Shown piece after piece: positions 1 to 64,000 of a stretch of 64,000 bases of DNA. The notes below the pieces were generated by a model, which did no database searches, was not told the DNA's origin, and saw nothing but the letters and a program-made list of their open reading frames with translations. Numbering within the stretch: the first letter of the stretch is position 1; each line of letters opens with the position of its first letter. The position numbers were made by a program, and so were the translations under genes. The stretch is from Stygiobacter sp. RIFOXYC2_FULL_38_25 (GTDB lineage: Bacteria; Bacteroidota; Ignavibacteria; Ignavibacteriales; Melioribacteraceae). The stretch covers positions 62,001 through 126,000 of the forward strand of contig MHAZ01000001.1 of the NCBI GenBank assembly GCA_001803165.1, in the 5' to 3' direction.

Positions 1-1
1 A

Positions 2-1114
2 AAAATCACGTCTATCATTGTTAAAAACGAAGATTTGATTGTGGGAACGATGGAGTGCGGCGTTTTTTTTAGAAACGAAAAAGATAAAAACTGGATCACA
101 AGAAATGACGGTTTACAAGGACAAACAATAACCTCATTAGTCAATCATAATAATACAATTTTTGCTGGAACAAATGGAAATGGAGTGTTTCGATTTGATG
201 ACACCGAGAAAAAGTGGGTTGCAATCAATGTTGGACTGGAAAATGCTAATAGTAAAATCATAAGACAATTTTTGAGCGATGGAGACACATTAACAGTACT
301 AACTGAAGATGGGCTATTTAATACTTTGGATTTGGGAAACACTTGGATAAATAAAAACGACGGTTTAACAGGAAATAACTATAAGGCAATTTCAAAATGT
401 AATTCAGCATATTTTGTATTGTTTGACAATTCAATTTATAAGCATGAGAAGAACAAATTGTGGGAAAAAGTAAGTATACCAAGCAGCGTAGATAATATTA
501 AGACAATGCTTTCATATGATAAATATATTTTTATTAATTATTACAATAAAATTTATTGTACAAAAGATAATGGTATGACATGGGAGAATTTTACCGAAAC
601 ATTATCCAACACAGTTATTTCAAAGCTAACTACTAATAATAATTTATTATTTGCGACAACAATAGATGGAATTTATTATACAAAAATAGGCACTAGTAAT
701 TGGAAAAGTTTTAACGAAGGATTAATCAATGAAAATATCGAATCCATATTTGTTACTAATGATTTAATATATGTTGCAACAGAAAGTGCGAGAATATTTA
801 AGAATAATCTTTCTAACTTATCCAGCATAATAAAAGAAAGAGTAATACCAGCTAGTTTCCGCTTGGGACAAAACTATCCAAATCCATTTAATCCAGCTAC
901 GAATATTTCATACTCTATATCCAAAACTTCAATAGTTATACTAAAGGTTTACGATGTTCTTGGTAATGACATCTGTACTCTTTTAAATAAAATTCAAAAT
1001 CCCGGCGAGTATATAGTAAAATATGAGCCGTGGAATATTACAAGCGGGATCTATTACTACGCTCTCATAGTAGATAATACGAAGCTTGTAAAGAAAATGA
1101 TTCTAATAAAATAA
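2..1114 (+). CDS. Secreted beta-propeller protein with T9SS sorting domain (5' partial)
   Basis: The reading frame is open to the left edge of the window, so the true start lies outside; an internal TTG at 35 is not needed. About 275 residues form repeated blades of the 'ligand-binding sensor / two-component regulator propeller' kind, with recurring G-x-x-W/F and 'TxDGL' turns. The last ~80 residues, starting at FRLGQNYPNPFNP, form a complete type IX secretion sorting domain ending in KKMILIK. The family is exported through the Por/T9SS machinery and anchored on, or released from, the cell surface; the ligand is unknown. It ends 21 bp before the PEGA-domain gene, so the two are probably co-transcribed. 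Confidence 0.8.
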   Translation, partial: KITSIIVKNEDLIVGTMECGVFFRNEKDKNWITRNDGLQGQTITSLVNHNNTIFAGTNGNGVFRFDDTEKKWVAINVGLENANSKIIRQFLSDGDTLTVLTEDGLFNTLDLGNTWINKNDGLTGNNYKAISKCNSAYFVLFDNSIYKHEKNKLWEKVSIPSSVDNIKTMLSYDKYIFINYYNKIYCTKDNGMTWENFTETLSNTVISKLTTNNNLLFATTIDGIYYTKIGTSNWKSFNEGLINENIESIFVTNDLIYVATESARIFKNNLSNLSSIIKERVIPASFRLGQNYPNPFNPATNISYSISKTSIVILKVYDVLGNDICTLLNKIQNPGEYIVKYEPWNITSGIYYYALIVDNTKLVKKMILIK

Positions 1115-1135
1115 TCTTAATCTGGTGAAATAATT

Positions 1136-2254
1136 ATGAGCAAACTAATTACAGTTATTACTTTATTTTTATTTTTTTTACCTAAAAGCAGTATTGGTCA
1201 AGTAATTAAAAGTGACTCTACAAAAAGTTTGATCGAAATAAATTCCGTTCCGGAAGGTTGTAATGTTAATATTAACAAAAAAAGTGTCGGTGTAACTCCA
1301 CTCAAACTAGAAAACTTTGAGAAAGGTAATTATTCAATTGAAATAGTTTATAAGGACAAAGTGAACAAGTCCGTTCTCAATTACCTTGGTGGAGTTAATG
1401 AAATATTCTACATAATGGATGGTGATTATGGATTATTAAACATTAATTCTTCTCCAAATAATGCAAACATATATGTTGATGATTTGTTGAAAAATAAAAC
1501 ACCAATGCAAAACATTAAACTTGAGAATGGACTGCACAACATTAGGATTGAAAAAGAGAATTACCAACCATATACGAAGGTTGTAAGAATTGCTAATCAA
1601 AGATATGATATTAGTGCAAACTTAGAATATAAATTTAGCTTTCTATCATTAGATCGGTTCAATGACATTGAATATTATAAAGTTGATGGTCTAGCCAAAA
1701 GCGATTCAGCTCTAAAACTTGAAGCCGGTATACATGAAATTGCTATTAAACATAAAGGATATCATAAAGAAATAACCTCTAGTTTTAAACTAGAATCTAT
1801 GCGAAAGAATTTGTTAAAAACCAGAATCAATACTTTCACACCTATTTATTTTTTGGAATCAGCACTTGTTCCAGGACTTGGACAATTTGTAGACAAATCG
1901 GAAACAAAAGGAATAATTGTTTTTCTTGGCTTTCTATCTTCCACGTATTACTATTTAAAAACAACTAGTGATTATAATAATCTTAACAGTAAATTATTTG
2001 CTACTCGTTCACTATTTACATTAGCCAATACCGAAAAAGAAACTATAGCATTAAGAGCGAAACTTGAAACTCAGATAGAGGAAGTAAACAAAAAGGGGAA
2101 AACCAAAAACTTAGCTGCTACGGTGTTGCTCTCTATGTATGGAATAAACTTACTTGATGCTTTGTTGTTTCATTCTCTTGATGCAAATATGGAAATTTAC
2201 AGCTCTCCCTTTGACGAAAGTGAAATAAATTTAAGTTATAAAATTAATTTTTAA
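1136..2254 (+). CDS. PEGA-domain exported protein
   Basis: This 372-aa protein has an N-terminal signal peptide (hydrophobic residues ~5-20, ending SIGQ). Two clear PEGA domains follow: ~30-75 (SLIEINSVPEGCNVNINKK) and ~97-145 (LLNINSSPNNANIYVDD). A third degenerate one lies at ~165-215. Residues ~240-275 hold an ALVPGLGQF motif plus a hydrophobic stretch, as in DUF5683-like membrane-associated proteins. PEGA domains are found in surface and envelope proteins, and their binding partner here is unknown. It sits between two other exported-protein genes with 21 and 13 bp spacers, so an operon encoding a surface assembly is inferred. Confidence 0.75.
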   Translation: MSKLITVITLFLFFLPKSSIGQVIKSDSTKSLIEINSVPEGCNVNINKKSVGVTPLKLENFEKGNYSIEIVYKDKVNKSVLNYLGGVNEIFYIMDGDYGLLNINSSPNNANIYVDDLLKNKTPMQNIKLENGLHNIRIEKENYQPYTKVVRIANQRYDISANLEYKFSFLSLDRFNDIEYYKVDGLAKSDSALKLEAGIHEIAIKHKGYHKEITSSFKLESMRKNLLKTRINTFTPIYFLESALVPGLGQFVDKSETKGIIVFLGFLSSTYYYLKTTSDYNNLNSKLFATRSLFTLANTEKETIALRAKLETQIEEVNKKGKTKNLAATVLLSMYGINLLDALLFHSLDANMEIYSSPFDESEINLSYKINF

Positions 2255-2267
2255 GACGAGTACTTCT

Positions 2268-3848
2268 ATGAAAAACATCAAATTCCTTATTCTTATTGGT
2301 TTAATAGGGCTCATAAGCTGTGTTGATGAAGTGACACTTACCGAAGAAAATGTACACGATCCAAAATCATCCATTTACACACCTAATGAGCCAAGTAGTC
2401 TTAAAGTCGATTCATATACTGATGAGCTGGTAAAGCTTAGTTGGAAAGATAACAGCGCCGGTGAAGATGGTTTTGTAATTCGTAGAAGTTTAAATGACGA
2501 TTCGCATTATTTTGACGTAGGTCGCGTAAGCGAAAGTATTAACACCTTTAGCGACACATCAAAACTAGAAGCGAATAAAACCTATTACTATAAAGTCTTG
2601 GGATATAAAGGTGACAATTATTCATATAAAAGCAATGAAGTAACTGTAAACTTCAGTTTTGTAGCTCCAAGTAACTTATCTGTAACACATATAAATAATA
2701 CTGCCCTTAAACTGAATTGGAGTCATAATAGAACTGATATCAAAGGGTTCAAAATTTATGGACGCTCTGTAACTAATAACGAAAACTTTGGGCTTATAGG
2801 TGATGCTTCAAATCTATCTAGAAGTTTCGATGTAGTCGGATTAGATTCAACAAATGTTTATGAATTTTATTGCCAAGCTTATACGAAAAATAACATTTCT
2901 GATGCATCCACTAAATTAAAAGTATTACTGGGCAAAGATTTGATAGAAAAGAAAACTCTTAATCGAGGAATGGAATATTTTAGTCAATCAAGCGCTGGGG
3001 ACATTCTTTTTTCTGGAGGTTCGCATTTAACAAATGGGTTAGTGGAAATTTATACAAAGGATTTACTACTTAAATCGTCTTTTCAATATAAGGACCCAGT
3101 AACCGCTATAAGTAATAATAATGAATATCTAATACTTGGTTCATCATTGATAAATCCCATCACTAAACTAACACAAATTGCAATTGTTAATATAAGTTCA
3201 AAAGAAATAATTGATACTATCGACATACCGGCAAGTCAAGTTGCATTTTTCAATAATGATGCACAAGTTCTTATTAATGTTGCCGGAACTGCATCAAAAT
3301 ATTCAGGCATGATTCTTTATGATATTGTTAAACATAGAGCTGTATGGCAAAATCCTACAGTAAAAGCCTCAAAGTTTTATTTGGACAAAGCCAAAAACTT
3401 GTTATATGCTTTAACTCAACCCCAAATAACAGTGATTAATCCAAATTCAGGTGATATTATAAAGAATATTATAGGTATTACTAGTGGAACAATTACGGAC
3501 TTTTCGATAAAACATGACGGGACAAAAATAGCATTACTAATAGATAAAGCAATTGAGATTTGGGATTTGAATAGTAATACCAATTTACGTACAATAAATA
3601 TAAATATCGGTATGAGCACCACATACCTTGCATACTCACTTTCATTTATAAATGACGACAATCTAATCGCCGATTCAAGAAATATTTATAGAATTTCAGA
3701 TCGCGAAGCTTTGTGTTCAAATCCAAGGTCTTATACAAAACTATATTATAATAATTTAACAGGTAGAATGATTTTGGGTTACAATCGTACTTCGCTAATT
3801 GAAGGTGATTTAGTTAATAGATGGAAACCGACAATAATTGTAGATTAA
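2268..3848 (+). CDS. Lipoprotein with two FN3 domains and a beta-propeller
   Basis: The protein is 526 aa. A lipobox (LISC, Cys18) follows a short hydrophobic leader, so it should be a lipoprotein. Two fibronectin type III domains lie at ~42-125 (KLSWKDNSAGEDGFVI) and ~130-220. The C-terminal ~290 residues look like a WD40/YVTN-type propeller made of repeated beta blades with no catalytic motif visible. It is the third gene of the exported cluster, 13 bp after the PEGA gene. No T9SS tail is present, so it may be periplasmic or outer-membrane anchored and act with the two upstream products; that link is inference from gene order only. Confidence 0.72.
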   Translation: MKNIKFLILIGLIGLISCVDEVTLTEENVHDPKSSIYTPNEPSSLKVDSYTDELVKLSWKDNSAGEDGFVIRRSLNDDSHYFDVGRVSESINTFSDTSKLEANKTYYYKVLGYKGDNYSYKSNEVTVNFSFVAPSNLSVTHINNTALKLNWSHNRTDIKGFKIYGRSVTNNENFGLIGDASNLSRSFDVVGLDSTNVYEFYCQAYTKNNISDASTKLKVLLGKDLIEKKTLNRGMEYFSQSSAGDILFSGGSHLTNGLVEIYTKDLLLKSSFQYKDPVTAISNNNEYLILGSSLINPITKLTQIAIVNISSKEIIDTIDIPASQVAFFNNDAQVLINVAGTASKYSGMILYDIVKHRAVWQNPTVKASKFYLDKAKNLLYALTQPQITVINPNSGDIIKNIIGITSGTITDFSIKHDGTKIALLIDKAIEIWDLNSNTNLRTININIGMSTTYLAYSLSFINDDNLIADSRNIYRISDREALCSNPRSYTKLYYNNLTGRMILGYNRTSLIEGDLVNRWKPTIIVD

Positions 3849-3939
3849 TCTATAAGCTTTATTGACAACCATCATTAAATTGTATGGGTAACATGGTTTT
3901 GCATCATAAAAGATCAATTGCTCCCTTTAAACTATGCTT

Positions 3940-4128
3940 TTAAAGATGAGCATACATTTCTGTTGTTGTAAATTGTCCATGTCCAAGTAGTTCTTGAATT
4001 ACTTTTAACGAAACTCCTTTTTGTACAAGCATTGAGGCATAAGAATGACGCAAAGTATGGAGATGGATTTTCTCATTTAATTCTGCACGATGGATTGGCG
4101 TAGGTAGATTAAAAAAAGTGCAACTCAA
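3940..4128 (-). pseudogene. 3' remnant of a tyrosine recombinase
   Basis: A 62-codon fragment encodes only the end of a tyrosine recombinase: the HTLRHSYAS box, the LLGHGQFTTTEMYAHL box and the catalytic Tyr. It parallels the C terminus of the intact integrase at 4277-5311, but with many substitutions, so it is an older diverged copy and not a recent duplication. Similarity fades at about 4100, and the catalytic first Arg and the N-terminal domain are missing. It is probably the footprint of an earlier integration at the same site. It cannot be active on its own. Confidence 0.7.
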
Positions 4129-4239
4129 TGAATGATTTTAGATACTTTATTCTGTAGATGAAGTTTTGTATTACCGCAAAGAGTTTGTAGTTAAAAGTGA
4201 GTGATTAGATGGGGAAAACCGGAATAGGATTGTAAATAG

Positions 4240-4269
4240 AACATACCCACAGCTACGTGTAGGTATGTT
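4240..4269. terminator. Hairpin between integrase remnant and integrase
   Basis: Arms AACATACC (4240-4247) and GGTATGTT (4262-4269) enclose a 14-nt loop. A T-rich run follows on the plus strand. It lies just downstream of the integrase stop, so it may end integrase transcription on the minus strand as well. Confidence 0.45.
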
Positions 4270-4276
4270 TTAATTT

Positions 4277-5311
4277 TTATAAAAGGTTTACTGCGTCCTT
4301 CAAAGTTTGCTGCTGAAGATGCGCATACTTTTCCGTTGTTGTAAATTGCTCGTGTCCAAGAAGCTCTTGGATTACTTTTAAGGAAACACCTTTTTGTACT
4401 AGCGCGGAAGCATAGGAATGACGCAAAGTGTGGAAATGAATTTTATCATTTAAATCTGCACGACGAATAGCTATCTTGAATTGTTTACTTACAAAATCCT
4501 CCTTTAGCTTAGCTCCACTTCTTATAGAGAAAACATAATTATTTCTTTTGATGCTAAGGATTTTGGGATAAATTGATTTCAGATCATTTAGTAATTCTTC
4601 ATTAATTGGAATAGTTCTTTCTTCTTTACTTTTTGTAAAGAATCCATCAGAGCAAATTGTAGTGATTTGCGATTCATCTAAGTTTACCCAAGACCATTTC
4701 ATATTTACAAGTTCGCCTAGACGAAAGCCGGTTAAGAATGCAGTTTTGAAAAGATGCATAAGCGTTTCATTTTCAGTATGCTCTAATATTTTAGCAAAAT
4801 CTTTTTCATTAATATATAAAGGTTGTGGTTTTGTCATTTTAGGCAATTTTATTGCTTTGAAATGGTTCTTCTCTAAATACTCCCATACAACAGCTTTGCT
4901 AAATGCTGCCTTAAGGGTGCGGTAATAAAGAGCGGCGCCATTTTCAGTTCGAGCAAATGTTACGGAAATAAACTGATCTATATTGCGAAGTTTCAAGTGA
5001 TGTAAATAATTATCACCACAGTATGCAATTAACATTTCGAAAGATAACTTCACAGACCGGGCATAACTTTTTGATTTTGTTTTCTTGAGATACTCTAGAT
5101 ATTCATCGTTGAATTTTGAAAGTTTGATTGGTTCGATTTTGTGTTTGGTTTCTCCTTCAATTATATTCCCCTTGTACTTAAAAGAAGCCATAAAAAATAT
5201 TGCTTCTTTTTCATCTGCGGTTAGTGTTGAAACTGTTGTTCTTTTTCCGTTATCAAAGTGGACAAGTTGAAAAAAGGGCGATTTTTTGTTCTTTACTAAA
5301 TACACAGTCAA
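4277..5311 (-). CDS. Tyrosine recombinase / phage-type integrase
   Basis: This site-specific recombinase cuts and joins DNA through a 3'-phosphotyrosine. It is 344 aa, the usual length for the family. An N-terminal arm-binding region (~1-60) and a SAM-like core-binding domain (~62-160) precede the catalytic domain. Catalytic residues are all visible: Arg197 (TGFRLGE), His294 and Arg297 (HTLRHSYAS), His320 (LLGHEQ) and Tyr329 (TEKYAHL). The TTG at 5311 abuts an AGGAG; a GTG two codons later (5305) has better spacing and is the likelier start. The gene reads away from a tRNA 3' half 80 bp upstream, which is the usual arrangement at the edge of a tRNA-targeting integrative element. A diverged copy of its 3' end lies downstream. 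Confidence 0.92.
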   Translation of the reverse strand: MTVYLVKNKKSPFFQLVHFDNGKRTTVSTLTADEKEAIFFMASFKYKGNIIEGETKHKIEPIKLSKFNDEYLEYLKKTKSKSYARSVKLSFEMLIAYCGDNYLHHLKLRNIDQFISVTFARTENGAALYYRTLKAAFSKAVVWEYLEKNHFKAIKLPKMTKPQPLYINEKDFAKILEHTENETLMHLFKTAFLTGFRLGELVNMKWSWVNLDESQITTICSDGFFTKSKEERTIPINEELLNDLKSIYPKILSIKRNNYVFSIRSGAKLKEDFVSKQFKIAIRRADLNDKIHFHTLRHSYASALVQKGVSLKVIQELLGHEQFTTTEKYAHLQQQTLKDAVNLL

Positions 5312-5325
5312 CTCCTTTTTTACTG

Positions 5326-5347
5326 TGTATGGAGTATGTATGGAGTG
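5326..5347. repeat. Tandem 11-bp repeat beside the integrase
   Basis: TGTATGGAGTA (5326-5336) is followed immediately by TGTATGGAGTG (5337-5347). It lies between the integrase start and the tRNA fragment, where recombinase arm-binding sites would be expected. That role is inference. Confidence 0.5.
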
Positions 5348-5389
5348 GTTAAAAAAGCCTCGATTCGGAGCTAAAAAATTAACAAATCT

Positions 5390-5436
5390 GCTGACTCATA
5401 ATCAGCGGGTCGGCGGTTCAAGTCCGTCAGGGCCCA
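5390..5436 (+). other. 3' half of a CAT-anticodon tRNA (probable attachment site)
   Basis: The sequence holds an anticodon arm (GCTGA, loop CTCATAA, TCAGC; anticodon CAT), a 5-nt variable region, a T arm (GGCGG, TTCAAGT, CCGTC), the 3' acceptor strand AGGGCCC and discriminator A. No D arm and no 5' acceptor strand (expected GGGCCCT) occur in the preceding 100 bp. It is therefore a tRNA-Met or tRNA-Ile2 gene cut in the anticodon stem. With the integrase 80 bp away, it is best read as an att site, with the intact tRNA or the other end of the element outside this window. Confidence 0.75.
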
Positions 5437-5440
5437 CTCA

Positions 5441-5476
5441 AAAACCCCGATAACAATCCGTTTTCGGGGTTTTTCG
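5441..5476 (+). terminator. Rho-independent terminator after the tRNA fragment
   Basis: Arms AAAACCCCGA (5441-5450) and TCGGGGTTTT (5464-5473) pair over 10 bp with a 13-nt loop and a short T-rich tail. It probably served the original tRNA gene. Confidence 0.75.
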
Positions 5477-5591
5477 TTTTCTCAATCCCCTTAAAATAAT
5501 AAAGTATATCAAATATAGATTTAAGCTTGAAAAAGTTTAAACTTATTTGCTATATTTACGATAATACGTCTGAGTATCCATTTAAGAGAAA

Positions 5592-6068
5592 ATGCAACAA
5601 TTATTAATAATAGGCGCGTTAGCAATTTTGGGTGTCACAATTCTAACATTTAATCAGTCTACATTAAATGTTAATGCGAATAGACATTTCAATATTGCGT
5701 TAACGGATGCCACAGCATCAGCACAATCTTTGGTCGAAGAGATTCAAACAAGGGCTTTCGATCAAAGTACAGTAAGTACTCATGTATCAGCCACTAGCAG
5801 TCTGACTACTACAAATTTGTTTGGTCCCGAAAATGGCGAAAGCAGCAAAAATCACTTCAATGATATTGATGACTTTAATAATTACACACAGGCAGATACT
5901 TTTCAACAGTTTGGGATTTTTACATCAATAGTAAAAGTTAATTATGTGCAAAAATATTCTCCTGAAACAATTTCTAACGCTCCAACTTTCATGAAGAGGA
6001 TTTTGATTTCAGTACACAATCCATTTCTAGTGGACACTTTAAAACTTACAAGAATAATTAGTTACTAA
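5592..6068 (+). CDS. Pilin-like single-pass exported protein
   Basis: A 158-aa protein begins with a hydrophobic helix at residues 3-20 right after the start (MQQLLIIGALAILGV). A helical stretch and a small soluble domain follow. This is the architecture of minor pseudopilins, though no clear prepilin-peptidase Gly-Phe-Thr site is visible. Two more proteins of the same build follow directly, with the next start 1 bp after this stop (operon). I do not recognise a named family. The most likely role is an extracellular or periplasmic filament or secretion-associated component. Confidence 0.55.
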   Translation: MQQLLIIGALAILGVTILTFNQSTLNVNANRHFNIALTDATASAQSLVEEIQTRAFDQSTVSTHVSATSSLTTTNLFGPENGESSKNHFNDIDDFNNYTQADTFQQFGIFTSIVKVNYVQKYSPETISNAPTFMKRILISVHNPFLVDTLKLTRIISY

Positions 6069-6069
6069 T

Positions 6070-6645
6070 ATGAATAACATGCTTGATATAGTTGGGTCAT
6101 TTATAATTGGTTCGCTAATTATACTGATGGTAGGGAATCTGAATTTACAGATATCTGCTACTCACAGAGATAATTTTTACGGGTCAATTTCTCAGGTCGA
6201 AGTTGTAAATGCTGCAACTGTTCTGGAATCTGATTTTGAGAAAATTGGGTACAAATCAACTTCGAGTAATAAAATTATCTTAGCCGATACCTCCGCCATT
6301 CAGTTTTATTCGGATTATGATGATGACCAGACTGTAGAACAAGTTAAATATAGAATTGGCAGCACTTCGGCATTATCAGGGACTCAAAACCCAAACGATA
6401 GACCAATATACCGGCAAATTGATGACGGGCAGTCAATGCTAATTGGGGCAGCAAAGTATCTTAAATTTGTTTACTACGATTCTCTTGGAAATCAAATCTC
6501 TTATCAAGCATTAACAGGGCAATCTTCTCGGAACATTGTTAAAATGATTCAAGTGAATTTAATTTATGAATCTCCGTTTCTAATTGATGGAAACTATCAA
6601 ACCACACAGTGGAAAAAAACATTTAATCCAAAAAATCTCAACTAG
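6070..6645 (+). CDS. Pilin-like protein, middle gene of cluster
   Basis: A 191-aa protein has an N-terminal transmembrane helix at ~8-28 (IVGSFIIGSLIILMVG). A ~160-residue soluble domain follows, resembling type II/IV minor pilins of the PilW type in layout only. The start lies 1 bp after the upstream stop and the stop lies 8 bp before the next start, so translation of all three genes is probably coupled. No catalytic motif is visible. The function is inferred from architecture and context only. Confidence 0.55.
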   Translation: MNNMLDIVGSFIIGSLIILMVGNLNLQISATHRDNFYGSISQVEVVNAATVLESDFEKIGYKSTSSNKIILADTSAIQFYSDYDDDQTVEQVKYRIGSTSALSGTQNPNDRPIYRQIDDGQSMLIGAAKYLKFVYYDSLGNQISYQALTGQSSRNIVKMIQVNLIYESPFLIDGNYQTTQWKKTFNPKNLN

Positions 6646-6653
6646 CTAAGATT

Positions 6654-8102
6654 ATGGGAAAGAGCGTTTTAATATATGTTATAGGAGCTTTTTTAATATT
6701 CACCGTAGCAATGCTTACTAGCGCGCGCATTGTTGATGCGGGAAGTCAAAACTCTATTAACTACTTAAGCAATGCTAAAGCAAGAAGTATTTGCAATAGT
6801 ATGACTAGTATTCTCCTTTCCCGTTTGGCAGACAGTACGGATTTAAGAATAACTGAACCGGAAACAATGTCATTGTTAGATGGAACTGCGACATACACTA
6901 TCACCGAAGTAGATGAATCCGGTGAAGAAGAAGATGATGATGAAGGAGAAGATCACGAAGGACATGAAGATGATGATGAAGGAGAAGACCACGAAGGGCA
7001 TGAAGACGATGATGAAGGAGAAGGGCATGAAGATGATGATGATGAAGGGGAAGACCACGAAGGGCATGAAGATGATGATGATGAAGGGGAAGACCACGAA
7101 GGGCATGAAGATGATGATGATGAAGGGGAAGACCACGAAGGACATGAAGACGATGATGATGAAGGGGAAGACCACGAAGGACATGAAGACGATGATGATG
7201 ATGAAGGAGAAGATCATGAAGGACATGAAGATGATGACGAACACGAAGGAGTTTTAGGTGGGTTGATTAAGATTTATGTATCAGCCATTTATAACAATGT
7301 TACGAGGATTCAAGTAACTTATGTTTCATTAAGTACAAATGGTACAATTCCTAGTTCAGTTCAGTCACTGATCACTGCACGTAATGCAGTTTCTACCAGT
7401 GGTAATCTTGTTGTAGATGGTAGAAATCATTCTTCAAGCGGTTCGTTAAGCGAGGATGATGGTGCTGTCGCAATCTGGACAACATCAAGCTATTCTCAGA
7501 CTGGAAACTCAAAGGTTGGCGGAACTTACGAAACTATTAGCTATGAACCCTCTAAGCCAGGTAATTCAAACGTTATCAAAACATTCTCCACATTTTCCGG
7601 CGGATATCCAGATTCACCAGATGAGGTTTTCGGCGGCTCTTCTTCTGGTTTTACAGAAGGCAAGCTTAAAAGTATAGCTCAGAGTGGCGATGGAGGCAGT
7701 CAATATGTTACTAACCCAAGCAGCCTACATTTTCCGTTGAAAGGGATTACATACGTTGAACTTCCTAGTGGCGGTAAATGGCAGTCAACAAATATTGAAG
7801 GCTCGGGGATTCTAATAGTCCATAACGCATCGGGCAACTCTTTAATCAAAAATTTGAATACAGGAACATTCAAAGGTTTTGTTGTAGCTGATGATATTGT
7901 TCATGTTCACTCTTCAATAATTGGGGCTGTATTTTTGCTGTCATCGTTCCCATCGGATGGAAATTTTATTGGGAATGGAAACGGCTCAATTGTGTTTTCT
8001 AAGGACGCTATTACAAAAGCGACCGCAATTGTTAGTAACGGAGCAGATAATTACGGCTTCGGGAAAACAAGGCTTCTTGTTTTAAACTCTTATGAGAGAT
8101 AG
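6654..8102 (+). CDS. Pilin-like (PilX-type) protein with acidic/His tandem repeat
   Basis: This 482-aa protein has an N-terminal membrane helix (~5-22). A helical stalk is then interrupted at ~89-199 by a low-complexity tandem repeat of about 12-13 residues, EGEDHEGHEDDDD and variants. The C-terminal part has a parallel-beta look (GSGILIVHNASGN, GTFKGFVVADDIV, GAVFLLSS), as in the C-terminal regions of PilX-like adhesin pilins. The repeat is strongly negative with evenly spaced His-His pairs, so binding of divalent metals (Ca, Zn, Ni, Cu) outside the membrane is plausible but unproven. It is the last gene of a three-gene cluster. The DNA repeat has triplet-preserving units, so copy number may vary without breaking the frame. 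Confidence 0.6.
   Translation: MGKSVLIYVIGAFLIFTVAMLTSARIVDAGSQNSINYLSNAKARSICNSMTSILLSRLADSTDLRITEPETMSLLDGTATYTITEVDESGEEEDDDEGEDHEGHEDDDEGEDHEGHEDDDEGEGHEDDDDEGEDHEGHEDDDDEGEDHEGHEDDDDEGEDHEGHEDDDDEGEDHEGHEDDDDDEGEDHEGHEDDDEHEGVLGGLIKIYVSAIYNNVTRIQVTYVSLSTNGTIPSSVQSLITARNAVSTSGNLVVDGRNHSSSGSLSEDDGAVAIWTTSSYSQTGNSKVGGTYETISYEPSKPGNSNVIKTFSTFSGGYPDSPDEVFGGSSSGFTEGKLKSIAQSGDGGSQYVTNPSSLHFPLKGITYVELPSGGKWQSTNIEGSGILIVHNASGNSLIKNLNTGTFKGFVVADDIVHVHSSIIGAVFLLSSFPSDGNFIGNGNGSIVFSKDAITKATAIVSNGADNYGFGKTRLLVLNSYER
6921..7248 (+). repeat. In-frame minisatellite encoding acidic/His repeats
   Basis: Units of roughly 36-39 bp built on GATGATGAAGGGGAAGACCA and GAAGGGCATGAA recur about seven to eight times. 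Unit length varies only in the number of GAT/GAC codons. All variants stay in frame. Third-position changes (GAC/GAT, GGG/GGA) show that some copies are older. Confidence 0.85.
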
Positions 8103-8397
8103 TTCTTCTGTTGATTAAACTAGTAGTGTATTCATTGTCCCTTGATGCGGGACGGGGTTAACTTTAGTTTTCATAAAAATGTCATCATTTTCTGTTTTGG
8201 CTCCTCCTTTTTTATTTTCGATATAATCAATAATATTATCTGGTATTCTATTGATAAAAAAATGTATTGCTATTTAGAAATCTTAGTAGGAACTTTTAAT
8301 AGACAATTACAGTTTATAGCGCAACAACTTGTTCAATATAGATATGCTTTTCGAATAATTTTTTTTTAAAATAACTAATCTCAATCATTTTTATGGG

Positions 8398-10827
8398 GTG
8401 AATATGAAACTCCTTTCCGCACTAACATTAATTTTATTCTTTGGCTTGTCTCAAATCAATTTTGCTCAGGCAGAAACTTACAAAGCCATTGGTGCCGTAT
8501 CAGATTTAATGACAAGCAAACCTTTAACCGGCGCATCAGTGCTAATCATATCAAAATCTTCCGGCAAGGAACTGAAGGGAATTGCCACGGATGAAAAAGG
8601 ATTTTTTACAATTGAAAGCATTCCCGAAAGCAAAGTCCGGGTAAAAATTTCCATGGTTGGTTATCAAACACAAGTAATTGATTCGGTAGCTCTCGATCAA
8701 ACATCGAGATTAGGATTAATACGCTTGCTTGCAACGACAATTGAAGTACCGGAAGTTGTTATTAAATCAATAAAGCCATTAATAGAATTTCATGCTGATA
8801 GGCAAGTAATTAACATGGACCGCCTGCCCGGCAACTCTGGTACTGTAACTGAAGCTCTAAAGAATTCCGGCTTAGTTGAAGTTGAACCTTCAACAAATAA
8901 AATTACTGTTAGAGGACAAGGCTTAAAAATACAAATGGACGGACATGAGTATAATATGCCTGCGGAAATGTTGGCGCAAATGCCTGCTACTATGATAGAT
9001 CAGGTAGAAGTAATTTTAGCACCCGGCGCAAAAGAAAGTGCCGAAGGTGGAACTTACATCCTTAATCTTATTAGCAAGAAAGAGGCTTATAGTAATTACA
9101 GTGGTATGTTTTCTCTTAATGCGTCTTCCAACGCAAATAGTTTTGGATGAATGTATTTGAATTATAAGGGAGGGAAGTTAAACGTATTTAGCCAGGCTTA
9201 TGGTAATCATTCCATAGGAAAAAATATTAACGAATCTGAAAGATTTGTTTACACTAGTCCTAATATGTACTATCAAAAATCTGCCGGCGATTCAAAATAC
9301 ACTTCAAATTTCGGCTACTTTAAAGTTGGTTTCGATTATGATTTTGATGAAAGTAATACCGCCACGTTTTATGTTAATTACAATGGATACAACTACAACG
9401 GAGACGGAAGCAATAATTCCTTCGTAAATAATAATAACAATGTCTTGCAGTACACATATGACGGTTACAATAAAAACGGTGGAGCTAATAACAATTTATC
9501 GTTTTATGGATTCTACAAAAAGAAATTCCAAACCAAAAGACATGAATTGCTTTTTGACGCTATGTACACTTCATTCGGAAATCCTACTGATGGCAAAATG
9601 AAGATGGATTATAGTAACAGAGTTGGCAGACCCGAAATGCAGAATAATAACACAGATGTAACCGCGAAGACTTTCATTTTTAAGACTGATTACGTTTTGC
9701 CTATTAATACTAACCGATTTGAGGCGGGTTATAACTTTACTTACCGTACCAGAAATAATGGCTATAATGTTGAAAATTTTTCCTATATAACCGGTACATG
9801 GGTGGATAGTTTAAAACTGAGCAATCTTTTTAAGTACTACGAAAGCATAAACGCTCTATATGCTACTTATGCGCACAAGCTAGGTAACTTTGATGTAAAA
9901 TTTGGATTGAGAGCAGAAAACTTAGCAAGCGAAGGTAATCAGATAACTCAAAACACTAGTTTTTCAGAAAATTTTTTAAGTTTTTTCCCAAATCTAAATC
10001 TTGCGTACAAATTAAGTGAAATGTACCAATTGAGTCTAAATGCTTTTAGAAGAATAACGTATCCGCAGATATATTACATCAATCCATTTCGTCGTTATCT
10101 TGGTCTCAATAATTATTCTGCCGGTAATCCCAAAATAAAACCAACGTATGTTAATTCTGTTGCGCTCAACTTTTCTCAATTCATAAGCGTTTTCTATAAT
10201 TACACAACCGGAACTGTTACTTCTGCAATGACTACAGAAAACGATTCGACGCTGATTTCAACTTTTTTGAATCTCAATAACGACAAATCCTACGGCGTAA
10301 ATCTTACATTGCCTTATTACAATTCTCCGATGATGCCATTTAAGCTTCCGGATTTTATCAGCTCTTGCTATATCTCCTTCAATTATCGCTACTCAAAACA
10401 ATCCGGACAATTTCTGAAGGAAGATCTTTCTTTAATAAATAAAAGCTACACACTTAACGCATACCTCGGTTTCAAATTATGGTGGGATATAGATGCAAAT
10501 GTTTCGGTTTACTATGTACCAAGAACTGAGAACCGCAGAATGGTGAGAGGGGAAATGAAATACACTTCACTTTATTTCAGCAAAACTATGCTAGACCGTA
10601 AACTGCGCATTAATATTTACATCAATGATATTTTCAATTCGTCAAAAAATTACAATGAATCTATTGGCGGCAGTTATTACACAAAAAGTAATTACGAGAT
10701 GCTAAATAGCCGGAGTATTTCAATCGGACTTTCATACATGTTTAATGATTATAAGGATAGAAGAGATCGAAATCTTGATGATGGGCGAGACGGAGGTGGC
10801 GGAAACAACGGTGGCGGTGGTTTTTAA
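8398..10827 (+). pseudogene. TonB-dependent outer-membrane receptor, interrupted by an in-frame TGA
   Basis: Two open frames, 8398-9150 and 9151-10827, are contiguous and in the same frame, separated only by a TGA at 9148-9150. Together they make one ~809-residue receptor. It has a signal peptide (1-23), a carboxypeptidase-regulatory-like domain (~28-110), a TonB plug (~130-235), then a large OMP_b-brl_3-type beta-barrel ending in a Gly-rich tail. The second part starts at an ATG directly after the TGA but has no signal peptide, so it could not reach the outer membrane alone. A nonsense mutation or a sequence error is the simplest explanation. TGA readthrough, or reinitiation at the adjacent ATG, is less likely. 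The substrate is unknown. Confidence 0.8.
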
Positions 10828-10868
10828 CAAATTTAGTTAGGCGAGCTAGATAACTTTAAAATAAAAAA

Positions 10869-10893
10869 CCCAAGTGTGGGGGGAGCACTTGGG
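10869..10893. terminator. 8-bp hairpin after the receptor gene
   Basis: CCCAAGTG (10869-10876) and CACTTGGG (10886-10893) are perfect arms around a G-rich loop. No T-run follows, so it may be a transcript-end stabiliser and not a true intrinsic terminator. Confidence 0.4.
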
Positions 10894-11083
10894 TCCGAAG
10901 TGTTAATAACATTGCTGCTATTAAACTCTACCCAAAAGTAATTCTTACAATAAAATAATGCAACAAAAAAATACTCCCAAACTAACTTTTTTTTAATTCG
11001 GGAAGGCTGCTTTAGCTTTACCCGCAGAAAATCTAATAATCTTATTAAATTTTAAAATAAAATATTACAGAGCGTTATAAACG

Positions 11084-11944
11084 ATGATTGTTGAGCACAT
11101 CAAATTTGATCTCTATCAGAAGAAGATATTTGAAAAGATGGTTATAGTTCCTCCATTAAAGATGCATGAAATGCTGGAAAATGAAGCTTGTTTCATGTAT
11201 TTGGTTAGCGGCGAACAAGAAATCAATTCTACGACTGAGCATTGGAGGCTAAATGCTAAAGAAGCTGTGCTAATGAAATGCGGGGCGCATTTTGCAGAAT
11301 GGCTAAAAACAAGTAAGACCGATCAGTGTGAGGCAATTGCTATTCATCTTTATCCCGACGTCCTTAAAAAAATCTATGAAAAAGAGCTGCCGGCATTTAT
11401 TGTGGGCACAGCTTCTAGTAAAACGGAAATTACTAGCAAAATTATAAACGATGAATTGATTTATAATTACATAGCCAGTATGCAATTTTATTTTAACAAT
11501 CCTACTTTGGTAAGTGACGAATTACTTGTCCTTAAATTGAAAGAGCTAATACTTCTTTTAACCAAAACGGAAAATGCTTCATCAATACAGCATCTTTTTA
11601 CACGTTTATTCACGCCGCGAGAATTTAGTTTTAAGGAAATAATTGAGGCACACACGCTTTCAAATCTTACTATTAACGACCTAGCCAAGTTGACTAACAT
11701 GAGCGTCTCATCGTTCAAAAGGGTGTTTAAGAGTATATTTAACGATAGCCCTGCTCATTATTTCTTGAACAAAAAGGTAGAACACTCGGCAGAACTTCTT
11801 TCTATTTCGGATCAAAGAATAAGCGATATTGCTTTCGATTGTGGGTTTAATGACCAATCTCATTTTTCAAAATCCTTCCAAAAGAAATTTGGTATTTCTC
11901 CATCTCAGTATAGATTGAACCAAAAGAACAAAATTCTGGACTAA
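11084..11944 (+). CDS. AraC-family transcription regulator
   Basis: This 286-aa protein has an N-terminal ~170-residue sensing region without a recognisable cupin signature. A C-terminal AraC/XylS double helix-turn-helix follows at ~185-282, with LTINDLAKLTNMSVSSFKRV in the first helix pair and ISDIAFDCGFNDQSHFSK and the typical FQKKFGISPSQYR end in the second. It binds DNA and normally activates nearby genes. It lies 71 bp upstream of an SRPBCC gene on the same strand, which may be its target or co-transcribed partner. The ligand is unknown. Confidence 0.9.
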   Translation: MIVEHIKFDLYQKKIFEKMVIVPPLKMHEMLENEACFMYLVSGEQEINSTTEHWRLNAKEAVLMKCGAHFAEWLKTSKTDQCEAIAIHLYPDVLKKIYEKELPAFIVGTASSKTEITSKIINDELIYNYIASMQFYFNNPTLVSDELLVLKLKELILLLTKTENASSIQHLFTRLFTPREFSFKEIIEAHTLSNLTINDLAKLTNMSVSSFKRVFKSIFNDSPAHYFLNKKVEHSAELLSISDQRISDIAFDCGFNDQSHFSKSFQKKFGISPSQYRLNQKNKILD

Positions 11945-12015
11945 ACAGAAAATCTTTCTCTTTCCTCTTCGTTTAATTTTGTATCCAATTCTTAATCAAT
12001 AATTGGAGACTATAA

Positions 12016-12549
12016 ATGAAAAAGTACAGAAGGATACAAACAGAAATTATAATTAATACTTCGCGTGAAAGAGTTTGGGAAGTTCTATATACCCGCTTTG
12101 GCGAAACCTACCTCTATAATCCAAACCTAGAAGGTTCTCACTTTGTGTCCGGCACAAAGGGGGAGGTTGGCTGCGAAAGACAGTGTAACTTCGATGCCAA
12201 AACGAAAATTGTTGAAAAAATAGTAAACGCTAAGGAGCTCACAAGCTTTTCAATTGATATCGTTGGTGGAAATATGCCGTTTGTTGATAAAGGACTAGTT
12301 GATGTTGAATTGTTCAACGTCGGCGTAAATCAAACCAAAATATTATTCACTATGAATTTTAACACCAAACCTGCTTTCATGGGTATAATGATGAAAAGTA
12401 TGATGAGAGCAAAACTTGCCGATGTACTGATTGGATTGAAGTATTATCTTGAAACCGGAAAAGCTGTTTCTAAGAATACTTATAAACCTATTTACAGGGC
12501 ATATAAACTTTTGGGAGCGAAACAGTCATTTTCACATGTTCTAAATTAA
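12016..12549 (+). CDS. SRPBCC-fold (START-like) protein
   Basis: A 177-aa protein opens with the strand-helix seen in polyketide-cyclase/SRPBCC proteins (ETEIIINTSRERVWEVLYT), followed by alternating strands and a long C-terminal helix (~130-155). The fold binds hydrophobic ligands in a deep pocket. A ribosome-binding GGAG precedes the ATG. It lies between the AraC gene and a terminator, so AraC-SRPBCC may be one transcript. It is less similar to the three AHSA1-like genes downstream than they are to each other. Ligand and reaction are unknown. Confidence 0.7.
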   Translation: MKKYRRIQTEIIINTSRERVWEVLYTRFGETYLYNPNLEGSHFVSGTKGEVGCERQCNFDAKTKIVEKIVNAKELTSFSIDIVGGNMPFVDKGLVDVELFNVGVNQTKILFTMNFNTKPAFMGIMMKSMMRAKLADVLIGLKYYLETGKAVSKNTYKPIYRAYKLLGAKQSFSHVLN

Positions 12550-12574
12550 TTAGCTTTTACATTAATCATTTTAG

Positions 12575-12611
12575 ATGAGAGACTTCAAATCGAGGTCTCT
12601 CATTTTTTTTT
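12575..12611 (+). terminator. Rho-independent terminator
   Basis: Arms ATGAGAGAC (12575-12583) and GTCTCTCAT (12595-12603) are followed by a run of nine Ts. It separates the AraC/SRPBCC transcript from the ArsR operon. Confidence 0.85.
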
Positions 12612-12787
12612 ACAAAATAATGACCTGTGTAAAAAAAGCTTCTCAGATTTTTCAACGCATTATAAAATCCTTTTCAGTATTCCCTTCGAATGAGTCACCC
12701 GGTCAATCTCATATAATGCTTTAGAATGCGTAAAGTTAGCGTATCAATTTTCTTTCTTGCATTTTAGGATTTCGTGTATTAAATTAT

Positions 12788-12807
12788 ATGTAACCAAATG
12801 GTTACAT
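12788..12807. promoter_or_regulatory. Palindromic operator in front of the ArsR-type gene
   Basis: Arms ATGTAACC and GGTTACAT surround a 4-bp centre and end 2 bp before the GTG start. Its position over the translation start fits autorepression by the ArsR protein it precedes. A similar AACC-N4-GGTT palindrome recurs, from memory, ahead of related ArsR-SRPBCC operons. Confidence 0.75.
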
Positions 12808-12809
12808 AA

Positions 12810-13157
12810 GTGAACAACTTAAGAAGAGATGTTTTTCAAGCAATAGCGGATCCCAATAGGAGGGAAATTCTAGGATTACTGGCAAGCCAGACCCTAACAC
12901 TCAACGGTGTTGCAGAAAAATTCAAAATCAGCCGTCCGGCTGTTTCCAAGCATATCAAAATACTTAGTGAATGTGGACTCGTGAATATTAAGCAAGAAGG
13001 ACGCGAACGGTATTGTGAAGTCCGTTTGGAGAAACTAAACGAGGTTTCTTCTTGGGTTGAACAGTACAGAAAATTCTGGGAAGAAAAACTGGATGCTTTA
13101 GATAATTACTTAACTATTTTACAATCAAAGGAGAAACTGGATGGACAAAATAAATAG
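12810..13157 (+). CDS. ArsR/SmtB-type winged-helix repressor
   Basis: The 115-aa protein starts at GTG. A winged helix-turn-helix spans ~10-90 (DPNRREILGLLASQTLTLN, then ISRPAVSKHIKILSECGLV), and a C-terminal helix carries WVEQYRKFWEEKLDALDNYL. This matches the subgroup that controls SRPBCC/AHSA1 genes, not the metal-sensing members: no CxC metal site is visible. The palindrome directly upstream is the probable operator. Its stop overlaps the ATG of the gutted SRPBCC gene that follows, so the original arrangement was translationally coupled. It is inferred to repress the operon running through to 15207. Confidence 0.9.
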   Translation: MNNLRRDVFQAIADPNRREILGLLASQTLTLNGVAEKFKISRPAVSKHIKILSECGLVNIKQEGRERYCEVRLEKLNEVSSWVEQYRKFWEEKLDALDNYLTILQSKEKLDGQNK

Positions 13158-13286
13158 CAGTGAAGGAGAATTGACCGGAAGAGAATTCATGATTTCGCGG
13201 CTGTTTAACGCGTCGCAAAAACTTGTAGTTAAACTTTCACAACATTCGACCAACTTGGCAAATATTTATCTAAAGGAAAGGAATAA
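13141..13286 (+). pseudogene. Gutted SRPBCC (AHSA1-like) gene with internal deletion
   Basis: From the ATG at 13141, which overlaps the end of the ArsR gene, the frame reads the expected start of an AHSA1 protein (GREFMISRLFNASQKLV). From about 13216 a different frame encodes the typical AHSA1 end, TFTTFDQLGKYLSKGKE, then TAA at 13284-13286. The ~100 central codons are missing and the two ends are out of frame. It is thus a remnant of a fifth SRPBCC copy that lost its middle. A real short peptide of ~43 residues could still be translated from 13141, but nothing suggests a function. Confidence 0.7.
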
Positions 13287-13291
13287 AAAAA

Positions 13292-13771
13292 ATGCCAGAT
13301 AAAAAAAACGAAATCGTTATCACACGCATCTTTGATGCACCGCGTGAATTAGTTTGGAAAGCCTGGACGGAACCTGAACACTGTAAGAAATGGTGGGGAC
13401 CAAATAATTTCACAACACCTTACTGCGAAATTGATCTTCGTGTTGATGGAAAATATCTTAATTGTATGCGTTCGCGGGAAGGACAAGATTTTTGGAGTAC
13501 CGGGGTCTATCGCGAGATTATTCCACTTGAGAAAATTGTATGTACAGATAGTTTTTCCGATGAAAAAGGAAATGTAGTACATGCTTCTCACTATGGAATG
13601 CCCGGCGATGATTGGCCTTTGGAAATGCTTGTTACTATAACCTTTGAAGAGGTTGATGGAAAAACAAAAATGATTCTTCGTCATGAAGGTTTACCATCTG
13701 GTGATATTAGCGAGCAAACAAATGTTAGCTGGAACGAATCATTCAACAAACTTGCCAACATTCTGAAATAA
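13292..13771 (+). CDS. SRPBCC / AHSA1-like protein
   Basis: This 159-aa protein has the standard AHSA1 opening (IVITRIFDAPRELVWKAWTEPEHCKKWWGPNNF) split across strand and helix at ~8-42, and a C-terminal helix near 140-158. The family is named after the Aha1 C-terminal domain. Bacterial stand-alone members bind small hydrophobic molecules and have no assigned reaction. It is 5 bp after the gutted copy and 16 bp before doxX-like gene, in the ArsR-controlled operon. It has a full-length fold, so it is likely the copy that replaced the deleted one. Confidence 0.85.
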   Translation: MPDKKNEIVITRIFDAPRELVWKAWTEPEHCKKWWGPNNFTTPYCEIDLRVDGKYLNCMRSREGQDFWSTGVYREIIPLEKIVCTDSFSDEKGNVVHASHYGMPGDDWPLEMLVTITFEEVDGKTKMILRHEGLPSGDISEQTNVSWNESFNKLANILK

Positions 13772-13787
13772 ATAGGAGGGAAATTAA

Positions 13788-14213
13788 ATGAAAACAAATA
13801 ACATAATGAGTAAATGGTTGGCGACCATGCCATACATGCATAGCCTACTTCGCATAACTTCTGCTTTCTTATTCATTCAGTCCGGTACTATGAAATTGTT
13901 TTCCTTCCCAATGGGAATGCCTGAAGGTGTAACCGCAGATCCTTTTTCCCAAATTTGGATTGGAGGAGTATTGGAGACTTTTGGCGGGGCTTTAATTCTT
14001 CTCGGTTTCTATACTCGTCCTATTGCATTTCTGTTGTCGGGTGAGATGGCGGTTGCTTATTTCCAGTTTCATGCTCAACAAAATTTCTGGCCAATAATAA
14101 ATGGTGGTATTCCGGCAATACTTTATTGCTTCATATGGCTTTACTTTTCTGCTGCAGGCGCCGGGGCATGGAGTATTGATTCATTTTTACAAAAGAGAAA
14201 AACAACGAGCTAA
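13788..14213 (+). CDS. DoxX-family integral membrane protein
   Basis: A 141-aa protein with four hydrophobic segments (~15-35, 58-78, 80-98, 105-128) and the DoxX hallmarks near the first helix (LLRITSAFLFIQSGTMKLF) and FGGALILLGFYTRPIA in the second. DoxX proteins sit in the cytoplasmic membrane; some act with thiol or quinone redox systems, but most are uncharacterised. An AGGAGG-type ribosome site precedes the ATG. It lies inside the ArsR-SRPBCC operon, an association that recurs in this family, so the SRPBCC proteins and DoxX may share a substrate; that is inference. Confidence 0.85.
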   Translation: MKTNNIMSKWLATMPYMHSLLRITSAFLFIQSGTMKLFSFPMGMPEGVTADPFSQIWIGGVLETFGGALILLGFYTRPIAFLLSGEMAVAYFQFHAQQNFWPIINGGIPAILYCFIWLYFSAAGAGAWSIDSFLQKRKTTS

Positions 14214-14264
14214 ATAATTTCGACCAGTGTGCTTATAAATATTCCATGAGAAAAGGGAAAAATT

Positions 14265-14729
14265 ATGAATGAAAAAAAGGGGAATGCAACAAATACTGAA
14301 GACAGGGAAATAAAAATTTTCAGAGTACTAAATGCACCGATAGAATTGGTTTGGAAAGTTTGGACGGATTCAAATCATATTGCTAATTGGTGGGGACCAA
14401 GAGGATTTACAAACACCATAACTAAAATGGAAGTAGAACCGGGTGGTGAATGGGATTTAATAATGCATGGTCCGGATGGCACAGACTATAAGAATAAAAG
14501 TATTTTCACTGAAGTAATTAAACATAAAAAGCTTGTTTATGAACATCAATCTTCCCCAAAGTTCATTGCTTCAATTGAATTTGAAAGCGCCGGTAGCAAA
14601 ACAAATTTAAGCTGGCACATGCTTTTTGAAAGCAAAGAACAATTTCTTCAGGTCGTGAAAACTTTTAAGGCAGATGAAGGACTGAAACAAAATGTTGATA
14701 AACTTGAAGAGTATCTCTCAAAGATGTGA
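14265..14729 (+). CDS. SRPBCC / AHSA1-like protein
   Basis: This 154-aa protein has the signature REIKIFRVLNAPIELVWKVW at ~16-35, a WWGPRGF turn and a C-terminal helix (VDKLEEYLSKM). It is clearly a paralog of the 13292 gene. It is the third gene after the ArsR regulator that is intact, 51 bp after the DoxX gene. The fold forms a ligand pocket; the ligand is unknown. Confidence 0.85.
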   Translation: MNEKKGNATNTEDREIKIFRVLNAPIELVWKVWTDSNHIANWWGPRGFTNTITKMEVEPGGEWDLIMHGPDGTDYKNKSIFTEVIKHKKLVYEHQSSPKFIASIEFESAGSKTNLSWHMLFESKEQFLQVVKTFKADEGLKQNVDKLEEYLSKM

Positions 14730-14781
14730 ATTCCTGGACAAAGTTATTTCAAATTTACTTAAACAATTTTAAGGATTGAAA

Positions 14782-15207
14782 ATGAAAGACGAACCATTTC
14801 TCATCGAAAGAACTTTTTCTGCTCCTATTGAAAAAGTTTGGAAAGCAATTACCGATAAGAACGAAATGAAACTTTGGTATTTTGATTTAGCTGAGTTTAA
14901 AGCAGAAGTAGGTTTTAAATTTCAGTTCATAGGAGGTCCCCCGGAGAGGCAATATCTGCATCTTTGCGAGGTTACTGAAGTGGTTAGTGGCAAAAAGCTA
15001 ACTTACAGTTGGAGGTACGACGGCTATGAAGGAAACTCATTTGTTTCCTTTGAATTATTTGGTGAAGGGGATAACACCAGACTAAAACTTACACATGCGG
15101 GTTTGGAAACATTCCCTAAAGAGAATCCGGACCTGGCAAAACACAATTTTGCTGAAGGTTGGACATCAATCATAGGAGAGTCGCTGAAAAAATATTTGGA
15201 AATGTAA
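14782..15207 (+). CDS. SRPBCC / AHSA1-like protein
   Basis: The 141-aa protein begins at ATG 14782, which has an AAGGA at the right distance; a TTG two codons upstream (14776) is less likely. The opening EPFLIERTFSAPIEKVWKAI and the C-terminal HAGLETFPKENPDLA, NFAEGWTSIIGESL and KKYLEM are typical of the CalC/AHSA1 group, with the GW-x-x-x-x-xSL helix intact. It is the last gene of the ArsR operon and ends before a strong terminator. Confidence 0.85.
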   Translation: MKDEPFLIERTFSAPIEKVWKAITDKNEMKLWYFDLAEFKAEVGFKFQFIGGPPERQYLHLCEVTEVVSGKKLTYSWRYDGYEGNSFVSFELFGEGDNTRLKLTHAGLETFPKENPDLAKHNFAEGWTSIIGESLKKYLEM

Positions 15208-15241
15208 TCTTATAAACACATCTAAATTTCAACCGATGCAA

Positions 15242-15284
15242 TGTTGGCGGAAAATTGCCGAGCAAAATCCGCCAACAATCTTTT
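15242..15284 (+). terminator. Strong rho-independent terminator
   Basis: TGTTGGCGGA (15242-15251) and TCCGCCAACA (15268-15277) are perfect 10-bp arms, followed by ATCTTTT. It ends the ArsR-SRPBCC-DoxX operon. Confidence 0.85.
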
Positions 15285-15665
15285 AGACAATTACTATTTT
15301 TTTGCATATCATAGACCAAGATAATTGGTCTTTTTCGTAATTCATTCTATAAGAGTTTAATATCAAAAAAACTTGTTTTTGAATCTTAAACACTAATTTA
15401 AGCAGGGGCGGTTGTGAAAAATTTCTTTTTATTGTTTAGTAAATTCTTCTTCTTTTTGATTTATCCCAATATTCTGAGCTTTCGGTTTATCGTGTCAGCA
15501 TTGTACAAAACAAATTTTTTCCCCAAAAAATCAGAAGCCGTAGCCAGCCGGTTTGTTTAGAAGAGAGCATTTAATTTCTTGTTTTTTATGAGAACCGTAA
15601 CTATAAATGAGATAAAGTAAGCAAAGCAATTTTTCATTTAACAATATCGCTGGAGGGATGTAATT
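15285..15665. other. Intergenic region ahead of the kinase island
   Basis: About 380 bp with no convincing gene. A 48-codon GTG-started frame near 15415 (VKNFFLLFSKFFFF...) is hydrophobic and Phe-rich, with no homology I recognise. The segment probably holds the promoter for the response-regulator gene at 15666. Confidence 0.4.
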
Positions 15666-16106
15666 ATGGTAGATTCAATTGTAGATATTCTTCTGATAGA
15701 AGATAACCCAAACGATGTTGAGCTTACAATGCGCGCTCTAAAAAAGAATAACATTGTAAACAACGTTCATGTAATTATGGATGGTGCTGAGGCATTGGAA
15801 TATTTCTTTGCCGACGGGAAATACAGCGGCAGAGATATAAATTTAAGACCCAAGCTTGTTATACTGGATTTAAAACTTCCTAAAGTTGACGGGCTGGAAA
15901 TTCTTCGTAAAATTAAAAGTGACGAAACAACGAAGACTATCCCTGTTGTTGTGCTAACTACATCAAAAGAAGAGAGCGATATAGTTTCGAGCTATAAGCT
16001 TGGAGCTAATAGCTTTATTGTAAAACCGGTGGATTTTGAAAAATTTATTACCACTGTTAGGGAGTTGGGTATGTATTGGCTTCTGATTAATGAACCGCCC
16101 AAATAA
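15666..16106 (+). CDS. Single-domain response regulator (Rcp1-like receiver)
   Basis: A 146-aa protein is a lone receiver domain: acidic pair at E12-D13 ([12 protein letters not shown]), phosphoacceptor Asp68 ([12 protein letters not shown]), Thr near 98 (VVVLTTS) and Lys120 (FIVKPVDF). The extra loop after beta-2 and the [11 protein letters not shown] motif match the Rcp1/phytochrome-partner group, which lack an output domain and pass phosphate on or interact directly with a partner. It is a paralog of the receiver at 26094, and both sit directly upstream of a kinase that begins with a receiver. It opens a 15.6-kb signalling island. Confidence 0.92.
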
Positions 16107-16250
16107 TAGAAAAATTTTACAAAAAAATAGAAGTGAAAAATGTAAATTGCTTTGAGACCAATTTATTCTATTACAGAGATTTTAGTAACTAATAAATCTC
16201 ATTTATTCCAAATTTATGAGGGTAACTGAAATGAATTGCAAAGGGACAAA

Positions 16251-18878
16251 ATGGAATCTCTAAAAATCTTGTTTGTAGAAGACCTCACCTCAGATGTGGA
16301 ATTAAATCTTCGAGAGATCAAAAAAAACGAGATTGAGTTTGTTTCTCTTGTAGTTGAGACTAAAGAAGATTATATAAAAGCACTTACAGAATTTAAGCCA
16401 GATATAATCCTTTCGGATTATTCATTGCCTAAGTTTAACGGTATGCAAGCTTTGTTAATTAAAAAGGAGCTAACTCCATTAATTCCGTTTATTCTAGTAA
16501 CTGGATCGTTAAATGAAGAGACTGCTGTTGAGATTATGAAGGCAGATGCAGATGATTATCTGTTAAAAGAGAACATTACACGACTTGTCCCCGCTATGAA
16601 GTCGGCTATCGAGAAAAAATCGAATCTCCGCGAGAAAGAGTCAGTGCTGCAGAGTCTAAAGGAAAGTGAAGAGCGCTACCGCCTCATTCTGGAAAATAGT
16701 ATGGACGCAATATTATTAACCTCGCAGGATGGCTCAATACTTTCGGCAAATAATTCTGCATGCGAAATGTTCGGGATGACAGAAGATGAGTTAAAATTAG
16801 CGGGCAGAAATGGAATTGTTGACCTAAACGATACCAGATTGGAAAAACTGCTTGCTGAAAGAAAAGAAAAAGGAAAAGCAAAGGGTGAGTTAAATTTTAT
16901 TAGAAAAGACAAATCAAAACTTTCTGCCGAAGTATCGGTTTCCGTTTTTATTGACAGCAAAGGCGAGCAAAAAACCAGTATGGTTATTAGTGATATTACT
17001 GAACGTAAACTTTCTGAGGCAACTATAATCCGTGAACGGGCTTTGTTTCGCACACTCATTGATAATATTCCTGATGCTATATACATAAAAGATAAGGATG
17101 GTCGTAAAACTTTAGCCAACCCGCAGGACCTAAAAAATATGGGTTGTTCATTTGAAGAAGAGGTACTAGGTAAAACTGATGCAGAATTTTTCTCCAAAGA
17201 AGACGCCATAAAATTTATGTCTGATGATAATAATGTTTTTAGCGGAAAATCAGTATTGGATCGGGAAGAATCATTTGTTGATAGGGATGGAAACAAAAAA
17301 TGGATTCTCACTTCCAAACTTCCCTTATACAATGAAAATGGAGAGGTTGTTGGCTTGCTTGGAATTGGACACGACATAACAAAACGGAAACTATCGGAAG
17401 AATTGTTACGAGAAAGTGAAGAAAGGCTTAGAAGCATTTATGAAAACGCGACTATAGGAATTTACCGTACTACACCTGAAGGCAAAATTGAAATGGCTAA
17501 CCCGGCTCTTGTTAAAATGCTCGGTTTTGAATCGTTTGAAGAGTTAGCCCAGCGTAACCTTAGTACAACCGGATTTGAATTACATCATCCTCGTTCTGAT
17601 TTCCAATCCCTAATTAAAAAAAATGGAATCGTTGAGGGGCTTGAATCTGCCTGGTATAGAAAAGACGGAACTATAGTTTATGTTAGCGAAAGTGCGAGGG
17701 CTATTTATGACAGTGCAAACGAAGCAATTCACTACGACGGAATTGTGGAAGATATTACCGAACGCAAAATTGCTGAGGATAAAATAAAAGTTCTTACGCT
17801 TTCAGTTGAACAAAATCCCGTAGCTATTGTTATTACAGATCCGGAGGGGAAAATTGAATATGTTAATCCAAAATTTTGCAGCGCAACCGGATACACTGCT
17901 GAAGAAGCAATGGGCAAAAACCCGCGTATATTAAAATCCGGCGAAAAATCTAAGAATGAATACGAAAACCTTTGGAATACAATACTTTCCGGCAAGGTTT
18001 GGATCGGCGAATTTCATAACAGAAGGAAAAATGGAGAACTCTATTGGGAAAAGGCGAGCATCTCTCCTATCGTTAACGAAAACGGAGACATTGCACATTT
18101 TGTAGCTGTTAAGGAAGACATAACGGAAAAGAAAAAAATTCTTGAAGAATTAATTACCGCTAAAGAAAAAGCTGAAAAGTCCGAAAAGCTAAAATCTGAG
18201 TTTCTCGCTCAAATGTCTCACGAGATACGTTCTCCGTTAAACATTGTTATGAGCATGGCAAATCTGATCAAGGAAGAATATCCGGGAAACATGACGAAAG
18301 ATATCCAGCTATATTTCCAGGGCATAGAAGCATCGGGGAAAAGAATAATCAGAACAATAGACTTAATAATCAATGCTTCTGAAATGCAAGTAGGTACTTA
18401 CCAACCAATTTTCAAACGTATTGATTTAATGAATAGCATCCTCGTGGAAATACAAAGAGAATACCAGCCGATTGCAGAGGAGAAGAGTCTGGATTTCGGA
18501 ATAGACTGCAAGGTCTCACGCGCTTTTATTTTGGCTGATGAATATAGTGTACGTCAAATATTTACAAACTTGATTGATAACGCTATAAAATTTACTGATG
18601 CCGGACGTGTTCAAATTCTAATAAATCAAACCCATGAAGAGCAAATATGCGTCTGTGTTGAAGATACAGGTATTGGCATTTCGCCCGATTTTATGAAAAA
18701 TCTTTTTATACCGTTTGGGCAGGAAGATCACGGATACACGCGTAAATTTGAAGGCAATGGATTGGGGCTGTCTGTTGTTAAGAGATTTTGCGATTTGAAC
18801 AATGCGAAGATTTCCGTTGAATCTACAAAAGGTGAAGGCAGCAAATTTACTGTTTCTTTTCAGCTACAAGGAAGTTAA
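16251..18878 (+). CDS. Hybrid sensor histidine kinase, REC-4xPAS-HisKA-HATPase
   Basis: ATG 16251 has GGGA at 4-5 nt and is preferred over a TTG at 16236, giving 875 aa. An N-terminal receiver (~3-120, phosphoacceptor in IILSDYSLPKFNG) precedes four PAS domains, each opening with a SEERYRLILENS-type motif (about 140-255, 260-380, 385-505, 510-630). HisKA carries His ~657 (AQMSHEIRSPLN), and an HATPase_c with DTGIGI and GNGLGLSVV follows. No membrane segment is present, so it is a soluble kinase that senses inside the cell. The N-terminal receiver probably takes phosphate from another kinase or modulates this one. The cofactors of the PAS domains cannot be read from sequence. Confidence 0.92.
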   Translation: MESLKILFVEDLTSDVELNLREIKKNEIEFVSLVVETKEDYIKALTEFKPDIILSDYSLPKFNGMQALLIKKELTPLIPFILVTGSLNEETAVEIMKADADDYLLKENITRLVPAMKSAIEKKSNLREKESVLQSLKESEERYRLILENSMDAILLTSQDGSILSANNSACEMFGMTEDELKLAGRNGIVDLNDTRLEKLLAERKEKGKAKGELNFIRKDKSKLSAEVSVSVFIDSKGEQKTSMVISDITERKLSEATIIRERALFRTLIDNIPDAIYIKDKDGRKTLANPQDLKNMGCSFEEEVLGKTDAEFFSKEDAIKFMSDDNNVFSGKSVLDREESFVDRDGNKKWILTSKLPLYNENGEVVGLLGIGHDITKRKLSEELLRESEERLRSIYENATIGIYRTTPEGKIEMANPALVKMLGFESFEELAQRNLSTTGFELHHPRSDFQSLIKKNGIVEGLESAWYRKDGTIVYVSESARAIYDSANEAIHYDGIVEDITERKIAEDKIKVLTLSVEQNPVAIVITDPEGKIEYVNPKFCSATGYTAEEAMGKNPRILKSGEKSKNEYENLWNTILSGKVWIGEFHNRRKNGELYWEKASISPIVNENGDIAHFVAVKEDITEKKKILEELITAKEKAEKSEKLKSEFLAQMSHEIRSPLNIVMSMANLIKEEYPGNMTKDIQLYFQGIEASGKRIIRTIDLIINASEMQVGTYQPIFKRIDLMNSILVEIQREYQPIAEEKSLDFGIDCKVSRAFILADEYSVRQIFTNLIDNAIKFTDAGRVQILINQTHEEQICVCVEDTGIGISPDFMKNLFIPFGQEDHGYTRKFEGNGLGLSVVKRFCDLNNAKISVESTKGEGSKFTVSFQLQGS

Positions 18879-18977
18879 AAATAATTTGTAAATAATTGGG
18901 AACAACAGGCTTTGAGATCAAAAAATAGATGAACATTAATTATTGTTGCTACGAAAAATAAATGGCAGAGGATTATT

Positions 18978-19364
18978 ATGGAAGCTAAACCAAAAATATT
19001 GGTTCTTGAGGATGACGATATTATCAAACAAGTATATCGTGCGTTATTTACCAAAACAAGTGAATTTGATCTTGTTTTTTGTAAAAACGATACAGAGATT
19101 CAAGAAGAATTAGCGAAGAATCATTTTGATTTGTTTTTGATTGATCTTGGCTTAGGGCAAGGTAAAGACGGAGTTGAGATTATTAGAGATTTAAGGCAAA
19201 TAGAAGAATATAGAACAACGCCAATCATGGTAATTACTGCCTATACAACTATGAAAGATGAACGTGACTGTCTAATAGCCGGAGCTACAAAATTTATTCG
19301 TAAGCCATTTGACAATAATAAAATTAGAAATGAGATTAAAAATTTAACAGCTAACATAAGTTGA
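18978..19364 (+). CDS. Single-domain response regulator
   Basis: A 128-aa CheY-like receiver with the acidic cluster at the end of beta-1 (LVLEDDDI), phosphoacceptor Asp ~57 (FLIDLGLGQGKDG), a Thr in MVITAYT and Lys ~113 (FIRKPFD). No output domain. The gene follows the hybrid kinase by 99 bp and precedes the bacteriohemerythrin by 72 bp. It belongs to a different receiver subgroup from the Rcp1-like ones at 15666 and 26094. Confidence 0.9.
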   Translation: MEAKPKILVLEDDDIIKQVYRALFTKTSEFDLVFCKNDTEIQEELAKNHFDLFLIDLGLGQGKDGVEIIRDLRQIEEYRTTPIMVITAYTTMKDERDCLIAGATKFIRKPFDNNKIRNEIKNLTANIS

Positions 19365-19436
19365 AAAATTTGCTTTTATAATCCGATAGTATGATAGTAC
19401 TTCATCAACCATTAATAAAAAATAACAGAGGTTATA

Positions 19437-19844
19437 ATGCCATATATCGAATGGAGAACAACTTATGAAGTTGGCTTTAAATTAATCGATGACCAACATG
19501 TAAAACTTATTACTATTATGAATGAACTTTACGATGCACAGCACCGCGGTACCGGACAAATGATTGTAACAAAATCCTTGCTTGAGTTGGTAGATTACAC
19601 TGTTTACAATTTCTCTACAGAAGAGAAGTTGTTTACTCAATATGAATACCCTAAGAAAATCCAACACATGAAAGAACATCAAGAATTTGTAGACAAGATC
19701 AATGATCTTAAAGCGGAAGCAGGAAAAGGAAATTTGCTCCTCTCAATAAAAACTATGGAATATCTAAAAGATTGGACGATTAATCATATACTTGGAACTG
19801 ACAAAGAGTTTGGAGAATTTGTAAGAGAAAGGGAACTGGGTTAA
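19437..19844 (+). CDS. Bacteriohemerythrin lacking one His ligand
   Basis: This 135-aa protein is a stand-alone bacteriohemerythrin: a four-helix bundle that in the family holds a di-iron centre and binds O2 reversibly. Ligands expected for the family are His21 (DQHVKL), a His in HxxxE, Glu62, His77 and His81 (QHMKEH), His117 and Asp122 (NHILGTD). All are seen except the His of HxxxE, which is Asn58 (VYNFSTEE; codon AAT at 19608). The site therefore has six of seven protein ligands. It is placed among kinase and receiver genes, which suggests a sensing or O2/NO/iron-delivery role for the cluster. Whether iron is still bound normally is uncertain. Confidence 0.88.
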   Translation: MPYIEWRTTYEVGFKLIDDQHVKLITIMNELYDAQHRGTGQMIVTKSLLELVDYTVYNFSTEEKLFTQYEYPKKIQHMKEHQEFVDKINDLKAEAGKGNLLLSIKTMEYLKDWTINHILGTDKEFGEFVRERELG

Positions 19845-19898
19845 TATTTTCTTTTTAAAATATTATACAATTAGCTTCACTTGGAAAACAAAAGAAAT

Positions 19899-21602
19899 AT
19901 GCCGGAGCCAAAAGAACAGACGCAACTTGCAGATGATCAGAATTTAAAATCACTTCGAATTTTATCGGCAATCGGGATAATAGTCGGAAGCTGGTCTTTA
20001 ATCTTTGAGATTTACTTCTTTCATAGATTTTTATTAGAAATATATTTTGCGAGATTGACCTTTACCCTAATTGCATTAGGGGTTTTTATTCTATCGTATA
20101 GGCATATAAGTAAGAGAACTTCGAATGTATTGATACACATATTTATCATCTCTCTAATTAGTTCATTTGTAATTACAATCTATCAACTGCCTAAGACTAT
20201 CTATATCAATTCTCAAATTCTATCTCTTTTAATTTTTACAATTGCAATTGTTTTTAGTTGGGAGATGAAGAACCAAATTATAGTTGCCATCTACTATAAT
20301 TTGTTGTTTGCCGCTTCAATTGCGTTAAACGATCAAAATATTTATTTGTTGCCGAACCTCTTTTCTTTAATCATTTTCGTTAGCTTGATAAGCACTTTAA
20401 GCGTTGCAGTTAGCTTTGTGAATTATAATCTTAGAAAGAAGTATGCAATAAGAACTGAAGAGATTGACTTCTTGTTTAACAGCATACCGGTGGGGATATG
20501 CCGAACCGAAATGAATGGGAAAGTAATTACCAGCAACCGATATTTCTTGGATCTATTTGGAATTGATAACCACAGCAAAGAATACAATATCCTTTCCTTG
20601 ATTGAAGACGATCAGTTCAAAGAGTATTTCGATAAAGTATGTAGAACAGAACACAATATTGAGAAGCACAATACTGTTGTAGAAATCAGAACCGGAGTTT
20701 CTCTATATCTTAAAATCAGCGCGAAAAAAATATTAAATGATACATTTAAGAGCTCCATCGAATTTATTTTTGATGATGAAACCCGCGAAGCGCTTTTGGC
20801 AAAAGAAAAAGACGATGCTGCCCAACAGTTTCTAAAAGAGACTAAAGAGAAAGAGCGGATTGCTCAGGAAGCCTTGCTTGAGAAAAAAAGAAAGTTGGAA
20901 ATGCTTGCTAAAATTAATCACGAAGTTAGAACACCTTTAAACTCCATACTAATTTATTTTGAAATGATTGAGGATGGATTTCTTATTTCTTTAGATGAAA
21001 TTAAAAAGTATTCCAGGTCAGTTAAGACAGCATCTCAGAGTCTGTTGCAGACTATAAACAATTTTGTTGATTATGTTAAAATTGAAACCGGAAAAATAGA
21101 AGTTGAAAACGAGCTGTTTAACATTGTTGAAGAGTTGGAAAGTATAAGGCTGTTGCTTCAGCCGCTGGCTATTACCAAGAACAATGAATTGCTTTTTGTG
21201 ATAGATGAATGTTCAAAAAATCTTGTTTTTACAGATGCAGTAAAATACAGACAGGTAATAATCAATCTGGTCGCAAATTCTATTAAGTTTACAAACAATG
21301 GTGTAATTAAAATAACTATGAGTGTTATAAGTAAAGCGGATGATGATTATGAAATTATAACTGCCGTTTCTGATTCCGGTTCCGGGATACCTCCAGAGAA
21401 ATTAGGAAGCATTTTTGATCCTTTTGTTTCTCTGAAAGAAGGGGATAAAACAAGTTATAGCAGCGGTTTGGGTTTAACTATCTGCCGCGAATTTGTAAGT
21501 ATGTTAAACGGTGAAATAATTGTAGAGAGTGGAATAGGAAAGGGGACTAAGTTTACGTTAAAAATACCTTACACGTATAAGTATCCGTTACAAATCCAGT
21601 AA
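19899..21602 (+). CDS. Membrane sensor histidine kinase (6TM-PAS-HisKA-HATPase)
   Basis: ATG 19899 (567 aa) is preferred over a TTG at 19881; neither has a strong ribosome site. About six hydrophobic segments fill residues ~20-180, followed by a PAS-like domain (VGICRTEMNGKVITSNRYF, ~195-290), a coiled coil (~305-340), HisKA with the His in LAKINHEVRTPLN, and an HATPase_c with SDSGSGIPPEKLG and SSGLGLTI. The large membrane part has no known sensor signature. It follows the hemerythrin gene by 54 bp and is probably in the same transcript. The signal is unknown; the neighbour suggests a redox or gas cue. Confidence 0.88.
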   Translation: MPEPKEQTQLADDQNLKSLRILSAIGIIVGSWSLIFEIYFFHRFLLEIYFARLTFTLIALGVFILSYRHISKRTSNVLIHIFIISLISSFVITIYQLPKTIYINSQILSLLIFTIAIVFSWEMKNQIIVAIYYNLLFAASIALNDQNIYLLPNLFSLIIFVSLISTLSVAVSFVNYNLRKKYAIRTEEIDFLFNSIPVGICRTEMNGKVITSNRYFLDLFGIDNHSKEYNILSLIEDDQFKEYFDKVCRTEHNIEKHNTVVEIRTGVSLYLKISAKKILNDTFKSSIEFIFDDETREALLAKEKDDAAQQFLKETKEKERIAQEALLEKKRKLEMLAKINHEVRTPLNSILIYFEMIEDGFLISLDEIKKYSRSVKTASQSLLQTINNFVDYVKIETGKIEVENELFNIVEELESIRLLLQPLAITKNNELLFVIDECSKNLVFTDAVKYRQVIINLVANSIKFTNNGVIKITMSVISKADDDYEIITAVSDSGSGIPPEKLGSIFDPFVSLKEGDKTSYSSGLGLTICREFVSMLNGEIIVESGIGKGTKFTLKIPYTYKYPLQIQ

Positions 21603-21807
21603 CTAATGGTGAACGCTTATCAACCATAATGAATTTGAGCATGTTGGGGAATTTCTATTAAGGCAGAACTTCATGACATTATTCAATGCTTTTATAAAAA
21701 GTAATTGCTAAATTAAAATCAGTCTCACAGCGAATAAGGAAACGAAAAAGTACAATCTAAATAGCGGATAATTTTATAATGGGCTTCGAACTTTAGAAGG
21801 GGCGAAG

Positions 21808-24800
21808 ATGGGTAATAAAAATAAGGTGGGGAGTAATAGAGCGGCTATTTTTATAAACATTTCTGCCTCAACTACTGTAGCTTTTGCAGTATTAGCTATT
21901 TCAGGCTGGATAACAAATAACTTAATATTTGCCAGTTTCAATAGTGATTTTATACCAATGGCTTTAAGTACAGCCTTTATGTTTCTGCTGCTTGGTATTT
22001 CACTAATGATTTATTACAACCGCACTGCTTTTAAAACCCTTATTAGAATTTTAACAATACTTAATGCCGCCGGTATAGTCCTTTCAGCATTATTTTTCTT
22101 TCTTGCAATAAAAGGCATACGGTTGGAAATAGAACATTTATGGCTTGCTACAACTCTTGATGAGAACCGTTTTGTACTTGGTCATATGTCGCCGGTAACT
22201 GCTTTTTGCCTTATGCTAATAGGTACGGCAGTTTTGTTTATTCAAATATCATCAGAGAGAAAAAAGTTGATGGCGTATGGATTTATTTTATCTGCCTTAA
22301 CAGTGCTTTTTTCTTTCATACTAATTCTCTTGTACATCTTTGGTGTTCCGCTTTTCTACGGAGGAACTTTTATCCCTCCGGCGTTAACAACTTCATTCTC
22401 CTTTTTGTTTTTAGGATTATCATGCTCAGCGGTTTTCGGTTCAAGAATTTGGCCTACGCAATTGCAAAGTGAAATTTTTGATAAGCAAACATTCTTTACG
22501 ATTGCTCTGCTATACTTAGTCTTATCAGTCGGACTAATGACTGCCGGATACTCATACTTCAAAAATTATGAAATCAATCACAGAAAAGAGGTTGAACGGA
22601 TTCTTCTCTCTGTAACCGATTTAAAAGTAAGCGAGATTAAACATTGGAGAAGTGAACGGCTTGGAGATGCCGCTTTGTTTTTCGATAATCCAAATTTTTC
22701 TGCTCTGGTTCGGCAATTAATTCAAAATGGAAATGATGCCGACATCAAACGGGAAATTAGAATTTGGCTCAGCCGGTTGCTGTCCGGTTATTCGTACAAC
22801 TTAGTTTGTCTGCATAACAGTTTGGGGAAGGAATTATTGAAGTTTCCGGATGTACCGTCAGATCATTCTTTAACTTTTCTTCAAAGTCTAAAAAAGGCCG
22901 GGGAATCCGGCGAAATTAATTTTTTGGATTTTCATAGAAATGAATTTGAAAATAGAACACTATTACGAATTACAGTCCCGATTTTTGACTTCGCAAACAA
23001 AAAACAAGTGATTGGCTACCTTACTATGAGGATAGATCCGGAACAATATCTTTATCCGCTAATAAAAAGATGGCCGGTTCCAACTAACAGCGCAGAAACT
23101 TTACTATTGCGCCGTGAAGGAGATAAAATTGTTTTTTTGAATGAGCTTAAGTTTAATAAAGACAGTGTGCTTTCTGTACATAGACCATTAACCGCTACTA
23201 AAATACCCGCCGTTAAAGCTGCTCTAGGTGAAAAAGGAATTGTCGAAGGTTCCGACTACCGTGGTGTTGAAGTAATAGCAAGTGTTGGTGCAATTCCCAA
23301 TTCTCCTTGGTTTATAGTCTCGCGTATGGATCGTGATGAAGTTTATTTACCGGTTAAGCAAAGATTTTTGATTACACTAATTGCTGTGGTATCACTTATA
23401 CTTAGCTCAGGTGCCGGGTTTGGTTATTTCTTTAGGAGGCAAAAAGTAAAATATTACAAAGAGCGTTCTGAGGGCGCTGACCAAATAAGAAAACTAAACC
23501 GGTTATATGCAGTACTCAGCAATATCAATCAAGCAATTGTCCGCATACTTGATAAAGAAATTCTTTTTAATGAGGTTACTAAAATAGCCGTTACAGATGG
23601 AAAATTTATAATGGCTTGGGTTGGACTCTTTAACGAAAATCGTACTAATATTATTCCGCAATCGTTCAATGGGGATGAGGAGAGCTATTTATCATTACAA
23701 GACTCGTTGTTAAGAAAAGATAACTCGGGTACATGCAGAATTATTATGGAAAGGGAAAATGTAATTTGTAATGACCTCAACAAGGAATGCCTTGAGCTAT
23801 CATTACATGAAGACATAATAAAATTAAAATGTCGCTCATTTGTATTCTTGCCTCTAGTTGTACACAAACAAAAAATTGGTATTATCGCACTCTATTCGGA
23901 TACTATTCATTTTTTCGACGAAAAGGAAATTAAACTGCTCTCCGAGCTGGCTCTTGATGTATCGTTTGCAATTGAGTTTATTGATAAAGAGAAAGAAAGA
24001 ATAGACTCGTTGGAAAAACTTTCTGCAAGCGAAAAACGTTTTAGGGAAACTCTGGAAAATATGATGGAAGGCTGCCAAATAATTGGCTTTGATTGGCGTT
24101 ATAAATATTTGAATGATGCGGCAGTTAAGTATAGTATGCAGAAACGGGAAGAGCTGTTGGGTGAACGTGTGATGGATAGGTACCCGGGCTTCGAGAAGAC
24201 AGAAATGTTCAAGGTTATTGATGAATGTATGCGTTATAGAAATCAGATTTTTAGGGAGTTTGATTTTACGTACCCGAATGGAACTTTAGGCTGGTTTGAA
24301 TTCAGCATTCAACCTGTCCCCGAAGGAATTTTTATACTATCGTTAGATATCACCGAAAGAAAGAAGGCTGAACAGGCATTAATTTTAAATGAGGCAAGAC
24401 TTAAAAAAATTATTGATTTGATGCCGATTCCAATAGGGTATGTCTCTACAGATGGAGTGATTGCAACGAGGAATCAAAAATTTCTAAAGGTTTTAGGTTA
24501 TACGGAAGAAGATATACCAACAATGAATGAATGGTGGGGTAAAGTATATCCTGACCCGGATTACAGACAAACAGCTATGGAAAGCTGGAAAAAGGCCGTT
24601 GAACATGCTACTGATGTGGGAATGAATATACTTCCGGAAGAATATAATTTGAAATGCAAAGACGGTCTAACGCGCACGTTTGAAATTTCCGGGATTATTT
24701 TAAGTGACGGATTTCTGGTGACTCTTGTAGATGTTACGGAAAGAAAACATAGAGAAGTAAATGAACGGCTTGCTAAAGAGGTATTGGAAAAATTGAATGT

Positions 24801-26091
24801 TACCAAAGATTCAACTACCATGATAAATTCTATTATTCAGTTAATAAAGGTTAGCTCCGGAATTGAAGCTGTTGGCATCAGATTAAAAGATGGCGACGAC
24901 TATCCTTATTATATAACTACCGGTTTCAGTAAAGACTTTGTTGAGGCTGAAAGATATTTATGTTCTTACGATAATAACGGACAGGTAATACGCGATAAGA
25001 ATGGAGAGCCAAAGTTGGATTGTATGTGCGGTAATATTTTAACTGGAAGGGTGGACCCGGCTAAATCGTTTTTTACTGAAGGCGGCAGCTTTATTTCTAA
25101 TAATACTACAAAGTTGTTGGCAACTACCGACGATAAAGAACGCCTGACCAGAACGCGCAACAGATGCAATAGTTCCGGTTATGAATCTGTTGCTTTGGTC
25201 CCAATTAAATCCGGAGAAGAAGTACTTGGTCTATTACAGCTGAATGACCACAGAGTAAATATGTTTGACGGGGAATCAATTCATTTTTATGAAAGCCTGG
25301 GCTCAAGTATTGGAATTGCGTTGATAAGAAATAAGGCTCAGGAAGAACTTAACAGGATAAATGAAGAGCTGGAAAATAGAATTCAGGAAAGAACGCGATT
25401 GTTGGAAATTTCCAACAAGGAATTGGAATCGTTCGCTTATTCCGTATCTCACGATCTGCGCGCTCCTTTAAGAGCTATTAACGGCTTTTCAAAATTTTTG
25501 GAAGAAGATTACTCCGAAGTTCTTAGCGATGAAGGCAAACGGCATCTCAAAGTAATAAGGGACAATTCGCAAAAGATGGATCGGTTGATTACCGACCTTT
25601 TGTCATTATCTAAAGTCGCGAGAGTTAATGTAAACATGGCTTCAATAGATATTACGAGTATGGTTAAAAATATTTATGAAGAAGTGATTCCGGAAGAGCT
25701 GAAAGATGCTTTTACATTTAATGTAGATGAGCTGCCGAAATGCTTTGGTGATCCTACAATGATGAAGCAGTTATGGATAAATCTGATCTCGAATGCAATT
25801 AAGTACACGTTGCCAAGAGAAAAGAAAGAGATAGAAATAAGCGGGAAGATTGTTGATGACGAAATTGTTTACAGCATTCGGGATAGCGGAGTTGGCTTTG
25901 ATCCAAACTACAAACACAAGTTGTTTGGAATTTTCCAAAGGCTGCATGGCGAAGAAGAATTTGAAGGTACCGGTGTTGGGCTGGCAATAGTTAAACGTAT
26001 TGCCGAGAGACACCTTGGCAAGGTATGGGCAGATGCAGAATTGAATGTTGGAGCTACTTTTTTTGTTTCATTTCCTATAAAGGAAAGATAA
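21808..26091 (+). CDS. Very large membrane sensor kinase with GAF/PAS domains
   Basis: A 1427-aa protein. Seven or so N-terminal membrane segments (to ~250) precede a periplasmic domain (~255-515) and another membrane helix (~518-538, [18 protein letters not shown]). Then come GAF (~560-725), two PAS (~735-855, 860-980), a second GAF (~985-1170), HisKA with His near 1215 ([12 protein letters not shown]) and a phytochrome-type HATPase_c ([19 protein letters not shown]). Kinases of this HisKA type often pair with Rcp1-like receivers, and one follows 2 bp after the stop, so these two are a likely pair. Two GAF domains may bind small ligands; none can be named. Confidence 0.9.
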
Positions 26092-26093
26092 AA

Positions 26094-26540
26094 ATGAAAA
26101 ACCAAGGGATGGTAGAAATATTGTTGGTAGAAGATAATCTTAGCGATGCTGAACTTGCTATTAGGAGTTTAAAGAAAAGTAAGCTCGCAAATAAAATTAT
26201 ACACGTTAAGGATGGCAAAGAAGCGCTGGATTTTATAGCAGCGAAAAATGACTATAGCAGCAGAAATGTTGAGAATGTACCAAACGTGGTTCTTCTTGAT
26301 TTAAAGTTGCCCAAGGTTGATGGTTTGGAAGTTCTGAAAATTCTAAAAGCCGATGAGAGAACGAAAGCCATACCTGTTGTTGTTTTAACATCTTCAAAGG
26401 AAGAAAGAGATATTGTGGAAAGCTATCGGCTGGGAGTTAACAGCTACATAGTAAAACCGGTGGACTTTGATAAGTTCTCCGAAGCAGTAATAGAAATAGG
26501 TCACTACTGGGTTTTGCTTAATCAAAAACTGACAGTTTAG
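26094..26540 (+). CDS. Single-domain response regulator (Rcp1-like receiver)
   Basis: The start is ATG 26094, with AAAGGAAAG at the right spacing; an upstream in-frame start at 26025 would run far into the kinase gene. The ~148-aa receiver has EILLVEDN, the phosphoacceptor in [22 protein letters not shown] and YIVKPVDF. It closely parallels the 15666 receiver, including the loop after beta-2. It begins 2 bp after the 1427-aa kinase and ends 7 bp before the 1566-aa hybrid kinase, so all three are probably translated from one mRNA. It likely takes phosphate from one of them. Confidence 0.92.
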
Positions 26541-26547
26541 GCGCGTA

Positions 26548-29500
26548 ATGAAATCTGAGAAACCACTAAAAATATTGTTCTTAGAGGATGTAGAAGCAGA
26601 TAAAGAACTTGCCGTCCATGAATTGAAAAAAAGCGGATTTGATTTTTCTTCAATCAGAGTAGAAACAAAAGAAGCGCTGCAAGAGCAAGTAGTAAAGTTT
26701 GCCCCGGACATAATCATTTCCGATTATTCTTTGCCGAAGTACAATGGAATGCAAGCCTTAAAATTTATCCGGGAGAATCATTCCTCTATTCCATTCATAC
26801 TTTTTACCGGCTCGATTAATGAAGAAACTGCTGTAGAATGTATGAAAGCCGGCGCCGATGATTATATTATTAAAGAACATCTTGCAAGACTGCCGTTTGC
26901 CGTTAGAGAAGTTCTGAAAAAATTTGAAATGCTAAATGAAAATCTGGAAGTTCAGAAAGCCTTGATTGAAAGCGAAGAAAGGTTTCGTTCTTATGTCGTT
27001 AACTCCCCAAGTACCATCTTCATTATTGATAAAGAAGGAATAATTAAATATTTCAACCGTACAGAGCATGGTTTTGAGCCCGAGTATTTCGTAGGGAAAA
27101 GCATGTACGACTTCACTCTGCCGGAGAAACGCGAAGAAATAAGAAATGTAATTGAGAAATCTTTTAAAGAACGCACACCACAGTATTTTGAGACATACGC
27201 CGTACTCAACGGAGAATTATTCTGGTACGAAAATAAAGTAGCTCCCATAATTAAAGCAGAACAGTCAAGCCATCTAATCGTAATTTCATCAGACAAAACT
27301 GAAAAAAAGAAAAACGAAGAACGGATTAGAAAGCTAAACCGCACAAATATTGTTCTAAGTAAAATAAATAGAGTCATCGTTCGGAATCATCATCCAATGG
27401 AACTTCTTGATGAGGCTTGTAAAATTGTAATTACAGAAGGGGGCTTCTTAATGGCTTGGATTGGAATGATTAATCCCCAAAGCCAAAAAATTGAAATTTC
27501 TGCTTCTGCAGATACGTTTGAAAATGAGAATAAAATTGATTTATACAACTTGGAACCGGAACGAAATCCCTCCGGGTTAGCGGTTAAAACAAGAAAAAAA
27601 GTAATAATCAACGATGTTGAAAATGATGAGCTGATGATTCAATGGAAAGATGTAGCTAACAAGTTTGGTATTAAGTCAGTCATCTCTATTCCCCTCTGGA
27701 GATTCGGAAGTGTAGTTGGCGTATTCAATATGTATTCATCACAAGCCGGTTTTTTTGATGATGATGAAATACGGCTGCTTAAAGAATTGGCTTCGGATGT
27801 TTCTTTTGCGCTCGAATTTATTAAAATAGATATCGAGCGGTTCAATGCCGAAAGAGCACTTATAGAATCTGAAAAAGATTATAGAAATTTGTTTGAGGAA
27901 GCTAACGATGCAATAATAATCTTTACACCGGTTGATGAAATTATCATTGAGGTGAATAACAAAGCTTGTGAGACGTATGGATTTCAAAGGGAGGAAATGA
28001 TAGGCTTAAGATTCAAGAAAATCACAAAGGATACGGAGAAGGGGGAACAAAAAATAAAAGAGCTTTTTCTTCTAAAGAAAATTCAGAATTATGAAACCGT
28101 ACAAATCCGGAAAGATGGCTCGCCAATTTATGTCTCTGTTAATGCATCGCTCATAAATTATCAAAATGAAGAAGCTATACAGTGTATTATAAGAGATATT
28201 ACCCAAAATGTTACGGCGTTGGAAGCTCTTAGGGAAAGCGAAGACCGTTTCCGTGATTTGGTTGAAAACAGCAGCGACCTTATTTGTACTCATGATCAAG
28301 ATGGAAACATGTTATCGGCAAATAAAGTTGCTTTGCAAATTACAGGCTATACAGAAGAAGAAGTTCTAAAGATGAATATGCTGGATATTCTTGTTCCCGA
28401 ACACAAAAGAATATTTAAGGCATATTTAACAAAGATTTATGCTACCGGAAAAGCTAAAGGCTTAATGACAATTCAAACTAAAACCGGTGAAAGGAGAATA
28501 TGGGAATACAATAATACACTTAGAACCAAGGGTGTAGCTAAACCAATAGTGCGCGGAATGGTAAAAGATATTACCGAGCAAAAACGTGCTGAAGAAATGA
28601 GGCATGAAAGTGAGCTGAGATTCCGGTTAGTCTGGGAAAAAGCTACAGATGGAATGCGGCTTACAAATGAAGAGGGAATTGTAGTATTGGCTAATGATGC
28701 ATACTGCAAAATGATGGAGAAACCTCGTGAGGAAATTGTGGGAAAACCGTTAAGCATAGTCTATGAAGAATCTAAGCATGAGGAAATCTTACGGAAACAT
28801 CAGGAGAGGTTTCGTTCCCGAAACATACCTACTCATTTAGAAAGAGAACTTATCCTTTGGAATGGGAAAAAAATATTCCTTGAGTTATCAAATTCATTTT
28901 TAGAAAACCCGCACCAGCCGACATTATCATTAAGTGTTTTCAAGGATATCACCGAACGCAAACGTACTGAAGAAGAAATTAAGATGCTTGCCTTTGCACT
29001 GAGAAGTATTAATGAATGTGTAAGTATCACTGATATACAAGATAAAATTATTTTCGTAAATGAATCTTTTAGGAAGACATACGGCTATACAGACGAAGAA
29101 CTTATCGGCAAAAATATGCTCATCGTTCGCTCACCAAATAATCCTCTGGAAGTTGTGCGGGAAATTTTGCCTGCTACACTTAGAGGAGGATGGGATGGCG
29201 AAATTTTAAACCGCAAAAAAGATGGGAGTGAATTCCCTATTGCTCTTTCTACCACTATCATTCGCGGTAAGGCAGATGAACCTATTGCACTTATAGGAGT
29301 AGCAAGAGACATTACTGAGCGAAGAAGTATTGAGAAAGCTATTAGGGAATATGCAGAGCAATACAGAACGATTGTATCATCAACTATGTTTGGCTTCCTA
29401 ATAGTAGATGAGATGGGGAAGATATTAGAGGTTAATGATACCTATTGCAATCTATCCGGATACGCACGGGAAGAATTGTTGAACATTTCGATTTCAGATT

Positions 29501-31248
29501 TGGAGGTGCTTGATGAACCGGAAGTTATTGCCAAACGCATACTGCATGTAATTGAAACCGGAACCGAACAGTTTGAAAGTAAACACAGAGCGAAGTATGG
29601 TAGAACCTTCGACGTTGAAGTCAGTTTAGGCTATTTAAGCTCGCAAAGACAATTTATTTCGTTCATACGTGATATTACAGATCGCAAACGTGCTGAAGAA
29701 GAAATAATTGCTCAAAAAAATAGATTTGAACAATTGTTTGAAAATTCTCCAATTGCTATTGCTTTGTTAGATAATCAAGATAAAATTATTGATATAAACG
29801 AATCATTCACCATTTTGTTTGGTTACTTTCTTGATGAAATAAAAGGGCATGAGCTAAATAACGTTATCGTTCCTTCTGAATTGCTGGCTGAAGCCAAAAG
29901 CTATTCGGAACAAACGCGGGAGGGATATCAGATAAGCAAAGAAAGTTACCGGAGAAAGAAAGACGGTTCAATTGTTTTTGTTAAAATAGTCGGCATTCCG
30001 GTTCTGGTAAATGATTTGGCGGTTGGTATATATGGCATGTATATAGATCTAACTCAGCGAAAAGAAGCTGAAGAAAAAATGAAATTAGCTAAAGAGAAAG
30101 CTGAAGAGATGAATAAAGTTAAATCTTCCTTCTTTGCTAATATGAGCCACGAACTGAGAACTCCTTTTGTCGGCATAATAGGATTTGCAGAAATTATTAA
30201 AGAAATTACTACGGATAGTGAGATTGCGAATATGGCTTCATGCATCATGGATTCTTCAAAGAGAATGACAAATACTCTAAATAATATACTCGATCTTTCA
30301 AAATTGGAATTGGGAAATCTGGAACTGTACTATGAACCGGTGGATGTAGAAGAGCTAATAGATGCAGTGTATAATTCATTTTTGGATGACGCAGCTAAAA
30401 AGGGAATTGCTGTTGAAAAAACTGTTACCGGTTTTACTACTCCGATTTATTCTGACCGCAGTTTGATGAGGAACATCCTTACTGAATTGGTTTCCAACGC
30501 GGTTAAATATACTCTTCATGGTAAAATTGGAATTCACGCAGCTAAAAATATCAGCGATGGACATGAGACGCTTGTAATCCGGGTTACAGATACGGGAATT
30601 GGGATAGCAAAAGAAACTCAAGAAATTATCTGGAATGAATTTAGGCAAGCTAGTGAAGGTTTAAACAGAAGTTTTGAAGGAACAGGTTTAGGCCTGACTC
30701 TTTGCAAGAAATATGTTGAGCTGTTAAATGGGAAAATATATGTGGAGAGCGAAGTTGGAGCCGGCTCTACCTTTATTGCTGAAATACCGGTAACAAGTGT
30801 ACTTCAAGAACTTGATGAAAAATTAGCCGTTTCGTATGCTGATGAAACAATCTCTTTGGCAAATGTTGGTGCATCCGCAAACAAAAAGATACTCTACATA
30901 GATGATGATTCTTTATCTCTAACTGTAGTAGAAAGATACTTGAGTAATGAATATTCTGTGGAATGTGTAAGCGGAGCTCCGCAATTTCTTGAAAAACTTA
31001 ACGAAGCTGCTTTTGATTGCATCCTAATGGATATTAATATAGGCAGAGAAATAAGCGGCATTGATCTTATAAATGAGGTGAAAGAAATCGGAAAGTATTC
31101 CAAGACCCCGGTAGTTGCTGTTACTGCTTACGCGCTCAAATCCGATGAGGAATTAATCCTTTCAAAGGGTTTCTCACATTATATTTCCAAACCATTCAAT
31201 AAAAAAGATATACTGAATCTGCTAAGAAAAATTTTTGCTGAAAAGTAA
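26548..31248 (+). CDS. 1566-aa hybrid kinase, REC-PAS-GAF-6xPAS-HisKA-HATPase-REC
   Basis: An N-terminal receiver (~5-125, IIISDYSLPKYNG) precedes a PAS (~140-255), a GAF (~265-430) and six further PAS domains (~437-1170). Each PAS starts with an RFR/YR-type entry such as SEKDYRNLFEEANDA or SELRFRLVWEKATDG. HisKA has His ~1202 (ANMSHELRTPFV). An HATPase_c (DTGIGIAKE, GTGLGLTLC) leads to a C-terminal receiver (~1440-1566, ILYIDDDSLS, ILMDINIGRE). No membrane segment is seen. The N-terminal REC-PAS part matches the kinase at 16251, so both probably come from a duplicated receiver + hybrid-kinase unit. Phosphorelay through the C-terminal receiver to a separate regulator is likely, but no output gene is in the cluster. 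Confidence 0.9.
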   Translation: MKSEKPLKILFLEDVEADKELAVHELKKSGFDFSSIRVETKEALQEQVVKFAPDIIISDYSLPKYNGMQALKFIRENHSSIPFILFTGSINEETAVECMKAGADDYIIKEHLARLPFAVREVLKKFEMLNENLEVQKALIESEERFRSYVVNSPSTIFIIDKEGIIKYFNRTEHGFEPEYFVGKSMYDFTLPEKREEIRNVIEKSFKERTPQYFETYAVLNGELFWYENKVAPIIKAEQSSHLIVISSDKTEKKKNEERIRKLNRTNIVLSKINRVIVRNHHPMELLDEACKIVITEGGFLMAWIGMINPQSQKIEISASADTFENENKIDLYNLEPERNPSGLAVKTRKKVIINDVENDELMIQWKDVANKFGIKSVISIPLWRFGSVVGVFNMYSSQAGFFDDDEIRLLKELASDVSFALEFIKIDIERFNAERALIESEKDYRNLFEEANDAIIIFTPVDEIIIEVNNKACETYGFQREEMIGLRFKKITKDTEKGEQKIKELFLLKKIQNYETVQIRKDGSPIYVSVNASLINYQNEEAIQCIIRDITQNVTALEALRESEDRFRDLVENSSDLICTHDQDGNMLSANKVALQITGYTEEEVLKMNMLDILVPEHKRIFKAYLTKIYATGKAKGLMTIQTKTGERRIWEYNNTLRTKGVAKPIVRGMVKDITEQKRAEEMRHESELRFRLVWEKATDGMRLTNEEGIVVLANDAYCKMMEKPREEIVGKPLSIVYEESKHEEILRKHQERFRSRNIPTHLERELILWNGKKIFLELSNSFLENPHQPTLSLSVFKDITERKRTEEEIKMLAFALRSINECVSITDIQDKIIFVNESFRKTYGYTDEELIGKNMLIVRSPNNPLEVVREILPATLRGGWDGEILNRKKDGSEFPIALSTTIIRGKADEPIALIGVARDITERRSIEKAIREYAEQYRTIVSSTMFGFLIVDEMGKILEVNDTYCNLSGYAREELLNISISDLEVLDEPEVIAKRILHVIETGTEQFESKHRAKYGRTFDVEVSLGYLSSQRQFISFIRDITDRKRAEEEIIAQKNRFEQLFENSPIAIALLDNQDKIIDINESFTILFGYFLDEIKGHELNNVIVPSELLAEAKSYSEQTREGYQISKESYRRKKDGSIVFVKIVGIPVLVNDLAVGIYGMYIDLTQRKEAEEKMKLAKEKAEEMNKVKSSFFANMSHELRTPFVGIIGFAEIIKEITTDSEIANMASCIMDSSKRMTNTLNNILDLSKLELGNLELYYEPVDVEELIDAVYNSFLDDAAKKGIAVEKTVTGFTTPIYSDRSLMRNILTELVSNAVKYTLHGKIGIHAAKNISDGHETLVIRVTDTGIGIAKETQEIIWNEFRQASEGLNRSFEGTGLGLTLCKKYVELLNGKIYVESEVGAGSTFIAEIPVTSVLQELDEKLAVSYADETISLANVGASANKKILYIDDDSLSLTVVERYLSNEYSVECVSGAPQFLEKLNEAAFDCILMDINIGREISGIDLINEVKEIGKYSKTPVVAVTAYALKSDEELILSKGFSHYISKPFNKKDILNLLRKIFAEK

Positions 31249-31295
31249 AATTGAATTTGCTGATTAGGTTCGCACTACCGCCGTAAAACTACTTG

Positions 31296-32501
31296 TTATT
31301 TGATCAACAACATTTTTTTTGTAATAGAGTATAATGGAGTTATCAAGCGATAAAAATATATACCGCTTTGTATCTCTCGACTTCGCTCGAGATGACGCGC
31401 GTTAAATGTAACTTTGTAATCACCCGCTTGTTTGTATTCATCAACTAATGTTGCAACTTCTCTTCCAAGTACATCGTAAACTTTCAACGTTGTAAAGACG
31501 ACCCGCCGGGTCGTCTCTACGTTTGGTATTGTAAAGTTTATTGTCGTTTCCGGATTAAACGGATTTGGATAATTCTGAAGTAGCTGGAATGCAGCCGGAA
31601 GCGTTTCTTTATCAACTGAAGTTGTTTTCATTAAAACCCTCGTAAAGAAATCCGTAATTCTCTTCTTTGTAGAATCAGCTCCAAATGAACCTCCTCCGTG
31701 TCCCGCACCCGGCTGTGGGATAAATGTTACATCGTGAATGATACTTCTATAAGCAGAATCTAATTCCACACTTTGGGCAAATGGAACTGTCCCGTCTGCG
31801 GTTCCATGCATTATTAAGAATGGAGGATCATCTTTTGAAACGTAGGAAATTGGACTAACAGATTTACATTTCTCCGGATTTGTCCTTAAATCGCCGCCGA
31901 TTAATTTTCCTTCCGGCGAAGCAGCATCGCAATGATTGCTTGTCGGAGGAACAGTTCCGCAAATCGTCATAAAATTTGCCGGACCATACCAATCGCAAAC
32001 GGCTTGAACGCGGCTGGAAAAATTTAAGTTGCCTCCAACAATTCCTTCAAGTTCTTGTACATCGCCGGAACTGCCAACGAGTGCCGCTAAATGTCCGCCG
32101 GCAGAGCTTCCAAAGACGCCAATTTTATCCGGATCAAAATTATATTTAGTAGCATTGGCGCGAAGCCATCTGATTGCTGCTTTGCAATCGTTTATCTGAC
32201 CCGGATGAATTGCTTTATCTGTGAGACGGTAATTAATGCTTACAATCCCAAATCCTTTTTGAAGAAGCCATGTGCCGTTTACGCTTTCTTTACTTCCGGC
32301 TTGCCAGCCTCCGCCGTGGATCCAAACTACAATTGGAAATGGATTTGCGGCTTGCTGAGGTAGATAAATATCCAGTGTTAAACTGATTCCGTTTACCGCA
32401 GCATATTCAACGTTTGCAAAATTCGGTTTTAAGGTTTGAGCAGAGAGAATAGCAGCAAAAAGAAATAAAGCCGTAACTATTAATTTGTATGTGTTCATCA
32501 A
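31296..32501 (-). CDS. Secreted alpha/beta-hydrolase (esterase-like) with T9SS tail
   Basis: A 401-aa protein. A signal peptide (~1-21) is followed by an esterase-like alpha/beta-hydrolase with oxyanion HGGGW (~64-68) and nucleophile elbow GSSAGG; the expected acid and His lie near GTADGTVP and GAGHGGG. This matches the BD-FAE/carboxylesterase group; the substrate could be a plant or acyl ester. The last ~85 residues are a T9SS sorting domain (LLQNYPNPFNPET to KKMLLIK), so it is exported to the surface. Two palindromes at 31492-31520 and 31374-31397 lie inside this domain and add extra residues (RRVVFTT and RHLERSREI) in frame. Both fall between conserved strands, so the domain may still work. 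Confidence 0.85.
   Translation of the reverse strand: MMNTYKLIVTALFLFAAILSAQTLKPNFANVEYAAVNGISLTLDIYLPQQAANPFPIVVWIHGGGWQAGSKESVNGTWLLQKGFGIVSINYRLTDKAIHPGQINDCKAAIRWLRANATKYNFDPDKIGVFGSSAGGHLAALVGSSGDVQELEGIVGGNLNFSSRVQAVCDWYGPANFMTICGTVPPTSNHCDAASPEGKLIGGDLRTNPEKCKSVSPISYVSKDDPPFLIMHGTADGTVPFAQSVELDSAYRSIIHDVTFIPQPGAGHGGGSFGADSTKKRITDFFTRVLMKTTSVDKETLPAAFQLLQNYPNPFNPETTINFTIPNVETTRRVVFTTLKVYDVLGREVATLVDEYKQAGDYKVTFNARHLERSREIQSGIYFYRLITPLYSITKKMLLIK
31374..31397. repeat. Small palindromic repeat inserted in a coding region
   Basis: TCTCGA (31375-31380), 6-nt loop, TCGAGA (31387-31392), followed by TGACGCGC. It codes (minus strand) for RHLERSREI inside the T9SS domain of the esterase, where other members read straight from the Asn-Leu strand into SGIYFY. 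The sequence type is a REP-like motif that I recall from other genomes of this group. Confidence 0.65.
31492..31520. repeat. Small palindromic repeat inserted in a coding region
   Basis: AGACGACCC (31496-31504) and GGGTCGTCT (31508-31516) are perfect 9-bp arms around GCC, extended by GTA/TAC outside one mismatch. It adds the residues TRRVVFTT in the esterase sorting domain. Other domain members run directly into the LKVYDVLGREV strand. Confidence 0.7.
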
Positions 32502-32641
32502 TTCACCAATTCAAAGTTGATTGCCGGTTTGACATAAAGTTTTGCAACCCGGTTTAAAAACATGCCCGGAATTTGCCTTGATAATCAAAACCTCAATAAG
32601 TAAGTTGCAAAGAGCAAAGGCATTCCGTTCAATCCATCTAC

Positions 32642-32776
32642 GAGGAAATCGATGGCTTTATTAAGAAAACTGAAAAAACTCCGAAGAATGAATTAGAACT
32701 TGGCATAAGATTGAAAGATGAATATTTTTTAGAAAAGTCTGAAAGGAAAAAAAATGAAAAAGATAACTACATTTGA
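32642..32776 (+). pseudogene. Truncated HigB/RelE-like toxin remnant
   Basis: This frame runs into the antitoxin start and reads EEIDGFIKKTEKTPKNELEL then RLKDEYFLEK. It matches the C-terminal half of Gp49/HigB-type toxins (GFIKKTQKTPK motif). No N-terminal half or start is present upstream; the frame opens only at 32600 after a stop. The toxin frame ends in TGA at 32774, overlapping the antitoxin start as in intact pairs. The toxin is therefore almost certainly non-functional while the antitoxin gene survives. Confidence 0.6.
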
Positions 32777-33044
32777 AGAGCATTTAGATAAACAATACGG
32801 CAAAAAGGGAAGCGAACGTCGAGATAAATTTGAAGCTGATTCAATATCCTTCCGCTTAGGTGAAATGCTCAGAAAAGAGAGAACAAAAGCAAAGCTGACA
32901 CAAGAGCAACTTGCTGAAAAAACCGGGACTAAGAAAAGTTATATTTCAAGAATAGAAGCTGGTAAAAGTGATATACAGATATCTACTTTTTATAGAATAA
33001 TAGAACTTGGTCTTAGGAAAAGGCTTACTATTTCCATTACTTAA
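32754..33044 (+). CDS. XRE-type antitoxin (HigA-like)
   Basis: This 96-aa protein has an N-terminal linker (ITTFEEHLDKQYGKKGSERRD) typical of antitoxins of the HigA group, and a helix-turn-helix at ~38-85 (RTKAKLTQEQLAEKTG, SYISRIEAGKSDI). Such proteins bind their toxin and repress their own promoter. The toxin gene in front of it is only a 3' remnant, overlapping this start by 23 bp, so this is an orphan antitoxin. It may still repress its promoter or neutralise toxins elsewhere in the genome. Confidence 0.85.
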   Translation: MKKITTFEEHLDKQYGKKGSERRDKFEADSISFRLGEMLRKERTKAKLTQEQLAEKTGTKKSYISRIEAGKSDIQISTFYRIIELGLRKRLTISIT

Positions 33045-33153
33045 AATCTTTTTAAGTGTACTCTTATAGAACGCTACTCAACACGGATAGCACCGCAACA
33101 AGCGCGGCAAACTAAAATAAATGTAGTAGTTCCTACGATTTATAGGTGGTGAG

Positions 33154-33729
33154 ATGAAAACAACAATGGCTTTTATAGTAATCTGTTCACTTTTACTTTC
33201 TTGCAATAATGACGTGTCCGACAATGAAAAAACGACACTTGTTGACAAAAAGTATGTGTTGCCTTATCCAATCGGTACGACGTACACTTGCTCTCAAGGC
33301 TTTAATATGTTTCCCTCGCACTCAGGTTCTTTCAGTTACTCAGTAGATTTTGGGATGCCTATAAGAACTATTGTTACTGCGGCGCGAAGCGGACGTGTAG
33401 TTTATATACTCGAAAGCTATTCGGACGATGATCCAATGGGCGGGCATGAAAATGTTGTGATTATCTTGCACGATGATTCTACTTATGCCCGATACGTTCA
33501 TTTAACGCGCAACGGGTCACTCGTGCAAATAAATCAAATGGTTGTCCCGGGCGACCCCGTTGGATTGAGTGGAAACTCAGGTTCTAGCGGCAGCCCTCAT
33601 TTGCACTTCGATGTAACAAAAACTTTTGGCGGTAGGAGTGATCAGACTATACCATTCGACTTTAAGAACACCAGCCCGCATCCGGTTGGACTAGAAAGAG
33701 GCGTTGCCTATACTGCATTACCTTATTGA
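33154..33729 (+). CDS. M23-family (LytM-type) metallopeptidase lipoprotein
   Basis: A 191-aa protein has a lipobox (LLLSC, Cys17) after a hydrophobic leader. The LytM/M23 domain runs ~45-180, with SVDFGMP (Asp ligand in the HxxxD region), YVHL and the HLHFD motif (PHLHFDV). M23 enzymes cut peptide cross-links in peptidoglycan. In this subgroup the first HxxxD His is not clear: the run before VDFGMP is HSGSFSYS, so its metal site should be checked. Lipid-anchored envelope location is inferred. It stands alone, 110 bp after the antitoxin. Confidence 0.85.
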   Translation: MKTTMAFIVICSLLLSCNNDVSDNEKTTLVDKKYVLPYPIGTTYTCSQGFNMFPSHSGSFSYSVDFGMPIRTIVTAARSGRVVYILESYSDDDPMGGHENVVIILHDDSTYARYVHLTRNGSLVQINQMVVPGDPVGLSGNSGSSGSPHLHFDVTKTFGGRSDQTIPFDFKNTSPHPVGLERGVAYTALPY

Positions 33730-33890
33730 TTAACAACTATTGACTTACGGATTAAAGAAGGAAGCTTTACCAAAATCTAACTATATGTGAATAGATTTTT
33801 AAGTGTGGTTAACAAACCGAATAATTAAATAATTGCTGATTTGTTTTTCCACCGAAGTTGTCCCTTCGTGGGTGTTGCTTGATTAATAAA

Positions 33891-34062
33891 ACCGGTTGTG
33901 TGAATTAGATTTAATAGAATGATTAGTTGGCGCTTTACCTAAAAAACGGGCTTCATGAATGAAGCCCCTACAAAAAAATTGTAGGGGTTTGATTAATCAA
34001 ACCCGAAAAAATTATTCTTGTGAACCCTTTTGTACTTTTGAATTTTAATTCACACAACCGGT
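33891..34062. mobile_element. MITE-like element, copy 1
   Basis: A 172-bp non-coding element has terminal inverted repeats (ACCGGTTGTGTGAATT at the left; the reverse complement AATTCACACAACCGGT at the right). It is flanked by the direct repeat TAATAAA (33884-33890 and 34063-34069). Three internal hairpins are seen: GGGCTTCAT/ATGAAGCCC, CCTACAA/TTGTAGG and the perfect palindrome GGGTTTGATT/AATCAAACCC. A second copy lies at 50624-50791. No transposase is present; it would need one encoded elsewhere. Confidence 0.8.
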
Positions 34063-34271
34063 TAATAAATCAAAAATATATCAGTGTAAACCTATGCTGA
34101 ATTTACCGAAGCATCTGTTTAATCAATGATACGACTGCGAAGCGAGACGAGCGAATCATCCGGAGCTAATTTTGTCTAAATAATTAATTATGCTATAGCA
34201 GCACCTTCGGGAAATATTGTATTCTTGTTTTGGTTAACAGCTTTTTAGCAAGCAATTAGGTGTTATAAAAA
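34063..34271. other. Intergenic segment after MITE copy 1
   Basis: About 200 bp without a gene. It contains a purine-rich run (CTGCGAAGCGAGACGAGCG at ~34135-34153) that looks like another dispersed repeat, but no second copy is visible in this window. It presumably holds the promoter for the methyltransferase. Confidence 0.35.
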
Positions 34272-34946
34272 ATGGATGAATACTATTCAAAATTGCTAAA
34301 CTCAAATAAACTACAAATGTGTTATGAGATAGCACCTAAGAGAGTAAAACAATTTTTGGAAGCTGAAATCGGCTTTGTAATTAGTAAATGTTCTAATGAT
34401 GATGCGGTTTTAGATTTGGGGTGCGGATATGGTAGAGTATCAATCAGATTGCTTGATAGAGTAAAGAGAGTCACCGGAATTGACATCTCGCAAAAAAATA
34501 TTGACTTAGCGAATAACATTGCCGGAAAGAACAGCAAGTGTTCCTTTCTAACTATGGACGCAATTGATTTAAAATTTGAAAATTCTTCTTTTGATAAGGT
34601 AATATGTGTTCAAAATGGAATATCTGCCTTCCATGTTGATCCCTTAAAATTAATGAGTGAATCAGTTCGCGTTACAAAAAAAGAAGGCACTGTTCTTTTC
34701 TCTTCCTACTCAAAGAAATTTTGGGAGGATAGACTTCAGTGGTTCGAAATACAATCGAGTCTGGGATTAATCGGAGAAATTGATTATCTACAAACTAAAG
34801 ATGGTGTAATCGTTTGCAAAGATGGTTTTAAGGCAATAACATACTCCGGCGAAGATTTTCTCAAGTTAGTGTCCAATTTTAATGTTACTGCAAACATATA
34901 TGAAGTTGACAACTCGAGTGTATTCTGTGAAATGACAGTTATGTAG
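34272..34946 (+). CDS. Class I SAM-dependent methyltransferase
   Basis: A 224-aa protein with the SAM-binding motif I VLDLGCGYG (~46-54), an acidic residue after beta-2 (VTGIDIS) and a FDKVICVQNGISAF motif IV region. It uses S-adenosylmethionine to methylate a small molecule or macromolecule; the acceptor cannot be named. No conserved operon partner is near. The start has AGGTGTTATAAAAA upstream. Confidence 0.85.
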   Translation: MDEYYSKLLNSNKLQMCYEIAPKRVKQFLEAEIGFVISKCSNDDAVLDLGCGYGRVSIRLLDRVKRVTGIDISQKNIDLANNIAGKNSKCSFLTMDAIDLKFENSSFDKVICVQNGISAFHVDPLKLMSESVRVTKKEGTVLFSSYSKKFWEDRLQWFEIQSSLGLIGEIDYLQTKDGVIVCKDGFKAITYSGEDFLKLVSNFNVTANIYEVDNSSVFCEMTVM

Positions 34947-35276
34947 TGAAAGTAAGTTCCAAGCCTTAGACAAAACAAAGTATCCCAATGAATAGATCTA
35001 AACGGAATAAGTGAGGAAAGCGAAAACTGATTTGCTTCTTTGATGTTCTGAAGGACGAGCTTTTTAAAACTTATCAATTCTAGGAACAACTCATTTACGC
35101 AGTTTGTTGAAGTGAATCATTTCAGTTGAATCGAATCTTATAATTTGAATTTACATCTAATTATTGGATGAACTTGAATTTCTTCTGGGTTGTTATAATA
35201 GAATAATTATTTTTGGAATAGTGGTTTCCTCTAATTTTATTGTCTAAGTAGTATGAAAAATCTTTCTGAGGTAAGA
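34947..35276. other. Intergenic region upstream of dsbD
   Basis: About 330 bp with no convincing gene or repeat. It presumably carries the DsbD promoter. A minus-strand frame at 34784-35089 is without a start signal or homology and is not called. Confidence 0.4.
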
Positions 35277-37082
35277 ATGCGTTTAGGAAAATCTGTTTTG
35301 TTTGTTTTTGCAGCAATTTTAATGGCTATGCATGTTAGCTTAGCACAGCCTCAATTAGTTAAACTGAAACTTGATAAGAACAATTTAAAAGCAACTGCCG
35401 GAAGTGAAGTTAAAGTGCAGTTGATTGCCGAAATTGAAAGCGGTTGGCATATTAACTCTCACAAGCCGAATGATGAGTTTTTAATTCCGACTACGATTAA
35501 ATCCGGCAATAAATCATTTCCAATCTCAAAGATTAATTTCCCAAAACCAGTTGAAAGAGAACTCTCTGTTTCCGATAAACCGGTTTCGGTATTTGAGGAA
35601 GAAACTAAATTCGAGATTACGTTTAAGATTGATAAAGCAACAAAGACCGGGAAATATACGGTTCCAATTCAGTTTGGTTACCAAGGCTGTAACGACCAAA
35701 CATGTATGCCGCCAGAAACTGCTGCTACGGATGTAACTCTTGATGTAACCGGTGTAGATGAGGAAGCTCAAACTGTTCCGTCTGCTACACAAAATATTTC
35801 TGAAAATAAACAAGAACCGCTGCCGGCAGTTTCAGAACAGACTAACACTGTTACTCAAGAAACTAAAACTGAAGAAAGCAAAACAGATTCGGAAACTTCT
35901 TCATTCGAAAACAAAGGATTGCTGCTAAGTCTTCTAATTGTATTTTTTGGCGGACTCGCACTCAACTTAACACCTTGCGTTTATCCGCTCATACCAATTA
36001 CAATTGGTTATTTTGGCGGACAAACAGAAGGAAGAACAAGCAAGCTATTTATGCTTGGACTTTTCTACGTGCTCGGCTTAGCATTAACTTACTCTACAGT
36101 GGGAGTGATAACAGCGCTCAGCGGCGCAATGTTCGGCGCGTTGCTGCAGCAACCAATCGTAGTTGTCTTTATTTGTTTAATATTCGTGGCGTTAGCATTA
36201 AGCATGTTCGGTGTTTATGAATTCAAACTGCCCGATTCATGGGCTGCAAAAGCCGGCGGTGCTAAATCCGGAATTGTAGGCGCGTTCTTTATGGGCTTAA
36301 CTATGGGTATTGTTGCCGCGCCTTGCATAGGTCCTTTTGTTCTAAGTCTTGTTACTGTTGTTGCAGCAAAGGGTGATGCGCTCTACGGCTTTGTAATGTT
36401 CTTCACGCTCGCTCTCGGACTTGGCTTGCCATATTTATTCTTAGCACTTTTTTCCGGTAAACTAAAATCGCTGCCTCGCGCAGGTATGTGGATGGAAGCT
36501 GTTAAGCACATCTTTGGTTTTATCATGATTGGGATGGCGCTTTATTTTGCCGGACCGCTGCTACCCAAAACTGTTAACCACTATTTGCTTCCGGTGTATG
36601 GAATTTTAGTAGCTGCATTCTTGGTATTTTTTGATAAGACAGCGGACAACAACAAAGGATTTAAGAAATTCAAAACTATCTTCTCTGTTGTGATTTTGGC
36701 TGTAGCCATTTACGCATTGTGGCCGACTAAAGAAGTTTCAATTGCTTGGCAGCCATTTGAACAAACAGCTTTTGAGAAAGCTAAAGCCGGTAACGAAAAG
36801 ATTATAATTGATTTTTCTGCTGAGTGGTGCGTTCCTTGCCGCGAGCTTGATGCACAAACATTTTCTGCCGAGAAAGTGATTGCTGAATCGGAAAACTTTA
36901 AAGCGTTTAAAGCTGATATGACAAAGACGGGAAGTGAAGCAACTGAAATTCTTCGCAAGCAATTCAATGTTATTGGCGTTCCTACTGTTCTTGTGTTTGA
37001 TTCTCAAGGAAATGAACTCAAAAGAATTACCGGTTTTGTTAACGCGGAAGAGTTCTTAAAAATTTTGGAAGCAGTTAAATAA
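35277..37082 (+). CDS. dsbD: Thiol:disulfide interchange protein DsbD
   Basis: The start ATG 35277 follows GAGGT at 5 nt; ATG 35253 upstream lacks a ribosome site. The ~601-aa protein has a signal peptide, a periplasmic DsbD-alpha-like domain (~25-150, paired Cys in GCNDQTCMPPE), about eight membrane helices (~190-440) with the conserved Cys of LTPCVYPL and APCIGPF, and a thioredoxin-like domain at the end with CVPC (AEWCVPCRELD). It moves electrons from cytoplasmic thioredoxin across the membrane to periplasmic disulfides, supporting cytochrome c maturation and isomerases. A heme-binding lipoprotein is encoded on the opposite strand next to it, a likely client. Length and domain order are normal. 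Confidence 0.95.
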   Translation: MRLGKSVLFVFAAILMAMHVSLAQPQLVKLKLDKNNLKATAGSEVKVQLIAEIESGWHINSHKPNDEFLIPTTIKSGNKSFPISKINFPKPVERELSVSDKPVSVFEEETKFEITFKIDKATKTGKYTVPIQFGYQGCNDQTCMPPETAATDVTLDVTGVDEEAQTVPSATQNISENKQEPLPAVSEQTNTVTQETKTEESKTDSETSSFENKGLLLSLLIVFFGGLALNLTPCVYPLIPITIGYFGGQTEGRTSKLFMLGLFYVLGLALTYSTVGVITALSGAMFGALLQQPIVVVFICLIFVALALSMFGVYEFKLPDSWAAKAGGAKSGIVGAFFMGLTMGIVAAPCIGPFVLSLVTVVAAKGDALYGFVMFFTLALGLGLPYLFLALFSGKLKSLPRAGMWMEAVKHIFGFIMIGMALYFAGPLLPKTVNHYLLPVYGILVAAFLVFFDKTADNNKGFKKFKTIFSVVILAVAIYALWPTKEVSIAWQPFEQTAFEKAKAGNEKIIIDFSAEWCVPCRELDAQTFSAEKVIAESENFKAFKADMTKTGSEATEILRKQFNVIGVPTVLVFDSQGNELKRITGFVNAEEFLKILEAVK

Positions 37083-37099
37083 GGCTCGGCCTTTATACG

Positions 37100-37128
37100 A
37101 ACCCCGGATTGTATGTCAGTCCGGGGTT
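37100..37128. terminator. Hairpin between dsbD and the converging heme lipoprotein gene
   Basis: AACCCCGGA (37100-37108) and TCCGGGGTT (37120-37128) form a perfect 9-bp stem with an 11-nt loop. There is no strong T-run, but it lies between convergent genes, so it may end both transcripts. Confidence 0.55.
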
Positions 37129-37155
37129 ATCTATCGCAGAGAATTCTATATAGAA

Positions 37156-37416
37156 TTAATTACTAAGCGGGGGATTCGCAGTTCCTTCATCGAATAAATA
37201 ATTACGCATCATCATCTTTTGCGCTTCATCAAGTTTTGCCCGCTTAGTCATTTCATCAAATTCCTTAAGCCAATGTTCTTTTGAAAACTCATCTTTAGCA
37301 TAAACTCTATGGCACCCGCCGCACTTTTCAACGTAAAGTTTTTCCTCCTTGCTGCTGTATATTGCTGAGGCACAGCCGACAATAAAGAGTAGAATTAGTA
37401 CGATTGAGTATTTCAT
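37156..37416 (-). CDS. Small heme-c-binding lipoprotein
   Basis: The 86-aa protein has a lipobox (VGCAS, Cys15) and one c-type heme motif CGGCH (~32-36). The rest of the chain is short, with Met residues in MMMRNY that could be the second iron ligand. It should be anchored to a membrane by lipid and carry one covalent heme, moving electrons in the periplasm. Its start overlaps the stop of the beta-barrel-like gene by 4 bp (ATGA), so the two are translationally coupled. The electron partner is unknown; a role with the upstream iron-transport genes is inference. Confidence 0.8.
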   Translation of the reverse strand: MKYSIVLILLFIVGCASAIYSSKEEKLYVEKCGGCHRVYAKDEFSKEHWLKEFDEMTKRAKLDEAQKMMMRNYLFDEGTANPPLSN

Positions 37417-38204
37417 AAACCAATTCCAAGTATAGTGCGTATTTCATATTTCTCATGTCCGGCTAAATCCAAACTGTTCTTGGTTGTTGGTGAACCGGAA
37501 ACTTGTGCTAACAGATTTATAACAAAGTACATTTTTTCGGTAAACAAACTGATTGTCGGACCAACGTAAGTAGCTTGGTTTTCTTCTTTCTCATAAATGC
37601 TTTTGTAATTTCTATGATTGCGGAATTCTAAACCTACTGCAATGTTTGAGTTGAGTTCGTATGCGATGCCGGCAGTAATTTCAAATTTACTCTCGGACTT
37701 ACTGCTCATGGGCGCTCTTTCAATCTCTGAAATTAAATTGAGAACTGTTGAGACTTTGTCAAACCGTTTGCTTAGTAAAATTTTTGGTTCATAGAATATT
37801 TTGTCTCCGCCGTAACCAAACTCAAAGTAGAGCGCCGGATCAACAAAATATTCATCCGGACTGGATAATCTGTAACGGAATTCAAATGAAGTTGTTGACA
37901 CGCTTAGTGCTTTTGGGGCAAAAGTATTCCCGCTGCTCTTTACTTCATTGAAATTGAAATACATTGATGCGGTTAAGCGGTCTGTTACGCCATATTCAAC
38001 TTCGAAGCGTGGCTGCCATCTGTAATAATAGCCGGCTCCTTTATCAATTCTTCCGGTCTGCCAGAATTCAAATTCTAAAGCTTTTGCCGGAAGTGTGTAA
38101 GCTGAGTATGATCTCGCAAAGAATTTTGTGTCTGCATTTATGCTGCTGCTGATTAATAAAGACAAAGCAATGCCGACTGCGCTTAAAAAGCGTAGCTGTT
38201 TCAT
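37413..38204 (-). CDS. Putative outer-membrane beta-barrel protein
   Basis: A 263-aa protein with a signal peptide (~1-24) and a mature chain of alternating, aromatic-capped strands (RWQPRFEVEYGVTDRLTAS, FEFGYGGDKIFYEPK), ending in RTILGIGL. It looks like a 10-12 strand outer-membrane barrel; I cannot assign a named family. It lies 45 bp after the FeoB-associated gene and its stop overlaps the heme lipoprotein start. The barrel-heme pair could be an electron or metal path across the outer membrane, but this is unproven. Confidence 0.65.
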   Translation of the reverse strand: MKQLRFLSAVGIALSLLISSSINADTKFFARSYSAYTLPAKALEFEFWQTGRIDKGAGYYYRWQPRFEVEYGVTDRLTASMYFNFNEVKSSGNTFAPKALSVSTTSFEFRYRLSSPDEYFVDPALYFEFGYGGDKIFYEPKILLSKRFDKVSTVLNLISEIERAPMSSKSESKFEITAGIAYELNSNIAVGLEFRNHRNYKSIYEKEENQATYVGPTISLFTEKMYFVINLLAQVSGSPTTKNSLDLAGHEKYEIRTILGIGL

Positions 38205-38249
38205 TTTTACTCCTTATGGGAATTAACTAATTAGATTTAGTATTTATGT

Positions 38250-38429
38250 TTATTGTTGAGTATCAAAATTCATTTTACTGTTGCAAGAAGAATTTTTAGA
38301 AAGTTCACAGCCGGTACAAGAGCCACAGCCCGAACTAACTCTCTTCAATCGCAAATTTCTGAAAAAGGAAAAACCTATATAACTTATTGTTGCTAAGATT
38401 ATCATGTAAACAAACGTATCTTGATTCAT
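38250..38429 (-). CDS. FeoB-associated Cys-rich membrane peptide
   Basis: The start is ATG 38429 with GAGG at the right distance; an upstream in-frame ATG at 38522 lies inside feoB. The 59-aa peptide has one membrane helix (~7-22, YMIILATISYIGFSFF), then a Cys-rich tail (CGSCTGCELSKNSSC). This is the FeoB_associated family, found almost always beside feoB and thought to help ferrous-iron transport. Four Cys could bind iron or zinc. It begins 8 bp after feoB. Confidence 0.85.
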   Translation of the reverse strand: MNQDTFVYMIILATISYIGFSFFRNLRLKRVSSGCGSCTGCELSKNSSCNSKMNFDTQQ

Positions 38430-38437
38430 AAAAGCCT

Positions 38438-40936
38438 CTAAAAAATTGAGCCAGCTTGGTAGGCTATAAAAGCAACTAACCACGCTAACACTGTAGTATA
38501 AACCATTGTAAATGCAGCCCACTTCATGTTGGCTTCTTTTTTAATTGCGGCAATTGTTGCTACACAAGGGAAGTATACGAGAATGAATAGCATGAGTGAA
38601 TAAGCAACAAGCGGAGTAAAGACTTTTTCGCCGATGCGCGGACCGCTTGTAAAAGTTTGCTGCTGTAATTTATTCCTAAGGTTCATAGAGGTTTCATCCG
38701 CGCTCATATCTGATTGATATAACACGCCCATTGAACCAACCACGATTTCTTTTGCTGCAAGTCCTGTAATAATGCTAACACCGATTTTCCAATCCCAGCC
38801 AAGCGGCTGAATAAGCGGAACGATCATGTGTCCCAATTTCCCTATGTAAGAATTTTCTAAGCGCTCAGATTCTTGATGAACATTAACTTGTGCAAGATGA
38901 TCAGCTTTAGCTTTTCCTGATAAGGAAGCGTCGGCAGAAATTTGCTCGCGAATAGAATTATAATCTTTAGAATATTTCACATCGCGCGGGAAGTAACCCA
39001 ATGCCCAAATCAGTATTGATGCGGTTAGAATTACAGTTCCCATTTTAGAAAGGTATTGCAAACTCTTATTCCACATGTGAACTGAAGTGTTGCGCAGAGT
39101 TGGAATTCTATATGGCGGAAGTTCCATCACAAAAGGAACATCTTGCTTTGCAAAGAAAATTCTTTTAAAAAGCAGCGCAACCAAAATCGCGAGCGCAATT
39201 CCGATGATGTAGATGGACAAAAGCACAAAACCTTGATTGTTAGGGAAGAATGCTGATATCAGCAAAACATAAACCGGAAGCCTTGCGCTGCAAGACATGA
39301 AAGGAAGAATCAGCATTGTGAGAATTCTGTCTTTCCGGTTTTCTAAAGTGCGTGTAGCCATTACTGCCGGAACGTTGCAGCCAAATCCCATAATAAGCGG
39401 AATAAAAGATTTACCATGCAAGCCGATTTTGTGCATCAGCTTATCCATAATGAAAGCTGCTCTTGCCATGTAGCCGGTGTCTTCCATCAGTGAGATACAA
39501 AAGAATAGAATTAAAATGTTCGGCAGAAAAATAATTACACCGCCAACGCCGCCTATTATTCCATCAACAATTAAATCGCGGAGTGAGCCAGCCGGTAAAA
39601 TGTTAGTAACTAAATTCCCGAGCGCGCCAACTCCGGCATCAATCCAATCCATTGGATAACTGCCGAGTGAAAAAGTAAGCTGGAACATCAGCCATAAGAA
39701 AAAAATGAAAACGGGGAAGCCGAGAAATTTGTGAGTTAAGATAACATCAATTGCGTGGCTGGTATAGCGGCGGTTAACTAATTTTTGCTCGAATGTTTCT
39801 TTGAGCACACCGCTTATAAATCCATACTTAGCATCGGCAATAATTGTTTCGGCTTTTTCTTTGTATTCTTTTTCCAGATTGGCAATTTCTTTCTTAGCAA
39901 CAGATAGAATTTCTTCACTCTCTGGAAACTCTGCAATCTGCGCGGCAAAAGATTTATCATTCTCAATCAACTTTAATGCGGCGTAACGGGGATAAAACAG
40001 ATCGCTGATTTGTTTGTTCTTCTTTATCGCTGCCTTAATTTTCTTTACGGATTCTTCAACGTTTGTTCCATAATTGATATGAGCATGGCGGGAAACAGAA
40101 TCTCTGTTTTCATAAACATCAATAACTTTAGAAAACAACGCTTTAATTCCTTCACCTTTGGAAGCAACAGTAGTAACAATTGGAATTCCGATTATCTTAC
40201 CAAGATTATCATAATCAAGCTTATTGCCTTTGCTCTCAAGTTCATCAAACATATTTAGCGCGATTACAACTTTGATATTCATGTCCATCAACTGGGAAGT
40301 AAGAAAGAGATTGCGCTCAAGATTCGATGCATCAATCACGTTTACAACTACATCCGGCATATTTTCAGAAATATGTCTGCGAACGAACAATTCTTCCGGC
40401 GAGTATTCTGAGATCGAATATGTTCCGGGGAGATCGGTAATGTTAATTGTGTAGCCGTCTTGTTTTAGATATGCTTCTTTTGAATCAACGGTAACGCCGC
40501 CGTAATTGCCAACATGCTCGTGCTTTCCGGTTGCGTGATTAAACAATGTAGTTTTGCCGGAGTTTGGATTTCCTACAAGCGCAATATTTATTGTGCGGGT
40601 TTTCTCAGCAATTACTTGCTCAATGAAATCATCGGTAATGGTTCCTTCAAAATTTGATTCCGTACCGACTGCAAGTAAATCTGCCGGAACAACTTCGATT
40701 AGCGCGGCTTCACTCCTGCGGAGCGAAACTCGGAAGCCGAGAATCTCATATTCAATTGGGTCTTGAAGCGGAGCGTTTTTAATTACTTTAACAAATTTTC
40801 CTTTAACAAAGCCCATCTCAGTAATTCGTTTACGGAAAGCTCCATGCCCGATTACTTTAGTAATTACTCCCGTCTCGTTGTTCTGAAGATCGGAAAGGTG
40901 AAGCTCTGTTAGTATTTGATTCTCTATTATTTTCAT
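38438..40936 (-). CDS. feoB: FeoA-FeoB fusion ferrous-iron transporter
   Basis: This 832-aa protein imports Fe(II) across the inner membrane. FeoA (SH3-like, ~8-83) is fused to FeoB, with the GTPase P-loop GNPNSGKT at 122-129, DLPGTYS (G3) and later G4/G5 motifs, a helical GDI region, then about 8-10 membrane helices with the double Gate repeats (MGFGCNVPAV and MSCSARLPVY). The fusion is common in this phylum. The small Cys-rich partner and the barrel/heme genes follow on the same strand, making a ~3.8-kb operon. Upstream lie two direct repeats that may be operators, and the regulator gene ends 160 bp before the start. Confidence 0.95.
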   Translation of the reverse strand: MKIIENQILTELHLSDLQNNETGVITKVIGHGAFRKRITEMGFVKGKFVKVIKNAPLQDPIEYEILGFRVSLRRSEAALIEVVPADLLAVGTESNFEGTITDDFIEQVIAEKTRTINIALVGNPNSGKTTLFNHATGKHEHVGNYGGVTVDSKEAYLKQDGYTINITDLPGTYSISEYSPEELFVRRHISENMPDVVVNVIDASNLERNLFLTSQLMDMNIKVVIALNMFDELESKGNKLDYDNLGKIIGIPIVTTVASKGEGIKALFSKVIDVYENRDSVSRHAHINYGTNVEESVKKIKAAIKKNKQISDLFYPRYAALKLIENDKSFAAQIAEFPESEEILSVAKKEIANLEKEYKEKAETIIADAKYGFISGVLKETFEQKLVNRRYTSHAIDVILTHKFLGFPVFIFFLWLMFQLTFSLGSYPMDWIDAGVGALGNLVTNILPAGSLRDLIVDGIIGGVGGVIIFLPNILILFFCISLMEDTGYMARAAFIMDKLMHKIGLHGKSFIPLIMGFGCNVPAVMATRTLENRKDRILTMLILPFMSCSARLPVYVLLISAFFPNNQGFVLLSIYIIGIALAILVALLFKRIFFAKQDVPFVMELPPYRIPTLRNTSVHMWNKSLQYLSKMGTVILTASILIWALGYFPRDVKYSKDYNSIREQISADASLSGKAKADHLAQVNVHQESERLENSYIGKLGHMIVPLIQPLGWDWKIGVSIITGLAAKEIVVGSMGVLYQSDMSADETSMNLRNKLQQQTFTSGPRIGEKVFTPLVAYSLMLFILVYFPCVATIAAIKKEANMKWAAFTMVYTTVLAWLVAFIAYQAGSIF

Positions 40937-41034
40937 AACACAAAATTTTAATAATTATTATTTACGCTGTCTCTTTTTTCACCAAAATCTCTAATAAACA
41001 CATAAGAAAGTTATCCCGAACAAGGTGCTGGTTC

Positions 41035-41084
41035 AATCACCATTAGTTGGGAATTTTGCGCGTTTAATCACCATTAATAGGGAG
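41035..41084. promoter_or_regulatory. Two direct repeats upstream of feoAB
   Basis: AATCACCATTAGTTGGGA (41035-41052) and AATCACCATTAATAGGGA (41066-41083) share 15 of 18 positions with a period of 31 bp, about three helical turns. They are 100-150 bp ahead of the feoAB start. They look like paired binding sites, possibly for the regulator encoded next to them; direct evidence is lacking. Confidence 0.5.
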
Positions 41085-41095
41085 GAAAAAGCCGC

Positions 41096-41698
41096 TTATT
41101 TGGCGAAATCCTCAATCAGAATGATTTTGTTAGAGATGGCGTAAATCGTGAGCCCGGATTGGCTTTTGATGCCGGTCTTCTGCGAAATATTTTTTCTATG
41201 GCTAATTACCGTATGTATGCTGATGTTCAAGTTGTCTGCTACTTCTTTATTGGAAAACCCTTTCACAATTAATTTGAGTACATCTATTTCTCTTTCGGAA
41301 AGCTGTTCGTGTTCAACATCGTTGTTGTGAATTTCCGAATTGCTGAGATTCTTAATTTGCTCTGCAATTGATTCACCCGAATCGGTTATGTTAATAACCT
41401 TATCGAAAAGGGAAAGCAGCTGCTGATCGAAAAAATTATAGATTAGCGCAATCCAAACGATTCCCGGATGATTTTTCTTAGCCGAAAGAAACTCTTTGTT
41501 CTTGTTCTGAATTTGCGACGGATTGATAATTGCAAGCTCAAGCTTACCAAGAGCGGCAAGGTTTTGGATCTCGTTTAAATCATCAGTGCGGAGTAAATGA
41601 AACTGCTGCCCGGATTTGGAAAGAACATTGGAAAGTCCTTCGAAAACAATTTGGGAAGGCTCCAGAACAGCAATATTTTTTATCTCTCTATTCATCAT
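41096..41698 (-). CDS. LuxR-type regulator with degenerate receiver
   Basis: A 200-aa protein. The C-terminal LuxR helix-turn-helix (~132-195) has LSEREIDVLKLIVKGFSNKE and the typical recognition helix (HTVISHRKNISQKTG). The N-terminal ~120 residues are receiver-like in length and strand pattern, but the acidic pair (VLEPSQ) and phosphoacceptor Asp (LAIINPS) are not conserved. It should therefore not be phosphorylated in the usual way and may sense protein partners or ligands instead. It overlaps the end of the hemerythrin gene by 11 bp, so the two are co-translated. This pairing suggests that the hemerythrin protein feeds this regulator. Confidence 0.82.
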   Translation of the reverse strand: MMNREIKNIAVLEPSQIVFEGLSNVLSKSGQQFHLLRTDDLNEIQNLAALGKLELAIINPSQIQNKNKEFLSAKKNHPGIVWIALIYNFFDQQLLSLFDKVINITDSGESIAEQIKNLSNSEIHNNDVEHEQLSEREIDVLKLIVKGFSNKEVADNLNISIHTVISHRKNISQKTGIKSQSGLTIYAISNKIILIEDFAK

Positions 41699-42401
41699 GC
41701 TCTATCTTGCTTACTAGAGGAATGAGTATCGTTTCTTCAATTGTAGAATGAATATTCAAATCGTTTTCTAACTCGCACAAGCTTGTTATAATTTTTCTTC
41801 TCAGCACTCTATCGTTTTTAACCGGAACGTGCTTCAGTAAAAGCTCTTTCAAATCATTCAGTTTGAATTCAATATCAGTGTGATGTTCCTGATATTCGCT
41901 TACAGAATATTTTTCTTGCTTTTCCGTATTGCCGGAGGGCTCATTCTTCAGCAGGCGATAGAAGTATGGAAACGCTACACGGTTTTCGTAATGCAAATGT
42001 TCTTTCACTTCTTTGAAGTATTCATCAAAGAACTTTTCGATTAACTGAATCTCTGCGGAATTATTTTGCTCATGGAGCTGCTCAAAGTAACTTCTTATTT
42101 CGGGATACTTTTCGTTCTCGTAATAGTTGTGGGAGTTCTTCAAGAATTTAATAATTGTAGTAAGGTCTTCTCGTGTTAGGTTTTGATGCTCGGTGGGTTG
42201 AAATCCATTGTAGAGATTGGCGAAAATCAAAAACAGTTCTTCGCTGATATTATTTGTAGCGCATAATTGCTTAACAGTTTTCTCGTGCACAATGAAATCC
42301 ATCTCAAGATGTTCCATCAACAGCAGCAAGCTTGGATTCTCGAAAATCAAACTGGAGATTTTCATCTCCGGTCTTATAAAATTTCCCTTAGTCTGATACA
42401 T
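41688..42401 (-). CDS. Hemerythrin-domain (RIC/ScdA-like) protein
   Basis: The 237-aa protein has an N-terminal region (~1-80) like the DUF542/ScdA_N half, then a hemerythrin-like domain with the pattern His (~102, KNSHNYY), HxxxE (EHLHYE), His-His (QEHHTD) and HxxxE (IHSTIEE). RIC/YtfE proteins repair iron-sulfur clusters after nitric-oxide or oxidative damage and bind iron. The gene precedes and overlaps the LuxR-type regulator, and feoAB follows on the same strand. This suggests an iron/NO stress module; the exact substrate is inferred. Confidence 0.82.
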   Translation of the reverse strand: MYQTKGNFIRPEMKISSLIFENPSLLLLMEHLEMDFIVHEKTVKQLCATNNISEELFLIFANLYNGFQPTEHQNLTREDLTTIIKFLKNSHNYYENEKYPEIRSYFEQLHEQNNSAEIQLIEKFFDEYFKEVKEHLHYENRVAFPYFYRLLKNEPSGNTEKQEKYSVSEYQEHHTDIEFKLNDLKELLLKHVPVKNDRVLRRKIITSLCELENDLNIHSTIEETILIPLVSKIEHDE

Positions 42402-42610
42402 CTTCCACCATCACCAAATTTTGTGTGTAAATATAAAACAATTTTTCACCTCTGCGGTTAATCGCGGAGCTTGTTCTCTTTTATCTAACAAACGAATCGA
42501 ATTATCAGTTCAAACGAGCCGGAGAAAAATTCACAATTGTTTAACACCTTTGAAGTGCGGATTTACTATTTTTTCAGCCACAAAAAATTCAGTCATAAAT
42601 AAAGTACTCA

Positions 42611-44248
42611 ATGAAGAAGATTATAGTTTTAATACTTACCCTTATTGTTTTGCCAGGTCTTTGCACTTCAATTTACGCGCAAGAAGTAAAAAGACCCAAA
42701 CTAGTTGTTGGAATCGTTGTTGATCAAATGCGGTTTGATTACCTCTACAAGTATTATCCTTTCTACGGTAACGGCGGCTTCAAGCGCTTGATGGAGGAGG
42801 GAAGCAATTTTACTTTTGCTCATTTCAATTACGAGGTGACCAAAACAGCGCCCGGTCATGCCTCTATCTACTCTGGAACAACTCCATTCTATCATGGCAT
42901 AATTGGCAACGACTGGTACGACAAGCAAAGCAAGAAATCCGTTAACGCAGTTGTTGATCCAAATTATAAAAGTGTTGGCAGCAATGATGAAGAAGGAGAA
43001 TGTTCTCCAGAGAAACTTCTTGCAACAACAATTACAGATCAAATTAAACTTGCGTTCAACGGCAAATCCAAAGTGATTTCTGTTTCTTTTAAAAACAGAG
43101 GAGCGGTGTTGCCTGGCGGACATATGCCGGATGGAGTTTATTGGTACAATCATAAGAATGGTGATTTTATTACCTCCACTTATTACATGAATAAACTTCC
43201 GCAGTGGGTTTTGGATTTTAACAAGCAGAAGTTAAGCAGCAAGCACATAGAAACCGGTTGGCATCTTGCTTTGCCTATTGAGAAATATGCAATGAGCGAA
43301 CCGGATGAAACAAACAATGAAGAAGATGTTTTCAGCGAAGGTAAAACTTCCTTCCCGCATACGTTTAAGAATGTTAAGGCAGAAGATAAATACTCAAAAG
43401 TTTCAACAACACCTTTTGGCAATGAATTAGTGTACGAGTTTGCTAAGAGTGCAATTGTAAATGAAAATCTTGGCAGTGATGATTACACTGATTTCTTGGC
43501 GGTCAGTTTTTCTTCTACAGATTATGTAGGGCATGCTTACGGAACAAATGCATACGAGACGCAAGATATTTATGTCCGGCTGGATTCTACAATTGCGGAT
43601 TTTTTAACTACGCTTGATAAAACTTTGGGAGAAGGGAATTACTTATTGTTTCTTACAGCAGACCACGCCGGAATTGAAACACCATCTTTCTTAAGAGAAA
43701 ATAAAATTCCAGCCGGCGAATTAGGCAATAAGAATTTTACAAATCTTGTTTCAGAATTTGTGCCTAAAACATTTGGAAGCGATAAACTGATTGAAAATTT
43801 TTCCAACAAGCAAATATATTTTGATAGAGAAGAGGTGAAGAAAAAAGGTGTAGATATTCATCAGCTTCAACAAAAGACTGCCGATTTTATCCGGGATTCA
43901 TTTCCTATGGTAGCAACTATTTACACGCGAGATAATCTTGAAGGTAAAGCCGCAACACGCGAACCGGAAAATCCAATTCTGAATAGTTATAACATGGCAA
44001 TTGCCGGTGACATTTTCTATACGCTTCAATCCGGAAATCTGCCGACTTTTAGAGAACAGGGAACGACACACGGAACAGAATTCTCCTACGATACTCACGT
44101 GCCGCTATTGTTCTTTGGCTGGAACGTGCCAAAACAAACAGTTAACACGCCGGTTTATATTGTAGATATTGCGCCAACTATTGCCGATCTGATAAAGATT
44201 GCCGAACCTAGCGCATCAATTGGTATCCCGCTAATTAAGGGAAATTGA
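42611..44248 (+). CDS. pafA: PafA-type alkaline phosphatase
   Basis: A 545-aa exported enzyme with a signal peptide (~1-22). The key residues match PafA of the alkaline phosphatase superfamily in numbering: Asp38 (VVDQMR), Thr79 nucleophile (TKTAPGH), Asn100, Lys162 and Arg164 (SFKNRG), then DYVGH and TADHAG metal ligands. K162/R164 point to phosphate monoesters, not diesters. It releases phosphate from organic monoesters outside the cytoplasm. It is at normal length. The gene is preceded by ~200 bp of non-coding sequence, and no PHO-type regulator is near. Confidence 0.92.
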   Translation: MKKIIVLILTLIVLPGLCTSIYAQEVKRPKLVVGIVVDQMRFDYLYKYYPFYGNGGFKRLMEEGSNFTFAHFNYEVTKTAPGHASIYSGTTPFYHGIIGNDWYDKQSKKSVNAVVDPNYKSVGSNDEEGECSPEKLLATTITDQIKLAFNGKSKVISVSFKNRGAVLPGGHMPDGVYWYNHKNGDFITSTYYMNKLPQWVLDFNKQKLSSKHIETGWHLALPIEKYAMSEPDETNNEEDVFSEGKTSFPHTFKNVKAEDKYSKVSTTPFGNELVYEFAKSAIVNENLGSDDYTDFLAVSFSSTDYVGHAYGTNAYETQDIYVRLDSTIADFLTTLDKTLGEGNYLLFLTADHAGIETPSFLRENKIPAGELGNKNFTNLVSEFVPKTFGSDKLIENFSNKQIYFDREEVKKKGVDIHQLQQKTADFIRDSFPMVATIYTRDNLEGKAATREPENPILNSYNMAIAGDIFYTLQSGNLPTFREQGTTHGTEFSYDTHVPLLFFGWNVPKQTVNTPVYIVDIAPTIADLIKIAEPSASIGIPLIKGN

Positions 44249-44315
44249 TTCGGTATTCGGATTGACCTAGACTACTATAAGGGCTATATTGTAGTCGAAA
44301 ATGAAAGGAAACCAA

Positions 44316-44618
44316 GTGAAATTTAGTGAAGCAGTAAAACCAATCAGTTATTTAAAAACTCATGCTTCCGAAGTTGTCCGTGATGTTGCTGCAAATCAGA
44401 AAACGTTAATTATAACTCATAATGGTGAAGCTAAAGTCATTCTTCAAGATGTAAAGGTATATGAAAAGACTCAAGAGAGTATTGCTTTACTAAAAATTCT
44501 TGCTTTGAGCGGCAGAGAAATAAAAAGGGGTAACTATAAAACGTTGGAGAAATCATTCGGCAATGTTCGAAACCGTATAAATGATTTTAAACGGGAACAG
44601 AGTGAAGTTCAAAGTTAA
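44316..44618 (+). CDS. Phd/YefM-type antitoxin
   Basis: The start is best at GTG 44316, which has AAAGGA at 6 nt and gives the typical opening MKFSEAVKPISYLKTHASEV; ATG 44301 is an alternative. The ~100-aa protein has the Phd/YefM fold that both binds the toxin and represses the operon. The next gene starts inside its last codons. It is a complete pair by gene order. Confidence 0.9.
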   Translation: MKFSEAVKPISYLKTHASEVVRDVAANQKTLIITHNGEAKVILQDVKVYEKTQESIALLKILALSGREIKRGNYKTLEKSFGNVRNRINDFKREQSEVQS

Positions 44619-44928
44619 TATCGTTGCTTCTGCAGAAGAAGATTTATTTGAAATCTATCAGTATGTTTATTTCAATGACTCGGAAGAAAAAGCTGAAAAA
44701 TTGTACTCGAAATTGTATGAGAAATGTTTATCCCTTCAAGAATATCCAAATCGCGGTCATGTCCCTCCGGAATTAAGTTTACTTGGAATAGATGATTTTT
44801 TAGAATTAACATATAAACCGTACCGTATCATTTATCAGATTATTGAGAAAGAGGTTTTTATCTACTGTATCTTAGATGGCAGAAGAGACATGCAGAAACT
44901 TTTGCAAGAACGTTTAATGCGGGAATAA
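44602..44928 (+). CDS. RelE/ParE-type toxin
   Basis: The GTG at 44602 is the probable start (MKFKVNIVASAEEDLFEIY); an in-frame ATG at 44581 is possible. The ~108-aa protein has the ParE/RelE fold: AEEDLFEIYQYV at the first helix, RVHV-like strand YRIIYQIIEKEVFIYCILDG and the usual RRDM end. RelE members cut mRNA at the ribosome, ParE members act on gyrase; the sequence does not settle which. It overlaps the antitoxin by 17 bp. Confidence 0.9.
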   Translation: MKFKVNIVASAEEDLFEIYQYVYFNDSEEKAEKLYSKLYEKCLSLQEYPNRGHVPPELSLLGIDDFLELTYKPYRIIYQIIEKEVFIYCILDGRRDMQKLLQERLMRE

Positions 44929-45019
44929 TGACTATTCTATTGACAAACTTACCGAGTAAAACCAAGTTGCAATTGCGAGGTTTCCTTTCACTTCAACAAC
45001 GGGGGGAAACGGACTAATT

Positions 45020-45676
45020 TTGAGTTATGAACTAAAACATATGTTTGAAAAAAAAGATAAAAAATCAATTCGTAACAATACTATTGCTACTTTGTTAGCT
45101 GCAGTTATCCTATCAATTATTAGCTATCTAGGCGGTATTATTCCGTGGCTTATTTCAGTATCATCTAACATATTCAAATGGTTGACGACAAATATTTCAA
45201 TACCAATTTGGATCTTTTTTGTATTAATATTATTTCCGTTAAAATCTTTTTTGGCATTTGTAAATCATCTTCGTGCAAAGGGAAAGATTGAAAAAACTAT
45301 TTCTAATGGTAAACTAAATACTCAATCACCTAAGACAAATAATACAACTCAAAAGCCGGGTAATAATAAGCCTCAACTTAGTTCCAAAGATTATAATCAT
45401 GATTTCATTTATAATCTTAAGTGGCGTTGGTCATATTCTTCCAATGGATCAATAATTAATCTCGTCCCATTTTGCCCTAACTGTGACTTTCAGGTTCGTC
45501 CCCATAGAACAAGCTCATTTCAAATTCTTGATAATATAGGTTTTAGATGTGAAGATTGTTGTAAAGACATTGCCGATTTTGACCACGATTATAAAGTATT
45601 GGAAGATAAAGTCATTCGTGTTATTCAAAAGAATATTAGAAATGATTTGTGGCAGTCAAGGATCATTAAAGAATAA
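45020..45676 (+). CDS. Membrane protein with zinc-ribbon-like tail
   Basis: A 218-aa protein with two hydrophobic helices (~22-45 and 60-80), a low-complexity linker (NTQSPKTNNTTQKPGNNKP) and a C-terminal domain with two CxxC pairs (CPNCDFQ and CEDCCKD) that could bind zinc. The start is a TTG; an ATG seven codons later (45041) is also possible. I do not recognise the family. It stands alone between the toxin pair and the symporter. Confidence 0.6.
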   Translation: MSYELKHMFEKKDKKSIRNNTIATLLAAVILSIISYLGGIIPWLISVSSNIFKWLTTNISIPIWIFFVLILFPLKSFLAFVNHLRAKGKIEKTISNGKLNTQSPKTNNTTQKPGNNKPQLSSKDYNHDFIYNLKWRWSYSSNGSIINLVPFCPNCDFQVRPHRTSSFQILDNIGFRCEDCCKDIADFDHDYKVLEDKVIRVIQKNIRNDLWQSRIIKE

Positions 45677-45755
45677 TGTAGCGTTTGACCAGAGTCTCAG
45701 CCTGATCACCACTTCGGTGATTTAGTCAATAATTATTCAAGGAGCAATTCCACAG

Positions 45756-47210
45756 ATGCAAGGCAGCTTAATTGATTATGTAATAATTGGTGTTTACTTA
45801 GTTGGCATAGCAATATTCGGTATTATTTCCGGCGGTAAGCAGAAAACGGTTAAAGATTATTTTCTCGGCTCCAAAGTAGTACCGTGGTGGGCGGTTTGCT
45901 TTTCAATTGTTGCCGCAGAAACAAGCACACTTACTTTTATTTCCATTCCGGGTTTAGCGTATTTAACCAACTTAAATTTTCTGCAAGTTACATTCGGTTA
46001 TTTGCTTGGCAGAATTGTAGTAGCGTTTGTTTTTCTTCCGGCTTACAGCAAAGGCGAATTGAAAACCGCATACACTTTTCTCGAAAACAGATTTGGCGGA
46101 AAGACCCGCTCGTTTGCATCAATTGTGTTTCTCTTTACTCGTCTTGCTGCAGATGGCGTTAGACTTTTCGCTACAGCCATTCCGCTAAAACTAATGATTG
46201 ATATCGGTTACCCGGAAGCGATTGCGATAATGGCTTTGGTTGCTCTAATTTATACTTACACCGGCGGCGTTAAAGGTATAATATGGGTTGATGTAATACA
46301 AATGTTTACATACTTGGGCGGCGCAATTTTAGCGGGAATATTTCTACTCAATCTCATTCCCGGCGGATGGGGAACTGTTGTTAGTACCGCTTCTGCAAGC
46401 GGCAAACTTTCTATACTTAATCTTGGATTCGACAAAGGCTTCTCCGGATTTTTCAGTCAACCATACACACTAATTGGCGGTCTTCTCGGCGGCGCATTTC
46501 TCTCGATGGCATCTCACGGAACAGATCAATTAATTGTTCAGCGGCTGCTCGCAACTAAAAATTTGAGAGAGAGCCAGAAGGCAATTATCGGCAGTGGTGT
46601 AATTGTAATAATTCAGTTCGTGATATTTCTAATAGTCGGTGTAATGCTTTACACATATTACGGCGCTATGGATGTAAAATCGGATACAATTTTTCCAAAG
46701 TTTATTATTGAAGTTCTGCCTCCGGGAGTAATAGGAATAATCATAGCCGGACTATTTGCAGCGGCGTTATCAACCCTTGCCGGTTCAGTAAGCTCTCTTG
46801 CTTCATCAACTATGATGGATCTTTACATTCCGTTTTTTGGAAAACGGAAAAGTGAAAGCGCTCAGTTAAAGATTAGCCGTTTGTTCACAATAATGTGGAC
46901 GGTATTGCTTGTCTTTGCAGCTTTATTTTTTATGAACACAACGCAAACAGTTGTTGAACTTGCGCTAAGTATAGCTTCATTTACTTATGGCGGATTGCTT
47001 GGAACATTTCTGCTCGGCATTCTGGTTAAGAACGCTCGCGAGAAAGATGCTCTCATTAGTTTTGCAGCCGGTATCATAATCATGATTTTCGTTATCACTT
47101 TCAAACTTGTTGCTTGGACGTGGTTCACAATTGTTGGTGTTAGCGCAACACTGCTTGTCGGAGGTGTTCTTTCAAGTGTAGGACGAAGAGTGAAGAGTGT
47201 AGAACGATGA
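45756..47210 (+). CDS. Sodium/solute symporter (SSS family)
   Basis: A 484-aa membrane protein with about 13 helices spread along its length. The family signature is seen in GGKQKTVKDYFLGSKVVPWW and the following helix, and in AAETSTLTFISIPGLAY. SSS members (SglT/PutP type) use the sodium gradient to bring in sugars, amino acids or similar solutes. The substrate cannot be read from sequence. An AAGGAG lies 11 nt ahead of the start. Confidence 0.93.
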   Translation: MQGSLIDYVIIGVYLVGIAIFGIISGGKQKTVKDYFLGSKVVPWWAVCFSIVAAETSTLTFISIPGLAYLTNLNFLQVTFGYLLGRIVVAFVFLPAYSKGELKTAYTFLENRFGGKTRSFASIVFLFTRLAADGVRLFATAIPLKLMIDIGYPEAIAIMALVALIYTYTGGVKGIIWVDVIQMFTYLGGAILAGIFLLNLIPGGWGTVVSTASASGKLSILNLGFDKGFSGFFSQPYTLIGGLLGGAFLSMASHGTDQLIVQRLLATKNLRESQKAIIGSGVIVIIQFVIFLIVGVMLYTYYGAMDVKSDTIFPKFIIEVLPPGVIGIIIAGLFAAALSTLAGSVSSLASSTMMDLYIPFFGKRKSESAQLKISRLFTIMWTVLLVFAALFFMNTTQTVVELALSIASFTYGGLLGTFLLGILVKNAREKDALISFAAGIIIMIFVITFKLVAWTWFTIVGVSATLLVGGVLSSVGRRVKSVER

Positions 47211-47290
47211 ATTGGTGTAACTTAGTACTACGTTGAACTCTATAAATTAAAGTTAACTAAGAATATTATTAAACCAACATTAGGTTTGTT

Positions 47291-47815
47291 ATGCATAGTT
47301 TTATTGAAATAGTTAATAGATGTGCAGTTTTTACTATTCAAAATCTGAACAAAATTAATGACGAAACAATTGAAGCACTTCAAACAAGTGGGTCAACTTC
47401 ACTTGTAAAAACACTTCAAATGGTGCAACTTCAAAAAATAATTTTCGCAGTAGGAATGTTCTCCATTTTTGAGGCTTATTTGCAAGAAGGCTTGGATTGT
47501 ACGGATGGATTTGGTAAAGCTAAGAAAATCTTAGAGGACGTAGGGAAATCAGATGTTAAAGAGAACTTTGATAATATGGTCTTAGCGATTAATGTTCTTA
47601 AACATGGTCGTGGAAGAAGTTATGATTTACTTGTTGCAAAGTCGTGTTCTCTACCTTTCAAAATGAAGCTCCCAAATGAACCATATTTTCTAGAGGGAGA
47701 CGTGTCAGAATTTTCGACATTAATACAAGTAGATGATGCTTTTATTCAGCTTTGCGGAGATACAATTTATGAAGTTTCAGTAATTATTCGGAATGCATTT
47801 CCTGATTTCTACTAA
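47291..47815 (+). CDS. Hypothetical protein, helical
   Basis: A 174-aa mostly helical protein without a signal peptide or membrane helix. It has a VLKHGRGRSYDLL motif at ~110-122 that resembles the conserved centre of some HEPN-like proteins, but the full RxxxxxH HEPN site is not seen. I do not assign a function. It stands alone, 80 bp after the symporter. Confidence 0.6.
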   Translation: MHSFIEIVNRCAVFTIQNLNKINDETIEALQTSGSTSLVKTLQMVQLQKIIFAVGMFSIFEAYLQEGLDCTDGFGKAKKILEDVGKSDVKENFDNMVLAINVLKHGRGRSYDLLVAKSCSLPFKMKLPNEPYFLEGDVSEFSTLIQVDDAFIQLCGDTIYEVSVIIRNAFPDFY

Positions 47816-47839
47816 TTCTCCATTCGCAATTCTAAATTC

Positions 47840-49267
47840 TCAATTGTTTACGTATTCCACTTTCATATCATAGTTCCACTTATCAAAGTAAAGATTGCCG
47901 CCTCTCCATTCGACTTCACCGCGCTGGAAATCCACAGTTTCACTTCTTGGGAAAATTTTTGCCGGATACAAAGGTTTCGAGAAAGCATCATTAACAATTA
48001 ATCTATATGCGTCAATTCCGCCAAGGTAAAAGTATTTTTGCGTTTCATCCAAATAATTTTTGATTCCAAAACTCTGGTCAACCGGAATCCATCCGTAACC
48101 ATCAACATAAATTTCACACCAATCATGCAGATTAATTTCCGGGGGATGCATCATCCAGCCGCTTTGCCATTTAGCCGGGATGCCGTTGTATCTGCAAAGT
48201 GTCATAAAAACAAGAGTCTGAATTCCGCAGTCACCGTGTTTATGTTCTAAACTATACTCCGGAATGTTTGGAATAGTAGAATACTCGCGCGCGCTTGCCC
48301 AGGGCGTGCTTTCATCAACCCAGGTGAAAATTTTCTTAAGAATTTGTAGCGGGTTCTTCTCATCACCAATAATTTGGTTAGATAAGTTTTTAATCCTTTC
48401 TGTGAAAACTATATGAGGAAATTCTTCTTTGGTAAACTCATCAAAAACATCTTTTGTTTGATTGAAGGTAATCGGCATTTTACTTTCGAAGAGATTAACA
48501 AATTCAGCTTTGGAAGTATAGGCTAACTCCATTTCAAACTTTGTCGGCTGATCTTTCCTTGCCGTTTCTTTAAGATAAATTGTTCTCTGAAGATTTTTAT
48601 CATCTGCAATTGTGTATTCGCTCTTACTAACCCGCAGAAGTTGAATATCTGTCTGACGGGGATTTGTTTCTTTAGGATAGGGAAGCCAGCATCTAATTAC
48701 TTCACCATCGGGAACGGCATTTGGTTTTACTGTTAGCGTGTACTTAATTTTCATTTTAACGGGAAGAACAAGTCTCTCCATTGTTTTAGCAGTGGCTTCA
48801 TAAACTTTTGGGATATAATCTTTTAAGAAAGTCTCAATAGGATCAATCTTTACACCATCGACTTTTTCTTTCTGCGCTTTTGCTTCTTTGTTAATTCTAA
48901 ACAGATTTGGAACTGCGTTATTGAAGTAGCGCTTTTCGCCATCAATCATTTTCATTTCGAGAGAATTATCTTTCTCCCAATTGCTCAGCGTTTCATCATT
49001 CAGTTCTGGATAATACTTTTTCAGTGCGGTAATTATTTCTTCGCGTGTTCTCTTAAAATCTTTTCTAATTCTTTCCATCACATCAATCTGAAAACGGAGC
49101 TCACTTTTCTCAATCTCTGCTAAATCCTTTTCAACTAATTTACTTTCGATAAAGATTTGTGCTTGAGAAAAATTCCCTTGGTTGATTAGCAGATTGATTT
49201 CAGAGTATTTCGTTTGCGCAGCGGTGAGTGTGGAAATTATAATCAACATGAAGATAATTTTATGCAT
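47840..49267 (-). CDS. Exported transglutaminase-like protein
   Basis: A 475-aa protein with a signal peptide (~1-17). Its N-terminal helical region and a Ig-like middle region (~150-270) lead to a transglutaminase-like domain (~300-440). The catalytic triad is visible: Cys in HGDCGIQTLVF, His in NLHDWCEIYV and Asp in WIPVDQSF. Such bacterial proteins act as peptidases or transferases on peptides in the envelope; the substrate is unknown. No partner gene is near. Confidence 0.85.
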   Translation of the reverse strand: MHKIIFMLIIISTLTAAQTKYSEINLLINQGNFSQAQIFIESKLVEKDLAEIEKSELRFQIDVMERIRKDFKRTREEIITALKKYYPELNDETLSNWEKDNSLEMKMIDGEKRYFNNAVPNLFRINKEAKAQKEKVDGVKIDPIETFLKDYIPKVYEATAKTMERLVLPVKMKIKYTLTVKPNAVPDGEVIRCWLPYPKETNPRQTDIQLLRVSKSEYTIADDKNLQRTIYLKETARKDQPTKFEMELAYTSKAEFVNLFESKMPITFNQTKDVFDEFTKEEFPHIVFTERIKNLSNQIIGDEKNPLQILKKIFTWVDESTPWASAREYSTIPNIPEYSLEHKHGDCGIQTLVFMTLCRYNGIPAKWQSGWMMHPPEINLHDWCEIYVDGYGWIPVDQSFGIKNYLDETQKYFYLGGIDAYRLIVNDAFSKPLYPAKIFPRSETVDFQRGEVEWRGGNLYFDKWNYDMKVEYVNN

Positions 49268-49599
49268 GATTATTTGTCCGGCTTTGTTTTAGTTTCTAAT
49301 GTAAATATAACAATCAAACAATTTATTAATTCACCTTAGACAGCCAATCTGAAAAAAAATGAGCCGCAAAAACACTAGGGCACAAAATCCTCACAAAAAT
49401 TTACGTCTTTCTTTGTGCAATCTTAGTGCCTTCGAGTCTTCGTGGCAAATCTTTTATTTTTTTCGCAAGGCAAATTCTTAATTCGAAATAAAGAAAGATG
49501 AAAGAAAAGTCTTATAATAGTTTACAAGCTATTGTAACCTCTGAGAATAAACACAGTCAAAAGTTTAAATAGAACTTGCAATAAATTGAGAGAGATGAT
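49268..49599. other. Intergenic region with inverted GCCACGAAG-type repeat
   Basis: About 330 bp between divergent genes. It contains an imperfect inverted repeat at 49363-49446 and no open frame of note. It should hold promoters for both flanking genes. Confidence 0.5.
49363..49446. repeat. Imperfect inverted repeat of the GCCACGAAG-type
   Basis: The right arm read in reverse complement (GCCACGAAGACTCGAAGGCA and onward) parallels the left arm (GCCGCAAAAACACTAGGGCA and onward), with several mismatches and an ~14-bp centre. A single related arm is at 62948-62974. I recall the same motif as a dispersed element in other bacterial genomes. Confidence 0.5.
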
Positions 49600-50505
49600 A
49601 TGAAAGTAATTGTAATGTTTTTTTTAGTAAGCCGGCTAATACTTGCTCAGCAAGTAGGGGACTCTACTTTTAATCCGCAGCTGCCTCATCCGTTATATAA
49701 AACCGGCAGCGGACCAACTATATCCATAGATGAGGGACACAATAACTTTCACACACAATCCGGTAGATACAAGCCATTTGCTGACATACTCGTAAAGGAT
49801 GGTTATAATGTTAAACCATATAGCAAGAAGTTTTCTTTGAAGGAGCTCGATGGTACAAAAATTTTAGTTATCTCCAATGCATTGAATGAACGAAACAAAG
49901 AAGACTGGACTTTGCCAACTCCTTCAGCATTTACGGATGATGAGATTGCTCAAATTGTTAAATGGGTAACAGATGGTGGAAATTTATTTCTGATTTCTGA
50001 TCATATGCCTTTCCCGGGTGCGGCAAATAATCTGGCACTTAAGTTTGGTTTTAAAATGAATAATGGTTTTGCCGGAGATACAACTCATTTAGGTGCGCCG
50101 GACCTTTTCACCAAGAAGGATAAAACGCTTAATATTAATTTCATTACCGAAGGTAGAAATGAATCTGAATCGGTTGATTCAATTTATTCTTTTACCGGGC
50201 AAGCTTTCCAAATCCCGGATAATGCAACTCCAGCACTAACTCTAAATAGTAATTTCGTTTCTTTAATGCCCGATACAGCATGGAATTTCAAGAACAATAC
50301 TCCAAAGATTTCTGTAGCCGGTTGGAACCAGGGTGCAGTTAGTAAATTTGGGAAAGGGAAAATTGCCGTGTGGGGAGAAGCGGCTATGTTTAGCGCACAA
50401 ATTTCCAAGAACAAAAAAGTAGGAATGAATGCACCTTATGCAAAAAACAATTGGCGGCTGCTCTTAAATATTATTCATTGGCTTGATGGAAAACTAGGCA
50501 AATAA
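49600..50505 (+). CDS. Exported DUF4350-like protein
   Basis: A 301-aa protein with a signal peptide (~1-17). The ~35-295 region has a Rossmann-like start (ISIDEGHNNFHTQSGRYKPF), VLV-type strands, and the glycine-rich WVTDGGNLFLISDHMPFPGA motif. This is like the DUF4350/ThuA-related fold that resembles class I glutamine amidotransferases but lacks their Cys. The function is unknown. It is exported, with no nearby partner. Confidence 0.7.
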   Translation: MKVIVMFFLVSRLILAQQVGDSTFNPQLPHPLYKTGSGPTISIDEGHNNFHTQSGRYKPFADILVKDGYNVKPYSKKFSLKELDGTKILVISNALNERNKEDWTLPTPSAFTDDEIAQIVKWVTDGGNLFLISDHMPFPGAANNLALKFGFKMNNGFAGDTTHLGAPDLFTKKDKTLNINFITEGRNESESVDSIYSFTGQAFQIPDNATPALTLNSNFVSLMPDTAWNFKNNTPKISVAGWNQGAVSKFGKGKIAVWGEAAMFSAQISKNKKVGMNAPYAKNNWRLLLNIIHWLDGKLGK

Positions 50506-51132
50506 TTATTAATAGAGCCAGCATTTTAGTACTAGAACCGCAACCGGGAGCTTTGTATTAAGTTGCGATCATTTTTGGTGATTGCTAATCGTCAATTGTT
50601 GTTGCATTCAAAATATATTTTAAACCAGTTGGTGAATTAGATTTAGTCGAATTATTTGCCTGAGATTTACCTAAAAAACGGACTTCATAAATGAAGTCCC
50701 TACAAAAAATTGTAGGGGTTTGATTAATCAAACCCGTAAAATTATTCTTGTGATTTTCTTATAATTTTAAATTTTAATTCGCACAACCGGTTATTTTAAA
50801 TCTGTTTTTAGAAATATTAGAAGGACTGCCTACTTCTAGGGTATTAAGATATTGGTTTACCATCAGTCAAAATAAAATTGCTACGGATGATTTCCTTTTG
50901 TTAGGAAGATAGTTTTTGCATGATAGCTTGTCCAGCTTGTTATAATAATATGGGGTAAATATAGTAATCGGTCATTCTCTTAGTATTAAAGAATTACAAT
51001 TAATCCGGTTAGCTGGAAAAATATTCCCCTCAAAAAATACAAATGAATAGGAAACCTTATAGATGATTAAGCGTCATATTACTATCTCAATTCAGCTTTA
51101 TAATAAACGAATACGTATTAAAGAAAGATAAT
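50506..51132. other. Intergenic region with MITE copy 2
   Basis: About 630 bp without a gene. MITE copy 2 fills 50624-50791; the rest is AT-rich and has no clear motif, and must include the promoter of the T9SS cargo gene at 51133. Confidence 0.5.
50624..50791. mobile_element. MITE-like element, copy 2
   Basis: A 168-bp element matching copy 1 at 33891-34062. The terminal repeats are ACCAGTTGGTGAATT at the left (slightly decayed) and AATTCGCACAACCGGT at the right. The 8-bp direct repeat TATTTTAA flanks it on both sides (50616-50623 and 50792-50799). The first hairpin reads GGACTTCAT/ATGAAGTCC, so the G-C pair of copy 1 is A-T here, and both arms changed together. The GGGTTTGATT/AATCAAACCC palindrome is unchanged. 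Confidence 0.82.
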
Positions 51133-52413
51133 ATGAAGGAATTGTTATTTACTGTTACAGTTTTACTATTCTTTTATTCTACATCCCTTGCGCAACAATC
51201 CGAATGGAAAGTCTATGATCCAACAAATTCCGGCTTGCCGGATAAACAAATAAACTCGATTCATATTGACGATCAAAATGTAAAGTGGATTGGCACAAGC
51301 TCCGGCTTGGTTAAGTTTGATAATTCAAACTGGACTCTTTTCAACACTACGAATTCACCTTTGCCTTCAAATTACATAACTGGAGTTGCAAGTGACGGAA
51401 AAAACAGTACTTGGATTGGTACAGACAGCGGGATTGCCCACTTAACAAATGGTAATTGGGAAGTTTTTAGAAAAGCAAATTCTGCAATAGTTAGCAATAG
51501 CATTTCTCAAGTTAAATTTGCCAGTGGCGCAATCTGGTTTACCACCGATAAAGGATTGATGAAGTTTTCTAATAACCAGTGGCAGATATACGACAGCAAC
51601 AATTCCGGTCTCTATATTGATTTTGTTTGTTCGGTTGTTGCTGATAAAGATGGAACGATATGGAGCGGCACATTTAATTATCTAGATTTTAACGGAGTGT
51701 TGATTTCTTACAACAATGGAGGATGGACATACTATAAGCTGAAAGATCATGGATTGTTTTCAAGTTTTCCAGATGCGCTTGTTTACGATTCCCAAAACAA
51801 TATGTGGCTTGGAACAAAAGGAACAACCGGTGGCGCTTTGGTAAAAATCAGGGGCACAGTGTGGACTGTTTACGATAAGAACAATTCCGGTTATAAAGGC
51901 GGTGGAATAAACAGCATTGCAATAGAAGGAGATGATAAATGGATCGGGGGCAACGGTGTAACTTTATTCAAAGATGGAAAATGGACTACATTTAATAAAA
52001 GTAACTCCGGTCTTCCAGATGATTTTGTAAGCGAAATAACGATTGACAAATTTGGAAATAAATGGATTGCAACTATTAGCGGCGGTTTGGCGGTTTATAA
52101 AAAGGATGGAGTTATTTCTTCTGTAGTGAATGATAATAAGCCAGTTAACAGCACATTTCAATTGTTTGATAATTACCCGAATCCCTTTAACAATGCAACA
52201 AAAGTACGCTTCTCAATTCCGGCTAGAAATAGAATTCAATTAAAGCTTTATGATATACTTGGAAGAGAATTGTCTACGCTTATAGATGAATTAAAAGATG
52301 CCGGCGTTTATGAAGCTGTAGTAAATCTGGATGGTTATCCAAGCGGAGTTTATCTGTGTAAACTTACTTCCGGAAATTTCAGCTCGGTTAAAAAGCTAAT
52401 TTACTTAAAATGA
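51133..52413 (+). CDS. Secreted propeller protein with T9SS tail
   Basis: A 426-aa protein with a signal peptide (~1-20). About seven beta-propeller blades of the 'two-component regulator propeller' type follow; each has a W-I-G-T-x-S/D-G turn (KWIGTSSGLVKF, TWIGTDSGIAHL, MWLGTKGT). The T9SS sorting domain (FDNYPNPFNNATK to VKKLIYLK) takes the last ~75 residues. It should be exported to the surface; the ligand is unknown. Its stop overlaps an in-frame start of the next gene and the two probably share a transcript. Confidence 0.85.
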   Translation: MKELLFTVTVLLFFYSTSLAQQSEWKVYDPTNSGLPDKQINSIHIDDQNVKWIGTSSGLVKFDNSNWTLFNTTNSPLPSNYITGVASDGKNSTWIGTDSGIAHLTNGNWEVFRKANSAIVSNSISQVKFASGAIWFTTDKGLMKFSNNQWQIYDSNNSGLYIDFVCSVVADKDGTIWSGTFNYLDFNGVLISYNNGGWTYYKLKDHGLFSSFPDALVYDSQNNMWLGTKGTTGGALVKIRGTVWTVYDKNNSGYKGGGINSIAIEGDDKWIGGNGVTLFKDGKWTTFNKSNSGLPDDFVSEITIDKFGNKWIATISGGLAVYKKDGVISSVVNDNKPVNSTFQLFDNYPNPFNNATKVRFSIPARNRIQLKLYDILGRELSTLIDELKDAGVYEAVVNLDGYPSGVYLCKLTSGNFSSVKKLIYLK

Positions 52414-52463
52414 TTTTTCAAGAGAGAGTTTCAAACATGTTAAATGCTTTTAGGAAAGGCTTG

Positions 52464-53369
52464 ATGAATATGAACACAACAATAAATGTAAACCTTTTTG
52501 TTGAAGGAAGAATTGTTAAACAAATACTGCTTTTAATAATTCTTGCATGTTTAGTCTTTAACGGGCAGTCTTACGGACAAACAGTAGCGCCTCTTGCCAA
52601 AGGAAATGTTTGGGTATATCAAGGGAAAGAATCCTCTGCTAAGAGAGTCAAATATTATTTATCGGATACGATTACAATAGACGGTTCTGTTTATTTTGTC
52701 TGCAATAAAACTATTACGGATACAATTTTCCGATACTTCAGATTACGCGATGATGGCGTTTATGTGTGCAGACTTAGGAACAAAGATGTTCCCTATTATA
52801 AGTTGAATTATACTTATGCCGATACTTTAAAAAACATTGAATGGTTTGGTATATGGAGAACAGTTCTAAAGAGTGAAACTCAAGAGAATTTATTTGGTAA
52901 AGGGGCGTTGGTTAAAAATTTACATGCTAACTGGGTATTTACTCAGAGTGATGAAAAATGGACGGATGAATATGGACTTGTTTCTACTACGAATCCAATT
53001 GTAACCGGATCTAATACTTTGATAGGCTGTGTTATCAATGGTAAAGTATATGGTGATACCAGCATGGTGGTTACTAGTGTTAAAGAGAATAATATTTCGG
53101 GTGAGTTTTCTTTAGAACAGAACTATCCGAATCCATTTAACCCGGAAACAACTATTAGCTATAAGGTACAAGTTGCAAGCCAAGTAAGCTTAAAGGTGTA
53201 TGATGTCTTGGGAAGAGAAATTGTAACATTGGTAGATGAATTTAAGCAGCCGGGGGTTTACAATTCTACATTCTACACTCTTCGTTCTTCACTACCAAGC
53301 GGTGTTTATTTCTATAAACTACAAGCCGGAAAATATTCTAAAGTAAATAAGATGATGTTAGTAAGATAA
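52464..53369 (+). CDS. Secreted hypothetical protein with T9SS tail
   Basis: An AGGAAAGG at 4 nt favours ATG 52464; the frame is open back to ATG 52410, which overlaps the upstream stop. From 52464 the ~301-aa protein has a signal peptide (LLLIILACLVFNGQSYGQ), a ~170-residue domain of unknown type with paired Tyr/Trp strands (KGNVWVYQGKESSAK), and a full T9SS sorting domain (EQNYPNPFNPETT to KMMLVR). The cargo domain is not recognised. Confidence 0.75.
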   Translation: MNMNTTINVNLFVEGRIVKQILLLIILACLVFNGQSYGQTVAPLAKGNVWVYQGKESSAKRVKYYLSDTITIDGSVYFVCNKTITDTIFRYFRLRDDGVYVCRLRNKDVPYYKLNYTYADTLKNIEWFGIWRTVLKSETQENLFGKGALVKNLHANWVFTQSDEKWTDEYGLVSTTNPIVTGSNTLIGCVINGKVYGDTSMVVTSVKENNISGEFSLEQNYPNPFNPETTISYKVQVASQVSLKVYDVLGREIVTLVDEFKQPGVYNSTFYTLRSSLPSGVYFYKLQAGKYSKVNKMMLVR

Positions 53370-53726
53370 GAACTTAAGTTTGCCGGATTTGAATTAGAAT
53401 AAATATATTCACTCCATATTCCGGTATTATGAAACTCTTGCTTTCCATGTACATACTGCTTAAGTTGAAATCAGCTAATCAATCGGTAATAAAAATGCCG
53501 CTGATTTTCCCCGATACTCAGACAAACGAAGGAATCTCTCAGACTATCCTCTATTTGTGGACAAGATGTAATGCAATCACGCTGCACTCAAAAATATATC
53601 TCATGATTATAGTTCCAACACAATTATGAAGATGCAAATTGGCTATGTAAAGCAAATATTCTTAGGAGAGGAAAATACTTTTATATAAGTGAGAATAGAT
53701 TCAAACAAAACTAATAGAGGCAAAGT
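53370..53726. other. Intergenic region between T9SS cargo genes
   Basis: About 360 bp. A 66-codon frame at 53429-53629 has no ribosome site and no homology I recognise, so it is not called. Nothing else is seen. Confidence 0.4.
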
Positions 53727-55832
53727 ATGAAGGAGTATGAGAAAAACAATTATCTACTTTTTCTATTGGTATTTACTTTTTGTCTTGGGGTGCAAATTTA
53801 CGGGCAACCGAATCCACTAAAAGGATTGGTTGGACCGTGCGATAATTCAAAAATATCTAACGGTGGCTGGGGAGGGCATAATATTATTTGCGAAGATGGA
53901 AGAGTATTTGAAACACCAGACAGCGGAGCTACTTGGATTGAAAAGAAAGTTGCTGACAATTTTATTGCCAAAATGATGGCTATGCAAAAAACTGGAAGTG
54001 GATTAAGTCAAAACGGTTCAATAGTTGGTAATAATGGGAAGATTTTTTCATCTAATGATAATGACCGAAACTGGCTGCAAACAAGTTCCGGTACAACAAA
54101 CAACTTGAATAATCTTGTATATGGTTGGTCTCCAACTACTCATCAAAGCTGGGGATTTGCTGTTGGAGATAATTCGACTGTTCTTATCACAAAAGATGGA
54201 GGCAAAACTTGGACAAAACAATCTACACCATATCAGTACGATCATTTTTATGGAGTGTATTTTTTGAATAGTGAAGTTGGCTGGATTGTTGGCTCTATGG
54301 GAATTATTTATAAAACAATTAACTCTGGAACCACTTGGACATACGTAGAAGGAGATCATTCCAATCCGACATACAAAGGAGTAGCTTTTAGTTCCAGCGA
54401 TAGCGGCAACGTAGTTGGCTCAAATGGATTTATTGGTCGTACAACTAATGGCGGTAGTACTTGGACTCAACAAAATAGCGGTACTACGGAAACCTTAAAC
54501 GATATTGAATTTGTTGGTGCTGGTTCAGATACCGGTGCAGTCGTAGGCAATAAGGGAACTTTGCTTAACACAACCGATGGTGGAAATAGTTGGACAAAAC
54601 AAGATTTGGGTACAACTTACAATCTTAATGATGTAACTTATGATACACGAGGATATATTTGGATTGCCGGAGATAATGGGATTTTGTTTACTAACAATCC
54701 TAGATTTCTTACCCCGACTGCGCCAAGCGGACTTAACGCTACACCAAAATCTTCGAGCCAAATTGACCTTTCTTGGCTTGATAACTCCAACAATGAAAGC
54801 GGATTTATTATTGAAAGAAAAGATGGACCTAACGAACCTTGGCAGGATACAGATACAGCAGGTGCTAACGTTGTGATTCATCACGATACTGGTCTTTCTC
54901 CAAATAAGCAATATCAATACCGGGTAAGTGCATATAATACTAGTGGTGAATCATCTTACAGTAATACGGTTGATGCTAGTACATTAAATGTTGTTCCTTC
55001 AAAGCCTACAAATCTAACAGCAACACCAAAGAGCAGTTCACAAATTGATCTTTCCTGGCTAGATAATTCCAACAATGAAACCGGATTTAAAATTGAGCGT
55101 AAAACCGAACAGCAAGAATTTTCAGAAGTTGGCGGCGCGGACTCTAATGCAACTGCATACACAGATAGGAATTTAGATGACGGTTTGAACTATATATATC
55201 GTGTCGCATCGTTAAATACAATAGGCAAGTCGCCTTATTCTAATGAAAGCTCTGCTACAACACAACTGAACGCTCCAACCAACCTCACTGCAAAAAAAAG
55301 TACTTCCGGTGGGGCTCAATTAGACTGGAAGGATAATTCGAAAAGTGAAAATGGTTTTACTATTGAAAAGAAATCCGGTACCGGAAATTTTTCTAAGTTA
55401 ACGAATGTTGCAGCAAACGCAACTTCATATATTGATTCTCAAGTAAGTGTTGGGCAGCAGCTTTCGTTCCGTGTTCAGGCTTTCAATAGCATTATTATTT
55501 CGGGTTTTTCAAATACAGCTGATATTGTGATAACATCTGTAAATAATGAAATTGAAATACCAACAGAATATTCGTTGAAACAGAACTATCCGAATCCATT
55601 TAACCCGGAGACAATTATCAGTTATGAATTGCCTGAAGCAGGATATGTTACATTGAAAGTTTTTGATATACTTGGCAACGAAATAGTTACGCTTGTGAAT
55701 AATTTTAAATCGGCTGGCAAACATTATTCTACTCTCATTACAACAGATTCCAAATTTACAAGCGGCTGTTACATTTACAAATTAACTGCCGGAAGTTTCT
55801 CGAGTGTTAGAAAAATGTTGCTCATTAAGTGA
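53727..55832 (+). CDS. Secreted YCF48-like/BNR and FN3 protein with T9SS tail
   Basis: A 701-aa protein with a signal peptide (~10-27). A beta-propeller region (~30-330) is built of YCF48/BNR repeats with Asp-box-like turns such as GATWIEKK, GKTWTKQS, GTTWTYV, GSTWTQQN and GNSWTKQD. Three fibronectin III domains follow (~335-425, 427-515, 515-600), the first two sharing the stretch SSSQIDLSWLDNSNNE. The end is a T9SS domain (KQNYPNPFNPETI to VRKMLLIK). It is a large surface adhesin or a polysaccharide-interacting protein by layout. The near-identical FN3 parts suggest recent internal duplication. Confidence 0.85.
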   Translation: MKEYEKNNYLLFLLVFTFCLGVQIYGQPNPLKGLVGPCDNSKISNGGWGGHNIICEDGRVFETPDSGATWIEKKVADNFIAKMMAMQKTGSGLSQNGSIVGNNGKIFSSNDNDRNWLQTSSGTTNNLNNLVYGWSPTTHQSWGFAVGDNSTVLITKDGGKTWTKQSTPYQYDHFYGVYFLNSEVGWIVGSMGIIYKTINSGTTWTYVEGDHSNPTYKGVAFSSSDSGNVVGSNGFIGRTTNGGSTWTQQNSGTTETLNDIEFVGAGSDTGAVVGNKGTLLNTTDGGNSWTKQDLGTTYNLNDVTYDTRGYIWIAGDNGILFTNNPRFLTPTAPSGLNATPKSSSQIDLSWLDNSNNESGFIIERKDGPNEPWQDTDTAGANVVIHHDTGLSPNKQYQYRVSAYNTSGESSYSNTVDASTLNVVPSKPTNLTATPKSSSQIDLSWLDNSNNETGFKIERKTEQQEFSEVGGADSNATAYTDRNLDDGLNYIYRVASLNTIGKSPYSNESSATTQLNAPTNLTAKKSTSGGAQLDWKDNSKSENGFTIEKKSGTGNFSKLTNVAANATSYIDSQVSVGQQLSFRVQAFNSIIISGFSNTADIVITSVNNEIEIPTEYSLKQNYPNPFNPETIISYELPEAGYVTLKVFDILGNEIVTLVNNFKSAGKHYSTLITTDSKFTSGCYIYKLTAGSFSSVRKMLLIK

Positions 55833-55857
55833 GATTAACTTTTATCGAAAATTTATT

Positions 55858-55883
55858 GCCCCGCATGTTGCGGGGCTTTTTGT
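55858..55883 (+). terminator. Rho-independent terminator
   Basis: GCCCCGCA (55858-55865), loop TGT, TGCGGGGC (55869-55876) and a T-run. It ends the T9SS cargo transcript and lies inside the upstream extension of the next gene's frame, which is why the later start was chosen there. Confidence 0.9.
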
Positions 55884-55933
55884 TAAGTTTGTTCAGTAAA
55901 AATATTCAGCTACTTTTTCTTAAGCGGATTAAA

Positions 55934-56674
55934 ATGAAAATGCTTGTGTCAATTTATTTGTTCAGTATGTTTTTACTGGGTTGTCAGAAAGATCCCTCAG
56001 ACGGAAATGTGGTTAATACTGACAGCACCGCTCTAAAACTTCTTTATGAATATTCAACGGATATTCCTGAGCCTTCCGGATTGGCTTACAATTCTAAAAC
56101 TAACACTTTGTTTGCCGTCTCCGACGCAAATTCTACTGTTTATGAAATTGATTTTAGCGGCGGGATAAAGCAGTCATTTACTATTAATAGTAAAGACCTT
56201 GAAGGAATAGTATTTTCAGCGAACTGTGATACTATGTACGTTGTTGACGAATTAAACAAAGTGGTCGCAACGTATTTGCCTGGCGGAATTAAATTATCTT
56301 CATTTCCGGTAAATGTAGCAACCGACCCGAAAAATTCACTTGAGGGAATTACAGTTGATAATAACAATCATTTATTTGTTCTCAATGAAAAGTCCCCAAG
56401 TATTCTTCTTGAATTTGTAAATCAAAAAGAAATATATAGAAGGGAACTCACTTATACTTCGGATTGCTCTGACATTTTTTACGATAAAGCTCTGGATTGT
56501 CTTTGGATGATTAGCGACGAATCGCAAAAAGTTGTAAAGCTTTCAAAGTCCGGACAATCACTTGCTCAATATTCCTTACCTTTTGAAAAGGGAGAGGGGA
56601 TAACCATTGTTAACGACAAGATTTACATCATTAATGACGGCAACAGTAAATTATACGTTTTCCAAAAACCATAA
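55934..56674 (+). CDS. SdiA-regulated-type lipoprotein (beta-propeller)
   Basis: The start is ATG 55934: the frame is open back to 55829, but that passes through a terminator. The ~246-aa protein has a lipobox (LLGC, Cys17) and a beta-propeller with repeated strands (PSGLAYNSKTNTLFAVSDAN, DLEGIVFSANCDTMYVVDE, SLEGITVDNNNHLFVLNEK). This matches the SdiA-regulated family; YjiK in E. coli is a member of unknown role. It is probably periplasmic and lipid-anchored. Confidence 0.8.
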   Translation: MKMLVSIYLFSMFLLGCQKDPSDGNVVNTDSTALKLLYEYSTDIPEPSGLAYNSKTNTLFAVSDANSTVYEIDFSGGIKQSFTINSKDLEGIVFSANCDTMYVVDELNKVVATYLPGGIKLSSFPVNVATDPKNSLEGITVDNNNHLFVLNEKSPSILLEFVNQKEIYRRELTYTSDCSDIFYDKALDCLWMISDESQKVVKLSKSGQSLAQYSLPFEKGEGITIVNDKIYIINDGNSKLYVFQKP

Positions 56675-56693
56675 TGGAAATAAATAGATAATT

Positions 56694-56724
56694 AAAGCCG
56701 CTCAAGTATTGAAGCGGTTTTTTT
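56694..56724. terminator. Terminator between convergent genes
   Basis: AAAGCCGCT (56694-56702) and AGCGGTTTT (56713-56721) pair over 9 bp with one G-T, and T-rich sequence follows. It ends the lipoprotein transcript and possibly the OmpA one from the other side. Confidence 0.75.
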
Positions 56725-56747
56725 GTTTTAAGTATTTGTGAATGTTT

Positions 56748-58316
56748 TTATTTGTTTAGCTCAAGGTGCGGATTAATAACAACTTCGATTCTTCTGTTTT
56801 TTGCTCTCCCTTCTTCACTTGAATTATTGGCTATTGGTTTTGATCCACCTAAACCAACAACAGTTATTCTTGCGGCATCAGCGCCCATCGTTGACATCAA
56901 ATACTGATAAACAGAATTAGAGCGATTCTGCGAAAGTTCAATATTCTTTTGATAGTCGCCAACGCCATCAGTGTGACCTTCAATAACAACAGTACCATTA
57001 GGGAATGTTTGAATAGCCTTCTGAACTTTATTTAGCAAGCTAAAATATTGCGGCTCTAATGTAGCTTTGTTTGTTGGAAAGTTTAGGTTGACTAATCTAA
57101 TTGTTAGCAAATCGCCATTCTTAATTACTTCAGCCTCGGATGGGAGAAACATAGTAGAAATTGTTTCGATCAGTTTCAAGTTTTTCTCTGTTGTTTCAGA
57201 AACTGTTTTGAATTTCACATTCTCTTGTTCCATTAATGCAAGTTTAGCTTGTGTTTCCTCAGCGGCTTTAGCCAAATTTTCGGTTTCTTTCTTAGCAACA
57301 GACAATTCTTGGGTCAATTTTTGCCCTTCGCTTTTTGAGTCTGCTAAAGCAGTTTTAGTTTCATCGAGAGATTTCTTTAGCTGCACAATTTCGGCTTTTA
57401 GGTTCTGAGCCTCTTTTTGTGAATCGGCTAATTTTGCTCTTATAGCGTTTATGCTTTGCAAAATATTAGAAGTTAGATTTTGATTGTCTGTATCGAAAGA
57501 AGGGAAGAGTTTAAGGTCTGATGCAATTTTAGCAATAGGTTCTTCCCAGAGGAGTTGTAAATCCTCCCAAGTTTTATCCTCATCTTGCATTTTTGTAAAC
57601 ACACCTTGCATGTAAACGCCGTGGTTTATTTCATAAAGAGCCGAGTTTAATATTTTTTTTGCGGCTAATGTATCGTATCGGTTTGCAGTGAGAACATTTT
57701 CTGCATCAGCTATATATTGTTTAATCTTTGTAATAGTTTTAGGCGTATACTTCTCAAGTTTATTATCTTCTGCTTTAGCAAGAGCGGCTTTAACATTTAA
57801 TAAATATTGATCTTTTATTGCAACAAGTTCGGCATCTTTATAAAGTTTTTCAGCAAGGTTGCTATACTTTGTTACACCTTCATTATCCTTATCTTCAAAT
57901 TCTTCATTAGCAGAAACGAAATTTTCTTCCGCCTCCTTCCAAATTTTGAGTGTACTTTCACTTAGTCCGTGAATCAAGACAAGTTCCCGGGTTTTCATAA
58001 GAGAGCTGAAATTTGGACTTTTACCTTTGGCTATCTCAATTGCTTTCTTGTACAATTCTATCGCTTGGTTCAAATATTCAATAGCTTTTTCCGGTTTCTG
58101 GTTTTCTTTGATTAGTTCTTCAGCATCTGCAAGTAATTCTTCTGCTTTTTTGAAATCTTGCTCGGCAAATACGCTTCCTCCGGTTGTTAGTGCTTTAAGG
58201 GAAAGGTTTTTCACTTCTTTGTGAAGTGATTCGATTGAACTTTGTGAAAAGAGATTTGATGATATGATCATACTTAGAATAACGAAAAGTAGTTTTGCTG
58301 TAACGGATAATTTCAT
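56748..58316 (-). CDS. OmpA-family protein with coiled-coil region
   Basis: The start is ATG 58316, with GGAGG at 4 nt; the longer frame from 58376 lacks a signal. The ~522-aa protein has a signal peptide (~1-25), a helical region with TPR-like KAIEYLNQAIELYKKAIE repeats (~30-210), a long coiled coil (~270-380) and an OmpA-like peptidoglycan-binding domain (~400-515, VVIEGHTDGVGDYQKNIELS and GLGGSKPIANNSSEEGRAKN). It should tie the outer membrane or envelope complex to the cell wall. No partner gene is next to it. Confidence 0.88.
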   Translation of the reverse strand: MKLSVTAKLLFVILSMIISSNLFSQSSIESLHKEVKNLSLKALTTGGSVFAEQDFKKAEELLADAEELIKENQKPEKAIEYLNQAIELYKKAIEIAKGKSPNFSSLMKTRELVLIHGLSESTLKIWKEAEENFVSANEEFEDKDNEGVTKYSNLAEKLYKDAELVAIKDQYLLNVKAALAKAEDNKLEKYTPKTITKIKQYIADAENVLTANRYDTLAAKKILNSALYEINHGVYMQGVFTKMQDEDKTWEDLQLLWEEPIAKIASDLKLFPSFDTDNQNLTSNILQSINAIRAKLADSQKEAQNLKAEIVQLKKSLDETKTALADSKSEGQKLTQELSVAKKETENLAKAAEETQAKLALMEQENVKFKTVSETTEKNLKLIETISTMFLPSEAEVIKNGDLLTIRLVNLNFPTNKATLEPQYFSLLNKVQKAIQTFPNGTVVIEGHTDGVGDYQKNIELSQNRSNSVYQYLMSTMGADAARITVVGLGGSKPIANNSSEEGRAKNRRIEVVINPHLELNK

Positions 58317-58583
58317 GGTTCCTCCAGATGAATTACAAATTGTTCTTTGAATTCTCTTGCTATTCAACGTAACCAAACTTTTCTAAAACTACAATAAATA
58401 AAATTTTGAAGGGAATACTGTGTCTGAATTAAGGATGTGTATCCAGGCAATGGAAGTCTCCAATTCATTGAAACTATTCACTTAAACCAAAAAATTAATT
58501 AAATCCGGTATCGTCAAAATATTGCAAGAAAGCCTAAAAAAACTATATATTTGTCCTCGCTTTTGAGCGAATTGTTCTTTGAT

Positions 58584-58669
58584 GCCGGGATGGCGGAATT
58601 GGTAGACGCACAGGACTTAAAATCCTGTGGGCATTTATGCCCGTGCCGGTTCGACTCCGGCTCTCGGTA
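58584..58669 (+). tRNA. tRNA-Leu (anticodon TAA)
   Basis: Acceptor GCCGGGA pairs with TCTCGGT (G-T pairs allowed). The anticodon arm CAGGA/TCCTG has loop CTTAAAA, anticodon TAA. There is a long variable arm, as in type II tRNAs, and a T arm GCCGG-TTCGACT-CCGGC. 86 nt, no CCA in the gene. Confidence 0.95.
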
Positions 58670-58701
58670 CGAGATTATTCAATGTACATCAAGTTTTATT
58701 G

Positions 58702-58775
58702 GGGTTCTTAGCTCAGTTGGCTAGAGTGTCTGCTTGACGTGCAGAAGGTCATAGGTTCGAATCCTATAGGACCCA
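58702..58775 (+). tRNA. tRNA-Val (anticodon GAC)
   Basis: Acceptor GGGTTCT pairs with AGGACCC. The anticodon arm TCTGC/GCAGA has loop TTGACGT, anticodon GAC. T arm ATAGG-TTCGAAT-CCTAT, discriminator A. 74 nt, 32 nt after tRNA-Leu and probably co-transcribed. Confidence 0.93.
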
Positions 58776-58815
58776 CAACAATCGGAGTTCACTCCGTTTT
58801 TTTTTATAAAGGTTT

Positions 58816-60747
58816 ATGGAAAAGATAAATATAAAATTTCCCGATGGCTCGGTTAGAGAATTCGATAAAGGTGTTACACCTTACGAAGTTGCTAAGTCAA
58901 TTTCTAACAGATTAGCCGATGATGCGCTTGTTGCAAAAGTGAATGGTTCTATGCGCGATCTTTCGTGCAAGTTGGAAAGCGATTCAGACTTGCAATTATT
59001 TACTTTTGATTCCAACGAAGGGAAAGAAACATACTGGCATTCTTCTTCTCACTTAATGGCTCACGCAGTTCTATCACTTTTCCCGGAAGCTAAATTTGGT
59101 GTAGGTCCGGCAATAGAAGGCGGATTCTATTATGATATTGATATCAATTCTCAATTGACTGAAGAAGACCTCGTTAAGATTGAAAACAAGATGATTGAAA
59201 TTGCCGGTCAGAAAAATGCATTCAAGAGAACTGAGCTTAGCAAAACGGACGCATTAAAGTTTTTCGAGAAAAAGGGTGACCAGTATAAATTAGAAATCAT
59301 AAGCGAATTGGATGAAACTGCAACTGCAATCAGTATTTACGATGAAGGCGATTTCACTGATTTGTGTACCGGTCCTCATATTTCGGATGCCGGCAGAATA
59401 AAGTTTGTAAAGCTTCTTACAGTTTCCGGTTCATACTGGAGAGGCGACGAGAAGAAACAAAGAATGCAAAGAATCTACGGCATTACCTTCCCAAAGAAGA
59501 AAATGCTTGAAGATCACTTAGCATTTTTAGAAGAAGCTAAGAAGCGCGATCATAGAAAACTTGGAAAGCAGCTAGACCTTTTCAGTATTCATGAAGAAGC
59601 TGGTGCCGGATTGATTTACTGGCATCCAAAAGGCGCTCGTGTTAGAAATACTATCGAGACTTTCTGGCGAGCAGCTCACTTAAAAAATGGCTACGATATT
59701 TTATATTCGCCGCATATGGGAAAGAGCTGGTTGTGGCAGACAAGCGGACACTTATCAAACTATAAAGATAATATGTACGCGCCAATGAATATTGATGAGC
59801 AAGAGTATTTCATCAAACCGATGAATTGCCCGTTCCATATTTTGATTTATCAATCGCAGCTTCGTTCTTATAGAGATTTACCGCTGCGTTGGGCTGAGCT
59901 TGGAACAGTTTACCGCTATGAAAAAAGCGGTGTTCTTCATGGTCTTCTCCGAGTAAGAGGATTCACTCAAGACGATGCTCACATTTTCTGTACACAAGAG
60001 CAGATTGAAGATGAAATTATAGAAGTAATTCGCTTCTCAAATTATATGTGGAAGTCGTTCGGTTTTGAATCTCTAAAGTTTTACATTGCTACTAAACCGG
60101 AAAAAGCTGTTGGTGATGATGCAATTTGGGAAAAGGCAACTAACGTATTAAAACTTGCTTGCGAAAAAGAAAGCATTCCATACGAGATGGATGAAGGTGG
60201 TGGAGCTTTCTACGGACCTAAGATTGATATAAAGATTAAAGATGCGCTAAACCGCGAATGGCAGATGAGTACAATTCAGTTCGATTTCAACTTGCCAGAA
60301 CGTTTCGGTATGACTTATATTGGTGAAGATGGAAAAGAACACAGACCTTACATGGTTCATAGAGCTTTGTTAGGTTCTATAGAAAGATTCTTTGGAGTTT
60401 TGATTGAACATTACGGTGGCGCGTTCCCAACTTGGTTAGCTCCATTGCAAGTTGCTATTGTTCCGGTTTCTCAAGTATTTATGGATTATGCTAAGAGTGT
60501 TGCAGATCAACTGAAAGCTGCTGATATTAATGTTGAACTTGATGAAAGAAATGAAAAGATTGGTTATAAGATTCGAGATTGGGAAACCAAGAAAGTTCCT
60601 TATATGTTAGTTGTTGGAGAAAAGGAAAAAGAAGCAGATGCAGTTTCTGTCAGACAGCACAAACTTGGCGATAAGGGAAGTGTAAAAGTTTCTGAATTCA
60701 TTAAACAGATTAAAGAAGAAATAGATAACAAAGTAAATCACAATTAA
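58816..60747 (+). CDS. thrS: Threonyl-tRNA synthetase
   Basis: The 643-aa enzyme charges tRNA-Thr. It has an N-terminal TGS domain (~1-62), an editing SAD domain (~65-235), a class II catalytic core with motif 1, the zinc Cys of MNCPFHI, motif 2 (RWAELGTVYRYEKSG) and motif 3 (HRALLGSIERFFGVL), and an anticodon-binding domain (~540-640). It is full length. It opens the thrS-infC-rpmI-rplT-pheS operon and follows the tRNA-Leu/Val pair. Confidence 0.97.
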   Translation: MEKINIKFPDGSVREFDKGVTPYEVAKSISNRLADDALVAKVNGSMRDLSCKLESDSDLQLFTFDSNEGKETYWHSSSHLMAHAVLSLFPEAKFGVGPAIEGGFYYDIDINSQLTEEDLVKIENKMIEIAGQKNAFKRTELSKTDALKFFEKKGDQYKLEIISELDETATAISIYDEGDFTDLCTGPHISDAGRIKFVKLLTVSGSYWRGDEKKQRMQRIYGITFPKKKMLEDHLAFLEEAKKRDHRKLGKQLDLFSIHEEAGAGLIYWHPKGARVRNTIETFWRAAHLKNGYDILYSPHMGKSWLWQTSGHLSNYKDNMYAPMNIDEQEYFIKPMNCPFHILIYQSQLRSYRDLPLRWAELGTVYRYEKSGVLHGLLRVRGFTQDDAHIFCTQEQIEDEIIEVIRFSNYMWKSFGFESLKFYIATKPEKAVGDDAIWEKATNVLKLACEKESIPYEMDEGGGAFYGPKIDIKIKDALNREWQMSTIQFDFNLPERFGMTYIGEDGKEHRPYMVHRALLGSIERFFGVLIEHYGGAFPTWLAPLQVAIVPVSQVFMDYAKSVADQLKAADINVELDERNEKIGYKIRDWETKKVPYMLVVGEKEKEADAVSVRQHKLGDKGSVKVSEFIKQIKEEIDNKVNHN

Positions 60748-60759
60748 AAGAGGTATCTC

Positions 60760-61287
60760 ATCACTCAAGTAAAGAATAGAGTCAATCAAGAAATTCGAGT
60801 TGCAGAAGTTCGTTTGATTGGCGCTGACGGAGAACAAATAGGAATCGTTTCTATTAAAGAGGCTCTGAAAAAAGCAGAAGAAGCAAATTTAGATTTAGTT
60901 GAAATAGCACCACAAGCTGTACCGCCCGTTTGCAAAGTTATTGATTATGGTAAATTTGCTTACGAGCTTCAGAAGAAAGAAAAACTTCAGAAAAAAAATC
61001 AGCAAGTAAGTGTTCTCAAAGAAATCAGATTACATCCAAATACCGATACTCACGATTTTGATTTTAAAGCCCGGCATGCAGCAAATTTTGTTGAGGAAGG
61101 CGATAAGGTTAAAGTCTCTGTCATTTTCAAAGGAAGAGAGTTGGCCTATACTGAAATTGGAGAAAATCTTCTTAAAAAATTTATTGAGAGATTGAGCGAA
61201 GTAGCAAAAGTTGAACAAGAACCAAAGTTTGAAGGCCGTGCAATGCACGCTATATTAGCGCCGTCAAAGGGCAAAAAGAAAAAATAG
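60760..61287 (+). CDS. infC: Translation initiation factor IF-3
   Basis: IF-3 binds the 30S subunit and checks the start codon and initiator tRNA. N- and C-terminal domains are both present (VRLIGADGEQIGIVSIKEAL at the start, EIRLHPNTDTHDFDFKARH and PSKGKKKK at the end). No ATG, GTG or TTG is in frame before TTG 60814, which would cut the conserved N-terminus. An ATC at 60760, 6 nt after AAGAGG, gives the normal beginning TQVKNRVNQEIRVAEV. infC in E. coli starts at AUU and in Myxococcus at AUC, a rare start linked to autocontrol, so ATC is preferred. It begins 12 bp after thrS. Confidence 0.92.
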   Translation: MTQVKNRVNQEIRVAEVRLIGADGEQIGIVSIKEALKKAEEANLDLVEIAPQAVPPVCKVIDYGKFAYELQKKEKLQKKNQQVSVLKEIRLHPNTDTHDFDFKARHAANFVEEGDKVKVSVIFKGRELAYTEIGENLLKKFIERLSEVAKVEQEPKFEGRAMHAILAPSKGKKKK

Positions 61288-61299
61288 ATAGGTGAATCA

Positions 61300-61491
61300 A
61301 TGCCAAAAATGAAAAGCAACAGAGGAGCAGCAAAAACATTCCGCAAAACCGGCTCCGGAAAAATCAAAAGAAACAAGGCTTACAAATCACACATCCTTAC
61401 TTCTAAGTCTCGTACTAGAAAAAGAAACTTGAGAAAAGGATTGCTGGTTTCTAAAGCTGATGAAAAACGCGTAGCAATAATGCTTCAATAA
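61300..61491 (+). CDS. rpmI: 50S ribosomal protein L35
   Basis: A 63-aa basic protein with the typical opening [20 protein letters not shown] and the [11 protein letters not shown] end. Normal length. It lies 12 bp after infC and 15 bp before rplT, the standard bacterial order. Confidence 0.97.
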
Positions 61492-61506
61492 TAGGAGAAA
61501 CAACTA

Positions 61507-61854
61507 ATGCCTCGTTCAGTAAATCACGTCGCTTCTAAAGCAAGACGTAAGAAAGTACTAAAAATGGCGAAGGGCTACTGGGGTGCCCGCGGCAACGTAT
61601 GGACTGTTGCTAAAACCCACGTTGAAAAAGGTCTTGTCCACGCATACAGAGATCGCAAACTTAAGAAACGTGAATATAGGAGTTTGTGGATTGTTCGTAT
61701 TAATGCAGCTGCAAGAATCAACGGTACAACATACTCCAGATTGATAAATGCCTTGAACAAAAAAGGCGTTACAATTAACCGTAAGTTACTTGCCAGTTTA
61801 GCAGTCGAAAATCCTCAAGCCTTTGCTGATGTTGTAAAATTTGCAACTAACTAA
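61507..61854 (+). CDS. rplT: 50S ribosomal protein L20
   Basis: A 115-aa protein with the family opening [20 protein letters not shown] and GYWGARG. L20 is an early assembly protein of the large subunit and in many bacteria represses the infC-rpmI-rplT operon by binding its mRNA. A terminator follows directly. Confidence 0.97.
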
Positions 61855-61861
61855 TTTATAT

Positions 61862-61901
61862 CCCTCTCGAAATCTGTTTAAAGTTTCGGGAGGGAATTTT
61901 T
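61862..61901 (+). terminator. Rho-independent terminator after rplT
   Basis: CCCTCTCGAAA (61862-61872) and TTTCGGGAGGG (61884-61894) form an 11-bp stem with one G-T pair, followed by seven Ts. pheS downstream may thus be partly under its own promoter. Confidence 0.88.
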
Positions 61902-61922
61902 TTAAATTGTCGGGACTAAGTA

Positions 61923-62912
61923 ATGTTAGATAGAATTGAATCAACCCGCAAAATTTTTGATGAAGACCTCTCCAAAGTAACCGATCTTGCTTCTCTCGAA
62001 GAACTACGCATAAAATATCTCAGCAGAAAAGGTTTGATAACTCAAATTGTAGATTCTTTGAAGGATGTTCCAAAAGAAGAAAAACCAAAAGCCGGTAAAG
62101 CTGTTAATGAGTTGAAGAATCACACCAATAGTTCTTTTGAAGAATTGAAATTGAAATTGGAAAGTGAAACTATTAACAGGGAAGAGTTCATTGATTTGTC
62201 ATTGCCGGGTGTTGAGAAGGCGATTGGCAGCAAACATATTATTACACAGACGCTTGATGAGATCAAAAATATTTTCAAAGGATTAGGTTTCTCCGTTTAC
62301 GAAGGTCCCGAGTTAGAAAGCGATTACAACAATTTTACTGCACTAAATTTTGCAGAAGATCATCCTGCGCGAGATATGCAAGATACTTTCTTTGTTACTG
62401 ATAAATTTTTATTGAGAACGCATACATCTCCGGTTCAAATTAGATTGATGACTTCAAAACAGCCGCCTCTGCGCGCGATTATGCCCGGCAAAGTTTACAG
62501 AAATGAAGCAGTAAGCGCAAAAAGCTATTGCTTGTTCCATCAGGTAGAGGGTTTGTATGTTGATACTGATGTAACTTTTGCAGAATTAAAAGGAACGCTT
62601 GTTGCGTTTGTAAAGCAATTTTTTGGACAAGATGTTCAGTATAGATTTCGTCCAAGTTTCTTCCCATTTACAGAACCAAGTGCCGAAATGGATATTTGGT
62701 GGGAGCCGAAAGGTAAAGAGGGAAGATGGATGGAGATTCTTGGTTGCGGTATGGTTGATCCAAACGTTTTGAGAAATGTTGGTATTGATCCCGAGAAATA
62801 TGTTGGTTACGCATTTGGAATGGGAATAGAGAGAACAGCAATGCGCAAGTATGGCATTGATGACATCAGAATTTTATTTGATAATGACAAGAGATTTTTA
62901 ACTCAATTTTAA
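61923..62912 (+). CDS. pheS: Phenylalanyl-tRNA synthetase alpha subunit
   Basis: The 329-aa subunit has an N-terminal coiled coil (~1-85) and the class II core with GFSVYEGPELESDYNNF, motif 2 (GKVYRNEAVSAKSYCLFHQVEG) and motif 3 (GYAFGMGIERTAMRKYGIDD). It forms an alpha2-beta2 enzyme with PheT. pheT follows ~650 bp later, after a short extra gene, not directly as is usual. Confidence 0.97.
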   Translation: MLDRIESTRKIFDEDLSKVTDLASLEELRIKYLSRKGLITQIVDSLKDVPKEEKPKAGKAVNELKNHTNSSFEELKLKLESETINREEFIDLSLPGVEKAIGSKHIITQTLDEIKNIFKGLGFSVYEGPELESDYNNFTALNFAEDHPARDMQDTFFVTDKFLLRTHTSPVQIRLMTSKQPPLRAIMPGKVYRNEAVSAKSYCLFHQVEGLYVDTDVTFAELKGTLVAFVKQFFGQDVQYRFRPSFFPFTEPSAEMDIWWEPKGKEGRWMEILGCGMVDPNVLRNVGIDPEKYVGYAFGMGIERTAMRKYGIDDIRILFDNDKRFLTQF

Positions 62913-62947
62913 TTGGTGTGTTGGTGAATTTGTGGACAAATTCTTTA

Positions 62948-62974
62948 GCCACGAAGTCGTTAGGTGCTAAAAAG
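62948..62974. repeat. Single arm of the GCCACGAAG-type repeat
   Basis: GCCACGAAGTCGTTAGGTGC at 62948-62967 resembles the arms of the inverted repeat at 49363-49446. It sits between pheS and the inserted gene. Confidence 0.4.
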
Positions 62975-63019
62975 ATTACTGAATATTTTATAATTAATTG
63001 GATGTTAGAAAGGATAAAA

Positions 63020-63337
63020 ATGCATCAAATATTTATAGATAAATTCATTATTCCAGAATCTTCTTTAGATGAGTTTTCAGAAAGAATGAATTATAACAGA
63101 GAATTCATAAAGAAAATATCTGGATTTGTTCAAGATAAAGTTTATAAAAGTATCGATGAGCAAGGAAACAGTTTGATTATTACAATAGCAGAATGGGAAG
63201 ATGAATTATCCTTAACAAAAGCAAAAGAGTTGGTTCAGAATGAATATAAACGCATAAATTTTAATCCACCGGAATTTATGTCAAAACTGAACGTAAAAAT
63301 GGAAAGAGGAACTTATCAAGAAATAGATACATACTAA
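63020..63337 (+). CDS. Monooxygenase-like (ABM-type) small protein
   Basis: ATG 63020 has AAAGGA at the right distance; the frame is open upstream to 62918 but that part overlaps a repeat. The ~105-aa protein has the size and strand pattern of dimeric antibiotic-biosynthesis monooxygenase (ABM) domains (MHQIFIDKFIIPESSLDEF, VYKSIDEQGNSLIITIAEWE). The reaction is unknown. It interrupts the usual pheS-pheT order. Confidence 0.65.
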   Translation: MHQIFIDKFIIPESSLDEFSERMNYNREFIKKISGFVQDKVYKSIDEQGNSLIITIAEWEDELSLTKAKELVQNEYKRINFNPPEFMSKLNVKMERGTYQEIDTY

Positions 63338-63353
63338 ATTTATAAACACCTAG

Positions 63354-63401
63354 CCAACCCATCATGCCGACCGCCAAAACATACCCGGCATTTGGTTGCT
63401 T
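63354..63401. repeat. Imperfect palindrome before pheT
   Basis: CCAACCCATCATGCCG at the left and CGGCATTTGGTTG at the right are inverted, with gaps. It may be another dispersed palindrome or a transcript-end hairpin for the ABM-like gene. The evidence is weak. Confidence 0.35.
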
Positions 63402-63559
63402 TTAAGTAGTAGCACAGGCTTGGTCTCGCTATGCGGGAATCGAAGTAGTTCTTTTAAGTAAGTTTCAGAAAATAATTAACAAAGTCTTTGCAAGGCAGCA
63501 TTGCTAAATTGGGCTGCGGCTTATGGCAAGACATCAAGAAGAACTAAAAAGGTGACACA

Positions 63560-64000
63560 GTGAAGATTTCTCTTAATTGGCTGAAAGATTACATTGATTT
63601 GAGCGGCATTTCTGCTGAGGAAATTGTTGAAAAGATAACTTATGCCGGTTTGGAAGTTGAAGAAGTGGCTGATCAGTCTATGAACTTTACAAACATGATT
63701 GTTGGTTTTGTTAAGGATAGAAAGAAACATCCAAACGCTGACAAGCTTTCTCTTTGCATCGTTAGTGACGGCACTCGTGATTATAATGTTGTTTGTGGCG
63801 CTCCAAATGTTGCTGCCGGACAAAAAATAGCTTTCGCTAAAATTGGGACTATAATTCCAAACGGCGGATTCAAGATTGAGAAAGCAAAAATTCGTGGTGA
63901 AGTTTCCGAAGGAATGATTTGTTCTGAAAGGGAGCTTGGAATTAGTGATAATCACGAAGGCATAATGGTTTTGGATTCTTCTTTGGCTGAAGGAACCGAA
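63560..64000 (+). CDS. pheT: Phenylalanyl-tRNA synthetase beta subunit (3' partial)
   Basis: The frame starts at GTG 63560 after AAAAAGGTG at 5 nt and runs off the right edge. It reads KISLNWLKDYIDLSGISAEE, then an EMAP-II-like tRNA-binding domain (HPNADKLSLCIVSDGT, VVCGAPNVAAGQKIAFAKIG) and SEGMICSERELG, which is the normal beginning of PheT. Only the first 147 codons are in the window. A minus-strand frame at 63521-63955 is its shadow. Confidence 0.95.
   Translation, partial: MKISLNWLKDYIDLSGISAEEIVEKITYAGLEVEEVADQSMNFTNMIVGFVKDRKKHPNADKLSLCIVSDGTRDYNVVCGAPNVAAGQKIAFAKIGTIIPNGGFKIEKAKIRGEVSEGMICSERELGISDNHEGIMVLDSSLAEGTE

Follow-up and report, generated by a model that had tools for sequence, protein, structure and literature searches.

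The window analysed here is a stretch of 64,000 nt from contig C1 (positions 62001-126000) of G000, a 4.4-Mb genome of the Ignavibacteriales in 22 contigs. On its minus strand, the open reading frame at 31296..32501 encodes a secreted esterase of the BD-FAE type (PF20434, 244 bits) with a C-terminal T9SS sorting domain. This domain, which runs from NYPNPFNP to KKMLLIK (31299..31571, minus strand), reached 35.8 bits in the profile search with TIGR04183 (curated cut-off 23) and 27.4 bits with PF18962 (cut-off 27), and is thus a T9SS type A domain. It contains two palindromes, both in frame and both at the positions given by the original prediction. Palindrome 1 (31372..31397) is a CGTC-like repeat that encodes RHLERSREI in the minus-strand gene. 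Its core TCTCGACTTCGCTCGAGA lies at 31375-31392 with 0 mismatches, and 0.07 matches with up to 3 mismatches are expected by chance in the window. The palindrome is imperfect, with arms of 6 bp, and a longer stem is formed only if a 2-base bulge is permitted. Palindrome 2 (31492..31520) is a double-foot GTAG REP that encodes VETTRRVVFT. Its core is located at 31496-31516, and the arms reach 14 bp at 31492-31520 with one mismatch. The other four TIGR04183 domains of the window (875..1102, 52174..52401, 53124..53357 and 55587..55820, all on the plus strand) carry neither insert, as had been predicted. The window also holds an overlapping direct-repeat array of 16 copies at 6887-7274 (family D1), with copies at intervals that are multiples of 3 bases; it may be a repetitive coding stretch.

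We extracted and compared all 150 TIGR04183 matches of the genome. Inserts are taken up by three loops, which we call slot A (before VTLKVYDVLG, loop 1-2), slot B (before SGVYFY, loop 4-5) and slot C (before FVQTKKM, loop 5-6). In the esterase, palindrome 2 fills slot A and palindrome 1 fills slot B. An AlphaFold model of the sorting domain fragment, computed from 24 sequences and with a mean pLDDT of 78.7, has six strands. Palindrome 1 (fragment residues 70-78) is predicted to be wholly loop between strands 61-68 and 81-88, whereas palindrome 2 (residues 29-38) would occupy the loop 27-34 and also the start of the strand 35-43; slot C corresponds to the predicted loop 89-92. In a fold search, the model appeared as an Ig-like sandwich, with known T9SS C-terminal domains and substrates among the first 30 matches, none of which reached an E value of 0.001; the fold matches are weak and contribute little. 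The esterase domain is 12 residues longer than the common 80-residue form, with about six extra residues in each of the two places, so native residues must also have been replaced by the inserts. Protein sequence has been gained, but not by the plain addition of eight (TRRVVFTT) and nine (RHLERSREI) residues that was first proposed.

A genome search for both palindromes, suggested with the original prediction as a check, revealed dispersed and mostly intergenic repeats. Palindrome 1 has 22 copies with at most 1 mismatch (reversed-pattern control, 0). Twelve of these occupy the same slot of sorting domains on different proteins, and the rest are intergenic or at the edges of open frames. Across the order, palindrome 1 was found in slot B only in the source species and its sister species. 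CGTC REPs are defined by an unpaired CGTC (or TGTC) tag, a stem of 8-9 bp starting with AT and a CCA tail (PMC3733652). The slot B copies mostly read CGTC-AT, several of them with CCA, but AGTC or TGTC is found in the intergenic copies, and the stem needs the 2-base bulge; palindrome 1 resembles the CGTC REPs and may or may not be one of them. One copy, in C21_642816, is inverted. We do not take it as proof of a separate insertion, as an inversion between its arms explains the orientation equally well.

Palindrome 2 occurs at 5 places in the genome with at most 2 mismatches (reversed-pattern control, 0), and its exact stem is also found between genes at C17:511504. REPs of the GTAG and CGTC superfamilies are palindromes of 20-40 bp that are mainly intergenic, and some are intragenic without disrupting the gene (PMC3733652). 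TnpA_REP (RAYT) subclass 2.4 is associated with double-foot REPs, whose two ends read GTAG and CTAC, and with an in-frame REP in the transposase gene (PMC6006769). With 29 bases, palindrome 2 is within this size range. The C5 copy (GTAGAGACG..CGTCTCTAC) has the GTAG/CTAC ends, and the window copy ends in GTAG/TTAC. The corresponding GTAG pattern gave 121 matches in the genome and 1 match with the reversed-pattern control. As is typical of REPs, the family is dispersed, mainly intergenic and also present as one-sided tags in inverted pairs. Among the matches listed, all GTAG palindromes outside sorting domains are intergenic, except for one within a RAYT gene and another right at the terminus of an open reading frame. 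Likewise among the matches listed, 22 of 66 places are in sorting domains, which make up 0.8% of the genome. In a CATG-centred search of the genome, the stems TTGCATGCAA and CGCCATGGCG were present only in sorting domains and may be old residents of the domain and not recent arrivals. Palindrome 2 is thus placed among the REPs, an element type already described, and within these in the GTAG double-foot group. Two intergenic clusters of GTAG-type REPs are also present in the window, at 33900-34010 (TTGTAGGGGTTTGATTAATCAAACCC) and 50632-50741 (GGGCTTCAT..ATGAAGCCCCTAC); they are 85-97% alike (families D5 and D6).

In the profile search of the genome, four Y1 transposases reached the cut-off. One of them, the RAYT gene L061 (C7:12069), is above the cut-off for Y1_Tnp and scored 58.8 bits with REP_Tyr_transpos, below the equivalog cut-off of 80. 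It contains the 28-bp palindrome GTAGAGACGAGGCATGCCTCGTCTTTAC in frame between the HuH motif (NHVH) and the Y motif (YVEQNP), and an identical 28-base sequence occupies slot A in the sorting domain C2_160223. The order of its motifs (NHVH, the insert VETRHASSLQH, WQ and YVEQNP) is that of subclass 2.4 with its in-frame REP. A second, minus-strand RAYT-like open reading frame, L027 (G000:C21:540271-543289), was missed by Pfam and contains a relative of palindrome 2. As for L061, its best match is REP_Tyr_transpos, below the equivalog cut-off. Two palindromes (GACGATTC.. and GACGACCC..) lie at its expected HuH region, and it may be a decayed transposase. The GTAG/CTAC ends and the RAYT-borne in-frame copy are shared with the subclass 2.4 system (PMC6006769). 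The in-frame copies described there are in the transposase, whereas here 12 of the 19 symmetrical CATG-centred copies (complete genome count) are in export-tag domains.

Palindromic families are present in around 53 of the 150 sorting domains, in 19 of them more than one, an approximate count as the classes are hand-made patterns that miss some cases, e.g., the GTAG palindrome of C10_26239. By class, inserts of the GTAG type were found in 31 domains, palindrome 1 in 18, CTCCC/CCTCCC in 11, the slot C type in 7, TCCGCC in 5, and others in 3. The palindrome-coded inserts come from at least five families, and these use the same slots in unrelated proteins. Chance palindromes are excluded by the controls: an inverted repeat score of at least 10 was reached by 33 of 149 sorting domains, by 0 of 146 upstream coding stretches of equal length and by 0 of 298 codon shuffles. 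The original prediction was correct in that the palindromes are dispersed repeats of the mobile type, that loops of a surface-export domain tolerate them, and that they add protein sequence. Their target is not the linkers of surface proteins at large, as it had supposed, but a set of three fixed loops within a single domain family. Slot B is also used by a non-palindromic repeat of the AATTCTCAATTCTC type (NSQFSIRNSQL) in many domains, e.g., C2_104533 and SC214_2510. This repeat is common in the sister species and apparently has the opposite orientation in C2_180234.

The palindromes could be kept for the hairpins that they form close to the mRNA 3' end, with a role in stability or termination, and the protein change would be a side effect. 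Sorting domains are at gene ends, REPs are typically situated past the coding region and close to 3' ends (PMC3733652), and palindromicity is conserved even though the stems vary. We nevertheless consider this explanation quite improbable, because palindromes are absent from roughly two thirds of the sorting domains, orthologs differ in this respect, the insert positions suit protein loops, and no Rfam family reached its gathering score at the esterase locus.

GTAG palindromes also occupy slot B in 11 further genomes of the order, with stems that differ and are still palindromic. In a scan of 84,980 species, 20 loci showed the trait, and all but two are labelled Ignavibacteria, Ignavibacteriales, Ignavibacteriaceae, Ignavibacterium or Melioribacter. 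The two exceptions are from a bin labelled only Bacteroidetes bacterium; G006, which is in the same family as the window, has identical domains. All 38 GTAG inserts of the two sister genomes have a single reading frame and two junctions. The uniform frame may reflect selection for the VxT..xSL reading, common descent or a combination of the two, and one frame with two junctions is explained by common descent no less well than by repeated insertion.

These data bear on the proposal that the residues coded by the palindromes are ancestral to a sorting-domain subfamily and that selection has preserved them for the sake of the protein sequence. In its favour, the GTAG inserts of slot B have the same frame and junctions across genera, and TTRRVVFTT is found in slot A of other genera and of another family of the order. 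The DNA, however, stays palindromic while the residues change: each inner stem pair is kept in 26-28 of the 28 distinct GTAG insert sequences, and just 10 of the 28 have the fourth and twenty-fifth bases (R of GTAR and Y of YTAC) paired. Furthermore, unrelated palindromes occupy the same slots, and the insert DNA matches intergenic repeats and a RAYT gene. Tandem paralogs are also unlike at slot B, as three neighbouring genes on C21 have a common slot A and three different slot B contents. Ancestral residues are hence an unlikely explanation. In the neighbouring paralogs C21_642816, C21_644295 and C21_645524, the slot A palindromes show a paired change in both arms, GTAGTGGACGC..GCGTCCACTAC versus GTAGAGGACGC..GCGTCCTCTAC, the pattern expected of hairpin-templated correction or of exchange.

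Insertion in place can be seen in three ortholog pairs. In C3_21439, TCCGCCAACGGCGGA is present (net +12) where the ortholog is short, and C21_334479 and SC502_3530 have similar insertions. These pairs involve palindromes other than 1 and 2, or degenerate ones. Nested insertions are present as well. In slot B of L341 (G069:C173), a 30-base repeat lies near the centre of a GTAG palindrome with the reading frame kept, and nested palindromes are also found in slot A of C3_75 and of L184. The ortholog comparisons did not reveal a case in which palindrome 1 or palindrome 2 itself had entered an empty site.

We aligned the esterase gene with the same gene in relatives, as had been suggested. The esterase of the sister species (G002, a draft genome that is 75% complete) is 91% identical in the catalytic part and has a different sorting domain with neither palindrome. 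A homolog from a third species of the genus (62%) and two homologs from another family (54%) also have no palindromes. The inserts are thus not conserved residues of the subfamily, an outcome that would have spoken against the original prediction. The flanks of the esterase are syntenic with G002 on both sides (84.9% over 1007 bases and 77.7% over 1162 bases). Between them, the stretch 31250..31550 does not align with the sister locus, save for 63 bases at 31422-31484, and comprises the replaced domain and a short intergenic part. The domain is 90.5% identical over 221 bases to a domain on C10 and 87.7% identical over 228 bases to a domain on C5, both of them on unrelated proteins. When the 203-base module was searched for in 164 genomes from the order, with scores for the few top candidates of each genome, full-length matches of at least 85% were found only in the esterase, the C5 and C10 genes and one gene of G002. 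This G002 copy of the two-palindrome module (G002:C227) is on another gene, whose reciprocal best match is C2_160223.

The sorting domain of the esterase has been replaced between syntenic flanks, and both palindromes arrived together. The latter follows from the module common to C5, C10 and the G002 gene, taken with the different domain on the sister esterase between syntenic flanks. The original prediction had assumed two separate jumps into the esterase domain, which RAYTs or another kind of transposition could have driven. Palindromes are indeed dispersed in the genome, RAYT genes exist, one of them with an in-frame GTAG palindrome, and in-place insertions are known from the other ortholog pairs. 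Separate jumps are nonetheless very unlikely here, as the same two palindromes are at the same spots in C5, C10 and G002:C227, and the domain backbone of the sister ortholog is wholly different. The esterase acquired its module by replacement of the domain, and the module also occurs on two other genes here and on one in the sister species.

Replacement is not limited to the esterase. Among 33 reciprocal pairs of the two species, the median domain identity is 65% when either species has a repeat and 91% in repeat-free pairs (Mann-Whitney p 0.0005), a link between repeats and swapping that is confounded with the sequence similarity among repeat-bearing domains. The upstream identity is the same, 88%, for both groups. 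For 18 pairs, the most similar domain is not that of the ortholog but that of a paralog within the genome (one of them, C21_328392, is from a plain tandem-copy pair). As far as these alignments indicate, repeat-bearing sorting domains are often swapped between paralogs and repeat-free ones are not. In C21_39245, the last ~25 residues are orthologous and the stretch that begins at PNPFNP and ends at slot B is foreign, as expected for a partial conversion tract. A sharp onset of similarity at the domain edge in same-genome pairs was rejected as proof of conversion, since plain domain homology gives the same picture.

About a dozen of the 44 contig ends of G000 are within ~400 bases of a sorting domain (C3:75, C4:96, C5:40, C8:55, C12:135, C13:155, C17:41 and C21:95, and the ends of C2, C8, C12, C18 and C20), which suggests that sorting domains break the assembly. 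Contig ends of this kind show that the domains do confuse assembly, and short-read assemblies could have joined different genes at the repeated sorting domains, so that swapping would be an artefact. This is highly improbable. Given the synteny with the sister on either side of the esterase domain, an artefact would require two misjoins less than 300 bases apart; in addition, 11 of 17 swapped pairs have kept the orthologous downstream flank, and C21_39245 retains its own C-terminal residues.

The reading that we favour as very probable is that the esterase carries a borrowed sorting-domain module which already held two unrelated REP-type palindromes, and that such palindromes first enter sorting domains and then spread through a swapping pool. 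In the first step, to which the remnants described above point, REP-like palindromes would enter sorting-domain DNA. They would come from copies that are otherwise intergenic or, for the GTAG family, inside a RAYT gene, and would survive where they are in frame and in loops, i.e., in slots A, B and C. In the second step, for which the pattern is visible and the machinery is proposed, the ~150 sorting domains have conserved DNA in common, and the repeat-bearing ones would form an exchange pool. Whole or partial domains would be exchanged between unrelated genes, as in nonorthologous gene conversion, and inserts would thereby be spread and reshuffled. For the esterase, this second step would have delivered both palindromes at once. 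We infer that RAYTs moved the palindromes and that homologous recombination did the swapping. Export is probably unaffected, because the inserts are predicted to be mostly in outward loops, and mere tolerance of the inserts is the simplest reading.

A more active role of the palindromes is also conceivable. Hairpins in sorting-domain DNA might provoke breaks or template switches that drive domain exchange, with hairpin-templated correction keeping the palindromes palindromic. We regard this as rather unlikely. If true, REPs would serve as handles for recombination, by which T9SS cargo is re-tagged and diversified all the time.

In-frame REPs, RAYT-borne REPs and the palindromic elements of Rickettsia are already known. 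The REPs of the GTAG and CGTC superfamilies (PMC3733652) are similar to the repeats described here in size, in their GTAG and CGTC-like tags, and in being mostly intergenic with some non-disruptive intragenic copies. Their intragenic copies are in assorted genes, many of them for DNA repair, and mostly at differing sites, with recB of two Xanthomonas species as an exception; here, several repeat families use three fixed loops of one domain family. Rickettsia palindromic elements (RPE) are ~150 bp long and lie in frame in apparently functional proteins encoded by unrelated genes (PMC10969869, citing Ogata 2000, 2002). The palindromes of sorting domains are likewise in frame, but they are only ~15-40 bp long, are in one domain family and are spread with swapped domains. 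They work like RPE, and we do not class them as RPE. In Porphyromonas gingivalis, gingipains undergo domain rearrangement and allelic exchange; variation there affects the modules for catalysis and adhesion, with the C-terminal domain described as conserved (PMC5266723). The two cases are alike in that T9SS surface proteins are diversified by module recombination, whereas here the sorting domain itself is exchanged. In the open-access literature that we searched, we found no account of palindromes in sorting domains, nor of one export domain that serves both as a landing site for several families (three loops, order-wide) and as a swapping pool.

For practical work, sorting domains are not safely orthologous with the rest of the protein, and they may break short-read assemblies. 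In-frame palindromes have until now been reported mostly from scattered, unrelated genes. The ~150 copies of one domain are a replicated natural experiment, with several repeat families in the same three loops, orthologs with and without inserts, and insertions nested in one another. They show noncoding repeats turning into protein sequence, with domain swapping as the means of spread.
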